Below, in pieces: positions 1-64,000 of a DNA stretch of 64,000 bases. The DNA comes from Rugalucina vietnamica (lineage: Eukaryota > Mollusca > Bivalvia > Lucinida > Lucinidae): contig OZ024882.1 of NCBI GenBank assembly GCA_964017185.1, positions 35,822,488-35,886,487 of the forward strand. Direction: 5' to 3'. A program made the position numbers and the translations under genes. Every line of letters begins with the position of its first letter. The first letter of the stretch is position 1. The notes beneath the pieces were generated by a model, which made no database searches, had not been told where the DNA came from, and was given only the letters and a program-made list of their open reading frames with translations.

Positions 1-2292
1 GTGCCGTGTGGCGGCCCTAAAAAGTCTCCCCGTACATCATCCATAGTGCAGATTATATTTTTCTTTTGATCCTTTGGGATCAGTGAATATATTTGGAGTT
101 GTTCGAATATATTTTACGTTAAGATTCATCTTCTTAACAGCATTTTGATTATTTGGCGCCTTTGGGAATATGAGTCTTTGATTTTGACTACACAGTTGTA
201 AATTCTTGAAATTGCAGCAATAATGTCTGGCTTTCGCTGCCAGTTTTTAAAGGGTCACTGATGAGGGTTCAGTACCCGAAATTGTACAATCTGACCCATC
301 TTCTCGCTTTGAATGTTTTACTGCTTCCAAAGGATCTAACAATTATTTTTATTCATTATTTTGTGAGGAGCGACTTTTTGAAACGCCACGTTTCACGCCT
401 AAACCTTTTTGTTTCTAAAGATAAACTCATATGAAACATATTCATGAAAAAAATGCTTTCCTGGGCATTATTTTCGTCGCTTTTGAACAAAATGTGAAAC
501 ATTACCCCAGTACCTAATGCAAATTCTTGTAATTTTTGAAATTGAGGGTACTTGTGTTTGGCAAGTTCTCCTTGGTGCACGTTTCTGAATTATGCTTAGC
601 TGTTTTGTGATAATCTTTACGAACATATTGGAGTATTCACTGAAGCAAAAAAGATTTATACAGTTCGCTTGGGCTCGAAGAAAATCGATAAAAACCTTGG
701 TGGCCGGTTAGAACTTTTGACTAGTTAGCTTTCAAGAGAAGTCAGAGAAAAGTTACAATAACAGACATCATTTTATCTACTTTTCTCAGTCACTAAGCGT
801 AGCCATGTCAGGATAAAGCTCACCCAATGACACTACACGACTCAGGCAAATCAATAGTGTTGATTCTAGTGCAAATGTGTGTGTTTGCGAAATACAGAAA
901 GAGATGGTCAAATGCTAAACCGGATACTCCGATGCGTGACCACAACTGTATGTGTGGAGCGATACGCCTTTGTAACATATACGAAATTGTGCATTCTGTC
1001 CTTTGTGTCTTTTTGTATAATATTTTGATGCAAAATGCAACCATGTTTCAATCCATCGCTTATATTCAAGTTACTGCCACCAATATACCTTAAGTGACAC
1101 ACAGCAATATGTCAACTTCTGAAGTCATTTAAAATCTCACCAACAATGTATACAGTAGCGCATAAAGGCCATTATTGCATGTTTCCACATCCCAAAATCA
1201 CATAAAGACTGGCAAATATGCTCAGATCTTCCGATGCTCAACCGAATACTCCAGTGCGCAACCACACAAAAAATAAAAAACTGACATTTTCTTTCGGGAA
1301 AAAGGGATTTTTTAGTATTTTTAGTACCGTTTAAGTGATGCGAACCAGCCTGTGGGCTGTCGTTCACAAAATACACCGTTTTACATGTATTTGTTACTCT
1401 GCAGCTTCTATTTTTGTATATTTAGGAAAAATCAGAGTTTAGAGTGGCAAATGTGGGAATGAGTACTCTGTGTGCACTCATGTGGCATTCCTGAAACATA
1501 TTTTTGAGCGATGAATGTAAACAATGGTCAAATGACACAACTCAATTTCCCTATCATTTTTAATTATCCGATGCTCAACCAAAATTCTCAGAGTTGTTTT
1601 CTAAGATATTATATGCCCATTGCCTCGGCTGAATGGACTTGCAAATTTAAGTGACATTTATATGACTGTGTCTTGATCAGCGGTATATAAATTACCCTGA
1701 AACACGACACAAAAGTGTAAATGCAGCCTAAAACACACCCGTTTTCTACACAATCCTGTCGGTTTCTAGTACACCTTCATCACGCTGAAATGGATTCAAT
1801 CAAAACGCGATAATTCCTCGACCTCATGTTTACACCACAGATGTATGAATATGTAAGACACTGTACACAATTCCCAGATTTTTTTATTTTCGTCCTGGAA
1901 GAAAAGTTATTAATCAAACAACAAAGAGCATGCAACAATTGTTTACCTTTCTGGCTACTTCGATGCTCAACCGGAAACTACTCCTATCGATTTTCTGTCT
2001 CAACCAACGGTTGAGCACCGGAACGTTTGGTAGGCGTGAGGTTTGGCGTGTCACCAGTAAACCATTCAGATTCAGACCCGGATTCTTGTGCGTACTTACC
2101 AGTATGCGCGCATTCGTCTAGTCTTAAACTGCGCCCGGTAGTCCAGATCGTCACCTCCGTCGCTTCCAAAAGTCCAAAAGTGGTAAGTGGTGCAATTATC
2201 AAATCGTCCCTGGTATCGGACATAGATACCGGATTTTAGAACTTGCCAAAACTCCGGACTCAAAACTGTTAATCAAGTACGACTATGCCAAC
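1..2292. other. Upstream region of SFT2D3, no gene recognised
   Basis: No convincing coding exon is seen. Small open frames on both strands overlap each other and have no family motif. The one structured signal is a ~20-bp word close to GATGCTCAACCGAATACTCC, seen with mismatches at about 912, 1233, 1569 and 1961, with some shared flank in the first two copies. The last few hundred bases should hold the SFT2D3 promoter and 5'UTR, but no TATA box or start site can be placed with confidence. Confidence 0.5.
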
Positions 2293-4081
2293 ATGTCTGA
2301 CCTAAACAAAAGTTTGCAAGATTACCTGTCAAAAAGTAAAGCAAACGCTCCCTTGTTAGGTGAAGAAGGAGGCACGGACAGCAAATTTAATTTGGCAGGA
2401 TGGAACCCTTTTAAAAGAAAACAACAAGAAACCTACATGGATTCAGAGGAAGTGACAAATGGCTGGTTTTCACAGGCTCAAAAAGACCCCCTCTGTCCTA
2501 GCCTTGTAAGTTCAGCTGCTGCAAAATCAGCATTTATGAAAATAAAGTTGATGTAAATTATCTGTCGTTGAACAATTTACCAGTTTGGGAACACAGTAAT
2601 CTGCTGCATGGAACATAGGATTACAGTCGAGTCCCCTAACATTGCTCGGCCCCCAACATTGCGCACCTGGCATGTCAACCAGATTTCAAACAATATTGGA
2701 CTATCTGTGCTGTGTTCTCATTTGTTACAACAACAAGAGTGTACAAGATCAATTTGAAGACAAACATGATTTTCCTTCCTTTCTGATTGACCCATTAAGC
2801 ACCATTATGTGATTTTGTTGAAATTTGAAATACTTGTGGTTACATTTTTGTGCCACCATACACAGCATGGTTTTCTTTGAAACTTCTTGTTTGTAATTTG
2901 TCACATGGCTGTCATACATGTTGACAGAAATACAACTGCTGTGAATAAATCGCAGGTTGCTATAATATAAAATACATATTTGATTTAGCAGTGCGCAATG
3001 TTAGGGGTCAAATTTCCTCCATTTTTTTTCAAGGGGGTGCATATGTTTCAGCCACGATATTTTATAAGCTGATAGAAATTGCTAACACTTCATATTATAA
3101 TATTTTAATTATTTAATCAATAAAATGTATCATGGTAAGTAATGTTAGTCACTATAGTCAGTGTTTATATTTCACATCAGACCTGAAGTACCTTAAGTGC
3201 GCAATGTTACCAGACTGCACCGAATGTGTTGTATATATGCTTTGCCAGGCTCTGCTCAAGCCAGGATTTAGGTAGTGTACCTCAATCGAGGTTTTGTACC
3301 TCCATTGAGGTTTGAAAATATGCATGAAATTGCTAATACATGTATTGAGGAAAACAAATAGCTGAGCAAAAATTGCAGCATCATTCCTGGCCAATGTTGC
3401 TTGCAAAATATGCAGCTTTATAATGAAACATTTCTCAGCAAAATCTGTTGGAGAAGTTTTTCCAAATTCCTCTATTTCATTATACCCCCGGCATTTATGC
3501 CGACGGGTATATAGTTTTCGCTTTTCCGTTCGTATGTTCGTTCGTTCGTTAGTTCGTTTCTTCGTTCGTAATTCCGGAACGTTCGTAGAATTTATGTCAA
3601 AGTTTTGGTTAAAGTTTCTCTAGAGGTGTATATCTCATGAACCAATGGTCAGAAACTATTCATATTTGGACCATAGGTACCCTATAGGGTTTGCTTTGTT
3701 TCCATGAGTTCGGACCCCAGGGTCCGTGCCCGGGGGTAGCGCTGGAGGTCAAAATCTAGGTCACCTTTAAAATGTGCTGTTTGCAATGTTAATGTTTCTT
3801 CTCTTAAGTTCATATCTTAACAAACAATCATAGGAATGTATTCTCATTTAGTTCATAGATACCCTTTAGGGTTTGCTTTCATATGTCACCAAATCCTGGT
3901 TACCGTCCCCAGGGGTGGGGCTAGAGGTCAAAATCTAGGACACATTTTTATATGATATATACCATGATAAACTTTCTGTAAGTCTGTTTTCTTGACATCC
4001 ACTAATTCTTGCCAGAACGCATTCATACTTAGACCATGGGTACCATGTAAGATTCAGACTCTAGGGTCTATGTGTGGGGGA

Positions 4082-4119
<38 letters not shown>

Positions 4120-4303
4120 CTAGAGGTCAAAATCTAGAACTTCTTTAATAATTGTATTTTCTGTACTTTTTTTTACTATCATGTTAAGAAATCATTCATA
4201 CTTGCCCCATAGGTACTCTATAAGGTTTGCCTTGTTTCTAATGACATTAGACACTAGGGTACATGCTGGGGGTGGGGCTAGAGGTCAAAATCTAGGACAT
4301 CTT

Positions 4304-4355
<52 letters not shown>

Positions 4356-4954
4356 ATGACATTCTAATTTCATTTCAATCTAGGACTGAGGACCTGACCC
4401 AAAATGTCTGCGCTTATGTCCTAGATTGAGTATACACGTCAGCTCTGTATATCGCTCTAAAATAGGTATGTCATTCTAAAACTACACTTCACCATGTTTG
4501 TATGTAAAGTACTTTACACTGCTTATTTCTAAAATGTACTTGATGAGGGTGCTGTCTTTCGTTGGTGATGTGAGGTTCAATGTCAGGGGTGAGCATGTGC
4601 CGGGTTGTTTAGGTAGGGGGTAGGGAAGGGGGCTTGGTGGTTTCTAAAATGTACTTGATAAGGGTACTGTTTTTCGTTGGTGATGTGAGATTCAATGTCA
4701 GGGGTGAGCATGTGCCGGATTGCTTAGGTAGGGGGTAGGGAAGGGGGCTTGGTGGCTATCAGCCGGGGGTATACGTGCCTCTCAAGGCACTTTTTCTAGT
4801 AAGTGGAAGGGGTAATTTTTGAGATTTAAAACAATATTCTGCAATGTATGACATATTTTGAATAGTGCAACAGTGTTTCTACTGCTTTCTGTATATTTTA
4901 TACCTTTTTATCGCATCTGCTTATAGCAGGGTGCGATATAGGAGTCCAGATTTC

Positions 4955-4986
<32 letters not shown>

Positions 4987-7900
4987 AGTCAACATATACG
5001 TCGAAGTTTGGTTTTCTCGACATCAGAGATAGCTGCGAGTCTGAAACCTTGCATAGTAATTGTCCCTGATATACCCTTCAAGCACGCACCTTAACCTGGT
5101 GCCCTTGACCTATATTTCACGGTCCACTGACTTTGAAAATTTTTACGTCAAAGTTTTGTCAACATTTACGTCAAAGTTTGGTTTTCTCGACATCAGAGAT
5201 AGCTACGAGTCTGAAACCTTGCATAGTAATTGTCCTTGACATACCCTTCAAGCACTCACAACCCGGTGTCCTTGACCTATATTTCATGGTCCACTGACTT
5301 TAAAAATTTTTACGTCTAAGTTTGGTTTTCTCGACATCAGAGATATCTGCGAGTCTGATACCTTGCATAGTAATTGTCCTTGACATACCCATCAAGCATG
5401 CACCTTAACCCGAGGCCCTTGACCTATATTTCACGGTCCACTGACTTTGAAAATTTTTACGCCGAAGTTTGGTTTTCTCGACATCAGAGATAGATGCAAG
5501 TCTGAAACCTTGCATAGTTATTGTCCTTGACATACCTTTCAAGCACGCACACACCTTAACCTGGTGCCCTTGACCAATATTTCACGGTCCACTGACTTTG
5601 AAAATTTTACGTCGAAGTTTGGTTTTCTCGACATCAGAGATAGCTGCAAGTCTGAAACCTTGCATAGTAATTGTCCTTGACATACCCTTCAAGCACACAC
5701 CTTAACCCGGTGCCTTGACCTATATTTCACGGTCCACTGACTTTGAAAATTTTTACTTCGAAGTTTGGTTTTCTCGACCTCAGAGATAGCTGCCAGTCTG
5801 AAACCTTGCATAGTAATTGTCCCTGACATGCCCTTCAAGCACGCACCTTGACCCAGTGCCCTTGAACTATTTTTCACGGTCTACTGACTTTGCCCGATGC
5901 AGGTGCGATATCGACCTCCGCAGAGTTCTTGTTTCATAAGAATATTATTATTTGATGTTTAAAATAGCTGAATTGCTGTTAAACAAATATTTAAAATAAG
6001 TATAAGCTTTCTTCCAAAACATGAAAACAAGAATAGGCTTTTAAAAAATGCCTGATGTCAGTTGCAGAAACCAGTGTTTAAGTTAATAAGAAAGACATCA
6101 GTGGAGGACAGAAATGTAACTTCCTGGAGTTTGAAAGAAGATTTTTACATTCTCATTAAAATTATGTATGGGAATTATCATAAATCAGTGGTAACATTAG
6201 GGATAAACATGTTTTATAAAATAATTCTCTGATGAATTTTCAAAACAACTGTATCAATAGAAGTAAATGGCGAAGGTTTACAGATTTATCATAACAAAAT
6301 TTTGCAATTTTCAACTTTATACTTCATTTTTTATTAATTTTGCACATTTCTATGCATATTTCAAACCTCAATGGAGGTTAGAAACCTCGATTGAGGTACC
6401 CTACCTAAATCCTGGCTTGAGCAGAGCCTGTTTGCACATGTTGTTCCAAAATTGCTAATCAGTCACTGGTCAATTTGTACTTTGATGACCCAATTTTAGT
6501 AAGGGAAACACAAGAGAAACCGGGATCTTCCAAGACTGTGTTTTCCGTAATACTGTTCAATGTTGCTCCAACAAATTTTGGCAAGATCGTCCCTTACAAA
6601 GTTATTAGCAAGAATTTTTCATGATTGATTTTATTGTTTTACAAATTTAGACTTTTCACATTTTGTATTGAATTTCAGTCAAAGAAACAAAGGATTCTTG
6701 GATTTGTAATCTGTCTTCTTATGGGAACTTTCTGCTTCTCTATGGTAAGTGATGATGACTTTGCATACATATGGTATGAGCAGTGGTGCAAGAAAAACAG
6801 TGCTCAGGATTTCTGACCAGGTCCAACACAAACCGGCCTGTACAGGTCAATTTCAATAGAAGGCTAGAATCTTGAAATTTTGAGTAGCAAAAGAAGAAAG
6901 CCACTGATCAGCTGTGCATTTACTGCATAGCTGATCTGTGCCTTTCTCATGACGCGGGTCATACAATGTACTATCTCCCTGATCATTGGGTAGACACCAG
7001 GAAATGAACCTGGAAATTGTTCTAAAATGTACCATCTTCAACTTATATATATATATATCCATGATGCAACCAAAATTGAAGCAAAAGGGACCCATGATTC
7101 ATCTAACACCTGGCACAACTCTTACATGAAAAATTCAATGGCCATGAAATTATTTTTATGGCCATTTTTCCTCTTACATGGATACAAATTGAAGAAGAGC
7201 ATTTGTCAGTAAATATTGAAAGAAATGTGTACTTAGTACTGGTAATCTGCCCCTGGGATGCTTGCCGAGGAACAGTGTGGCTAGTGTAACTGAATGCCCC
7301 AAGATGACCCTTGCTGATGACTGTCCATTACGAAAACACGCCCATGTAATATACAGAAAATTTTTGGTTTTAAAAAATGAAAATTTTCACAGGAAAAAAA
7401 TTGATATTTTTCTTATTTTTGCTCAAAACATAGATTGTGGGTAATCTATGTTTTGGAGCAAAAATAAGAAAAATATGTATACCCCTGTTTTTCTATATAA
7501 TAGTGGGGTTTGAGGGGGTATACTTTACACGAACATGTTTTCCTGATGAACAGTGTGGCTAGTGTAACTGAATGACCCAATATGACCCTAGCTGATGACT
7601 GTCGGCGTAAAGCACTAATTCTATTATTCAACCAACCAACCAATCTAATATTATACATGTGCATGTAATTTGATTTCTTTTCCAGGCCTGTTTGTATATA
7701 CCCCTTCTCGTTTTGATAGCCAGAAAGTTTGCCATGTTGTACACATTAGGAAGTTTATTTATTATCTGCAGGTTGGTGTAGATTTTTTTTTTCATCATTT
7801 AAAATTTGTCACAGTAGCTATTGCACCAGTCATTTGTATCCACTGCACTCCAGGCCTGGGGATAGTGGGGCTTTTACTTTTTACTTGGAATGGGGCAACA

Positions 7901-10900
7901 CCTGGCTAAAAGCTCGACTTTGATGGGACAGTCACTTGGTAAAAACACTGCCAATTTTGTCTGCAGTGTCTTTTATGTTTCCACTGCACTGCTGTTTTTG
8001 TATGTAAAGAGCAAACCACTGGTATTTCGTTTGCACTGTGGGAACAATTAGTAGGTAAATGGAGGGCAGTGGTTACAAATAATTGGTGCATAATGTTGCT
8101 TTGATTTATTATTTGAATGAATGCTAGGACTTGGGTAAAATCATTTATGACATAATTTTCTATTCATCAGTATTCTTTCAAAAATAGTGTTGTTATTGAA
8201 AGACATGTAAATACTAGTAAACTGTACTAAGATTCTTGCCTATAGGACAATAGACCTCACATGATTTGGGCTGTAAATCATTGCTGCGTCGGAACTATTA
8301 AGAGCCACTGTACGAGAAAACCAACAAAATGCTTAGGCAAAAACAAAGGCGCAGATCAGCTGTGCAGTAACTGCACAGCTGATCAGCGCCTTTGTTTTTC
8401 ACTACTAACGCAGATAGTACAATATCTCTTCTATTTTAACCCAAAAATTATGCTTCTAGCCTGCTTCAGTAGCTGCACATGCCGGTTTGTGTCAGACCTG
8501 GTCGGAAATCCAAAGTGTTGGTTTTCTCAAAGGCAAAGGCTCATAATCTGTACTAATCATCCTGATGTCATGAAGTATCATTTGAGCCGTCTCGTGGAAA
8601 AACCAACAATGTGGTTTCCGAAAAGGTCCGACACAAACCGGCCTGTACAAGGACAGAAGCAGGCTAGAAGCTTAAAATTTCATATTTAAGAAGCAGAGGA
8701 AGTTAAGTAAGTAAGTAAGTAAGTAAGTATGTAGCTTCTTTATTTTTAAGTAAGTAATTTCTTTATTTTACGAGGGTGACCCATTTGGATATATCCAATC
8801 TTCCATGGGGCCCTCAAAAGTGTTGTTTCCGTGTAGCGAAAACAAAGGCGCTGATCAGCTTCGCGGTTACCGCGAATCAGCTTCGCGGTTACCGCGAAGC
8901 TGATCTGCGTTTCTTGTTTTCGCATATACAGTTTGTTGGTTTTCTCATGAGGCGGCTTATTTGTTTGTATTTGCAAATTTTATAACAACTGCTTCAAACC
9001 TTTTTAATATTACCTGGATACAGTGTCATCTCTGTTTAACAGTGTTTGTAAATGAGCCTGTGCATGAGAAAACCAACAATTTGGGTTCTGACCAGGTCCG
9101 ACACAAACCGGGCTGTACAGTCACAGAAGATGATTAGAGGCTGGAAATTTTTTCGCAGTTACTGCGAAGCTGATCTGCACCTTTGTTTTCGCCAATGCAG
9201 ATTGTTGGTTTTCCCATGTGGCGGCTCAAATTTTGTTTTAGCTCACCTGAGCCTAAGGCTCACAAGGTGAGCTTATAGGATGGCCATGATCCGGCGTCCG
9301 TCCATCGTCCGTCCGTCCGTCGTCGTCCACAATTTCAAAGATCTTCTTCTCTGAAACCGCTTGACCGATCTAGTTGAAATTTTATGTGGAGCCTCCTTGG
9401 GTAGTGGCATTTCAAGTTTGATCGCGAAATCAAGGTCACATGACCGAGATGGCTGCCACGCCCATATATGGTAAAAACCCTTCAAAAATCTTCTTCTCCA
9501 GAACCGGTGGGCCGATTTCCACGAAACTTTATATGTAGCATCGGGGACTTCAGCCCATCATAGTTTGATAAAATGATGACCCTGGGATGACCTTGACCTA
9601 TTTTACGGCAAGGTCAAATTTGGAAACATAGGCTTTTACATGGGAAAAAGTGAAAAAAATGGATATGTTGGAAACTATTGCAGCCTGATGCTTGAAAAGT
9701 GGTAGATGCAAACAACTAATGGAGTAGATGAAGGTATGTGATTCATCTCTTGACCTTGGCCAGTCTGTCGTCCATTCACACTTTTCAAAGATCTTCTTCT
9801 CTGAAACTGCTGGGCCAATCAAAGTGAAATTTTATATGGAGCATCCATGGGTAGGGGAGACAAAAGTTTGATCGGGAAATCCAGGTCACATGACCAAGTT
9901 GGCCGCCACGCCCATATATGGTAAAAACCACTCAAAAAATCTTCTTCTCCAGAACCGGCAGACCGATTTTCATGAAACTTTATATGTAGCATTTGGGACT
10001 CCAGCCCATCATAGTTTGATAAAATGATGACCCTAGGATGACCTTGACCTAATTTACGGCAAGGTCAATTTTGGAAACATAGGCTTTAACATGGGAAAAA
10101 GTGAAAACTATGGATCTTTTGAAAACTATTGCAGCCTGATGCCTGAAAAGTGGTAGATGCAAACAACTAATGGAGTAGATGAAGGTATATGATTAATGTA
10201 GGTCAAGGTCATCTCTTGACCTTGGCCAGTCTGTCGTTCATACACACTTTTCAAAGATCTTCTCTTCTGAAACTGCTGGGCCAAGCAAAGTGAAATTTCA
10301 TGTGGAGCATCCATGGGTAGAGGAGACAAAAGTTTGATCGCGAAATCCAGGTCACATGACCAAGATGGCTGCCACGCCCATATATGGTAAAAACCACTCA
10401 AAAATCTTCTTCTCCAGAACCGGCAGGCCGATTTTCATGAAACTTGGTATGTAGCATTTGGGACTCCAGCCCATCATAATTTGATGAAATGATGACCCTA
10501 GGATGACCTTGACATATTTTACGGCAAGGTCAATTTTGGAATTATAGGCTTTTACATGAAAAAAAAGTGAAAACTCGATTTTTTGAAAACTATTGCAGCC
10601 TGATGCTTGAAAAGTGGTAGATGCAAACAACTAATGGAGTAGATGAAGGTATGTGATTAATTTAGGTCAAGGTCATCTCTTGACCTTGGCCAGTCTGTCG
10701 TCCATACACACTTTTCAAAGATCTTCTTCTCTGAAACTGCTTGGCCAATCAAAGTGAAATTTTATGTGGAGCATCCATGGGTAGGGGAGACAAAAGTTTG
10801 ATCGCGAAATCCAGGTCACATTACCCAGCCAGCATGCATATATCGGCCCGTCAGCGGCATTAAGTGGGCATCGCGGCATATCGGCCCCATGACTGCCCGT

Positions 10901-13900
10901 CAGGGGCCCGAAATAACAAATTGTCTGACAGAAATACATCTCAGTGCCAGGAATTGACAATAATGCATTTCTACATTAGGTAGAAATGGCAAAGAAAGAA
11001 AATTATTTGATCTCTGAAAGAAATTCACATTCTCTTAGAGCTGTAAGTGGGCCGCTGGCGGTCCGTCAGCGACATCTTGGCATATCGGCCCAACAACGGC
11101 CCGCCAGGGGCACGAAATAGGACAATGCCCTACAAAAAGCTGATGCTTGAACGATAAATCCTTGCTTCCTTATATAACTATAACTCAATTATTTAATGAG
11201 TGCTGGATCATTGAGTGTTTCACAAACGTAACACAAAATGTAACAAACAAAAACACAAGAGGGCCCGCTGTCGGCCCGTCAACGGCTGCCACTTTATTAA
11301 AGGGAAACAACAAAAATCGATAACATCGAATTTTCATTATTTTACACATTGTTCTTAAATAAAGGTGTTTAAATAAATATGTAAATGATAATTCATAACA
11401 GAGAGTGATTCTGACTATCAATTATTTAACTTTTCTAAGTGTATTACTTGTTTCGGTCAATCTCATGGCACTTCATCTTCGAAATAAATTTTAATTATAT
11501 ATATACACACATGGAAAAGTAATTTATTCATAAAAACGCCTCTGGTGTTGAATACATCTTGTGTGTTCATGGGCATGTCTTAATTCATGCCCTAAAACAC
11601 ACAGATTCTTCGTTTTTGAAGATTCCAAGTGCAAAACTGTGTGATATTTTTTAATATTAATAAACTTCTAATTTCTTAATATTTTGCATGTCGGTACAAT
11701 GGGGGGCAACATCGCGGTAACATAGCGTTTTTCCGACAGCGGGCTGACATTTTTTACTTTGCACATCCACCGGTGGGCCACTGCAGAATTTAGTTAGCGG
11801 GCCGCTATGCAAATAGTAGCGGGCCGTCTGCGGTCCCCTATTGCAATGCTGACTGGGTACCAAGATGGCCGCCACGCCAATATATGGTAAAAACCACTCA
11901 AAAATTTTCTTCTCCAGAACTGGCAGGCCAATTTTCGCGAAACTTGGTATGTAGCATTTGGGACTCCAGCCCATCATAGTTTGATCAAATGATGACCATA
12001 GGATGACCTTTACCTATTTTACGGCAAGGTCAATTTTGGAAACATAGGCTTTTACATGGGAAAAGGCGAAAACAATGGATATTTTGGAAACTGTTGCAGT
12101 CTGAGACCTGGAAGTTGCTAGATGCAGACAACCAATGGAGTCAATGAAGGTAAGTAATTAATGAAGGCCAAGGTCATTTCTTGACCTTGACCCAAAGTCA
12201 TTTAAATATCAAAATTAAAATTATGGTTTTCTCATAAATCACTGGGTTTGGAAACTATTGCAGCCTGAGGCCTGAAACTTTGCAGATGCAGACAACTTAT
12301 GAATTCAATAAAGGTGGGTGAGTATTCAAGGTCAAGGTCATTTCATGATGACTTAATACTCCAGGATCAGGCTTCAGGTGAGCGTTCTCAGGACCAATGG
12401 TCCTCTGGTTTTTTAGGAAAATGGCTACAGACCAACAATTGAAACTGCATAAGAGGCTGTCTGATCATAGCTGGGCGTTTGCTTCTCAGAAATGAGCCGC
12501 CTCGTGGGAAAACCAACAATGTGGTTTCCGAACAGGTCCGACACAAACCGGCCTGAACAAGCACAGAAAAGAGCTAGAAGCTTGAAATTTTGGATTTAAG
12601 TAGAAGAGGAATTGTACTATCCGAGTAGCGGAGCTGATCTGCGTCTTTGTTTTTGCCTATGCAGATTGTTGGTTTTCCCACGTGGCGGCTCAAATATAAA
12701 TGGTATCATTCTTTTATTTCCCTTTCAGTTTTTCCATGCTTTGGGGACCAGTGAACCATTTAAAACATCTTTTCTCTATGGGAAGATTGCCATTTACACT
12801 GTCCTATTTTGGAACTTTATTTGCTACTATTTATTGCTCAATATGGGTAAGGATTTTGTTTCCATTCCTCTACATACCAACTACAATTCTTATGATATAC
12901 ATAACAAATGACCATTTTGAGATGGATTTTTAGCTCACCTGAGCCATTAGGCTCACAAGGTGAGCTTATAGGATGGCCATGATCCGGCGTCCGTCCGTCG
13001 TCCGTCGTCGTCGTCGTCCACCATTTCAAAGATCTTCTTCTCTGAAAAGGCCTGGCCAATCAAAGCCAAATTTTATATGAAGAACCAATGTGTATATAAA
13101 TGATCCAGGTCACATGACCAAGATGGCGGCTATGCCCATATATGGTAAAATCCTTTAAAAATCTTCTTCTCCAGAACCAGTGGACCGATTTCAACGAAAC
13201 TTGGCATGAAGCATCGATGGCTCAAGCACTACAATGTGTATATGAATTGTGACCCTGTGATGACCTTGACCTATTTTACGGCAAGGTCAACATAGGTCGC
13301 CAATACGTTTGAATGGGGTAAAATTTTAAAATGTCATTTCAAGTGAAAATCTTGCAGGAAATGGGCAGTAGGACTGAATATTGATGATTCTGAAAAAAAT
13401 TTGACCCCAGGGGCTCATGTGCCCCCACCCCGGGGCAATATACCTGTACATTACCATAATATTCAAACATCATCTCCTCTGAAACCGCTTGGCCAATCAA
13501 AGCCAAATTTTATGTGAAGCATCAATAGGAAGGGGGAACCAATGTTTATATGAGAAATCTATGTCACATGACCAAGATGGCCGCCATGCCCATATATGGT
13601 AAAAACCCTTCAAAAATCTTCTTCTCCAGAACCAGTGGACCGATTTCAACCAAACTTGGCATGAAGCACCGATGGCTCAAGCACTATTATGTGTATATAA
13701 ATCGTGACCCTGTGATGGTCTTGACCTATTTAAAGGCAAGGTCAACATAGGTCGCCAATGTGTTTGAATGGGGAAAAATTTTAAAATGTCATTTCAAGTG
13801 AAAATCTTGCAGGAAATGGGTAGTGGGACTGAATATTGATGATTCTGAAAAAAATTTGACCCCAGGGGCTCATGTGCCCCCACCCCGGGGCAATATACCT

Positions 13901-16628
13901 GTTCATTACCATAATATTCAAACATCATCTCCTCTGAAACTGCTTGACCAATCAAAGCCAAATTTTATGTGAAGCATCAATAGGAAGGGGGGACCAATGT
14001 GTATATAAGAAATCCAGGTCACATGACCAAGATGGCCGCGAAGACCCATACATGGTAAAAACCCTTCAAAAATCTTCTTCTCCAGAACCGATGGACCGAT
14101 TTCAACAAAACTTGGCATGAAGCATCGATGGCTCAAGCACTACAATGTGTATATAAATCCTGACCCTGTGATGACCTTGACCTATTTTACGGCAAGGTCA
14201 ACATAGGTCACCAATGCATTTGAATAGGGAAAACTTCAAAATGAAAGTGAAAGTATTGCAGGAAATGGGAAGTAGGACTGAATATTAATGATTCTGAAAA
14301 ACAAATGGACCCCAGGGGCTCATGTGCCCCCACCCCGGGGCAATATACATGTATATTGCCATAATATTCAAACGTCTTCTCCTCTGAAACCGCTTGGCCA
14401 ATCAAAGCCAAATTTTATGTGAAGCATCTATAGAGTGGGGGAATCAATGTATATATAAATAATCTAGGTCACATGACAAAGATGGCCACCATGCCCATAT
14501 ATGGTAAAAAGAAACCAATAGACTGATTTCAAGGAACTTTGGCGTGAAGCATCGATGGCTAAAGTACTCCAATGTATATATAAATCATGACCATGTGATG
14601 ACCTTGACCAAGTTTATGGCAAGGCCAACATGGGTTGCCTATGCATTTGAATTGGGAAAACTGTTAAAATGTCATTTGAAGGGAAAGGCCAGCAGGAAAT
14701 TGGCAAATGGACAGAATATTGAAGATGCTAAAAAAAGAAAATGCCCCAAGGGCTTCATCTGCCCCTGCACTGGAGTTAAATACGATAATATTCAAACATG
14801 TATATGGGTATATGCAGCAGATCTCAGGTGAGCGTTTACAGGACCATTGGTCCTCTGGTTTTTTCTTACTACTTGTACTATATCCACTGGCCTATATACT
14901 TATCTGTGAACTTCTGAAGTATTTTAAACATTAAACTGGAAAGAATTTAAAGCATTCCCACTCGCATAGAATGTTCAAGAAACCAAAAAAGGAGCTATTT
15001 GAGTAACTCCTTTGTATGCATAGTTTTGAAATTGTTAAGATTCACACATTTTAGAAATGTTGAGGTTTACTTTTCATTGAGACAGGCCTCTTAAAATATA
15101 CAAAGGGAGGGATGAAGGGATGTGAGGCATGTGCTCCGGCCAACAGGTAGAGTGTGGCATTCCAGAGTGACAGGTCTGGGGTGTGAAGCATACCTACCCC
15201 TATGTAGTTTCCGTTAGCAAAGTATTTAAGCTATTTTAAGATGACTCCTGTCTGATGTCTAAACTGAAAACTTGTTCACTGAGATCTCAAACAACAACAT
15301 TTATAAGCAAACAAATCAATAGAGGTTGCAGGTTCTCAGAATCAGAATATTTTACTGGTGAAAAAATGGACAATACCACACCTAATAGTTTTTGAATGTT
15401 TTGGTTTTGCTGTTTGACTTTTTCATTCATAAACTATTTTCTCTTTCAGTTAAAAAGCACAGTATTAACAGTTATATGTGCAGTGATACAGATTATTGCT
15501 TTATTATGGTAAGATTTTCACTTTTCAGAGAGTTTCTTATTGAAATAACAATTTGCATATAAGCCGCATCAGGAGAAAACCATTTTTGCATATGCAAAAA
15601 CGAAAGCTGCAGATCAGCTGTGCAGCTGATCACCACCTTTGTTTTTGCCACACTGTTTTTACTGAAATCCAGAATTTCAAGCTCCTAGCCGCCTCCTGTG
15701 ACTATATAGGCTGGTTTTTGTCTGACCTGGTTGGTGCCCTCAAAGACCCTTTTTCTCCTGATACATATGTACATGTATTTCACTGTCATTCAATGTCTGT
15801 TAAACTTGTCTTGCAATTATTATACAATACCTTGTATGAAGCTAGGAAAGATATACCAAGAATTGAAACAAATTATATTGCCCAATACAGAAGGTAGGAC
15901 CACGCAAGGCACAATATAAAATACATTAAAATTTACAGCATGCATATAGAACAAGATGACTAGCTCTTTCCCAGTAAGGTAGCCATCCAGCTAGCTTCAG
16001 CCAAGACTTACCCTCCTTACAATATCTTTGAAACCATATTTTTATTATTCATCTTAGTCAGAAATACCACCTGTAAAACATTACAAAATCATGCCCATGT
16101 AATATACAGAGATTTTTTAAGCTGTAAAAATTGAGAAATTTCAGTAGAAAATTTTTTAAATTTTTCTTATTTTTGCTCAAAACATAGATTGTGGGTACAC
16201 GTAAGAACGGCCTCACTGAGGCAGTTCTAATGAGTACCCACAATCTATGTTTTGAAGCAAAAATAAAAAAAATATGTCTACCCTTGCATACCCCAGTGTG
16301 TGATGGTATTGTCATCAGTTTTCATTCCAAAAAGTCTTCAACAGTGCTGCAAAATATGTCAGTTAGCAAGTAAGAATTGGAACCAAAAATAATCTTCACC
16401 ACATAGTATAGCAGAAGTTGTTTCTGTAAAGAGTGAAAAACTGAATTTCAAAAGTGGGTTTCCAAAGAGAGTATTTCATTCCCCAACAAACTGTTTTGTT
16501 AAAATTTTTCTCACTTTTTCAGGTATATCATGAGTTATATTCCGGGTGGACAAACAGGACTAAAATTTTTCTCAAAAGTTTTTTATTCTGTTGCTTCAAA
16601 GACGACACAGAAAATATTACCTGTATAG
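2293..16628 (+). CDS. SFT2D3: SFT2 domain-containing protein 3 (vesicle transport), six coding exons
   Basis: Coding exons are 2293-2505, 6679-6744, 7686-7771, 12729-12846, 15450-15508 and 16523-16628 (TAG). Every intron is GT..AG, the phases join without a break, and the product is 215 residues, the length I recall for human SFT2D3. Residues 1-71 are hydrophilic and cytosolic, starting MSDLNKSLQDYLSKSKAN, close to the vertebrate N-terminus. The remainder holds four membrane helices with the family's ARKFA motif after helix 2 (about residue 106) and a KILPV C-terminus. SFT2 proteins act in retrograde endosome-to-Golgi vesicle traffic; the family role is known, while its role here is inferred. 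Introns 1, 3, 4 and 5 are packed with mobile elements: 3.2- and 1.9-kb Helentron-associated-like elements flank exon 4. A family-A MITE begins 9 bases after the stop. The start is the first ATG of exon 1, which matches the family N-terminus. Confidence 0.93.
2631..3009. mobile_element. MITE-like element with CCCCTAACATTGC ends
   Basis: Inverted ends are CCCCTAACATTGC near 2633 and GCAATGTTAGGGG near 2995, enclosing about 380 bp of AT-rich DNA with no open frame. The left end repeats the motif once more (CCCCAACATTGCGC). A related GTGCGCAATGTTA occurs alone at 3197. It lies in SFT2D3 intron 1. No target duplication is clear. Confidence 0.55.
3481..4800 (+). mobile_element. Helentron-associated-like element with tandem-repeat core (family 2)
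   Basis: The left end TATACCCCCGGCATTTATGC and the right GCCGGGGGTATA are inverted subterminal repeats. A (CGTT)n-like stretch follows the left end at 3527-3570. The core holds four degenerate ~180-bp units (CATAGGTACCCTATAGGGTTTGC then AGAGGTCAAAATCTAGG), then two ~113-bp units (4530-4755). The right end closes with a hairpin GTGCC..GGCAC and a T-run. A 37-base G run (4083-4119) and a long T run (about 4306-4351) interrupt the core. This subterminal repeat, microsatellite, tandem core and 3' hairpin layout is that described for pearl-like/HINE elements; the class is inferred from structure, since no helicase is present. Confidence 0.65.
4908..5935 (+). mobile_element. Helentron-associated-like element, six ~150-bp repeats (family 3)
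   Basis: The left end TATCGCATCTGC and the right GCAGGTGCGATATCGACC form inverted subterminal repeats. A CCGTCCGTTCGTTCG stretch follows the left end. The core is about six direct units of ~150 bp, each with TTTGGTTTTCTCGACATCAG, GAAACCTTGCATAGTAATTG and ACGGTCCACTGACTTTG. It has the same architecture as the two neighbouring families but no sequence similarity to them. No open frame of note is present. It lies in SFT2D3 intron 1. Confidence 0.65.
7327..7547 (+). mobile_element. MITE family B, copy 1
   Basis: It starts ATTACGAAAACACGCCCATG and ends GAACATGTTTTCCTGAT. The central hairpin (CATAGATTGTGGGTAATCTATG) has lost the GC-rich tip seen in the other copies. A ~55-bp sequence starting AACAGTGTGGCTAGTG is present on both sides (7271-7325 and 7549-7604), far longer than a normal target duplication. 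It lies in SFT2D3 intron 2/3 territory, upstream of exon 3. Confidence 0.75.
8301..8543 (-). mobile_element. MITE family A, copy 1
   Basis: The ends are GAGCC..GGCTCA. The central hairpin is a near-perfect palindrome: CAAAGGCGCAGATCAGCTGTG, a short loop, then the reverse complement. Compared with copy 4 it runs in the opposite direction: the hairpin precedes the GACCTGGTCGGAA segment. Confidence 0.75.
8583..8958 (+). mobile_element. MITE family A, copy 2, with inner insertion
   Basis: The left half (TGAGCCGTCTCGTGG..AGAAGCAGAGG) and the right half (TGTAGCGAAAACAAAGGCGC..GGCGGCT) are separated at about 8703-8830 by a (GTAA)n run and ~100 bp of unrelated DNA. The hairpin arm AATCAGCTTCGCGGTTACCGC is present as an extra tandem copy, so the cruciform is imperfectly triplicated. 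Confidence 0.7.
9053..9228 (+). mobile_element. MITE family A, copy 3, shortened
   Basis: The ends are TGAGCCTGTGCATGAGAAAA and GGCGGCTCA. Only one hairpin arm remains (TTCGCAGTTACTGCGAAGC is intact but the AACAAAGGCG arm on the left is lost). The right end lies 8-10 bases from the start of the large element at 9237. Confidence 0.75.
9237..12414 (+). mobile_element. Large Helentron-associated-like element (family 1, copy a)
   Basis: It starts TTTTAGCTCACCTGAGCC followed by GGCTCACAAGGTGAGC, a terminal hairpin. Then come CGTCCGTCCGTCGTCGTC and several ~460-bp direct units (starts near 9335, 9785, 10250, 10713), each with TCACATGACCAAGATGGC and CCATATATGGTAAAAACC. It ends CAGGTGAGCG, the hairpin AGGACCAATGGTCCT, CTGG and a T run. 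The inverted ends, microsatellite-like stretch, tandem core and 3' hairpin fit pearl/HINE elements (inferred). It is nested with another element at 10825-11856. It carries repeated TCAAGGTCA motifs. Open frames inside it are by-products of the repeat. It lies in SFT2D3 intron 3. Confidence 0.75.
10825..11856. mobile_element. Inverted-repeat DNA element nested in the 9237 element
   Basis: The termini are CCAGCCAGCAT and ATGCTGACTGG. The 4-bp flanks TTAC and GTAC look like a target duplication with one change. Removing it restores a family-1 unit in which TCACATGACCAAGATGG would be continuous. The subterminal zones are rich in the words GGCCCG and CGGCCCGTCAGCGG. No transposase is seen. The element at 60777-62268 has the same kind of ends. 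Confidence 0.7.
12493..12692 (+). mobile_element. MITE family A, copy 4
   Basis: It runs from TGAGCCGCCTCGTGGG to GTGGCGGCTCA. It keeps the body segment AACAGGTCCGACACAAACCG and only half of the central hairpin. It ends 36 bases upstream of SFT2D3 exon 4, so it lies where the branch point of that intron is expected. Confidence 0.8.
12932..14864 (+). mobile_element. Large Helentron-associated-like element (family 1, copy b)
   Basis: It has the same 5' end (TTTTAGCTCACCTGAGCC, then GTCCGTCCGTCGTCCGTCG) and the same 3' end (CAGGTGAGCG, hairpin AGGACCATTGGTCCT, CTGG, T run) as the 9237 copy. The core is a subfamily with ~450-bp units (starts near 13034, 13473, 13923, 14373), each including GGGGCTCATGTGCCCCCACC. 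It starts 86 bases after the SFT2D3 exon 4 donor. Confidence 0.75.
15562..15755 (-). mobile_element. MITE family A, copy 5, degenerate
   Basis: The AGCCGCATCAGGAGAAAACC end, a short hairpin (GCAGATCAGCTGTGCAGCTGATC) and a GTCTGACCTGGTTGG segment are recognisable. The right end is not preserved. It lies in SFT2D3 intron 5. Confidence 0.6.
16080..16312 (+). mobile_element. MITE family B, copy 2
   Basis: It has ATTACAAAATCATGCCCATG at the left and the full central hairpin: AACATAGATTGTGGGTAC, a GC-rich tip (CGGCCTCACTGAGGC), then GTACCCACAATCTATGTTTT. The right end is decayed after TACCCTTGCATACCCCAG. It lies in SFT2D3 intron 5. Confidence 0.75.
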
Positions 16629-16637
16629 TGTATTGAG

Positions 16638-16867
16638 TGAGCCGCGACAATAGAAATCTGGTCTTCGATGGTTTCCGACTAGGACTGACATAAACTGGCC
16701 TGGGTAGTCGCAGAAGCAGGCTAGAAGCTTGAAATTTTGGACTAAACTAGGTGTAATTTTACTATCTATGTAGCAAAAACAAAGGTGCTAGTTACAGTTA
16801 CTGCACAGCTGATCTGGGGATTTGTTTTTGCATAGGTAAAAAGCTGGATTTCTCATGATGTGGCTCA
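16638..16867 (+). mobile_element. MITE family A, copy 6, abutting the SFT2D3 stop codon
   Basis: It runs from TGAGCCGCG to GTGGCTCA. It begins 9 bases after the SFT2D3 stop, so the proximal 3'UTR would be MITE sequence. The hairpin is short and mismatched (AAAGGTGCTAGTTACAG..GCACAGCTGATC). Confidence 0.75.
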
Positions 16868-17182
16868 GTGTAAAAATGTGTATATAGTAATGAAAGCCCA
16901 AGAACAGAAATGTGTTTGTTGATTTTGTCCATTATAATGCTGCTTCACACACATACCAGTTGTTCAGATACAACCAATGTGACATAGAACAACTAATTTT
17001 GATGAAAAGTGTGTAGATTTTGGTTTGTTTGTTTGTTTACTTGTTTGTTTGAATTGATACTTCACGTCCCAGTCAACAGACATAAACTTGAATGTCCCTG
17101 TGTTTTGTGTGACAGGTTGCTTGAAGCTCATTTTAAAACTAATTCTGCTTCAATGAGTTTTTCTTGTTAACATGGACATTCA

Positions 17183-17188
17183 AATAAA
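17183..17188 (+). promoter_or_regulatory. Candidate poly(A) signal for SFT2D3
   Basis: AATAAA lies 555 bases after the SFT2D3 stop and beyond the MITE at 16638-16867. It is the first clear plus-strand signal I see downstream; the next MITE begins 12 bases later. No transcript evidence is available. Confidence 0.4.
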
Positions 17189-17199
17189 CCAAATATATA

Positions 17200-17693
17200 G
17201 GAGCCTTTGCATGAGAAAAACAACAGTTAGGGTTTCCAATTAGGTCCGACACAAACCAGGCTGTACAGTCACAGCATAAAGCTAGAAGCTAGAGACTTTG
17301 GATATAACTCACTATAATAAGTAAGAGACAGTGTAGCGAAAACAAATGCGCTGATCGGCGGCCCCGTGGCCGAGCGGTAAAGAGCGCCGTTTCTTAATCA
17401 CTCGATCATCTCACCGCTGTGTCTGGTGTGGGTTCGAGCCCCCCTCTGGCCACATGTGAGACAAGCCAAGTTCTGCTTGCGGGTGTGTCAGATGGTTTCT
17501 CTTGGTGTTCTCCCGTTTTCGCCCCACCTACTGATTGGCCCGTCTCATATGAGCTGAAATAATCTTGAAAGGGACATAAAACTGAATCAAAATTTAAAAA
17601 AAAGGCGCTGATCAGCTGTGCAGCTACTGCACAGCTAATCTGTGTCTTTGTTTTTGCATATGTAAATAGTTGGTTTTCTCATGCAAAGGCTCA
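17200..17693 (+). mobile_element. MITE family A, copy 7, split by a SINE
   Basis: The left part AGGAGCCTTTGCATGAG..AAAACAAATGCGCTGATC and the right part GCGCTGATCAGCTGTGCAG..GCAAAGGCTCA are the two halves of one copy. They are split inside the hairpin arm by the SINE at 17357-17604. Confidence 0.8.
17357..17604 (+). mobile_element. tRNA-derived SINE
   Basis: The head resembles a class II (Leu/Ser-type) tRNA: box A TGGCCGAGCGG and box B GGTTCGAGCCC, with a long variable part between. The body is unrelated and ends in an A-rich tail. The 9-bp direct repeat GCGCTGATC flanks it (17348-17356 and 17605-17613), a clean target duplication made in the hairpin arm of a family-A MITE. SINEs of this kind are copied by LINE reverse transcriptase and are not working tRNA genes. 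Confidence 0.85.
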
Positions 17694-17929
17694 TAGACCT
17701 TCTAAATGGTTTACTAATAAGTCAGGTGGTTGGTCAGTCTGTTATAAGTTTTGCATGGAGGCAAAAGCAGTCCATTTATTTTTTCAAGGCCCTAATGGAT
17801 AGGGGCCAATATTCTCACCTGACACAAGTAATACATGAATCAGACCCAAACAAATAGGACATGTAAGCCAAGTGATTTACAGAGTACCATTTGGCACATG
17901 GCTCACCTGAACGCATTGTGTAAACTATT

Positions 17930-18190
17930 TAAAGGAACACATAAAAATATTTAAAGGAACACATTCATTGTACGAAATGTTAAAAGGAGCACATACATTG
18001 ATCAAAATGTTAAAAAAAAAACACAAATACATTGATCAAAATATTTAAAGGAACAAATACATCGCTATAAATATTGAAAGGAACAAATACATTGATCAAA
18101 ATGTTCAAAGAAACACATACATTGATACACTGATCAAAATATTTAAAGGAACAAAAACATCGATCAAAATGTTTAAAGGAACACATATAC
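17930..18190. repeat. Minisatellite, ~30-40 bp units
   Basis: About eight degenerate units of the type AAAGGAACACATACATTGAT followed by CAAAATGTT. Spacing varies because some units carry an extra CATTGATACA. A weaker echo (CTCAAAATATTTAAAAGGGA) is at about 19510-19550. No coding content. Confidence 0.75.
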
Positions 18191-20264
18191 TATGAGACTG
18201 AAGTTTAGCAATTTTCAATTAATTTCCAAATTGTAAATTGGTATGAAGATGAACTGAAAGAAACTCTTTAACCCATAAATATCTAAACCTAAAGGAACCA
18301 CAATGTACACTTTTAGCCGGAAAGCCATCTTTTCCTGGTTCAATTACGTTGCGTCAAATTGTACAGGGGTGTCACCTCAAAATTCACAATGTTTCGAGGC
18401 ATCTGAAAAGCTACAGGTTTATTCCCAAAACAGTCATTTAACACCTTCTTGTGCTCAAGAAGAGTCCTCTACCATGATCGTAGAGATTTGGTTACATTCT
18501 GAAATCAGGTAACGGCCCCGTTGTATGACGTAACTGACGTCGTATTGTTCCGTTGCCTTTCTCCCGAAATGATCCCATAAGTGTTTATTTGCTGAAATGA
18601 CGTGCGACTTTGCTTTTTGTACGAGAAAATTTGCGCCAAGTAGGCCTAGACGGTTTGATGTGTTCATGTCTAGGCTTGCTCGTTTACGTTTAACGTTTAC
18701 AGGACCGGAAAACTATCGGCGATATTGACGGTGTTCGCACCACGCAGGATGTTTCTAGTCAGCTGTTTCGATACAAATCCATCTTTCCATGCCGTTAATT
18801 ATCAAGCCTAAAATTCGTATGTTGTCTAGAAATCGATGACGTCAAATTGTCATTGTCCTTTATCATGGTAGCCTTACGTTGTCTGGCGTCATGATGTCGG
18901 TTTTTGACGCTGTCAGCTGATGGAACAGGGCTCTAGGAGATTTATCGTACTCTCGCAAGCTTAAAAGAATCAATTGTCATTCTTATTCTTCATGTCTGCA
19001 CCGAGCATATAGATCTTCGTGTTACGTTGGTTTAACGTCAGGCCATAACGGCGTCCCCTGATGGAATTTTTCAAATGTCATTCCGGTTCATTCTTTATGA
19101 CACTTTAATCAATCAAACAAGGCAAAAACTGATAACAGGTAACTGTTTGTCACATTACAACTGTAAAGTAAAAACTTGTTATACTATACTTCAACTTGTG
19201 ACATCATCGATATTAATCTTCTATATATGTTTATGCTGATTATTCATGTTCATATATGTACATAATATTGTAGTACCTATGGAGAGGGCGAAATTAGGCT
19301 CTGCCTGTGCCCAATCCGTGTCACATGTATGTACATGTATTATATTTTGACTAAAATTTCTAATAAATATCTTTTAGTGCCCTAAGATAGCTGTTGACAC
19401 ACTTAACTGACATTTACAGAATCGCGATATGAAAGACCATAATGTGTCTGAAGCGAACAATAATGACGATTTTAAAACAATAGGCTGACATCAACAGAAA
19501 CACACATTGCTCAAAATATTTAAAAGGGACATACAGAGCTTAAAAAATTTCAAGGAGCATGCAGAGCTTATTTTTCCATATACCCCCACATAAACAACCC
19601 CTATTGGTCCACATTTTGAAGCAACCCACGAAGTATGTAATGTCTGGGACTCTGGGTATTGTCAGCTTTGTTTGGAATTTTTTCATAGAGCATCGAAATT
19701 ACTGATTCTTGACTGCTTGGTACTGGTCTTAATTGAATTTTATTGGACAATTTTTTACCCATCTGAGTGACTTTGAGGACAATACCATGGACTTTGAAAT
19801 TTTTGTTGAGTTTTTGGTTAACGTTAATAGAACTCTTATATGTCATATATGTGGCCGGTTCAAGTAGATACCAGCCCTGTTGTTAGACATTGGTCTGAAG
19901 TCCATCCCGATCAACCAGAGTGACCTTTAGGTCAAGGTCATGGACTTCCAAATTAGTGTTCGTTTTAGTTGTATAACGTTTATATTCAGGCGAGCTACGC
20001 TACAGCTCTTATCACTTTGGTCAGTATATAAAGGCCAATGAAAAAAATAGAGTATATATTGATTTCCATGTTCGTGTGTGAGTCCACTTACGATTTGCCA
20101 TTAATCATTTGAACAGCCTGTAATGGCGGTTCTAGATAAAAAGATGTTTATACAGCTTTAATTATTCCAGAAAAAAAAGAATTTGTATTGATGAAACAAA
20201 AGAATGCTTTGTTTCTAAAAGTGGTGGAATTCGTGTCAAGACTTGCTAGATTAAGGAAAGGTTC
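18191..20264. other. Intergenic stretch, no gene recognised
   Basis: No open frame here has a recognisable family. About 18490-19090 is richer in G+C than its surroundings and holds several TGACGT words (GTATGACGTAACTGACGTCG at about 18521), which resemble CREB/ATF sites. It could be a distal regulatory piece or an old element. The rest is AT-rich single-copy-looking DNA. Confidence 0.4.
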
Positions 20265-20600
20265 AAGTAGGTAAAGCTCAGGAAATGGTGCAATCAGAAA
20301 AAGATTCCCACTCCAAAAACTGAGGTGGGGAAAAACTAAATTAATAATCAGGTACTTATACTATGAAAACATATCGTAAGCCGAATGAGCAGCTATTTTC
20401 CCAATAGGTGGCCACTCAGCTACCTAAACTTAACTGAAAATATGAAAACATACATGAGGCTCCAACAGCACAAAAATGTTAAACACCAAGACATAAAACA
20501 AAAAGAACCACCACAGAAGTATCGTCTTGGAACGATCAGTAACACAAAAATACTAGCGGGCTTAAACCCAGGAAGACTAGAAATGTGTGTTTGTAAAACA
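20265..20600 (-). mobile_element. Dispersed repeat P (possible Penelope-like 3' end), copy 1
   Basis: Contains, on the minus strand, AGTGGCCACCTATTGGGAAA, GCTGCTCATTCGGCTTACG and GAGTGGGAATC in that order. The same order is found on + at 24283-24600, 37710-37885 and 38155-38485. The copy at 37710 lies just after a Penelope-like reading frame, so this may be the 3' part of that family; that link is an inference. Confidence 0.6.
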
Positions 20601-20689
20601 CAATACCCCCAACTGTATGCTTGTCCCTATAAACCTGGCATAGCATACTTGTTAAACAGAATACAGGTGTTTTGCAGATAAGTTACAAA

Positions 20690-21570
20690 TGAAGTAAAAT
20701 TTTCAAAATTCTGTAATTCTGTCAAAATTTGACAGAAAGTATTTAAACGTTAAACAGGTGATCTTACGTTAATGCTCTAGCTCAGATACTTTTTGAGATA
20801 TCATGCACACAATATTTGCTTTCAAAGGCCCCTCATTCATAAAAGGGACATAATCCTGACGCTAGAAAAAGTAAAGACCATCTATTTTTTCACAAGGAAT
20901 GTGTATATGACATCAAAACGCTAGCATTAACTGTTTAAAAGTTTACAATTTCACAGAAAAATGTAAAAATCAATCAAAATTTCAAAACTGCATAACTCTG
21001 TCAAATTTCAAACTTTTGATCAGGTGATCTACTCCTCAGCCTCAATCAGTATACCAAATTTGAAGACTCTAGCTCAAGTCTTGATGCGGTGGCGTAGTGG
21101 TAGAGCGCCGGACTCCGAATCGAGAGGTCCTGGGTTCAATCCCCACAAGCGTCATACTGGTGTGTCCTTGAGCACCTACAGTATTGGTTAAACCTAGGAG
21201 GAGTTGGCTCCGTCCCGACTTGACTGAAAATTGTTGACTCAACACAAACAAACAAACAAAACTTTTTCGAGATGTCTTGCACACAAGATTTTCCTATTTT
21301 GCTTTCAAAGGGGCATAATTCAGAAAAGGGGCATAACTCTGACAGTGAGAAAAACACTGGTCAACATTTTTTTTCCATGCGGATAATGCATATGAATATT
21401 CACAACCCGAGTTTTCCCATTCAAAAGTTTCAAAATTTCAAAGTAACACACTAACACACAAGCCAAAAGCAATATGCTCTGCCAATTTAATCAAAGTCGG
21501 TTAGCTCTTCCAACTTTTTCCAAAATGGGGGCATAAAAATGGCCATCAAAACGCCAATCTGTCAGATTGA
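20690..21570. repeat. Two ~300-bp tandem units, one split by a SINE
   Basis: Words such as TCTGTCAAA..TTTGACAG, CAGGTGATCT, CTCTAGCTCA, CTTTTTGAGATATCATGCACAC and TTGCTTTCAAAGG occur in the same order in 20700-20990 and again in 21000-21560. The second unit is opened by the SINE at 21082-21262. No coding content. Confidence 0.6.
21082..21262 (+). mobile_element. tRNA-derived SINE with (CAAA)n tail
   Basis: The head TGATGCGGTGGCGTAGTGG (box A), GGACTCCGAATCGAG, then GGTTCAATCCC (box B) folds like a tRNA. It continues into a non-tRNA body and a CAAACAAACAAAC tail. The A and B boxes could drive RNA polymerase III. It interrupts the second unit of a local tandem repeat. It differs in sequence from the SINE at 17357. 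Confidence 0.8.
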
Positions 21571-21631
21571 TTTAAGCATCATAGAATTACAATGATGTTG
21601 GGTACAATAAAATTGCAGAACTCAACATTTT

Positions 21632-22840
21632 CTACTGTGGTAAAGCAGAACTTATAGTTTTATTTTCAACAGTTTGAATGTCATCTGAGTCGATTAAATA
21701 GTCCAGCGTTCTTACGGCAGGCTCTTGTCGCAAATTGTGAGCATACGTTGACGTATGGATATAGCTTGACTTCCTCTTTGTGCACGTGCAAATCTGCTTT
21801 AATCCACGTCGGAACCTTTCACCACTTATACAATATAGGAAAAAGTTAGCACACCTGTTGACATACAATAAATATAAGCTAATAGCAAACACAAGATGTC
21901 TTGTTCCATCGTTTATATGGCCAATATCAACTGACGTCACTATAGAAAATGGCAATGTGCAGATAACTATAGTCAGAGAATCTGATATCAGCATAATAGT
22001 GAGTTGTCTGCCCCTTGAAGAACGTCTCATCCTGAAGATATCGTCGTTGTTCTCTTGTTGAAAAGACGTTTGTTGTCCAGGTGCGCGTGCGCCTTCACCT
22101 TTAGCGCGCATTGTTGAGGTACATGTAGGAAATCTTTCCGAAGACTTCACAGATTGAAGAATAACTATATTACTTACAATAATCACAATAAATGAAATGG
22201 ACAAGAATGTGTTATGAATAACTGGTAGAAAGTTTTCAGAATATTTCCTGATATTTGAGTTCGATTTATCGAGGTCACAGAGTTGCGTTTCATCCTGTAG
22301 TGGAACCATGACCGAAGAAACTAGAAATATCCCATCTTTTAGTAGAATAACCACAATGAGACATCCAATAACATATTTGGCCTTCTTCACTGTACATAAT
22401 GACAAAGACTGTAGAGGAAATTTGATTGCGATTGCGCGCTCCAACGTCATCGATGACGTCAGGATGATGCCAAGGTCACTGGTTCCCCAACCAATAAAGT
22501 TTAGCGCCTTGCATATAAAGTCAGAATGGGAACCTCTGTAAATGACGTACGGGAAGTTAACATGAAGCCAATGAACGGGCAGCACCATCAGAATACTGAC
22601 ATTGTCAATCAGCGCGTTGAAGCTCATGTAAAGTGACGTCGACACTTTGGCAAAATAAGGCGCCCTCATGACGAGAATAACCAGTGTATTGCACATGAGA
22701 CCAGTGACGAACAGAAACGGTGGTAAATACAAGTCTATTCCGTTTGCAACCATAGATTCAGTGGACGACAAATCTATTGTCCAATCCATCACGGTGGTCA
22801 CGTCAGTGTCATTATCCATTTCAGACGTCAATCTGACCAT
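21632..22840 (-). CDS. Class A (rhodopsin-type) G protein-coupled receptor, probable peptide receptor
   Basis: A single open exon of 402 residues. Seven hydrophobic segments lie near residues 37-58, 72-92, 110-132, 153-174, 206-229, 280-301 and 316-337. Family landmarks are N51 in helix 1, D79 in helix 2, the C110/C188 pair expected to bridge helix 3 to loop 2, and N332-x3-Y336 followed by ERFR in helix 7/8. N10 is in a glycosylation motif. Helix 3 ends LERAIAI (E-R-A in place of D-R-Y) and helix 6 has CTLPF in place of CWLPF. This pattern is common among invertebrate FMRFamide-type and orphan peptide receptors, so a peptide ligand is likely but not shown. The start ATG at 22840 is the first in frame. 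There is no intron in the coding part. Confidence 0.88.
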   Translation of the reverse strand: MVRLTSEMDNDTDVTTVMDWTIDLSSTESMVANGIDLYLPPFLFVTGLMCNTLVILVMRAPYFAKVSTSLYMSFNALIDNVSILMVLPVHWLHVNFPYVIYRGSHSDFICKALNFIGWGTSDLGIILTSSMTLERAIAIKFPLQSLSLCTVKKAKYVIGCLIVVILLKDGIFLVSSVMVPLQDETQLCDLDKSNSNIRKYSENFLPVIHNTFLSISFIVIIVSNIVILQSVKSSERFPTCTSTMRAKGEGARAPGQQTSFQQENNDDIFRMRRSSRGRQLTIMLISDSLTIVICTLPFSIVTSVDIGHINDGTRHLVFAISLYLLYVNRCANFFLYCISGERFRRGLKQICTCTKRKSSYIHTSTYAHNLRQEPAVRTLDYLIDSDDIQTVENKTISSALPQ

Positions 22841-23553
22841 TGTTGCTTTTAGTAATATCGGAAAAACAGCTAGATCTAATCATTTGAAAAAAGAAAAGAA
22901 AAGAGTTTTTTTTCCATAGCCCAGTTTATGTAAAATCGCTTTCATTGCACATACTATCCAAGCATCTTAGCTTTAGCAACACTATTCGAAACTTTGTCAT
23001 TCATTTACGTGGCAGCTATCTTTCTTGGAATAATTTCCGAGGTTTAATATGAATATTAACAGTGTTAGTCCACATCTAAGGCGCCATTATCATGTCGACT
23101 GTAATCAGTCTGTATATAATTGTGATTGTGCATTGAAGATGTTAATAGCTTTTCTTGCAAGTATTTAAACTGAGAACATGAATAAAACATGAAGAAATGT
23201 ACAAGAAACTATAAGATTCCTTGAGAACAGCCTACTTTATCAGTACTTCAGAATGAATGTCGATAGCTTGAGAATTATTCCAAAACAATGTGATAATTTA
23301 CTTCAAAACCATCCAGTTGAATGTGAATAGCGGCACTATATATGCAGTGGCTCCATGTGTTTCTTCAGGAGAAAACCTGCTCTGGGGCAAACTCTAAGCC
23401 GCGGTGTTCCACTGGGGTTCCAGCATGTTTTCAATCCAAATCAACGTGTTCATGAAAACATCTGATAAAGAAATATATACGTATATTTACGTATCATATT
23501 AAAACAGGACACTCAACAGTGTCAATAGCCGACCAGGCTGTTCGCGAAACACA
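22841..23553. other. Upstream of the GPCR, nothing recognised
   Basis: AT-rich DNA without coding features, repeats or a clear TATA box. It is expected to hold the receptor's promoter or a 5'UTR intron, but I cannot place either. Confidence 0.4.
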
Positions 23554-23784
23554 TGAGCCGCGCCATGGGAAAACAACACTGTGGTTTTCGAACAGGTCCG
23601 GCACAAGCCGTGCTGAACAAGCACAGAATTAAGATTGCTAGAGGCTGGGAATGTTTTTATTTAGAAAGTAGAGGATCGGTGTAGCGAAAACAGTGGTGCT
23701 GATCAGCTTCGCAGTTACTGCGAAGCTGATCTGCGTCTTTGCTTTCGCGTATGCAGATTGTTGGTTTTCCCATGCGGCGGCTCA
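23554..23784 (+). mobile_element. MITE family A, copy 8
   Basis: It runs from TGAGCCGCGCCATGGG to CATGCGGCGGCTCA. The central hairpin is good (GCTGATCAGCTTCGCAGTTA..CTGCGAAGCTGATCTGCG). The body segment AACAGGTCCGGCACAAGCCG places it in forward direction. Confidence 0.85.
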
Positions 23785-24056
23785 TATGTTGTCAAAGAAG
23801 GTCCCAATTCATACCGGGAAAAAGCAATGATTTTAATTATTTTGCATTACTTGAAATATGACGTTGTTGTTTATGTCCGGAAAAAGAGAATTCCCAAAGG
23901 AAATCAGACACCCGAAGCCACAAAATGAACGCCATGCAGGAAGTTTATAAATCATCCGTAAATCCTAATGATTTCAATCATGTTGGCCCACAGAGAAAAT
24001 ATTCTTTGCAAAATCATTTTACACAGGTTTCAAATATGTTTTCACGCGTTTTATTG

Positions 24057-25010
24057 TTAGCTCACCTGAGCCGGATGTTCACAGGTGAGCTTATAGGACA
24101 GGCAGGCATCCGGCGTCCGTTTACAATTTCAAAGAAGAATATCCATATCTCTGAAGCTAGTGGCCAATCTTAATCATATTTAATGTGTACCAACACTTAG
24201 CAGCCGGAGTGACAGCATTAGGTTTTGGAGCAAATGAACCACTGCAGAAGCTGAGGGTGAGGTTATGGCCATGTAAAACCGGTTTACGCCCGCCAGTAAC
24301 TTTGTGTTACTGATCGTTCCAAGTCGACACTTCTGTAGTGGTTCTTTTTGTTTTATGTCTTGTTGTTTAAAATTTTTGTGCTGTTGGCGCCTTATGTATG
24401 TTTTCATATTTAAGTTAAGTTTATGTAACTGAGTGGCCACCTATTGGGAAAATAGCTGCTCATTCGGCTTACGATATGTTTTCATGGTATAAGTACCTGA
24501 TTGTTAGTTTGGTTTTTTCCCACCTCGGTTTTTGGAGTGGGAATGTTTTTCTGATTGCGCCTTTTCCTGATCGTTGCCTGCTTGTACCTTTTGGTATCAA
24601 AATTATGGTTTCCATGGCAACAGATAGCTCCCATAGATTTACAATGGGAAAAACATAAAAACATCTCCGAACCCGCTTCATATTTTGTGTGTAGCAATGT
24701 ATAGTGGTCTTCTTTATAAATCCTGCCAACCGTGCCCCTGGGGCCAATACAGGCCCTGCCCCGGAGGCGTCATTGTCTGCCTTAGGCTTATAATGGTAAT
24801 ACATGATAAAAAATCTTCTCTGAAATCACAAGACCCAAAGCTTCTATGTTTGGTATGCAGCATTGTTAGGTGGAGCTTTATATGAATCCTGCCAATCATG
24901 CCCCAGGGGTCTGACCCACACCGGGGGTCATTAGCCCATAGCCTTATAATGGGAAAACATGAAAAATCTTCTTCTCAGAAACCACAAGGCCCAGCACATT
25001 TATGTAATCG
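24057..25010 (+). mobile_element. Family-1 Helentron-associated-like element, remnant, split
   Basis: The 5' terminus TTAGCTCACCTGAGCC..CACAGGTGAGCTTATAGGA is present at 24057-24190. It is followed by repeat P, then by two ~190-bp units at about 24640-25000 (TAATGGGAAAACATGAAAAATCTTCTTCTC type). The 3' hairpin end is missing. It was probably one element broken by insertion of repeat P. Confidence 0.55.
24230..24600 (+). mobile_element. Dispersed repeat P, copy 2
   Basis: Has AACTTTGTGTTACTGATCG, AGTGGCCACCTATTGGGAAA, GCTGCTCATTCGGCTTACG and TTTTTCCCACC then GGAGTGGGAATG. It is closely similar to 20265-20600 in the opposite direction and to 38155-38485. Confidence 0.65.
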
Positions 25011-25060
25011 GATGTTTGCTGCGTTTATTTATTGAAAGATGGAATATTTCTGGAATAGCT

Positions 25061-25257
25061 CGATTTTGACCTCAGACGCGTCAAAAGATCGACGAGTCTA
25101 CTTAGTAACACGGGAAAGGGTATTCAGATTATAACAGTACAAATAATTACTATGCAACTCAAGTGTAACGGAAAACTTGAGGCATTTTGTACTGATTTAC
25201 CTTTCACGTGCTACTTCGTGGACTCGATCTTTGGACGCGTCTGAGGCCAAAATCGAA
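25061..25257. mobile_element. Palindromic MITE family C, copy 1
   Basis: The arms run CGATTTTGACCTCAGACGCG, then AAAGATCGACGAGTCTACTT, meeting the inverted match CGTGGACTCGATCTTTGG and GCGTCTGAGGCCAAAATCG. Almost the whole 200 bp is one interrupted palindrome. It contains CACGTG. Confidence 0.75.
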
Positions 25258-25320
25258 CTATAGCATATGACGAAGCCGAATGTTTATTTTTATGCTTATT
25301 TTGTTTTGAAAAAGTACATA

Positions 25321-25529
25321 ATCTAGCTCAATTATGACCTCAGGTGCGCCAAAAGGTCGACGGGTCTATTTAGTAGCACGTGAAAGGATACTCAAATCGG
25401 AACAGTACAAATACTTACCGTGCGTGCAACCGAAATGTAACGGAAAACCTGTGACATTTCGTACTTATCCTTTCACGTGCTACTAAGTAGACTCGTCGAT
25501 CTTTTGACGCACCTGAGGTCAAAATCTAG
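25321..25529. mobile_element. Palindromic MITE family C, copy 2
   Basis: Second copy, 64 bp after the first: ATCTAGCTCAATTATGACCT to CTGAGGTCAAAATCTAGCT. It has CACGTG in both arms (TAGTAGCACGTGAAAGG and CCTTTCACGTGCTACTA), a perfect E-box pair held about 90 bp apart. Confidence 0.75.
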
Positions 25530-25893
25530 CTGTATCTCCAGCCATGCTCCCACTTCAGGATGAAACATAACTGTGTGACATCGATAAATAAAACTTAAAT
25601 ATCTGGAAATATACTGAAAATGTTCTTCTATGTACAGCCAAGTAACAAAAGTATTCCCAAAACGTCGAACAGTCCACACACTTCTATGTATTTCAATGTT
25701 TTCAAGTAACCAAGTTTAGATTAAATGTTTATTTTAGTTTCAAATGGCACCAAAAAGCATGAAATTATGTTCACCAGATGATAAGGATAGTTTTTCTTAT
25801 ACTTAAGTAGTAAACATGAGAATACAATTTTTGAACTATATGAAGTTTTCGATGTTGTTGAAATACTTTTGTCCCTGACTGTATTACATTGAC

Positions 25894-26130
25894 TGAGCCG
25901 CATCGTGAGAAAACCGGATTTTTGCCTATGCGAAAACAAAGGCGCAGATCAGCTTCGCAGTAACTGCGAAGCTGATCAGCGCCTTTGTTTTCGCCACTCG
26001 GATAGTACAATTTCTCTTCTTCCTAAATCCGAAATTTCAAGCTTCTTACCATTTTCTGAGACTGCACAGACCGGTTTATGTCGGACCTGGTCGGAAACCC
26101 CGAAGACCGGTTTTCTCGCGTCACGGCTCA
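25894..26130 (-). mobile_element. MITE family A, copy 9
   Basis: It runs from TGAGCCGCATCGTGAG to CGTCACGGCTCA. The central hairpin CAAAGGCGCAGATCAGCTTC/GAAGCTGATCAGCGCCTTTG is nearly perfect. The reverse direction is shown by GACCTGGTCGGAAACC on the right. Confidence 0.85.
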
Positions 26131-26189
26131 ATTGTATATGCAAGGTCCCTCTCCAGTCTCATCAAAATCTCTCTATAATCTTACCATTG

Positions 26190-26440
26190 GCGCCGCCTCG
26201 TGGGACAACCAACAATGTGGTTTCCGAACAGGTCCGACACAAACCAGCCTGTACAAGCGCAAAAAAGAGCTAGAAACTTGCGATTTCGGATTTAAAAAGA
26301 AGAGAGATTGTACTATCCGTGTTAACTGCAGCGAAAACAAAGGCGCTGATCAGCTTCGCAGTTACTGCAGTTACTGCGAAGCTGATCTGCGCCTTTGTTT
26401 TCGCATATGCAGATTGTTGGTTCTCCCATGAGGCGGCTCA
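26190..26440 (+). mobile_element. MITE family A, copy 10
   Basis: It runs from GCGCCGCCTCGTGGGACAACC to CCCATGAGGCGGCTCA, forward, 60 bp from copy 9, so the two copies face each other. The loop carries a small tandem duplication (GCAGTTACTGCAGTTACTGC). Confidence 0.85.
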
Positions 26441-27171
26441 GTTTTGTTCCCAGAGTCACAAAGAAAGTGCGCATTACCATGTACATTGCAATTTACCATT
26501 AATGGCAATTTTACATGACGTTCATATTAGAACATGCTGATTTTTCCAGTCTACACAAAAAATTTTCACAACTTTAATTCACATAAAATCTTTTAGAACA
26601 ATTTTGTGAAGAATGCACAGTTTGATGAAAATTACATGATTGTGAAGCTGATGCTTAATGGAATGTGTCTCATATCCTGATGAGTATAACTGTCTCCAAA
26701 ACTATCCGTACTTGACATACTGGAATTTTTGATTATTGGTAAATTCAACACAGAGTTTCCTGACCTTTTCTACATGTATATAGAGACCTTGGGTTCGTGT
26801 ACTGCTGTTGACATTTACAATGTAACTAAATCTTATTTCAATGATTCAAATTTAAAACCATGCCATGAGATGGGACAGTTTTATGATAAAGGTTTTGATC
26901 TTTGTTCGGAGAACATTCTCAGCTGTGTTGCAATACTGGGGGCCGAATTGACTTTTACTAAAACCATAACAAGGATTATTTATTATTTGTTTGTCGTGTT
27001 GCTTAATGTCTTTCTCAACATCCTATGGTCATGTCGGGGCACCAGGACTACTTATATGCACTAGTAGTAGTTTATATACACATAATGTATAACGTATATA
27101 TATATGTAGTCCTGGCGCATTGTCATTGTGTTCATAGTATGAATTTTCACAGAACGCCTGTTATTGTTCTT
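26441..27171 (+). other. Intergenic stretch with an unrecognised 111-residue open frame
   Basis: An open frame on + from 26729 to 27064 starts MIIGKFNTEFPDLFYMYIET and has a central cysteine-containing stretch. I do not recognise a domain. It could be a decayed transposase piece or chance. A small hairpin CACCAGGACTAC..GTAGTCCTGGCG (27039-27118) follows. AATAAA on the minus strand (26979-26984) is a candidate poly(A) signal for the RING gene whose stop is at 27172. Confidence 0.3.
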
Positions 27172-29199
27172 TCATTTTTCTCTCTGTATTTTAAAGAATG
27201 TAATAACACTATCATCTTCTCCGGCGACATAGCCCCGGGTGACTGCAAACTCGTCCCCACAAGGTTTGAACGCGATGGCAAGTGGCAAATTTGGGCATCC
27301 TTCTTTTATAATCTTGATAGCTTTTCCTGTTGGCGATATAACATGAATGACAGAATTTCCCGAGGAGCACAGGAATATATTTCCATTTCCATCTAGTGCT
27401 ACACCTTGCGGATTATTGAGGTCGCTGCTTCTATACTCAAACTTTGCGTCGCCATCAAAGTCGAAACAATACAACGCATTGTCAGTTGTGCAGGGCTGCA
27501 TGACATGTTGCCTGTCTTCATCTATAGCCATGTAGTCAAAACTTTTCAGTTTTCTTCCTGATTTGTCTTCAGTGAAATATACCCGCTCTGTGGAATCGGC
27601 TTCACTGGAAATGATCCCAAACGCTACAGGCTTAGTCCAACCCACGGCAAAGTCACCATTACTGAGAGCCTGAATTGTCCTTGGTTTCCTCGTAGCTTTA
27701 ACTTCCTTAATAACTTCCAAACCATTATCAAAGCTGAGGTAATAAAGTCTTTGTTCAACTGTGCTGTTAACAACCAATTGTCCGTCCTTCGTATAAGAAC
27801 ATGACCAAACTTCGTTAATCTTTCGAGATCCTATAACGTCGTAAGTTTTGTTTGTCAAGCTGCAACGTTGATGTAAACAGTTAATTAACACAGCCTGATC
27901 ATTGGGAAAGAATATCATAGAACAGTATGTTGGTGAACTGTATACAGTATAATCCTCTTTTACAGATTTTTCTTCAGTCTTGAGTACACTAGCGTTTTCT
28001 AGAGAATTTGTATTATGATATTTCGGCAAAGCAATCGTGTTGCTAGCTTTGCTTACAGTAGCCAGTGAGCTTGTTTCATTTAGTCCCAGTTGCATGATAT
28101 TTTCCAGAGAGTCCTTAATTACTAACTTCGGGCTCTCCGGTTTGAAGGCATCGCTCATGGTACATATGGAAAGTTCACAATTTTGGAATACTTCTTTGGT
28201 TTTTTCCAAACTTGTAAACATCTGACCAATGGTGCCATATTTCATCACGTTATCTATTAAGTGTGAGGCATTATTCAAAAAAGCGATTGACTCAGTTAAT
28301 ACTACTTTATCAGTTTCACTTAATATTTCAGTGTTCTTTAAGATAGCTTTTGCCTGCTCCTTTGTCGTTTCCTCAAGGCTATCCAGCAAATTGTTTATTT
28401 TCGTGCGTATTTCTTGTATAGTTTTAGATACATTCTCAACCGCCTCTTTGCTCTCTGTCACGTTCTTGGTTTTAGCGTCAATGATTGCTTTGGCATATAT
28501 TGAAAGTTTAGAAATCGACTCTTTTAGTGTTTGGCATTCTGATTTCGCCTTGCGTTCTAATGCGTCACCTGAAAGCTCCTTTATTCCCTGACATTGGTTT
28601 GTTATAAGACATGTTTTACAATAAAGATGCCCATCCTTCTCATTAATATACTCTAGTTCTATGCCAGTGTGCTGGCTGCAGTATGAATAATCTCTCAGAG
28701 TTTTAAGAGTTTTCAAATCGATGCCACAAGCATCACCTTTAGCATGTTTCATGTTCATCTCCAAGTCCGTAACCTTATGATTCCTGGAAGATCGCTGAGA
28801 ATGGCGACCCATGGAACATGATACACATAACATCTCGACACAGTTATGACAAAGTTTAGTGGCTTTTGTAGAAATGCCAAAGAGACTGCAAGAATCACAG
28901 TTGTTGTTGTCGGTATTTTCCTGTTCATCACTATTACAACCAATGTTCTCGGCTGTCTCCAGAGATTCGCTCCAAGCTCTTATACCATCTTTAGATTTCG
29001 GCCCAGAATTATGCGTCCTACAAAATGGACACGCAACTCCATTTGCAGCTTCCTTGTTGTCGAGCAATTTTCCCACGTACATAACAATACATTCTTCACA
29101 ATATGAGTGTCCACAGTTGGGCAATTTTCGGGGCTCTTTGTAGTTTTCCAAACATATCGGACATTTCGCCATATCACCAATATCTTGAGCTGCGGCCAT
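27172..29199 (-). CDS. TRIM-like protein: RING, two B-boxes, coiled coil, propeller-like C-terminus (copy 1)
   Basis: 675 residues in one coding exon. The C3HC4 RING is at about 13-61 (CPICLENYKEPRKLPNCGHS, closing CPFC), expected to give E3 ubiquitin ligase activity. B-box 1 is at about 101-146, a B-box 2-like segment at 168-210, a coiled coil at 212-330, and a C-terminal repeat region of NHL/propeller type (for example NNPQGVALDGNGNIF). B-box 2 has lost zinc ligands that the paralogue at 39347 keeps: Cys to Ile in YINEKDG, and the YHRQC histidine. The start MAAAQDIGDM matches the paralogue's position relative to the RING. Such genes are expanded in bivalves and often tied to innate immunity (known of the group; not shown for this gene). 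A minus-strand acceptor CTTTCAG at about 29224 suggests a 5'UTR intron. Confidence 0.9.
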   Translation of the reverse strand: MAAAQDIGDMAKCPICLENYKEPRKLPNCGHSYCEECIVMYVGKLLDNKEAANGVACPFCRTHNSGPKSKDGIRAWSESLETAENIGCNSDEQENTDNNNCDSCSLFGISTKATKLCHNCVEMLCVSCSMGRHSQRSSRNHKVTDLEMNMKHAKGDACGIDLKTLKTLRDYSYCSQHTGIELEYINEKDGHLYCKTCLITNQCQGIKELSGDALERKAKSECQTLKESISKLSIYAKAIIDAKTKNVTESKEAVENVSKTIQEIRTKINNLLDSLEETTKEQAKAILKNTEILSETDKVVLTESIAFLNNASHLIDNVMKYGTIGQMFTSLEKTKEVFQNCELSICTMSDAFKPESPKLVIKDSLENIMQLGLNETSSLATVSKASNTIALPKYHNTNSLENASVLKTEEKSVKEDYTVYSSPTYCSMIFFPNDQAVLINCLHQRCSLTNKTYDVIGSRKINEVWSCSYTKDGQLVVNSTVEQRLYYLSFDNGLEVIKEVKATRKPRTIQALSNGDFAVGWTKPVAFGIISSEADSTERVYFTEDKSGRKLKSFDYMAIDEDRQHVMQPCTTDNALYCFDFDGDAKFEYRSSDLNNPQGVALDGNGNIFLCSSGNSVIHVISPTGKAIKIIKEGCPNLPLAIAFKPCGDEFAVTRGYVAGEDDSVITFFKIQREK

Positions 29200-29222
29200 T
29201 GTTGTGATTTATGTAAATCGAA

Positions 29223-29493
29223 ACTGAAAGTAGACAAATAGGAAGACAAATTCTACTTTACTGGTAGTAGATTACTCTTTAGTTTTTCGGTCTGACATAC
29301 TCTCAGCAATTTAACATGATGACGAAAATCAGATCTTGTTTGTGACCAACGAACCATACTATTATACATGTTATAGTCAAAAATAAACTAGATCTATATC
29401 TACTCAACAAACTGACCTACCTAGTTATTTCCCACCGGATGAAGTTTAACTTGTGAATGATATATTCATGTATAAATAGCGGGATTCCCGGTT
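29223..29493 (-). promoter_or_regulatory. Promoter and 5'UTR intron of TRIM-like copy 1
   Basis: On the minus strand, CCGGGAATCCCGCTATTTAT (29471-29490) gives a TATA-type box. About 50 bases downstream is a donor (TAG|GTAGGT, exon end 29421), and an acceptor TACTTTCAG ends at 29224, 24 bases before the ATG. The TATA block and acceptor recur upstream of the paralogue at 41332. Start site and splicing are inferred. Confidence 0.55.
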
Positions 29494-29579
29494 GACATGG
29501 CGATTATTCTTCAATAATTTAATACATGTATTAACTCAATAAAACAGTTGGATTTAGACTGATTTAATTATTTTAAAAG

Positions 29580-30415
29580 CCGCCGCGGTTATGCCCTGGT
29601 GTTTGCCGGTATTGAACATGTTAGCGACCGAGATGAACCGGGATGGCATCGGGGTGAATAGGGACGCTACCGGGGTGAACCGTGAAGCCACCGGGGCAAA
29701 CCGGGGTTAACCATGGCCAATATTTTAAAGCCGGTTTGCCCCGGTGGCGTCCCGGTTGACCCCCGTGGGTTTCTCCCTGGTACTGTCCCGATTCACCGGG
29801 TCGGTGCCGCCCCGGTTACACACGGTTTGCGCCGGATCATCCCGGTTTATCATGGTCGAGTTCCGGTGCTATCACGGTTTGTCACGGTGTCGCCCTGGTT
29901 TTACCCAGTTTTTGACGTCCCGATTGCATTAAAGCTAGAGTTCTCACTGTCCCGGTTAAGCTCCCCGGCTCACCCCGGTTTAACAAACCGGGATAAACCA
30001 GGACGAACCGTGGCGAACCGGGGTAGAACCGAAGCGGCACCGTGGACAACCGGGGCAAACCGGGGCGAACCGGCTTGCCTTGCCGGTCGTTTTAAAATGT
30101 TAAATAGAACAGGGGCGAACCGGGACAAGTGTCAAAAACCGTGATAAACCGGGGCGACACCCGGACAAACCGTATCTCCACCGGGGCGAACCCGGGCGAC
30201 ACCGTGATAAACCGGGGTAAACTGTGGCGTTTATTTTACCCCGGTTCGCCCCGGTGTTGGGCCGGTATCGCTACGGTTTATGCCGGTGGAGCTACGGTTT
30301 GACACGGTGTCGCCACGGTTCGCCCCGGTTAGTGGCGGTGCTACTACGGTTTGGCCCGGTTGAGTCCTGGTTCAATACGGTGTGTGCCGGTTCACCCCGG
30401 TACCGTTACGGGTTA
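29580..30415. mobile_element. GC-rich fold-back array of shuffled CCGG words
   Basis: Very G+C-rich in an AT-rich setting. It is built of ~15-bp steps such as CCCCGGTTTGCC and ACCGGGGCGAACC with varied spacers. Direction flips about three times: GGGG-type 29600-29715, CCCC-type 29735-29960, GGGG-type 29965-30225, CCCC-type 30235-30410. Opposite blocks can therefore pair over long distances. The long open frames here are produced by the repeat. No known family recognised. Confidence 0.7.
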
Positions 30416-30523
30416 GATGAAATTACATGCAATTAGTTAAAATACACAGATTTTATCAGTTGTGTTCATGTTTTACACGAAATAGATGGAATAGACTAAC
30501 GTACGCTGCCCTATAGTCGTCAT

Positions 30524-30920
30524 GGTCCTTAGGTCGTCACTTTTCATTTTATCTCCATCATTTCCGTCTTCGTCATCGAAATGTTTTAGAAGGGGCATGA
30601 TTTAAAAGGAAAATATCTCATTTACTTTATAATTATTAATTTACAATCCCTAAACAACCGGTTTCCTAGTATTAGACGTTGAAACAGGGTACTCAATTTT
30701 GCATAAAATTGAAAGTCTGTCGAGAGCTGAATGTGATTTGGCGAAAGGAAATTCACTAGAGCTTCGCCTGTCTCATAAAGGCATGTACATTTAGACATGC
30801 CCAGGCGATGCCGATGTACCAATAAATGCCTCCCTTTCAACGATAAAACATGCAAACATAGAAATAATTGGTTGAAAAATGAGATGACGACTTTAGGTCA
30901 TGCCTGACGACCTAAGGTCC
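30524..30920. mobile_element. MITE with GGTCCTTAGGTCGTCA ends
   Basis: GGTCCTTAGGTCGTCA (30524) and TGACGACCTAAGGTCC (ending 30920) are perfect 16-bp inverted ends. The flanking TCAT on each side (30520-30523 and 30921-30924) is a likely 4-bp target duplication. No open frame is related to a transposase. Confidence 0.8.
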
Positions 30921-31169
30921 TCATCAAAAAGAGGTTACTTGCTTCCGTTTTCAATTCTCTTTATCCTATTCTCCTCCTTCATATTTGTCTTCCTCCATGC
31001 TAAGACTCGTCTGGGCCACCAATAAAGCAAATAAAGACTTTCAATACACCTTAGGGTCGGCCGACACCACCATAGAACCCCGCAGTACACCCATGGGCTA
31101 CGAACGCTATGTACCATTCAGTAAGGCGATACGACCACCATTGTCAATCTGTTCGTATGTGGATGACAC

Positions 31170-31815
31170 CACTTGGATCACCAAACCACACAGGTTTACC
31201 GCAACGGTTGGAAACCACGGTCAGCGAATAACTTCTCATACGGTAATCAACAGGCTAACAGAACATGGAATTCCTCCTCGATGTCCCTATGATGGTCCCC
31301 AGTTGTTACCGAGACACGGACCAGCCCGTCTGCAGTGGTGCAGGGCTCACTTAGCATGGCAGGCAAGACAGTGCAACCGGGTCCTCCTCTCGGATGAATC
31401 TAGATTTTCCTAGACGAATCTGACGGGCGTCAACCTGTGTATCGAGTCCTGGCGAGCGTTTCACTGACGCCTGTGTGGCGTCCGAGATATTTAGATGAGG
31501 ATCAGTAATGGTGTGGGGTAGAATTAGCCATGTCGGGAAGACTGACCTTATTGTTGTTAATGCCCAGCGTTATAGAGATACAGTTTGGCACCATTATTCC
31601 GTACATCAACGCCAATTCTAATGCTATTTTCCAGCAGGATAATACCCGCCCTCTCGCAGCTCGACTGACAACACATCCTGCAGGCAAACAACGTTAAATA
31701 TAGATGTAATGGACTCCCCGACCTCTTACCGATAGAGCATTTATGGAACCTGCTTGACAGACGTGTCCGGTCTAGTCCAGTGTGTGAGTTACGCTTAGCA
31801 CTCGGTCAGGAACCG
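31170..31815 (+). pseudogene. Decayed Tc1-type transposase
   Basis: Readable pieces in shifting frames match the Tc1 family in order: a second helix-turn-helix piece (VGNHGQRITSHTVINRLTEH), the segment before the first catalytic Asp (RVLLSDESRF), a piece ending in IFQQDN-type sequence read as LFSSRIIPA in another frame, and the C-terminal IEHLWNLLDRRVRS. Stops and frameshifts break it and the N-terminal part is missing. It is non-functional as it stands. Confidence 0.8.
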
Positions 31816-32440
31816 TTAGAGCTAGGATCTTGAAATTTGTATGTGGCTTGTACATGTTGTAGGTAAATTCAAGGGGCTAGGGGCCCATTCTGTGAGCGTT
31901 ATCTTGATAAATTGAATAGATAGTGGGTACCTTGTGTGCGCAACTCCTACAGGTTAATACCGATTCTCTTGAAACTTTACAGATGTTATAACCATGCTTT
32001 GAAGATATGCATGTGGTTTGGATATAATCCTCAGATTATTTTTGTCACTTTTTTCGCAATTTGAACTTAGCCATTTTTCGGGCATTTTGACAATGAAAGT
32101 GAATGGACATTGGGTACCTTGTGTGCGCAACTCCTCATACAGTTTCATGCCAATTGCTTTAAAACTTTACATGTGTTATGGACATAGTGTGAAAATATGC
32201 ATGTGGTTTGGATATACTCCTCAGATTATTTCTTGTCATTCTTTTACAATTTGAACTTAGTCATTTTTTCGGGCATTTTTGTGAATGGATAGACGGTACC
32301 TTGTGTGCGCAACTACGGTTTAATACCTATACATTTGAAACTTTACAAACATTGTGACCATGCTTTGAAGATATGCATGTGGTTGGGATATACTCATCAG
32401 ATTAATTCTTGTCGTGAGGTACCATTTGGGGGCATAGTGT
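31816..32440. repeat. Three to four ~184-bp tandem units
   Basis: GGTACCTTGTGTGCGCAACT recurs at about 31929, 32115 and 32298. Each is followed by GAAACTTTAC and ATATGCATGTGG. A worn first unit begins at about 31825. No coding content. It joins the Tc1 remnant directly. Confidence 0.75.
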
Positions 32441-32642
32441 TTCATAAACACATTTTCTAGTTATATTAAATTTTGGACCAAGTTACATGTATACAGACAA
32501 ACTCCGATGGGTACAAATTGTGCCCCTCTCACAGCTGATTTGTTTTTATACTGCTACGAAAGAGAGTTCATGAATTCTCTTAACCATGATAATCAAAATG
32601 ATGTTATCGAGGTTTACAATTCTAATTCCAGGTACCTCGACC

Positions 32643-32649
32643 ATCTATC

Positions 32650-32735
<86 letters not shown>

Positions 32736-32880
32736 ATCTATCTAATCTATCTATCGATCGATCGATCGATCATCATCTCAGGTGTGGGGTGGGTGCTAAA
32801 TTTTGAATTTAGAATCGATCAATTTCTGATCATCATCTTAGGTGTGGGGTGGGTGCTAAATTTTGAATTTAGCAAGATGT
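32643..32880. repeat. (CTAT)n microsatellite and short duplication
   Basis: About 100 bases of CTAT run into ATCGATCGATCG. A 58-bp direct duplication of CATCATCTCAGGTGTGGGGT plus GGGTGCTAAATTTTGAATTTAG follows. It lies inside the RT active-site codons of the Penelope-like frame. Confidence 0.85.
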
Positions 32881-32938
32881 TTTTTTTTAACATAACATCG
32901 ACAACCCTTATTTTGAAGGTTTATCCACCTGAACTACA

Positions 32939-35900
32939 AAGCCCGAGAGCCAGCAGTATGTTTATTCATGTTGTTGAGGCCAAAGGTTTGAAGCCATGTC
33001 CTGAAGCAGAAAAGCATGCTATATTCAAAAATCAAAGTCTTAGAAAAATCCGACGGCACCCAACTTGGCAATATGCGAATGAATACCCCCGGCATTACCT
33101 CCTTTTAAAATAGCTCCGAAATGGGGATATACATACAAGATCAATCATATCTCAGCAACTACTTGCCTTAAACCATTAAATGTGGTATCAAATTAAAGCA
33201 CAAATATATATTCCTTTCATCTCATGGTAACATTTGCAAATTATCTAATTTGCATATCCATGAATATTAATGAAAACATGGAAAATCACTGAAAAACCAG
33301 AGAAACACTGTGGTACACCGGGAGCTAATTTGACCTACCTTGCAACCCCAGGACAACTTTTCATGGGTGCCAAATCGTTCATTTGGACCCAAAAAATGCA
33401 AATAATTTTGTCCTTAAAGATAAATTTGTTTGCTCTAAGAAAATATGCATGGTTTCCTTGACAACCGTTAACATGATTCTTGAGCATTGGAGTATACATA
33501 CAAAATTGGTAATATATCTGCTGTTTATCATCCTAGACCACTAAACCTGCTCTCATTTTAAAGCTTTGACATTGCCATTTCCTTCTATGGTATGTAATGC
33601 AAGGTATCTAATTTGCATATTCATGAATTTTAATGAAAACATTAAATATGACAGAAAAATCGTTAAAAATCTATAAATAGACTAATTTAATGCCCAAACT
33701 ATTATTATGACACTTTGTAATTGAACCAGTAATAACATATAACAAATATTGATGACATGGGCTTTATGAAAATCATCTCATTTGCATATTCGTGAATATT
33801 AATAAAATTGGCGAAAGTCGAGGAAAAACGAGGGAAAAAAGTATAGTCGTTGCAAGGTTGGACGGATTAAGATCCATCTTGCATCCCTGAAACCAGTTTT
33901 CATGGCTGCCAGTCTGGTCAGATGGACCACCTTAATGCCATAAAATATGGTGCTCAGCAATGAACACATTTTCATGATGCAAAATTACATAGATTCCACA
34001 CCCACCCCTAGTGTGATTCTAAAAATAGGCAGTACTCACAAAAATTTCCTACTTCATATACCAACAATAGCATGCTCTAGAACACTAAAATTGGTCTTAT
34101 CAGCTTAACCTTAATACCTGTTATACAAATCATTGAATTTGTATTTTGTATATTTATAAAAATAATAAAACACACAAGAAATCGGAGAAAAAAAATCTTG
34201 GAAAATAGGGGGTATATGCACAAAACACTTGCATCATAGCTGTCAACAAGTCTAGGATGCTGAAAGAAGTATCGACTGAATGCTATGGCAATGTGCTATA
34301 ACCTAAAAGCATCATATACGTACAAATGATCTGATTTTCAGTTTTATGAATTTAATGAAAATTTCATAAATAGTAATGAAAAAGTTGGAAAATTAAATGG
34401 GTAAACCTACAAAATGACTTGTATCTCGGCAAACAAACCCTAACATGCTGAAAATAACATCAAATTGTTGCTATGGCAATAATATACCATTCTGTACTAC
34501 AATATATAAGTCATTTGATTTTTTTGTTTTATGAATATTAGCAAAACCTTTCAAATTTAGAGGAAAATTTACAGAAAAATTAAGGCGGTATACATAGAAA
34601 GCACATGTATTGTGGCTACTGATAGACCTAGAGAGCTATAATTGGTATCAAATGATTGCTGGGCTAATGTTCTATAACCATTTAGACTGATTAATAAATC
34701 ATCAGTGGTTTTTGTTGTATGGGTATTAATGAGATTTATACAAATAAGAGAAAAATCAACAAAAAATGAAGGGGTATATTAACAAAATCGCTTATATCTC
34801 AGCTGCCAATTCCCTTAGAGCACTGAAAATGGTACCAATAGAATGCTAGGACAATGCACTACTATCATGCAGTCTAGCCTAACCATATAGTTTTAGTTTT
34901 GCGAATGTTAAATGAAAATTTCGAAAATTTGTAATATAAACCGAAAATTATAGCTTGTGCTTCAACAAAATTTATTACTCTTGGCTGTCAGCAAGCAAGC
35001 CTTGTATATTTAAATGCATGGCAATAAAACATTGTCCTAGCTATTAACTGATATCATATTGAGTTCTCTAGGGCTATTGGTCGTCGAGATATAAGCCATT
35101 TTGTTGGTATACCCCCTTCATTTTTCGTTTATTTGTTCACATATTTATATAAATCTCATAAATATCCATTCAACAGAAATAGGTGATGATATATGTGTAA
35201 GATAATATGGTATAGATAATTGTCCCAGCAATCATTTGATACCAATTTTGGCTCTCTATGTCAATCAGTAGCCAAGATACATGTGATTTTCTATGTATAC
35301 CATCTTGATTTTTCTGTATTTTTCCTCTAAACTCGAAATGTTTTGTTAATATTCATAAAATAAAAAATCAAATGACATATATTGTAGTACAGGATGGTAT
35401 AGCATTCCCATAACACTCATTTGATGCCATTTTCAGCATGTTACGGCTTTTGGTTGCCAAGAGTCATTTTGTAGGTTTACCCATTTAATTCTTTCCATTT
35501 TTCATTCGTATTTATGAAGTTTTCATTAAAATTCATAAACTAGAAAATCAGATCATTCTTATATGAGACTTTAGGGTCATAGTACATTGCCATAGCATTC
35601 ATTTGATACCTCTAGCAGCATCCTGGGTTTCTTAACAGCTATGGTACAAGTGATTATGTATGTATATCCACTATTTTTTCCAAGATTTTTCTCCCATCTC
35701 TTGTGCGTTTTATTAGTTTTCATGAATAAGAAAATTCAATGATTTTGGTAATAGGTATTAAGATTAAACTGGTGGGTCCATGCATCACTATTAGATCAAT
35801 TATGGTATTCTAGAGCATGCCATTATTGGTATATGAATATATTTGTGAGTACAGCCTATTCTTTAGAATCACACCAGGGATGGGTGTGGAAACTATGTAA

Positions 35901-36931
35901 TTTAAGATCAGGCAAAGGCGTTTATTTTTGAGGACAATATTTTATGGCATTTCGGTGGCCCCTGTGACCACACTGGCAGCCATGAAAGTAAGTTTCATGG
36001 ATGCAAGATAGATCTTATAACCCATAAAATAACAGGCAATGGCTATACATTTCCCCTCGTTTTTCCTCGACTTTCGACATTTTATAATATTCATGAACAT
36101 GCAAATGTGATGTCATCAAAAAATTTGTCGTATGATATTACTTGTTCAATAACAAAGTGTCCCAATGATAGTTTGGGCCTGAAATTGGTCTATTTAAGGA
36201 TTTCTTTAACGTTTTTTCTGTCATTTTAATGTTTTCATTAAAATTCGTGAATATGCAAATTAGATATCTTGCATTACGTACCATAGGAGGAAAGGGCAAT
36301 AACAAAGCTTTCAAATGAGAGCAGATTTAGTGGTCTAGGATAATTAACAGCGGACATATGACCAATTTTGTATGTATACTTCAATGCTCAAGAATCATGT
36401 TAACGGTTGTCATGGAAACAATGCATATTTTTATGGTGCAAACAAGTTTATATTTGAGGACAAAAATTATATGCATTTCTTGGGTCCAGATAAACGATTT
36501 GGCACCCATGAAAAATTGTCCTGAGAGTGCAAGGTAGGTCAAATTAGCTCCCGGTGTACCACAGTGTTTCTCTGGTTTTTCAGTGATTTTCCATATTTTC
36601 ATTAATATTCATGAATATGCAAATTAGATAATTTGCAAATGTTACCATGAGATGAAAGGAATATATCTGTGCTTTGATTTGATACCATATTTAATGGTTT
36701 AAGGCAAGTAGTTGCTGAGATATGATTGATCTTGTACGCATATCCCCATTTCGGCGCTATTTGAAAAGGGGTCATGTCGGGGGTATTCGTTCTCATATTG
36801 CCAAGTTGTGTACCGTCGGATTTTTCTAAGACTTTGATTTTTGAATTCAGCATACTCTTCTGCTTCAGAACATGACATCAAACCTTTTGGCCTCAACAAC
36901 ATGAATAAACATACTGCTGGCTCTCGGGCTA
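32939..36931. mobile_element. Giant (~4 kb) fold-back element with ~180-bp units
   Basis: The ends AAGCCCGAGAGCCAGCAG (32939) and CTGCTGGCTCTCGGGCT (to 36931) start two arms of about 1.99 kb that match in reverse almost throughout, centred near 34935. Examples: GAAACACTGTGGTACACCGG at 33301 and its complement at about 36555; TGCTGAAAAT..TCAAA at 34447 and its inverse at about 35425. Each arm repeats a core like ATTTGCATATTCATGAATAT followed by TAATGAAAA about every 180 bp (33247, 33607, 33780, 34138, 34338, 34521, 34708, 34893). No transposase is seen. It is inserted in the Penelope-like frame between codons for ELQ and LNK. Confidence 0.85.
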
Positions 36932-37634
36932 ACAGTTGAACAAAGTCAATACCTCAGATGCCGAAGCCCCCTTTTTAGATTTACATCTTTCTATGCAAAT
37001 GATTTTTTTTTACTTCTAAAATTTATGATAGGCGCGATGACTTTTTGATATAGTAAATTTTCTGGTTTTGGATGATAACGTTCCTCGCCGTGCTTCTTAT
37101 GGTGTATTCATTTGCCACTTATTAGGTTTGCTACAGTCTGCAATCATGTTAACTACGGGCTTTAGCAGCCAAACTTCGTTAACAGGGTTATCGGTATCAA
37201 AAACTTCGAAAACCATTTTCTAAATTTTATCGTAGACACTATATTTCCAAATTTTATGTTGGGTTAAAGACGCTTTTACGTGAGGGCCTTTCGGAACCAG
37301 AATTTGGTGACTTGGTTTACAAATTTAAGAAAATCATAGGAAGGAATGATTTTTCTTTTCAGTTCAGAAAAATGTTATGCGACAGTCTACATGCTTAGAT
37401 TTTAACCCAATCATGGTTGATAACTACGCTGCCTTCTTTAATTGCACGCCGGTGGGTCGGGCGTCAGACTCTATGGTGGTCCCAACTTAAAGATATTCAT
37501 TTTAGTTGGTTTGGGCCGGAGCTTCTTGTCTGTTGCTTGGCCCATCGGGTTTTCTTTTGCTCTGGATTTTCAGTAAGTTATTTGGCGCCCAGGGATCTCC
37601 ATCGTCGGGCAGCTTACTGAATCTGTGAGCCCTC

Positions 37635-37637
<3 letters not shown>

Positions 37638-37669
<32 letters not shown>
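37638..37669. repeat. Poly-T run
   Basis: About 32 T in a row, directly after the Penelope-like remnant and before repeat P copy 3. It could be an old retroposition tail in reverse. Confidence 0.7.
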
Positions 37670-37709
37670 CATCATGGTGGTTATCATATCTTATTTGTTT
37701 CATATTTTA

Positions 37710-37885
37710 ACTGAGTGGCCACCTATTGGGAAAACAGCTGCTCACTCGGCTCACGATATGTTTTCTTAGTATACGTACCTGATTGTTAATTTAGTTGTTT
37801 CCCACCGCGGTTTATGGAGTGGGAATTTCTTTCTGATTGCGGCGTTTCCTGATCATTTGCCTACTTTTACCTGTACATTACACAT
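37710..37885 (+). mobile_element. Dispersed repeat P, copy 3, truncated
   Basis: It begins at ACTGAGTGGCCACCTATTGG and runs through GCTGCTCACTCGGCTCACG to TGCCTACTTTTACCT. It follows the Penelope-like remnant by ~220 bp on the same strand, which is why repeat P is suspected to be the 3' part of that family. Confidence 0.65.
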
Positions 37886-37977
37886 TTGATTGGTCGACTA
37901 CTCTTAAGTTTGGCGCAGACTGATTATGAATAAAATGAAGAATATCAATATTATCATGTTACCCACAAGATACAAAG

Positions 37978-38143
37978 TGAAGCTGCTGATCACGCCTTTG
38001 TTTTCGCTACATGGATAGTACAATTTCTTGTCTTCCTTAATTCGAAATTTCGAGCTTCTAACCTTCTTTTGTAGGTGCACAGGCTGGTTTATGTCAGACC
38101 TTGTCGGAAACCCCGAAGACCGGGTTACTCGCGTCGTGGCTCA
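37978..38143 (-). mobile_element. MITE family A, copy 11, truncated
   Basis: Retains one hairpin arm (GCTGATCACGCCTTTG), the segment GACCTTGTCGGAAACCCC and the end CGTCGTGGCTCA. The left third is missing. Confidence 0.75.
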
Positions 38144-38154
38144 AATCAATTTCT

Positions 38155-38485
38155 ATTCATCAGATGGTTTAAACCCCCAAGTAATTTTATATTACTGGTC
38201 GTTTCGAGGCGATACTTCTGTTGTGGTTCTAATTGTTTTGTGTTTTGGAGTCGATTTTTTGTGCTGTTTGAGCCTTATGTACGTTTTTATATTTTAGTTC
38301 AGTTCAGGTAACTGAGTGGCCGCCTATTGGGGAATAGCTGCTCACTCGGCTTACTATATGTTTTCCTCGTGTAAGTACGTAAGTGTCTTTTTAGTTTTTT
38401 CCCACCCCACGGTTTATGGAGTGGGAGTTTCTTCCTGATTGCGCCATTTCCTGATCATTGCCTACTTGTACCTTTTCACTGTGTA
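38155..38485 (+). mobile_element. Dispersed repeat P, copy 4
   Basis: Has TTATATTACTGGTCGTTTCG, AGTGGCCGCCTATTGGGGAA, GCTGCTCACTCGGCTTAC and GGAGTGGGAGTTTC in the order of the other three copies. Confidence 0.65.
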
Positions 38486-38854
38486 TATTTTGTTACATGC
38501 TACATAGTAAGTATATTTCATTTTTCCATAAACTATTAATACAGAGCACCCGACCGAAAAGATGCAAAAATGCAATCCCTCCTTCTCCCTCATATACCGT
38601 CTTTGTATTATATTTACACTGTAACTACATTTTGTCAATTTTAGTATTTAGTCTATGATATTGTTCTTTATTTTCCTTCTGACATCACCATTTCCCGCCA
38701 TTCCATAGCGCATTACGTGTGGAATTCAAAGCCCAGCTAGGTAATCATGGGAGCCAAGACGATTTATTAGTACGTAAGTGCATTTAAATGGTGTGGGTTT
38801 CTACGTTTCTCAAGAGCAACCCTACACCGTTTCATACATTTGTTCCTTGTCGCA

Positions 38855-38998
38855 ACAAGACCGTCCTCTTCTTCAGCCTTGCAAGCTCGTCCCAACAAGA
38901 TTTTATAATACATGTTCCTGCAAGTGGTATGGTACGGACAATCTCGTTTTATCAGTTTGGTGGCTTTTTCAGTTGGTGATACTTCACGAATTCTGAAA
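38855..38998 (-). pseudogene. C-terminal remnant of a third TRIM-like gene
   Basis: On the minus strand, VSPTEKATKLIKRDCP matches ISPTGKAIKIIKEGCP near the end of TRIM-like copy 1. After a frameshift, PLAGTCIIKSCWDELA matches PLAIAFKPCGDEFA. Nothing upstream (toward 39340) extends it. It lies 350 bp beyond the end of TRIM-like copy 2, so it is the trace of another tandem copy. Confidence 0.7.
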
Positions 38999-39346
38999 TA
39001 CGCACATTAATAAATTCCCATCTGTATATAGGGTATATATGCATTGTTGTACATCTTTTAGACATTATAAATACGTCGTCGGTTAAATGTAATCAAACTT
39101 TTCGGCGTCTGCCTTGTCAGACCAGTAGATATATAACGTATTCCCATGTAAACGAGTAATAATATTAAATATAATTATATTTCTTCTCTTTTTCAACGTT
39201 AATATAGGCATGTCAGTGTACATGATTCTACACGTCACGATGGAACTATAGTAGTTGATTGTTGCTGTGTGTTTGATCCGCTCATTATGGCGGCTGTAGC
39301 TTGAAGAAAGTAACAAGCCGATAATCAGTTAAAAGTTCGGCGTGTG

Positions 39347-41332
39347 TTACAACAAATTCTTTACCATTCCGTTTGAAAGAGATCGCCAGAGGACTTCTTT
39401 CACAGTTCTGATATACTGACCATTAGCAGAGATAACATGTATGGCTGATTCATAGTGCAAGCACACGTAGATATTTCCATCCCTGTCAAGATCTACACCT
39501 GTTGGATAGCTCAAATTGGCATTTGCATACTTAAACTTCGGGTAACCTTCGAAACCGAAGCAATATAAAGCCTTGTCAGTGGCACACGGCTGAATTACTT
39601 GTTTCCTTACTTCATCAACTGCTAGGTACTCAAACGTTTTCAACTTTCTTCCAGCTTTATCGGTGCAGAAATAAGCTTTCTCCGTCGGTATTTCGGTGTT
39701 TGAGATTATTCCAAAAGCAACGGGATCTTTCCATGCAACAGCAATATCTCCGTTTTTAAGACCATGGATTGCTTGCGGAGTGTGCTTGGTCGTTATTTCG
39801 TATGCAATGCTCAACTTGTTGCTTGCCTTCAGGACAAATATTTTTCTCTGGCCAGGGGCACTAACTGCGACTTTTCCATCGCCAAGTCGTGTACAGAAGT
39901 ATGGAACCGTATCATATTGTTTGTCGTTCTTCAGTTTTAAGTCACATGATGAAATGATGTCATAGTTCTCATTTGCTAAGCAACAGAAACCATTGTGGCT
40001 GTCAACCAACACAAAAAAGTCATTTGAAAGAAAAACGATATCAGAGAATGTAGGTGAGCCCCTGCCTTTATAGTTTTCTTTCAAAGATTTTGCATTTACT
40101 TTAACAGCATAATGATTTTTCAATAAAGTGTTCCCTTCGTAGCCTGGAATCTGAATATGTGGTTGTTTTTCGATGATAGTAACTAATTTGTCGACATCAA
40201 ACTGTTCAATATCAAGCAAAGTCTGAAGCGATGCTTCCAATCTCAGCTCTACTAATGAATTTGTTGAAGCTTCGTATAAGTCTAAAATACTTATTTCCAA
40301 AACGTCAATTTTCTTTTTCATATTTTGGCAAATCCCTTGAAAGTGTGTCCTTGAACCACATTCAATGGCTGTTTCTACCAGCGTTGAATAGTTCTTCAGT
40401 TCTTCAATATATTTCTTAAGTGCGGAAGTCTCGTCTTCATCCTTAATGGCTTGTTTCTTCAGTATTGCTTTTGTTTTCTGAGTAACTGTTTCCTCAAGCA
40501 ATTCTAGAGTTTGATTTACTTTCCTTCTAACATCTTGCAATGTGTCTTTTATATTTTCTATCTGTTGTTTAGTGTTCGCTATACCGGTTTTCTTTATTTC
40601 CACAACTTTCTTAGCAAACTCTGTTATTTTGTCAATTAATACTTTCATACTTTCTATCTCCGCCATTGCCACTTGCTCAGACCGATTGTCATCTATTTCA
40701 ACAACATTGTCACATTGCCGATGATATACTATCGCACAGGTGGAACAACAAGCAATTTCATCATCTTTGCAGAAGAAGTTCAGATTATTGTCAGAATGTT
40801 CTTCACAGCGAGAAAAATCACGAAGGCTTGTTAAACCTTTGATAACACTTTTATTTGTTTCATCAATGTCTTTAACCTTATGATCATAAGTTCCATACAA
40901 CTTCCAAGAATGTCGGCCAACGGAGCAAGGTACACAAAATAGCTGAAAACAATCAGCGCACAGTTTAGACGCTTTAGTAGAAATTCCAAACACTTTGCAT
41001 GAATCACATTCGTCCTTGAGACCAAGTTCATTGTCCGTGTTATCCGTTTTAACAGCTAAGTCCTCGCGTCTCTCCAAAGAATTCGCCCATGATTCGATAC
41101 TTGTAGCATCGTGGTTTTTCGGTGCAGGATTAAGTGTCCTACAAAAAGGACAAGGAAGTCCATTCTCTGATAGCTCATTTTCATCTAGTTTTGACACATA
41201 CGAAATCGCACAAGTTTTGCAAAATGTATGCGAGCACACTGGTAGTTTTCGCGGTTCCACATAATTCTCTAGGCAAATAGGACATTTCACCACGCCATTC
41301 ATTTGACCACCTTTATCGGTAGCCGTCGCCAT
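39347..41332 (-). CDS. TRIM-like protein: RING, two B-boxes, coiled coil, propeller-like C-terminus (copy 2, frameshifted end)
   Basis: 661 residues from ATG at 41332 (the frame is open three codons further to a GTG, but this ATG sits in AACATGG and aligns with copy 1). RING: CPICLENYVEPRKLPVCSHT..CPFC. B-box 1: CDSCKVFGISTKASKLCADC. B-box 2: CEEHSDNNLNFFCKDDE..CCSTCAIVYHRQC, with all ligands. Then a coiled coil and NHL-like repeats (SYPTGVDLDRDGNIYVC). Copy 1 is the clear paralogue. Near 39395 the frame departs: the in-frame end is VKEVLWRSLSNGMVKNLL, but another frame continues to 39285 with PLAISFKRNGKEF and TFFKL, matching the end of copy 1. So a small deletion has changed the last ~35 residues, unless this is an assembly error. 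Confidence 0.88.
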   Translation of the reverse strand: MATATDKGGQMNGVVKCPICLENYVEPRKLPVCSHTFCKTCAISYVSKLDENELSENGLPCPFCRTLNPAPKNHDATSIESWANSLERREDLAVKTDNTDNELGLKDECDSCKVFGISTKASKLCADCFQLFCVPCSVGRHSWKLYGTYDHKVKDIDETNKSVIKGLTSLRDFSRCEEHSDNNLNFFCKDDEIACCSTCAIVYHRQCDNVVEIDDNRSEQVAMAEIESMKVLIDKITEFAKKVVEIKKTGIANTKQQIENIKDTLQDVRRKVNQTLELLEETVTQKTKAILKKQAIKDEDETSALKKYIEELKNYSTLVETAIECGSRTHFQGICQNMKKKIDVLEISILDLYEASTNSLVELRLEASLQTLLDIEQFDVDKLVTIIEKQPHIQIPGYEGNTLLKNHYAVKVNAKSLKENYKGRGSPTFSDIVFLSNDFFVLVDSHNGFCCLANENYDIISSCDLKLKNDKQYDTVPYFCTRLGDGKVAVSAPGQRKIFVLKASNKLSIAYEITTKHTPQAIHGLKNGDIAVAWKDPVAFGIISNTEIPTEKAYFCTDKAGRKLKTFEYLAVDEVRKQVIQPCATDKALYCFGFEGYPKFKYANANLSYPTGVDLDRDGNIYVCLHYESAIHVISANGQYIRTVKEVLWRSLSNGMVKNLL

Positions 41333-41369
41333 GTTTAACACTTCCTAGTAAAAATTCCCCGAAATCGAA

Positions 41370-41602
41370 ACTGAAAGGAGAAATTTGATTTAATCATATT
41401 TTAAGTGTAACCAGTATTTAAATATTGTACGAACCAGTTACTTCATGTTCACTTCGATTTTTAAGCATTTTCAAGATAAGAAGACATGATTCTTTCAATC
41501 GAAAACCTCTTGCAGTATGGAAATAAATGTTATTACCTGTCGTAGACTCACCTAAGGTGTTCTTTAAATGCGGTGTACAAGTATAAATAGCGGGATTACC
41601 GG
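41370..41602 (-). promoter_or_regulatory. Promoter and 5'UTR intron of TRIM-like copy 2
   Basis: On the minus strand, CCGGTAATCCCGCTATTTAT (near 41583-41602) matches the copy-1 block base for base except at one or two positions. A donor TTAG|GTGAGT (exon end 41552) and an acceptor TCCTTTCAG followed by TTTCGATTT (exon from 41370) match the copy-1 acceptor and exon start. The first exon would be very short. Inferred. Confidence 0.55.
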
Positions 41603-42195
41603 ATACTCATGTACAAGATGAATGCTTTTTTTATTACTTTACGTCCACAGTCCAAGGCTATAATGCCATGTCGTGGAGGCCAGTTGAATACCCACAGTTC
41701 CTTGGCAAGCCTCATGGAATCACGTCTTTCACCATTAAAGAACTATCACTGGAATAGGAGGAAATGACTGGTAGATCTAAATATTTTCATGGCCAATTCG
41801 TCATGAAAAGAAATGTGTCGGACGTGTATAAATGATCGAATCTGACATTGATGCTAACGATCGACTTTTCACGCCGTGAAGCGACAGGGACAAAGCTTTC
41901 AAATCAGAGCAATTCTGGCATGCCCTGTTATACGCTTTGGATTTTTTCTTGTCGTGTCGAAAGTGACTTATGTTTAGTAAACAGGACAATGCAGGTTACG
42001 TAGCTCCCGGCGTCTTGTAAACATCACTGGAATAATATAAAGGTCAAATATTTGTTTCATTGATGTCATATAAATTCTTACATGTACACATGGGTTGGAA
42101 CTGGGCACTGCAGCACCGATCCTGATTATTTCTTGTTAACTTTTCAACTTTCTACATTTCAGTAAACATATGGATTTCCCGCACTTTTTTTCGAA
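41603..42195. other. Intergenic stretch, nothing recognised
   Basis: No coding feature or clear repeat. A few short open frames lack any family signal. Confidence 0.4.
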
Positions 42196-42822
42196 TGTAG
42201 GAAAAAAAGTCACAGGAAAAAAAGTCACGGAAAAAAAGTCACAATTTTGGGTAGGAAAAAAGTCACAGGAAAAAAAGTCACAAAAAAGAATTATGCTTTT
42301 TCTCAACTTTTGGTTAGGAATAAACATTTTTATTTATATTATTACCATTTTTATCACTTTATGTTTTGTTTGGATTGATGTTTTAGCCTTTTTTTGTCCC
42401 ACTTAACACTATTTGATCATGCCGGGACTGAGGTGATACTTCCTGGGTACTTGACCAGTTATTTGGTAACTTAAAATAGGCTTGTTCAAGGACACTGCAT
42501 GGCAACAGTTTGTTTCAAACAAAGTTCTAAGGAACCATGGTCTGAAACTCTACCATAATGCCACCATGCTCCTCGAATTGGGTGGATTCTCATCCATTCA
42601 ATGTTTCCCATTCTATGGGCATGTTTTGATTCTGATTATGACATTTCCTCATTATTGCTTTATTTTAACATGAAAATCGTGTCCTACTACATTTATCTAC
42701 TGATATATGTATTTTCTCTTGGTCTTTTATAATTGTGACTTTTTTTCCTGTGACTTTATTTCCTGTGACTTTTTTTCCGTGACTATTTTTCCGTGACTTT
42801 TTTTCCTGTGACTTTTTTTCCG
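42196..42822. mobile_element. Fold-back element with (GGAAAAAAAGTCACA)n ends
   Basis: The left end is about five steps of AGGAAAAAAAGTCAC with small changes (42198-42290). The right end is about six steps of the inverse, GTGACTTTTTTTCCT (42733-42822). The middle, ~440 bp, has no coding feature. It abuts the family-1 element that starts at 42833. Confidence 0.75.
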
Positions 42823-42832
42823 TCCACCTTTT

Positions 42833-44514
42833 TAGCTCACCTGAGCCGAAGGCTCACAGGTGAGCTAATAGGATGGCCATGATCCGGCGTCCGTCCGTCG
42901 TCGTCCGTCGTCGTCCACAATTTCAAAAATCTTCTTCTCTGAAACCGCTTGGCCGATCTAGTTGAAATTTTATGTGGAGCCTCCTTGGGTAGTGGCATTT
43001 CAAGTTTGATCGCGAAATCCAGGCCACATGACCAAGATGGCCGCCACGCCCATATATGTTAAAAACCGCTCAAAAATCTTCTTCTCCAGAACCGGTGGGC
43101 CGATTTCCTCTAAACTTGGTATGTAGCATCGGGGACTTAAGCCCATCATAGTTTGACAAAATGATGACCCTTGGATGACCTTGACCTATTTTACGGCAAG
43201 GTCAAATTTGGAAACATAGGCTTTTACATGGGAAAAAGTGAAAACTATGGATTTTTTGAAAACTATTGCAGCCTGAGGCCTGAAAAGTGGTAGATGCAAA
43301 CAACTAATGGAGTAGATGAAGGTATGTGATTAATTTAGGTCAAGGTCATCTCTTGACCTTGGCCAGTCTGTCGTCCATACACACTTTTCAAAGATCTTCT
43401 TCTCTGAAATTGCTGGGCCAATCAAAGTGAAATTTTATGTGGAGCATCCATGGGTAGGGGAGACGAAAGTTTGATCGCGAAATCCAGGTCACATGACCAA
43501 GATGGCCGCCACGCCCATATATGGTAAAAACCACTCAAAAATCTTCTTCTCCAGAACCGGCAGGCCGATTTTCATGAAATTTGGTATGTAGCATTTGGGA
43601 CTCCAGCCCATCATAGTTTGATAAAATGATGACCCTAGGATGACCTTGACTTATTTTACGGCAAGGTCAATTTTGGAAACATAGGCTTTTACATGTGAAA
43701 AAGTGAAAACTATGGATTTTTTGAAAACTATTGCAGCCTGATGCCTGAAAAGTGGTGGATGCAAACAACTAATGGAGTAGATGACGGTATATGATTAATT
43801 TAGGTCAAGGTCATCTCTTGACCTTGGCCAGTCTGTCGTCCATACACACTTTTCACAGATCTTCTTCTCTGAAACTGCTGGGCCAATCAAAGTGAAATTT
43901 TATGTGGAGCATCCATGGGTAGGGGAGACGAAAGTTTGATCGTGAAATCCAGGTCACATGACCAAGATGGCTGCCACGCCCATATATGGTAAAACCACTC
44001 AAAAATCTTCTTCTCCAGAACCGGCAGGCCAATTTTCACGAAAGTTTGTATGTAGCATTTTGGACTCCAGCCCATCATAGTTTGATCAAATGCTGACCAT
44101 AGGATGACCTTGACCTATTTTGCGGCAAGGTCAATTTTGGAAACATAGGCTTTTTCATGGGAAAAGGCGAAAACAATGGATATTTTGGAAACTGTTGCAG
44201 TCTGAGACCTGAAAGTTGCTAGATGCAGACAACTGATGGAGTCAATGAACGTAAGTAATTAATGATGGCCAAGGTCATTTCTTGACCTTGACCCAAGGTC
44301 ATTTGAATATCAAAATTAAAATTATAGTTTTCTCAGAAATCACTGGGTTTGGAAACTATTGCAGCCTGAGACCTGAATCTTTGCAGATGCAGACAACTTA
44401 TGAATTCAATAAAGGTGTGTGAGTATTCAAGGTCAAGGTCATTTCATGATGACTTAATACTCCAGGATCAGGCTTCAGGTGAGCGTTCTCAGGACCATTG
44501 GTCCTCTGGTTTTC
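42833..44514 (+). mobile_element. Large Helentron-associated-like element (family 1, copy c)
   Basis: The 5' end TTTTTAGCTCACCTGAGCC..GGCTCACAGGTGAGC and the CGTCCGTCCGTCGTCGTCC stretch, a ~460-bp unit core (starts near 42931, 43389, 43852), and the 3' end CAGGTGAGCG, hairpin AGGACCATTGGTCCT, CTGGTTTT are all intact. It is a near-consensus copy without nested inserts, so it is the best one to define the family. It contains two copies of AGGTCAAGGTCATCTCTTGA. Confidence 0.8.
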
Positions 44515-44579
44515 ATGTGTCGTTTTTGACCATCTCTGGCGAGGGAAGCTCAATGGCTCTGAATAAAACAAAAACATGT

Positions 44580-45060
44580 TTAGCTGTTTCTTTATTTTGA
44601 TGTTTTGCTTTATGTTCCAATCAATAGCTATGGTCATGATGACTGGACATGACCTCCGTTTTATGGGATGTCTATCCAACACGGAGATGTCATGACGTGG
44701 TTTGCTTTGAAATATAATCTCACATGTAAACGACTAGAGTTTTTATGTATGGATGGCTTAACTAAGCCACTTTTCCTGGGTCAGCCCATGTCTTCTGAAA
44801 GGTTAACCAGTAATCAAGCGGCCGGCCAGTCGGTAATAGGCTTTGCCTGGGAAACACGCCCAAAATCTATTTTTAAGGTCACAATCAATGTACGGTCCGC
44901 TTTAACATATTTAATAGGAAATGGCCAAGAATCGGATGATGTTCCTGAGTCCAGGACACGATAGACAAAGAGAAATTGTCTGGCATTGGAGGAAAGATTT
45001 TTTACATGCCCATCATTTAGGTGGCAGATGCAAATCCATATGGAAAGACCATCCCAAGAT
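44580..45060. repeat. Dispersed repeat, related to 51320-51420 and 55140-55290
   Basis: TTTATGTTCCAATCAATAGC and GGATGTCTATCCAACACGGA resemble 55150-55290. AACTAAGCCACTTTTCCTGG and GGTTAACCAGTAATCAAGC resemble 51335-51400. The pieces are probably from one SINE-like or non-autonomous family. Open frames through it are not convincing genes. Confidence 0.45.
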
Positions 45061-45114
45061 AATCAGACAAAGAGCATAATTTACATGTGCATTTGTATAA
45101 TAATTTTGCTTATA

Positions 45115-45391
45115 ATTACGAAAACATGCCCATGCAATATATGGATTTTTTTCAGCTGTAAAAATTGAAATTTTCAGTAGAAAAAGTTTTGATGTTTTTA
45201 ATATTTTCGCTCAAAACATACATTGTGGGTACACGCTAGAATCGACTCGCCGAGGCGGTTCTAACGAGTACCCACAATGTATGTTTTGGATCAAAAATAA
45301 GAAAGGTAGGTATATCGCTACATACCCCAATTTTGCTGTATAAAAGTGGGGTTTAAGGGGGTATACATTTCAGGGACATGTTTACCTGATG
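45115..45391 (+). mobile_element. MITE family B, copy 3
   Basis: It runs from ATTACGAAAACATGCCCATG to GGGACATGTTTACCTGAT. The central hairpin is almost perfect, tip GACTCGCCGAGGCGG. It shows both parts typical of family B: CATGCAATATATGG at left and the run TGGGGTTTAAGGGGGTATAC at right. Confidence 0.85.
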
Positions 45392-45886
45392 TAAAATGAT
45401 TCCTCTAGCATTATGGTAGGTATACACATGCAACACAACTGATTAAACTAAGACATTGTCATAAATTGACAACTTGTCTTTATGTTAAAGCTATTGCAAA
45501 AAAATAATGTTGTCCAGTCCATGTAGACGTTACAAAATGGGCATACAAATTTTCAAAACAGACATTTTGGAACCAATGGTAAAATTAATAAGACACTGTT
45601 TATTCTTAGGTCTCCAATGGAGCCATTTTTTCTTAATTTAATGGTAAAATTCTTGAACACTATTGTTAGAAAATATTGCTCTCAAAGAGCTTAAATTAGT
45701 TTTTATTCATTAGAAATTTTTAATATTGAAACACACAAACATACACGTACACAATTCAATGCAATTTCATCAACATATATCAGCAAACATTACTTGAACA
45801 TAAGCCTAATCCAATCCGTTGACTCTTATGTATGTATGTACTATTGAGTTTGCATATATGTGAATATTTAATTGTACTGAATTGTT

Positions 45887-47037
<1,151 letters not shown>

Positions 47038-47107
<70 letters not shown>
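47038..47107. repeat. (TA)n microsatellite, right half
   Basis: About 70 bases of TA, ending in GTGTGTGTGT. Confidence 0.9.
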
Positions 47108-47117
<10 letters not shown>

Positions 47118-47146
47118 ATCAAGAAATTCTAATAAATAATAAAATC

Positions 47147-47343
47147 TGAGCTGCCACATCAGAAAACCAACAATTTGCATAAGCGAAAACACTTAAAGTT
47201 TGCAGTTCAGCACCTTTGTTTTTGCGACAGGGATAGTACAATTCTACTTTCTAATTTGGAAATTTCCAGCCTCTAGTGTACAGCTTGGTTTGTGTCGGAC
47301 CTGTTCCAAAACCACATTGTTGGTTTTCCAACAAGGCAGCTCA
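47147..47343 (-). mobile_element. MITE family A, copy 12
   Basis: It runs from TGAGCTGCCACATCAGAAAA to CAAGGCAGCTCA. The left hairpin arm is largely lost. The GACCTGTTCCAAAACCACATTG segment gives the reverse direction. Confidence 0.75.
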
Positions 47344-47743
47344 TTTCTCTCAAGCACAATCCGACATTCAAGTAGCCTCCAATATTTATAATACTAAAAA
47401 ACTACAACACGAATCATACTTTTATCTTATGCTCCAATATTTTGGACAATATTTAGTCAATGCGGGATAGAACCACCTCATCCTGGGTGTTAACCAGTAC
47501 CATAATGAATTAACCTGTCTTGTTCAATGACACAAACCAGCATCAATGGCGTTCCAACCCAGAACCTCTCAATAATCAGTAGTCTGACTCACTCACCACA
47601 AGGCTATCCCGCTCCTCCATTTTAACCCATATTTGATGAATGAATTCTCCCATCATTATCATTTGGGTGAGTCCACGTTCATTTTTAGGGGCATCAGGAG
47701 TGATTTTTAATTTTTGTTCAATTTTTGGATTAAAATTCTCTAA

Positions 47744-47810
47744 GCAAACAGAATAGCCCAACATGGGACGCCGCGTTCTGCGGCATCACATCTGGGGCTA
47801 TTCTGTTTGC
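47744..47810. repeat. Compact perfect hairpin
   Basis: GCAAACAGAATAGCCC (47744-47759) and GGGCTATTCTGTTTGC (47795-47810) pair over all 16 bases. A second inner stem GCCGC/GCGGC closes the loop. It is not part of MITE A or B. A transcribed structure or a short palindromic element is possible. Confidence 0.6.
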
Positions 47811-48071
47811 CTATGTCTCTTAAAAGGGATGCCAGGCTTAAATGAGTAAATCATTACTCTGGCTTTTTTATAAGTTTTTACATGTTTTAAGCGTAAAATT
47901 ACAGTATTATTGCAGTAGCACTTTCATTTTAAGAACACCTTGTAATAAATAAATTCTAATAACTGTTTTCATTAATACATTAACATGAACATTCTCAACA
48001 AGCACTTAACAATAAATAAACAGTATCTTTGCATAAAATCTGTGGTTCATTTAATATGCCTGGTTCTGAAG

Positions 48072-48623
48072 TTACTGTCTGAACACCATCTTTCAGAAAC
48101 TGCATTTTTCAAAATCTCACTTTTGTGAAATACTACAAGAAAAATATGACTATGTCTTCTTTCTGCAACCCAAAAGTCCTAAAAAGTGCTGCAAAATGCA
48201 AAAATTTTGGAAATCGGTTCACTAGTAATATAATTATGCCCGAAAATTGTTTTGAATAGGCCATTTGCATGTGCAAGGGATGTAATCCATACACCTGAAA
48301 ATTGAAATTCAAGCAAATCTGTGAAATAATTTTAAGAGTTTGGTGCTCAGCTATGCATACAATAAATTTTTGTTTTGGTTTGGTGCATTTTAGATGATAA
48401 ATAATCAATATAGATTTTTTCCTGGAAAATAGTAACTTCCCTTACAGACATTTTTACCATGGAAAAAGCCCTATCCAAAACTATTTTCTGGCATAAAATA
48501 GCACTTTTTAAGACTTGTGGAATGCAAAATGGTGACTTGGTCATATTTTTCTTGAAGTCTTTCAGAAAAGTGAGATTTTGCAAAATGCAGTTTCTGGAAG
48601 ATAGTGTTTAGACAGTAGGTTTT
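48072..48623. mobile_element. Fold-back MITE, 550 bp
   Basis: ACTGTCTGAACACCATCTTT, CAGAAACTGCATTTT and CAAGAAAAATATGAC on the left match, inverted, GTCATATTTTTCTTG, AAAATGCAGTTTCTG and TAGTGTTTAGACAGTAGG on the right. The arms are about 130 bp. No open frame of interest. Confidence 0.8.
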
Positions 48624-48919
48624 TCATCCTCAAATCAGATGAGGCTGAATTTATCATGCTCAACTGTTAAAATGCCGAGCTTGACATCTGAAAATTTATT
48701 ATTTTAACCTGAAATGACTATTAAAGTATTCATGATATTTATGAGCAAATGATACTTTTATGAAAGTCCAACTTTACCTCTGTTTCACTGTGTGCAGATG
48801 TCACAAAACTTTTCTTATGCTGTACTCAGCTGAGCATGCAAATGATCTTGCTCATGAATGCTTGAATGCTGATTTTGTATAACAGCATAACAAATGGCTT
48901 AAACCATTAAGATATAAAA

Positions 48920-49153
48920 TGAGCCTGTGCATGAGAAAACCAACAATTTGGGTTCCGACCAGGTCCGACACAAACCGAGCTGTACAGCCACAGAAGATGG
49001 TTAGAGGCTGGAAATTTTGGATTTAGAAAGTAGAAGAATTCTACTATCTGTTGCGAAAACAAAGGCGCTGATCAGCTTCACAATTCCTGTGAAGCTGATC
49101 TGCGCCTTTGTTTTCGCCTATGCAGGTTGTTGGTTTTCCCATGTGGCGACTCA
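48920..49153 (+). mobile_element. MITE family A, copy 13
   Basis: It runs from TGAGCCTGTGCATGAG to CATGTGGCGACTCA. The hairpin GGCGCTGATCAGCTTCACA..TGTGAAGCTGATCTGCGCC is intact. It is close in sequence to copy 3. Confidence 0.85.
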
Positions 49154-49572
49154 AATTTCTTTGCTTCTGGATATTTTGATATTGATGCACAAGTTGAATG
49201 TCATGCTCAGTCAAGTTGAGCATAAAAAGTTCCTGATCTGACATGCTACAGAAACAGTGCAAAGGCTGAAAAATTGGAAGTGAACACAGTCTGATGTCCT
49301 TTATGAGGTGAACACACGTTTTTTTTTTTTTTTTTTTTTACAAAAAGGAAGCGGCACAAATGAACAGCGCCTTTGTTTTATCGAAATTGACAGTACATCC
49401 CCTCTTTTTCTTAAATCCAGAATTCTAAGCCTCTGGTCACTTTCATTACTTTGAAGCCCAGTTATTGCATCACCTTTTCTCAAACCTGAGGACAGCTTTT
49501 TTAACCAACACTTCTATCATTTTTCTATCTGTTTTATAAAACTTTAAAAAAAGAAAAATCTCTTGATTTCTT

Positions 49573-49578
49573 TTATTT
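49573..49578 (-). promoter_or_regulatory. Candidate poly(A) signal for SEC62
   Basis: AATAAA on the minus strand, about 355 bases after the SEC62 stop and beyond the MITE at 49700-49933. No transcript evidence is available. Confidence 0.4.
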
Positions 49579-49699
49579 GATTCAAGTTCAAAAGCCTACA
49601 TTGATCATTATTTTGTAACAGTGCAGCCAAGTTTTATTTTAGACATGTTTGAAAAAAATGGAGAACTGACTTTAAAACAGATTTTCTAATTCACTTATT

Positions 49700-49933
49700 T
49701 GAGCCACCACATCAGAAAAGCAACAATTTGCATATGCGAAAACAAAGGCACAGCCCAGATTCGTGGCTACTGCAAAGCTGATCAGCGCCTTTGTTTTTGC
49801 TACACAGACAGTCAATACATCTTCTTAAATCGAAATGTTTAAGCTTCTAGCCTACTTCTGTGACTGTACAGCCTGGTTTGTGTCGGACATGGTTTGAAAC
49901 TTGAATTGTTGAGTTTTTTCATGCGAAGGCTCA
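49700..49933 (-). mobile_element. MITE family A, copy 14, supplying the SEC62 stop codon
   Basis: It runs from TGAGCCACCACATCAGAAAA to CATGCGAAGGCTCA. Its right terminal bases TCA (49931-49933) are, on the minus strand, the TGA that ends SEC62. The proximal 3'UTR would therefore be MITE sequence. Confidence 0.85.
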
Positions 49934-52900
49934 TTTGTCCTTTTTTGTTTCAATTTCATCAGATCCAATTTCTTCTTCATCCTCTTCTTCATTCTCTCCA
50001 TCTTCATCCAGATTTTCCTCCATCTCTCTATCATTATTTTCTTCTTGTCCACTTATCATTTCAAAACCGTTATTTTTATCATTTTCATTTTCCGAATCAT
50101 TTTCTTCTTCTTCCAATTCTGCTTCTTCCTTTTCTAATCTCTTCTTCTTTGCTTTTTCTTTGAGTTCTTTAGTAGAGTCATAAACGTCATGTTTTATAAA
50201 TGGTTTAAAAGATTCAATAACACCGCAGTCCTCAGTGAGATTTGGGAAGATCCAGAAATGATGTTTTCCCATTGTTAACACCCAAACTATGGAGAATATG
50301 ATGACACGAACTGAAAGAGAGTAACAATGTACATGTATGATAAACATTACACAAATATGTTTTTCCAGTTTTAACAGACTTACTAAATTTATTTTGACCA
50401 TCTTGGTATGAATTTTGTAGCCCATACAGTAGCAGATTCAGAGGGGGCTCTACACCCCCTCTCCTCTGGAACCTTTATCAGAAATTAAAAATGTAGGGTC
50501 AGATGTAGGTAAAAGTTAAAAACTGAAAACTGTCAGGAAATCATGGATCAGCCCCTACTAGAAATCTCTCAAGCATCAGGAAAACATGTCTGTGACATGT
50601 GTACCCCCTTAAACACCACTTTTATATAGTAAAACTTGGGTATACAGGGATATACCCAATTTTCTTATTTTGGCTTATAGATTATGGGTACTTGTTAGAA
50701 CGGCTTCAGCGAGGTGGTTCTAAGGTGCACCTACAATCAATGTTTTGAACAAAAACATTAACATGCCAACTTTTTCCCCACGAAATTTTCAATTTTTACA
50801 GCTGAAAAAATTCTGTTTTTACTATAAGGGTAAGTTTTCGTAATGTAGATGCCATGCCTGTAAAATGTAAGGTAATACTTACGAACTATAAGGAACAACA
50901 TAAAACCAACGAAGCTGGCCCCTAACAAACTGCACCAATAGACTAGAATTCTCATCCAATCAGGCCAAAGGGGAAACAAACATAGAGCCGCTGCCCCTAT
51001 CACTGTAAGAGAGATAGAAACAATTTTGGTAATGTTGGGACAGACCCTCCACTTCCTAATATTAACCAGTACCATGGGATGTCATGCTCATAGCATACAT
51101 CTTGGCACTAGTTGGAGCCCAACACTTTACCACCAAGCCACCATGCTTCCCCATAAGTGTTACAAATACAGATTTAGAGAGGAACATGTTCGCTAGTTTG
51201 ATTTGTGGTTCAACTTCCCTGCCAACAGTAATGGTCATTTTGGGACACTGCACCCATTTTCTTGGAATTTTTTAATGTGCGTCAAAATATTTAATCACCC
51301 AAGTCAAAGACTTGGGTATATATGTATGAATCATTTGACTAAACCACTTTTCCCGAGCAGGCTGAGACCTTCTAAGCAGTCAACCAGTAATGAGTTGGTC
51401 AGTCAGTAATTAGCTATGACTGGAGGCACTATCAGCTTATCTGCTTCTTACAGCCCCAATGGGTGGGGGACTGGGAAGGGAATTTACTCGCAACACTACC
51501 TAAATGGGTGTGATGTAACTCACATCAAAATCATATCAGGGAAACAGCCATTCTGTATATGTGAACAGTTGCAATACTTACACATTAATGCACCTATGAA
51601 GAATGTCTTTGGATGGATTGGGTCATAGATCCATACATATAACTGAAAAGATGAAGTGTACATGACATTGTATGTAATCAAGGTAACTTTGACAATTGTA
51701 CTGTAAGGAAAATTATCTTAAATGTAAGGTATGTAGACCTAAATGATTGTTGGATTTTTCTATTGTGTAGTTTCATGTTAATCAAATTCACACGACAGAA
51801 TGTTCCAGGAGTTGATGCCGAGGACTGCTTTCACTCGAATGTGACTTTCTACCAATCCAGTATCATGATATTTGTTCCTTTAATGGCTTAGAACAAATAT
51901 GACATTAATTTTTTCAGTTATTTTTGGATGGGGCCATTGATTCCTGACCCATACTAAGGGGAGTTAATTTGTTTTGCTCAAGCATATAACTCGGCTTTGT
52001 TGGAGTTCAAATCTCAAACTCTTGATCTTCAGTCTGACACTACACCACTAGGCCATTGCATTCCCCTGGTATCATGATATGTGAACATTTGTCTCACATT
52101 ATGATGCTCTGATTTTCAGCCATACTTTTAATATTTGTCACCTTCTTTTATGCTTCTACCGGTACTAAGCAGAAATTTGAGGCAAGGCATGTAACTTCCT
52201 ATGACCAACAACACCTGTGTTTTATTGAAAAAAATAAACAAAACTAATAATCTGACAAAATGTACCTACCGAGTTACCATCTACAAATCTTTGATCTTCT
52301 GCCATACTTAATTTGAACTTTTTCACCTTCTTTTTGTCATCTTCCTGGAAAAATAAATAATCAGAATGTACAGTGTGATTTGTTTCGTGGTTTTATGTCA
52401 CAATGAACAATTTTTTCAATCATGTTGCAAAGGAAAAGTAATTAGCACTGTCCTAAGAATACCCATCTCTTCAAGTGCCAAGTGGCAGCCATCTTGAAAA
52501 CTCTTGTCAGTTTAGATGAAACACTTTAACAATAAATCAGTGCCAAAAGTGGTTGCTTGGGCAAACTTGTGAACTGATGAACAGTAAAATACTCTTGCCA
52601 CTATGCTTAAGTGTTTCTGGTATTTTGCAGAAACACTGTATAGTGTAACTGTCTCTGACAGTGTTACTACACTTTTGTAGAATAATGTGCAGCAAATTTC
52701 TAAAACTTGCCGAATAACGATTAAAAATGTTTGACAAAAAGAATATGATTATAATTTTCTGAACAAAAATTCACGGAAGGGGGTAAAAAAGTCACTCAAA
52801 ATCATAATGAAATGATACAAATGGTATGTCTGCAATCAAATCTTCATGGTCACACAATTATTTTTTCGAATATGAAATTTAATGATCATGGATTATCTCC

Positions 52901-55900
52901 CTTGACAAGACAAAATCCATCTAAAAAACTTTATCTGCAGACTGATTTTTAAATTATTTGCAGGTCCTGTTCAGACAAACCAACATCACGATCTTGACTA
53001 GAACACAGTTTAAATTTTTGCAATCATACAAAAGACACATGAGCCTCCTCATGGGAAAACCAACAATCTGCATAGGCAAAAACAAAGGCGCAGATCAGCT
53101 TCTTGAAAACCGCGAAGCTGATCAGCGACTTTGTTTCCGCTACACGGATAGTACAATCCCTCTTCTACTTAAATCTGAAATTTAAAGCTTCTAGCTCTTT
53201 TCTGTGACTGTACAGGTCGGTTTGTGTCGGACCTGTTCAGAAACCACATTGTTGGTTTTCCCACAAGGGGGCTCAAATTTAGCTACCAAAACTCAGTTAT
53301 CAGAGGTCATGTTTCACACACTAGGTATTTTCCCACCTTTTTTTCTTCTTTCTTCACTTCTTCTAGTTCTTTCTCTGGTTTCTTTGTCTTTTTGTCCTTC
53401 TTACTCTTCTTGTCCTTTAAATAGACATTTGAGCCTCATCATGAGAAAACCAACAATCTGATTTCCAAACAGGTTTCACGCAAACCGAAAAGTACAAGCA
53501 CAGAAGATGGCTAGAGGCTGGGAATTTTCGATTTAGAAAGTAGAGGAATTGTGGTAGCTGTGTAGTGAAAAACAAAGGCGCTGATCAGCTTCGCAGTTAC
53601 TGAGAAGTTGATCTGCATCTTTGTTTTTGCAGATGCAGATTGTTGGTTTTCTCATGACCTGGCTCATTTCTGATTAATTAAAAATCATAGAAAACCTGGC
53701 TCATTTCTGATTATTTAAAAATCATATCAGCCTGACCAATCAAAATGTGAGGCAAAAATCTAAGAACCCCCAAGAAATATCACCTGACAGATACAAGCAC
53801 AGAGCTTGGTTTGTCTCACATGTGCCACTGTGAAGGGCTCAAACTCACACAGTGTATAGGGGTGAGATGACCAAATTATTAAGCTTGGTAATGAAATCAG
53901 TGCTCTTAACCACTCTGACATGGGGGTCCCACAAAATAAATATTTGATATGGGGATAACTCTATTCAATTCCAAGTTTTCCTTTGGGTTGGATACCATTG
54001 GAAATTTTGCTTTACTGTGATGCATAATTAGCAAAGCACTCTTATCTTGATAATCTTTTAGTAATTGGGCCATTTCTTGAGAGAATCTTTTGATTGTTTG
54101 AAGGGTTGTAATTTTATAGAAATTCCAGGACAAAGTCCAGGCACGTTTCTGAAAGTCAATGGGTTTTCCAGGACAAAGGCCATTTTCACAGGTCTGTAAG
54201 GACCCTATGTAAAGTTGCTTTACAAACATCTTTATTTTGCTGCTTCCTAAATCCTGAGTTTATGCCTTTCTCCATCTTCTGAGGCTGTATTAAACCAGGA
54301 TGTATATTGTTTGTTTGTATTTAGGTTTAAAGCCCCAGTCAACAATTTTTCAGTCATGTCAATTCCTGGGTATTTACCAGTACTCTGGGGAGTTAATGTG
54401 TCTTGCTCAAGGACACACCACAACACCCCGAGTGGGGTGGATCAAAGACCTCTTGAGGCTGATGCTCTACAACCAAGCCCTCTTGCCATCTTCTGAGGCT
54501 GTATAAAACCCTATATATGTTATGTAAGAACTTGTCTTACACCCTGATGTCACTTTTGTGCAAAGGCTTGTGAATACTTTGGGAGATCAAGTTTGTTTCT
54601 GAAACAGTGAGATCAAATGGACTCTGGTATCAGTGGTATGTATCAGTTTCACTTTCAACTGATCAAGGTGGTCTTTGGTTTATACATGACAAAAATATGC
54701 TCAATGTACAGATCAATAATATTTAGTTACACACGACACTGATACAATATGATATAACATCATGTTTTCTTCCAGTTTACATCAGGAAAACATGTCCGTG
54801 AAATGTATACCCCCTTAAACCCCACTGTTATATAGAAAAACTGGAGTTTGCAGGGGTATACCTATTTTTCTTATTTCTGCTCCAAAACATAGATTGTGGG
54901 TACTCATTAGAACCACCTCGCTGAGGGGCTTCTAACGAGTACCCACAATCTATGTTTTCAGCAAAAATAAGACAATCTATGTTTTCAGCAAAAATAAGAA
55001 AATTATTTATAAAATTCTCTGAAATTTTTCTATTTTTACAACTAAGTCTTTGTATATTGCAGGGGCGTGTTTTCGTAATGTGGGACTTTTACCCAATATA
55101 GGGATGTACTGACATGTCAAAATTGCTTGTGCCATACCTTGTTGCTTTATGTCCCAATCAATACCCATGGTCATGTCAAGATGTTGCCTCCCATTTTATG
55201 GATTGTGTCACATGTTTTATGTCCCAAGCAATAGCTATGGTCGAGTCAGGATATTGATTCCTATTTTACAGGACTTCTACCCAACATAGGGATGTCATGA
55301 CATCCGAAATACCAGAGTGGTTTGTGTCAGACCTTTTCAAAACTCAAATTAAGTTTTCTCATGTACCCACCTCCGTTGCTGATTCTTTTTCCTTTTCTTC
55401 TTCCTTCTTTCTCTCCTTTTCTTCTATTTCTTTCTTTTTCTTTCTCTTCTCTTTATCTTTCCTCTTTTCTACTCTGTCTGCTCTGTGGAACAACCCTTTC
55501 TCTAACATACTGCAAAACAATCAACAGAGGGAATGGTCACAAACTTGGCATTGTAAGAAATGAGCTGTGACATGAGAAAACCGGTCTTCGGGTTTTCCGA
55601 CCAGGTCTGACATAAACCAACCTGAGCACCAATAGAAGTTGGCTAGAAGCTTGAAATTTTGGATTTAGGAAGAAGATAAATTGTCCTATCCATGTAGCAA
55701 TAACAAAGGCGCTGATCAGCTGTGCAGTTACTGCGCAGCTGATCAGCTCCTTTGTTGTCGCATAGGCAAAAATCTGGTTTTCTGGTGACGCGGCTTAAAT
55801 ACATTTAGTATGTGTTTATAAAAGAGAACTTTGCTGTCTGCTTGTCCACAATGGGCTGGATGTCAGTTGTTAGCATGAAAATGGGTACTGAACATTGATT

Positions 55901-57264
55901 AACTGCCAGCAGGCAACTCACAATAACAGTTTAGGTGAAGAAGCAGCAACTAGCTGACCTGTGGATGTTAGGACAGATCATTCGGTCAGACTGATGCCTG
56001 AAGACTACATTGTTAAGCTAAAAGAACTGTCCTGTAAATTAAACTTTTGTCCAGCATGAAATTTCAATCTGCCAGACAGCATGCTGCTGTCCAGTTAACT
56101 GAAAAAGGTTTTTTCGCGATATCATCAGGATTACTTGTCCATGATATGTATACCCCTTAAAACCCAATTTTATAAAGTAAACCTGGGGTATACAGGGGTG
56201 AACAATTTTTTTCTATTGCCGATCCAAAACATTGATTGTGGGACGAGGGTACCTGTCAGAACTGCCTCAGCAAAGCAGTGCTAACCTGTACCCACAATCA
56301 ACGTTTTGAGGAAAAACATTAAAAATATCTCTTTTTTTTTTCCAATGAAATTTTCAATTTTTACAGCAGAAAAAAATCTCTATATTGCAAGGGCAAGGTT
56401 TTGTAATGTACAGTACCTGTTCATAAATCTCACACAGCTCTTTCTGTCCGACAGATAGATTTCTGAGTCAGAGTTGGCCTTTCCTTTTGCCCATTTTGAA
56501 TCTAGTAGACAGTTCACTGCATCAGATGCTGCGGAACAAAATGAATATCATTACGAAAACATGCCCATGTGATATGCAGATTTTTTCAAAGTTATAAAAA
56601 TTGAAAATTTTCAGTAGAAAAAGTTTGATATTTTTGCTCAAAATATAGATTGTGGGTACACGTTAGAACCGCCTCGCCGAGGCAGTTCTAACGAGTACCC
56701 ACAATCTATGTTTTGGAGCAAAAATAAGAAAATAGGTATACCCCTGCATACCCCAGTTCTGCTATGTAAAGTGGGGTATAAGGGGGTATACATTACACAG
56801 ACATGTTTTCGTGATGATAAAATGAATATGATATGATTAATTCAGAATAATGTTTTGTGTGTGTGTTTTTTTTTTTTTGTTGTTGTTGTTGTTTTTTTTC
56901 CAAAAAACAGTTTGGTAGCCTCAAGAGACATCTGTATGTGCTCTATATAGGACTTTGATAAAAGAAATCACAATGACAAGACTACATTTTTTAGTTAACT
57001 ACATCAAAAAATTCTCTGGATAAAATCAGATTTAGTACATACTACTGTATAGCTGTTTATACAATTTTAGAAACCTATGCCACTCTGGTCAGAGATAAAC
57101 AGATTCTTTTGCTTTAAACAATGTGACAATGAAATGATAAACCAACTCTTACCGATAAAGCATTTAACAGTCATGCCTGCTAGCCTCCCTTCATGAGCCA
57201 ATGTGTTGAAACGCACATGTTTGGTGACTGCATACTCCTCCTTAGTAACAGGAATGGGCTCATC
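49931..57264 (-). CDS. SEC62: Translocation protein SEC62 (ER protein import), N-terminus missing
   Basis: Eight exons in coding order: 57264-57153, 56528-56417, 55509-55371, 53414-53337, 52344-52270, 51642-51582, 51002-50883, 50310-49931. All junctions are GT..AG and the phases agree, giving 358 residues plus stop; human SEC62 is 399. Landmarks by order: AVTKHVRF, VNCLLDSKWAKGKA, LEKGLFHRA, a Lys/Glu-rich linker, VWIYDPIHPKTF, two membrane helices around CLFPLWPDWMRILVYW, HHFWIFPNLTEDCG, and an acidic tail with GFEMI. SEC62 works with SEC63 at the SEC61 channel in post-translational import; FEMI corresponds to the LC3-binding motif used in ER-phagy in mammals (known). The first exon is not found below 57264; 63888-64000 is a candidate. 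The TGA stop is the end of a family-A MITE. Introns are dense in MITEs. Confidence 0.93.
50575..50844 (-). mobile_element. MITE family B, copy 4
   Basis: It runs from ATCAGGAAAACATGTCTGTG to GGTAAGTTTTCGTAAT, reverse direction, with a worn central hairpin (TTATAGATTATGGGTAC..TACAATCAATGTTTTG). It lies in the last SEC62 intron, ending 39 bases before the exon at 50883. Confidence 0.8.
51060..51420. repeat. Dispersed SINE-like repeat fragments
   Basis: TGGAGCCCAACACTTTACCA with CCACCAAGCCACCATGC looks like a worn tRNA-like head. AACTAAACCACTTTTCCCG and TCAACCAGTAATGAGTTGG repeat a piece at 44760-44830. Similar fragments are at 51950-52075 and 54300-54500. Confidence 0.4.
53040..53275 (-). mobile_element. 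MITE family A, copy 15
   Basis: It runs from TGAGCCTCCTCATGGG to AGGGGGCTCA, with the hairpin first and GACCTGTTCAGAAACCACATTG after, so reverse direction. It ends 62 bases from the SEC62 exon at 53337-53414. Confidence 0.85.
53430..53666 (+). mobile_element. MITE family A, copy 16
   Basis: It runs from TGAGCCTCATCATGAG to CATGACCTGGCTCA, with the AACAGGTTTCACGCAAACCG segment before the hairpin, so forward. It starts 16 bases beyond the SEC62 exon at 53337-53414. With copy 15 it forms an inverted pair around that exon. Confidence 0.85.
54300..54520. repeat. Dispersed repeat with CTTGCTCAAGGACAC
   Basis: TTTAAAGCCCCAGTCAAC, GTCTTGCTCAAGGACACACC and GTGGATCAAAGACCTC, then GATGCTCTACAACCAAGCCC, the complement of a tRNA-like box region. 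Related pieces are at 17040-17100, 42480-42550 and 47480-47560. Likely a SINE family, but too worn to fix the ends. Confidence 0.45.
54781..55079 (-). mobile_element. MITE family B, copy 5
   Basis: It runs from ATCAGGAAAACATGTCCGTG to GGGGCGTGTTTTCGTAAT. The hairpin is nearly perfect. The segment ATCTATGTTTTCAGCAAAAATAAGA is present twice in tandem on the right arm (about 54942-54998). Confidence 0.85.
55140..55290. repeat. Short dispersed repeat, two units
   Basis: TTTATGTCCCAATCAATACCC and TTTATGTCCCAAGCAATAGC are two related half-units. The end GGGATGTCATGACAT matches the end of the fragment at 44590-44690. Confidence 0.45.
55561..55797 (+). mobile_element. MITE family A, copy 17
   Basis: It runs from TGAGCTGTGACATGAGAAAA to GTGACGCGGCTTA. 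The hairpin GGCGCTGATCAGCTGTGCAG/CTGCGCAGCTGATCAGCTCC is intact. It starts 52 bases upstream, on the SEC62 strand, of the exon at 55371-55509. Confidence 0.85.
56124..56407 (-). mobile_element. MITE family B, copy 6
   Basis: It runs from ATCAGGATTACTTGTCC to GCAAGGTTTTGTAAT. It ends 3 bases from the SEC62 donor site that starts at 56416 and runs down to 56411. Reverse direction; the hairpin has several mismatches. Confidence 0.8.
56550..56815 (+). mobile_element. MITE family B, copy 7
   Basis: It runs from ATTACGAAAACATGCCCATG to GACATGTTTTCGTGAT. The hairpin is close to perfect. It starts 20 bases beyond the acceptor of the SEC62 exon at 56417-56528 and forms an inverted pair with copy 6 around that exon. 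Confidence 0.85.
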
Positions 57265-57525
57265 CTATAAATAGAGAAAAATAAAGCATGAAATGAAGAT
57301 TTATTTTCATGCTCAACTCAGCATAGAACTATTTTTTTTTCATTTAAATGACTACCTTTGCAAATTTGGCGATTTTAATCATTAGCAAGACCTCTAGAGA
57401 TTATTTTTATGATCTACCATCTCAAATCTACTGAGCAATGAGTATGAATTTTTGTCATGCTCACAATACATGCAATGCTGTTAATCTTAAAATGCCAACA
57501 ATATATTATTGTACCTTCCAGTTGC

Positions 57526-57720
57526 AATGGCCAATGCAAAATTAATTGTTTAAATTCATCAGAAACAGCGGAACAGTTAAGACTTAGATTTGTGATTTTC
57601 AAAATGACCCCTATGCTTTAAATCTTTGTGTGTTACAAAAACACAGTCGCAATGGCCAATGCGATATTAATTGTTTCAATTCATCATAAACAGCGGAACA
57701 GTTAAGACTTAGATATGTGA
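57526..57720. repeat. Tandem ~119-bp duplication at the retroelement target
   Basis: AATGGCCAATGCAAAATTAA..GGAACAGTTAAGACTTAG (57526-57600) is repeated at about 57650-57720. A third copy of the second half (AGAACAGTTAAGACTGAGAC) follows the retroelement at 59497, so the target was already repetitive when the element inserted. Confidence 0.7.
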
Positions 57721-57728
57721 TTTTTTAA

Positions 57729-59241
57729 TTCATCCTGAAGCTTAAGCACCTAGCCGAACTTGTTCTTCCACGTAAGCTCAAACCACCTACTATGCCTAAC
57801 ATCAGCATTACTATTAATGGTGTCTCTAAACAGCTTTCTAAGCTGAACCCAGGTAAAGCTGCTGGACCTGATAACCTGTCCTCCCGTATTTTGAAAGAAC
57901 TCCACCACGAAATAGCACCCATGCTCACTGACATTTTCAACACTTCGCTATGTGAGGGTAAGGTACCTGATGACTGGCGAAATGCTAGTGTCACGCCGGT
58001 GTACAAAAAAGGCCCCAAGACCAAAGCAGAGAATTACCGCCCCATATCACTCGCATGCATCTGTTGCAAGGTCATGGAGCATGTCATTACTTCAAACATC
58101 ATGTCACATCTTGACAAGCATAAACTTCTACAGCCAAATCAGCATGGTTTCCGCAGCAAACTTAGCTGTGAAACCCAACTGATCCAGTTTGTCCAAGACA
58201 TCTCCGACTCCCTCAATGAAAAAGGCCAAACTGACGTCATTGTCATGGACTTCAGCAAGGCCTTTGATAAGGTGGATCACAGTAGACTCTTGCTGAAGCT
58301 CCGTCGTCTCGGAATAAACACCGAAGTCATTCGTTGGATTGGTTCTTTCTTATCAAGTCGCACTCAGCGGGTAGTCCTAGAAGGGGAAGAGTCTGATTCC
58401 TGTCCTGTCATGTCAGGTGTGCCTCAGGGCTCTGTACTCGGCCCATGTCTGTTTCTTTTATACATTAACGACATGCCGATGTACCTAACCATTACAAACC
58501 AGTCAGACTGCAATGCTCTCCAGGCAGACCTTACCAAGCTTGAAACCTGGGAAAGTGAGTGGTTGATGGCGTTTAACCCCGACAAGTGTGAGGTTATCAG
58601 AATAACTAATAAGAAAAAGCCCACACTGTTTAAGTATACACTTCATGGTATTAGTCTCAAAGAAACAGACTCAGCTAAATATCTGGGAGTTACTATAACC
58701 AAAGACTTGTCGTGGAGTAAGCACATCAACCAGATCACTACAAAGGCCAACAACTCTCTAAACTTCATAAAGCGCAATATCCAGACTAACAACCCCAAAC
58801 TGAAAGAGTCAGCATATAAGACCTATGTCCGTCCCCTCGTTGAATATGCGGCCTCTGTATGGGACCCTTGGCAAAATAAGTACATAGAGAAAATAGAAAT
58901 GATTCAACACAGGGCCATAAGATACATATTCAATGACTACAGTTCATCAAGCAGTATAACCAACATGAGGTCAAAGCTTAACCTTCCTACACTTAAGAAA
59001 CGCAGAGAAATCTCATCCCTGACCATGTTTTACAAAATAAAGCACAACTTAGTAAATATCAAATTTCCAGACAATATACACCCATCTCTGAGATCAAGAT
59101 ATACCTTCCCACGTTCCACAATAAATGCTCACAAACATTCATTCTTTCCAAGAACTGCCAAGCTCTGGAACAACCTCCCACCTGACCTGTGCAATAGCCC
59201 TGATCTCGGATCATTCCGGGGAGGGCTCCTTAAATTACTAT
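57729..59241 (+). pseudogene. CR1/L2-type non-LTR retrotransposon, RT domain only, catalytic box deleted
   Basis: The open frame runs from 57729 (first ATG 57792) to TAA near 59243, antisense to SEC62. RT motifs in order: KLNPGKAAGPDNLSSRILKE, DWRNASVTPVYKKGPKT, NYRPISL, QHGFRSKLSCETQLIQFV, DVIVMDFSKAFDKVDH, SGVPQGSVLGPCLFLLYIND. The frame then jumps to TITNQSDCNALQADL with no F-A-D-D box: about 15 residues are missing in frame near 58476. The C-terminal part ends LWNNLPPDLCNSPDLGSFRG, typical of the clade. There is no endonuclease domain (5' truncated). The 3' end carries AGATACAGATACAGATA. An imperfect ~33-bp direct repeat flanks it (57689-57722 and 59496-59526). It cannot be an active reverse transcriptase. 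Confidence 0.88.
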
Positions 59242-59529
59242 AATCCCTACAGTCTCATCCATTATCATATTCATTAATCATCCTTATCATCCATTAAATT
59301 ACTCCCATGAGGCATAAATCATTCCATTCTATTCATCATTCAAATCAACTTGTACTGAAGGACTTAAAGTTATTAATCATGCCTATGTTTGTTTTTTGTT
59401 TTTTTTTAAACCGTCCGTCATTTGCGCACGCACTCCATGTAATACTCAATAGAGGTGTTTGGAGTACTTGGCAGATACAGATACAGATAAATAGCAGAAC
59501 AGTTAAGACTGAGACTTGTGATTTTCAAA

Positions 59530-60414
59530 ATGACTCCTTTGCTTTAAGTCTTTGTGTGTTACAGAAAGATTTTATTGAAAATGTTGATTATTTAAAGCAA
59601 ATGGTGTGAAAATGTTTTGACTTCATTGCTGTATACATCTGAATTTTATTGTACATATTCTCTTGCGATTTTTACCTCTAAATTTAAGAGTCAGGTTTCT
59701 TGTTGGTCTGATGACAGTATGTCTGTATGTTACATGTAGGGGAAAACAATGAGTCCATTAAGTATCCAGATCTGGTTCTCTGTCTGTCCAACCGTTACAA
59801 AAGGAATTTGGTTACAATGGTTGTCATTGTAGTACTTAGGGAGGGTGTATTATACTGAGAATTGAGGGTGAGGCAGTATGCTTAAAAACAGACCATATGG
59901 GACAATGGCCGAGTAGATCTACTGTATCTTCAGATTGCCAGATTGCATCTATGTTCGATGAAAATGAGGGAAGTCAAATAAATTGTACGTGTCTGTCATT
60001 CTGTTATGTAATGGCATGCCGCCTGTAATGAACAAAATGGCCTTCATTGTTAGTAAAACTACCCCACCCACTTTTCAAACATGGGCAATCTGAAATTATT
60101 GCAAATAATATAAATTCCTTTGCATCATCGGTTTTTCTATTCACTTATGAAGGTAAAAAGTTTGAGGTTCTTTCTTCCGCCGCTAAAAATAAGCTATCAA
60201 ATCGCCCATTTGATTCAAAAGAAGCTTTACTCTATCGGCTCTTCGTCTTGGTTTTCTTTTGTCCGCCATGTTTACGTGTCAGCCTCACTTTGATGTAACT
60301 TCCGGTTGTTCAGTAGTAGTAGTAAAGAATAGGCTTTTAACGTCATCCTGGGCCAAACGGACTTAATCCATATTCCCACCTCAAGGACGTTTCCGGTTGT
60401 TCAAAAAGTTAGCA
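59530..60414. other. Intron or intergenic stretch, nothing recognised
   Basis: If 63888-64000 is a SEC62 exon, this is intron. Only short open frames without family signal are present. CTTCCGGTTGTTCA occurs twice near 60298 and 60389. Confidence 0.4.
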
Positions 60415-62764
60415 TATGGTGTACTGGAAGGGTCAAAATGACCGAAGTGGTTAACCGATCGGTTAACCGATCTTCTATGCCTATTTTGAAATAGGCATGC
60501 ACCCGCAAATATAGGGGTGCACCCGCATATTTAGAGGTTCACCCCCATTTTCAGATACGGGTTAACCTGCATTTTAGGGGTTAACCCGCAATTTAGCGGT
60601 GCATGCCTATTTTAGAGGTTAACCTCTGAAAATGCAGGTGCACCCCTATTTTAGGGGTGCATGCCTATTTTAGGGGTTAACCTCTACTTTACGGGTGCAC
60701 CTCTAAAAATACGGGTGCAAGCCTAAAATAGGCATGCACCGCTATTTAGAGGTTAACCTCTATTTTAGGGGTGCACCCAGATAGCACGTATACATTGGCC
60801 CTCCATTGCCCATCGGACGTCGCACGATTGGCCCATGGTTGTAAATCTTGAATGGGCCAACGTAGCTTTTGCTCATCGGCCCATCTTTGGCCCATAACAA
60901 TGGTTCGTGATTGGGCCAATCATGGCTGAGGTTTTGCATTTTTGTTGGCCCATCACTGTATGAATGTGCTCATTACAAGCTATTGACGATGTATTTCTAT
61001 TGCATATGTCCACTCGGTACAGTTTCTTGTTCTGCAGCACCATGGTGACAGTCTAGCTTGGTCTCTTGTCTTTGGAGAAGGTAAACTCTTCATTTTTCGT
61101 TTTCTCTGTGTTGTATTACTTTGACGACTGGTCTTCTGAAAACAAACGAATAAATACAGCACCATGAAAAAAACATAAACTAGCCTCATTTATGCAACAT
61201 TTTAACGCATGTATTTTAGCTCATAAAGGAATAGTTGTTAAAGAAATACATGTTTAAACTAAATCCTCTTTGTTGCAACGAAGTATAAAACAATGAAGTA
61301 TATAATATGAAATCAATTATATTTTCATATCTGCCTTTAATAAGATGGAGAAATGAGCTTAATAAGTAATGCAAAATAATAAATAAAACTTACCTTCTAA
61401 ACCTCAGAGTGTCTGTTTCTTAACATGCAAAACCGACTTCTCTAAAACTTCATGCGAAACACCTGTTAATAATTCTCACATGCCTGAGAAATTTTCTCGT
61501 TGCTATGACAACTGATGTACTCTTGTACTCTGGCTGGAGCAGCGAAGCAAATAATAAACCACAATATTATGATGTTACAGTGAAAAATGTGTTAACTTCA
61601 ATTTTGCTCCCATTGCTTACTAAATATTTAAAGAATAGATATAGAATAAATTTAAATGGCCTGGTCAAGGAAGTAACTGCTAATTAGGATAATGGTTTTA
61701 AAATCATTGATGTTGATTTACATATAAATCATAATAATTATTTATGATTGATATATAAATTGAAACTATGAGGAAACTGGACTGTTTATTAATTAAGTCT
61801 CTTTGTTGAATAAGATTTAAAGACAATTAATCGATTACAAATTAACACCGGTCAGTATTTAATCATATACGAATCGGCCAATGATATGCCAACCATCGGC
61901 CAACAGAAAGTTTTTATTTATTTTCTCAGACCCTTTTGTTTGAGCCTTGTCATACAAGGTCACTACAGTTAACACTTTCCTTAAATATATGTCAATTCGA
62001 ACTTAAACTATTATGCATTAAAGTCATCTTAACTACTAAACTATAAAAAAAAAATCGTTTTTCTATTCCAGCTGGCACAAAGCATCAACGAACGTTGTGT
62101 GCCTGCTGGGTATAAGTGCATCATTTATTACAATGGCTAACAACTATTGGGTCACTCTTGTTTCTGTGAATTTAAAGAAAATCACTTTCATGATCCGTTG
62201 CAGTAACAGATCGTTTGCCAAAATTGGGCCAACGTCGGAATGTTGGCCCAATGATATTTGCTATCTGGGCACCCGCATATTTGCAGGTGCATGTCTAAAT
62301 ATAGGGGTTAACCCGCAATTTAAAAATAGGGGTTAACCCCTATTTTTAGGGGTCCATGCCTAAATAGAGGTGAACCCCTAAATAGGGGTGAACCTGCAAA
62401 AATAGAGGTTAACCCCTATTTTAAGATTGCGGGTGCACCCCTATATTTAGGCTTTAACCTGTAAATATGCGGGTGCACCCCTAAATAGAGGTTAACCCCT
62501 ATATAGCGGTGCATGCCTATTTTAGGGGTGCACCCGTATTTTTAGAGGTGCACCCGTAAAGTAGAGGTTAACCCCTAAAATAGGCATGCACCCCTATAAT
62601 AGGCATGTACCTGCATTTTAGGGGTTAACCTCTATTTTAAAATAGGGGTGAACCTCTAAATATGCGGGTGCACCCCTATATTTGCGGGTGCATGTCTATT
62701 TTGAAATAGGCATGGACCGATCGGTTAACCACTTCGGTCATTTTGACCCTTCCAGTACACCATA
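60415..62764. mobile_element. Fold-back array of palindromic words
   Basis: The ends TATGGTGTACTGGAAGGGTC (60415) and its exact inverse (to 62764), followed by AAAATGACCGAAGTGGTTAA, form ~48-bp perfect inverted ends. Inside, the 8-bp palindromes GGTTAACC and GGTGCACC and the related GGCATGC/GTGCATGCC words recur every ~20 bp, joined by AT-rich spacers such as TATTTTAG or GCAAATATAG. Word order looks shuffled, not periodic. The array is split into 60460-60772 and 62273-62712 by the element at 60777-62268. No coding capacity. Confidence 0.8.
60777..62268. mobile_element. Inverted-repeat DNA element nested in the palindromic array
   Basis: The termini CCAGATAGCA and TGCTATCTGG are flanked by GCAC on both sides (60773-60776, 62269-62272), a 4-bp target duplication. 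GGCCCAT/TTGGCCCA words fill both subterminal zones (60797-60960 and 61873-62250). The central ~900 bp is AT-rich without a transposase. The ends follow the same rule as those of the 10825-11856 element. Confidence 0.8.
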
Positions 62765-62925
62765 CAAAAGTGAGACAGAATTTTTCCGCCGGTGATCCGT
62801 TATACCTCTTCACACCGACTGTCACAGAAGTGGAACGAGATACCAAAGTAGAGCGGAGTGAAGGTTAGCCAGCTGATCTAGGATGGATTGGGAGAATACT
62901 GTAGTATTGAATATGAAGATCTCAT

Positions 62926-63090
62926 AATGAATGAATGAATGAATGAATGAATGAATGATCTCAATTGATCTCAATTGTTCCTCTTGTAATTTATTAAATT
63001 ACCAGACAGGGTCGCTCAGGATTATTCAACAATTCAAAGGAAAAATAACTGATTGATTGACTGATTGATTGATTGATTGATTGATTGATA
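62926..63090. repeat. Two tetranucleotide microsatellites
   Basis: (GAAT)n at about 62929-62957, followed by a doubled GATCTCAATT, and (GATT)n at about 63052-63088. No gene between them. Confidence 0.85.
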
Positions 63091-63887
63091 CATGTATGTT
63101 AGTCATCCATTTTAATTGGCAATTCAAAAGGCTTGAATTTCAAACGTAACTGGCTCAGATTTTCATTTTCCTGAAAAGTCTATTGAATATCCATGTCCAT
63201 AAATGTGAAACGTTTGCTGTAAACAACATTGTAAATTGGGTAGTATCAAGTTGACTGTATCCACCGACATAAAATATGGTTGATTATACCAACATGTCTG
63301 TCAGGACAATATCTTTAACATCTTCTTTTAACAGAGCAAATGGACCCATGTGTCTTTTTCAGGTTATTCTGTCATTAAATATTTAAATATTTTGTTATCA
63401 CCAGTTGCTGCTGCTCATGACCCCTATCAATGTATCAATAGCCGGGAACCTTCACATAAATCATTATTGTTAGAGAACCAGCATGTTATGGACTCATCCG
63501 AACTGACATAACTGACATATCCCTGAAAATAAATGACCATTCTCCCCAAATCCCTGAAAATAAATAGCCCTTCTCCCTGAATCCCCAAAACCCCTGGGAA
63601 AGCCTCAATAATCAAACAATGAAAGTTTAATGTAACACAAATGATAAGAATAATTTGCAAAACACATCCACGCAAAAAACGCACACACGTGTAAACACAG
63701 ACAAGTACAAAAACGCAAATACAGTGGATGAAGTGGAACACCAACAAGGGGGTGGGACATTACACACCTCGGCCATCTCTAGAGGAGAGTTAGCCAGTAT
63801 GATGAGAATCTTCAAAGTTCTTGTTCTTTGCATTTCAATGCAATTTGGCTATTTTGTAAATAACAGTATGATACATAGTGTATAAAC

Positions 63888-64000
63888 CTTTTTCTTTGTC
63901 GTCTCTTCCACTTTAGGCTCTGGCTTCTTCTCTTCTTCCTCCACGACTTCTTCATTCTTCTTCTTCTCAATAGGAAGCCCATATTCATCAAACTCTTCCT
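63888..64000 (-). CDS. Partial coding exon, possible upstream SEC62 exon
   Basis: On the minus strand the window edge opens in frame as EEFDEYGLPIEKKKNEE and continues Glu/Lys-rich to KKK, then a donor (AAG|GTTTAT) at 63887. The exon ends in phase 0, and the SEC62 exon at 57264 begins in phase 0 on the same strand. No other resolved exon lies between. The charged composition suits the SEC62 N-terminal region, but the residues do not clearly match the human N-terminus. It could belong to another gene. The 6.6-kb gap would be one intron holding the retroelement and the palindromic array. Confidence 0.45.

Follow-up and report, generated by a model that had tools for sequence, protein, structure and literature searches.

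A probable non-autonomous fold-back transposon with IS3EU-like ends and arms of palindromic half-words in the genome of Rugalucina vietnamica

Fold-back elements with arms composed of short repeats, as in the element described here, include FB of Drosophila and TU of sea urchins, but their repeats are direct and tandem rather than palindromic words and their flanking duplications measure 8-9 bp; Mutator-type fold-back elements have target site duplications (TSDs) of about 8-11 bp. Tetris, a fold-back element of Drosophila virilis, is equally non-autonomous, with long inverted arms containing internal repeats and with no partner found, but its internal tandem repeats of ~220 bp and its TSDs of 8-10 bp differ from the ~20-bp palindromic units and 6-bp TSDs seen here (PMC4079207). 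Galileo of the P superfamily shares the fold-back-like long inverted repeats, the internal repeats and the structural variation between copies, but possesses ~140-bp direct repeats, 7-bp TSDs and a known transposase (PMC4168063), and additional binding sites for its transposase lie in the arm-internal repeats (cited in PMC4079207). With respect to the termini, IS3EU elements always have TA..TA ends and usually a TSD of 6 bp, and the related GingerRoot elements have a TSD of 6 bp and mostly TA..TA ends (PMC10045372), with TAYGG..CCRTA ends and 6-bp TSDs described for fungal IS3EU elements (PMC12730594). The element analysed here shares with IS3EU/GingerRoot the TA..TA ends, which read TATGG..CCATA, and the 6-bp TSDs, but no transposase has been seen with these ends and the arms consist of palindromic words. 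The initial annotation of the locus knew of no named family with this structure; however, the ends and the 6-bp duplications fit IS3EU/GingerRoot, and fold-back elements with arm-internal repeats are a known kind. While the non-autonomous fold-back transposon as such is thus familiar, the joining of IS3EU-like ends to arms built of palindromic half-words found no match in the literature searched, a body of text with most subscription papers and Repbase outside its scope, in which 'IS3EU' appeared alongside 'foldback' just in a cited title and alongside 'fold-back' nowhere.

The window, the whole stretch of 64,000 nucleotides analysed, belongs to a genome assembly of 1.09 Gb in 47 contigs and harbours at positions 60415-62764 a fold-back element of 2,350 bp, in which two arms surround a middle part. 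Inverted ends, initially estimated as perfect over ~48 bp, are indeed present and exact over 49 bp. The features of the element are:

60415..60463, + strand: left outer terminal inverted repeat, 49 bp, starting TATGGTGTACTGGAAGGGTCAAAATGACC, 100% complementary to 62716-62764
60415..60775, + strand: left arm, 361 bp, with a palindromic word roughly every 20 bp; relative to the consensus, one 19-bp unit is missing
60652..60719, + strand: inter-arm tract, left, 68 nt equal to the inverted right arm, a variant common to copy L010
60776..62269, no strand assigned: nested unrelated element, 1,494 bp, with ends CCCAGATAGCA..TGCTATCTGGG and a 2-bp duplication CA at 60774-60775 / 62270-62271
62270..62764, + strand: right arm, ~496 bp, with 5 mismatches against the consensus in the right 490 alignment columns
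62529..62596, - strand: inter-arm tract, right partner, 68 nt
62716..62764, - strand: right outer terminal inverted repeat, 49 bp

The DNA between the ends had been characterised as almost only palindromes, which does not apply to 1,494 of the 2,350 bp, as the nested element contains 12 palindromic 8-mers compared with a shuffle mean of 7.9 and maximum of 17 and so shows no excess of words. Relatives of the nested element occur in at least 39 other places with 87-97% identity (40 of 626 candidates scored); most of the other copies that were read measure ~1,570 bp, so that ~90 bp close to the right end are missing from the one in the window. In L058, an older member of the fold-back family, a different nested palindromic insertion is present, starting CCCAGCGGGCACATGACGTC. 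Upon removal of the nested element, the window copy comprises 854 bp, and 835 of 854 aligned bases (97.8%) match the 874-bp family consensus, relative to which it lacks one 19-bp unit and a single base. The element is without a gene of its own. Its terminal letters TATGG..CCATA are found in the window copy and in the family copies, with mutated ends in a few of them (TGTGG in L020, TGGGG in L036). The long inverted arms with internal subrepeats and little or no middle are those of the fold-back structural class, and a single strand of copy L011 gives one long hairpin with -383 kcal/mol versus -114 for 20 shuffles (z -43).

Copies of the element are dispersed throughout the genome. The left arm as query recovered at least 40 other places with 81-96% identity (40 of 376 candidates scored), which makes an assembly error, named initially as a possible explanation of the pattern, unlikely. 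When up to 3 mismatches were allowed, a 29-bp pattern of the end matched 236 times in forward and 236 times in reverse orientation, with 0 and 0 matches in the control. From the 100 places listed out of these 472 ends, 30 loci were cut, of which 14 contained the fold-back family and 16 a 455-bp relative, family C, with words confined to the left 160 bp and nearly identical flanking sequence each time. The near-constant flanks identify family C as a passenger within a larger repeat, and the 472 ends are consequently not equal to 236 independent insertions. In these 16 of 30 end-centred loci (L042-L068), the family C flanks ACCAAG / ACTAAG represent a 6-bp duplication with one mismatch. A separate family 'B' among the end-centred loci was dismissed, being the same family in opposite orientation.

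Distinct copies of 780-960 bp, 23 in total, were drawn from loci L010-L068, and four whose left end is rearranged (L034, L035, L038, L050) were left out before alignment. The other 19 of the 23 are collinear from end to end on the 874-bp consensus and about 3% apart (median pairwise divergence 0.029, range 0.006-0.159), which argues that the word order has been set once and subsequently amplified. The reshuffling of words between copies, as initially proposed, is thus not seen in these 19 copies. The initial annotation had regarded a fixed order in other copies, if explained by simple tandem duplication, as speaking against its reading; the order is fixed, but simple tandem duplication does not explain it, with no autocorrelation of adjacent half-words at lags 1-7.

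The richness in palindromic words holds true for both arms. Palindromic 8-mers number 11 in the left arm (361 bp) versus a mean of 2.0 and a maximum of 6 in 200 dinucleotide shuffles, and 15 in the right arm (496 bp) versus a shuffle mean of 3.3 and maximum of 10, an approximately five-fold excess in both. The word GGTTAACC is present 14 times in the arms and 2 times in the window beyond the element, and GGTGCACC 9 times and once, respectively. Word centres in the family consensus are separated by 41 spacings, of which 34 measure 16-25 bp, with a mode of 20. Read outward from the dyad centres, 68 of 80 half-words are one of eight 7-mers, namely ACCCCTA (24), ACCTCTA (13), ACCCGCA (9), ATGCCTA (8), ACCCGTA (4), ACCGCTA (4), ACCTGCA (4) and ATGTCTA (2), so that the free mixing of units noticed at the outset is recovered as a small common vocabulary without tandem order. 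The two half-words facing each other across a dyad differ slightly less than shuffled ones do (2.05 versus 2.42 mismatches, P 0.021), which does not apply to half-words across linkers (P 0.68), and the half-words of the two arms correspond in inverted register.

An even spacing that could place binding sites on one face of the DNA, as had been suggested, finds no correlate, since at 10.5 bp the phase coherence does not exceed chance (0.13 versus a null mean of 0.15, P 0.54); at 19.5-20 bp it reaches 0.34-0.40, not beyond the null (P 0.19). Among the 19 copies, word cores vary by 0.024 and linkers by 0.031, not a significant difference (P 0.22) and therefore no demonstration of a binding-site function, and the outer 29 bp vary by 0.014 in copies that had been selected by these very ends. 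Covariation at fixed dyad centres was observed in 19 of 25 words versus 12.9 expected (P 0.017), with the number of 25 inflated by the homology of the two arms. An all-word covariation (P<0.0002) was discarded, as its centres had been picked for maximal symmetry.

Signs of copying from one arm to the other are found on top of the fixed order. In the window copy, positions 60652-60719 are the inverse of 62529-62596 over 68 nt with zero mismatches where the consensus has 19 nt; the letters of the right arm have been taken by the left arm, with the right arm unchanged. The variant is also present in copy L010, and clustered letters of the opposite arm occur in several other copies. Of 170 unique half-word changes from the 19 copies, three older copies included and the events perhaps partly shared by descent, 36 landed on another word of the vocabulary, whereas the observed mutation spectrum predicts 20.8 (P 0.0009). 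However, within a copy the left arm resembles the right arm at 72-81%, no more closely than arms from different copies resemble each other, which excludes wholesale homogenisation and suggests that arm-to-arm copying is rare or old. The template switching or unit copying initially envisaged is partly supported by the inter-arm tract and the excess of vocabulary changes, but a reshuffled order is not seen among the 19 aligned copies.

The flanks of the copies carry duplications of a defined length. At 32 flank-distinct sites, 8 of which are copies of the one passenger insertion of family C, the duplication is exactly 6 bp in 14 cases and longer in none; five further sites show one mismatch in 6 bp, 13 have no 6-bp duplication even with one mismatch allowed, and re-paired flanks as a control give 3.4% with at most one mismatch. 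Ends and duplications agree with those described for IS3EU/GingerRoot, and the 6 bp as longest exact duplication at all 32 sites stay below the length in Mutator-type fold-back elements. The window copy itself has no visible duplication, its flanks TTAGCA / CAAAAG differing at 5 of 6 positions, perhaps through later change of the flanks.

An autonomous relative sharing the end TATGGTGTACTGGAAGG, which the initial annotation had recommended to look for, was not found through loci with PF24764 genes or end-pattern searches. Integrase genes with PF24764 (rva_4), which we take to stand for IS3EU, have 134 matches in the genome and none in the 14 control genomes. At seven PF24764 loci from five groups, the family end is absent within 4 mismatches, and one weak low-complexity candidate end pair was noted at locus L075. 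Searches for the end pattern followed by other sequence gave in a first set 10 places, six of the L034 type and four resembling the right end of family C. Of a second set of 10 places, four were fetched, two being family C, one a family end of 49 bp that continues into other sequence and one a 23-bp end whose surroundings include an open frame, presumably of a reverse transcriptase. The 10 places of a third set are, judged from the letters alone, minor variants of family A or family C. The end patterns cover part of the possible sequences, and a partner with changed ends or an excluded following base would escape; the autonomous partner may be lost or may have changed ends.

As a separate observation, PF24764 genes often occur as pairs in inverted orientation, separated by 9-13 kb, as if located near both ends of large elements:

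C3:1767390 (+) and 1776231 (-), inverted pair of PF24764 genes
C3:40272126 (+) and 40283686 (-), inverted pair of PF24764 genes
C6:8285823 (+) and 8299092 (-), inverted pair of PF24764 genes
C6:59342554 (+) and 59353815 (-), inverted pair of PF24764 genes

Tandem repeats of ~465 bp in the window (9232-10828 and 42829-44293) recur at another place of the genome, beside a PF24764 gene (L069 4752-5953, ~91-93% identity), and a dispersed repeat of ~237 bp with inverted ends is located at L069 3897-4133 and in the window at 8302-8543, 48920-49153, 49700-49933, 53040-53264 and other positions.

The element is most probably a non-autonomous fold-back or MITE DNA transposon with a giant hairpin and a consensus of 874 bp, moved in trans by a cut-and-paste transposase that would most readily be of the IS3EU type (IS3EU/GingerRoot). 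IS3EU is the best filing rather than a proof, resting on the ends and the 6-bp duplications, because no transposase gene with these ends has been found. The same transposon might have been mobilised by another superfamily such as a Mutator-type or hAT6-type transposase, as the majority of fold-back elements are regarded as members of Mutator (PMC4079207), hAT families with 6-bp TSDs exist (PMC12730594) and no partner gene was found in this genome in the loci and end-pattern matches read. This origin is nevertheless unlikely given duplications of exactly 6 bp and never longer, compared with 8-10 bp in the Mutator-like Tetris, and ends that fit the TAYGG..CCRTA of IS3EU as described (PMC12730594).

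An active word-by-word reshuffling, producing copies with the same ends but a different order of words, would be compatible with the inter-arm tract common to the window copy and L010, the rewritten left ends of L034, L035, L038 and L050, the 19-bp unit that the window copy is short of and the excess of vocabulary-to-vocabulary changes; it is largely refuted between copies by the one order kept in 19 of 23, and L034, L035 and L038 have common flanks and represent one insertion that has been copied, which leaves this process improbable. The bounding of the copies by the same ends with 6-bp duplications, together with the absence of significant extra word conservation and of helical phasing, equally argues against the reading as a satellite-like or regulatory array in which a host protein's binding sites are maintained and the transposon ends are incidental; the small half-word vocabulary and the covariation at dyad centres could be cited for this reading, which we consider very improbable. 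With arms dispersed over at least 40 other places among those listed and a precise nested insertion with its 2-bp duplication, an assembly artefact, for which no evidence was seen, has a negligible probability.

If the element is a fold-back transposon mobilised in trans by an IS3EU-type transposase, an ancestral end region would have given rise to an array of ~20 palindromic units of 19-20 bp with two half-words each, which would then have been duplicated in inverted orientation, with arms today ~79% alike, and amplified. The words might act as extra transposase-binding half-sites or merely in hairpin upkeep; with the precedent of extra transposase-binding sites in the arm repeats of Galileo, they are probably extra transposase sites. 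Occasional copying between paired arms, by hairpin template switch or gap repair, would have rewritten words within the vocabulary. More tentatively, the arms may even constitute a self-editing word array in a fold-back IS3EU-type transposon with intra-element correction, in which ~40 dyad units of eight half-words would be held within their vocabulary by paired arms copying through the hairpin, thereby renewing extra transposase half-sites while the ends stay unchanged.

In this element, a rarely described superfamily signature, 6-bp duplications and TAYGG..CCRTA, is joined to a fold-back architecture of palindromic half-words. If copying between arms turns out to be general, template switching in the hairpin could be counted from the record naturally preserved in the many young copies, which would also offer a convenient test of whether a larger number of subterminal sites increases transposition.
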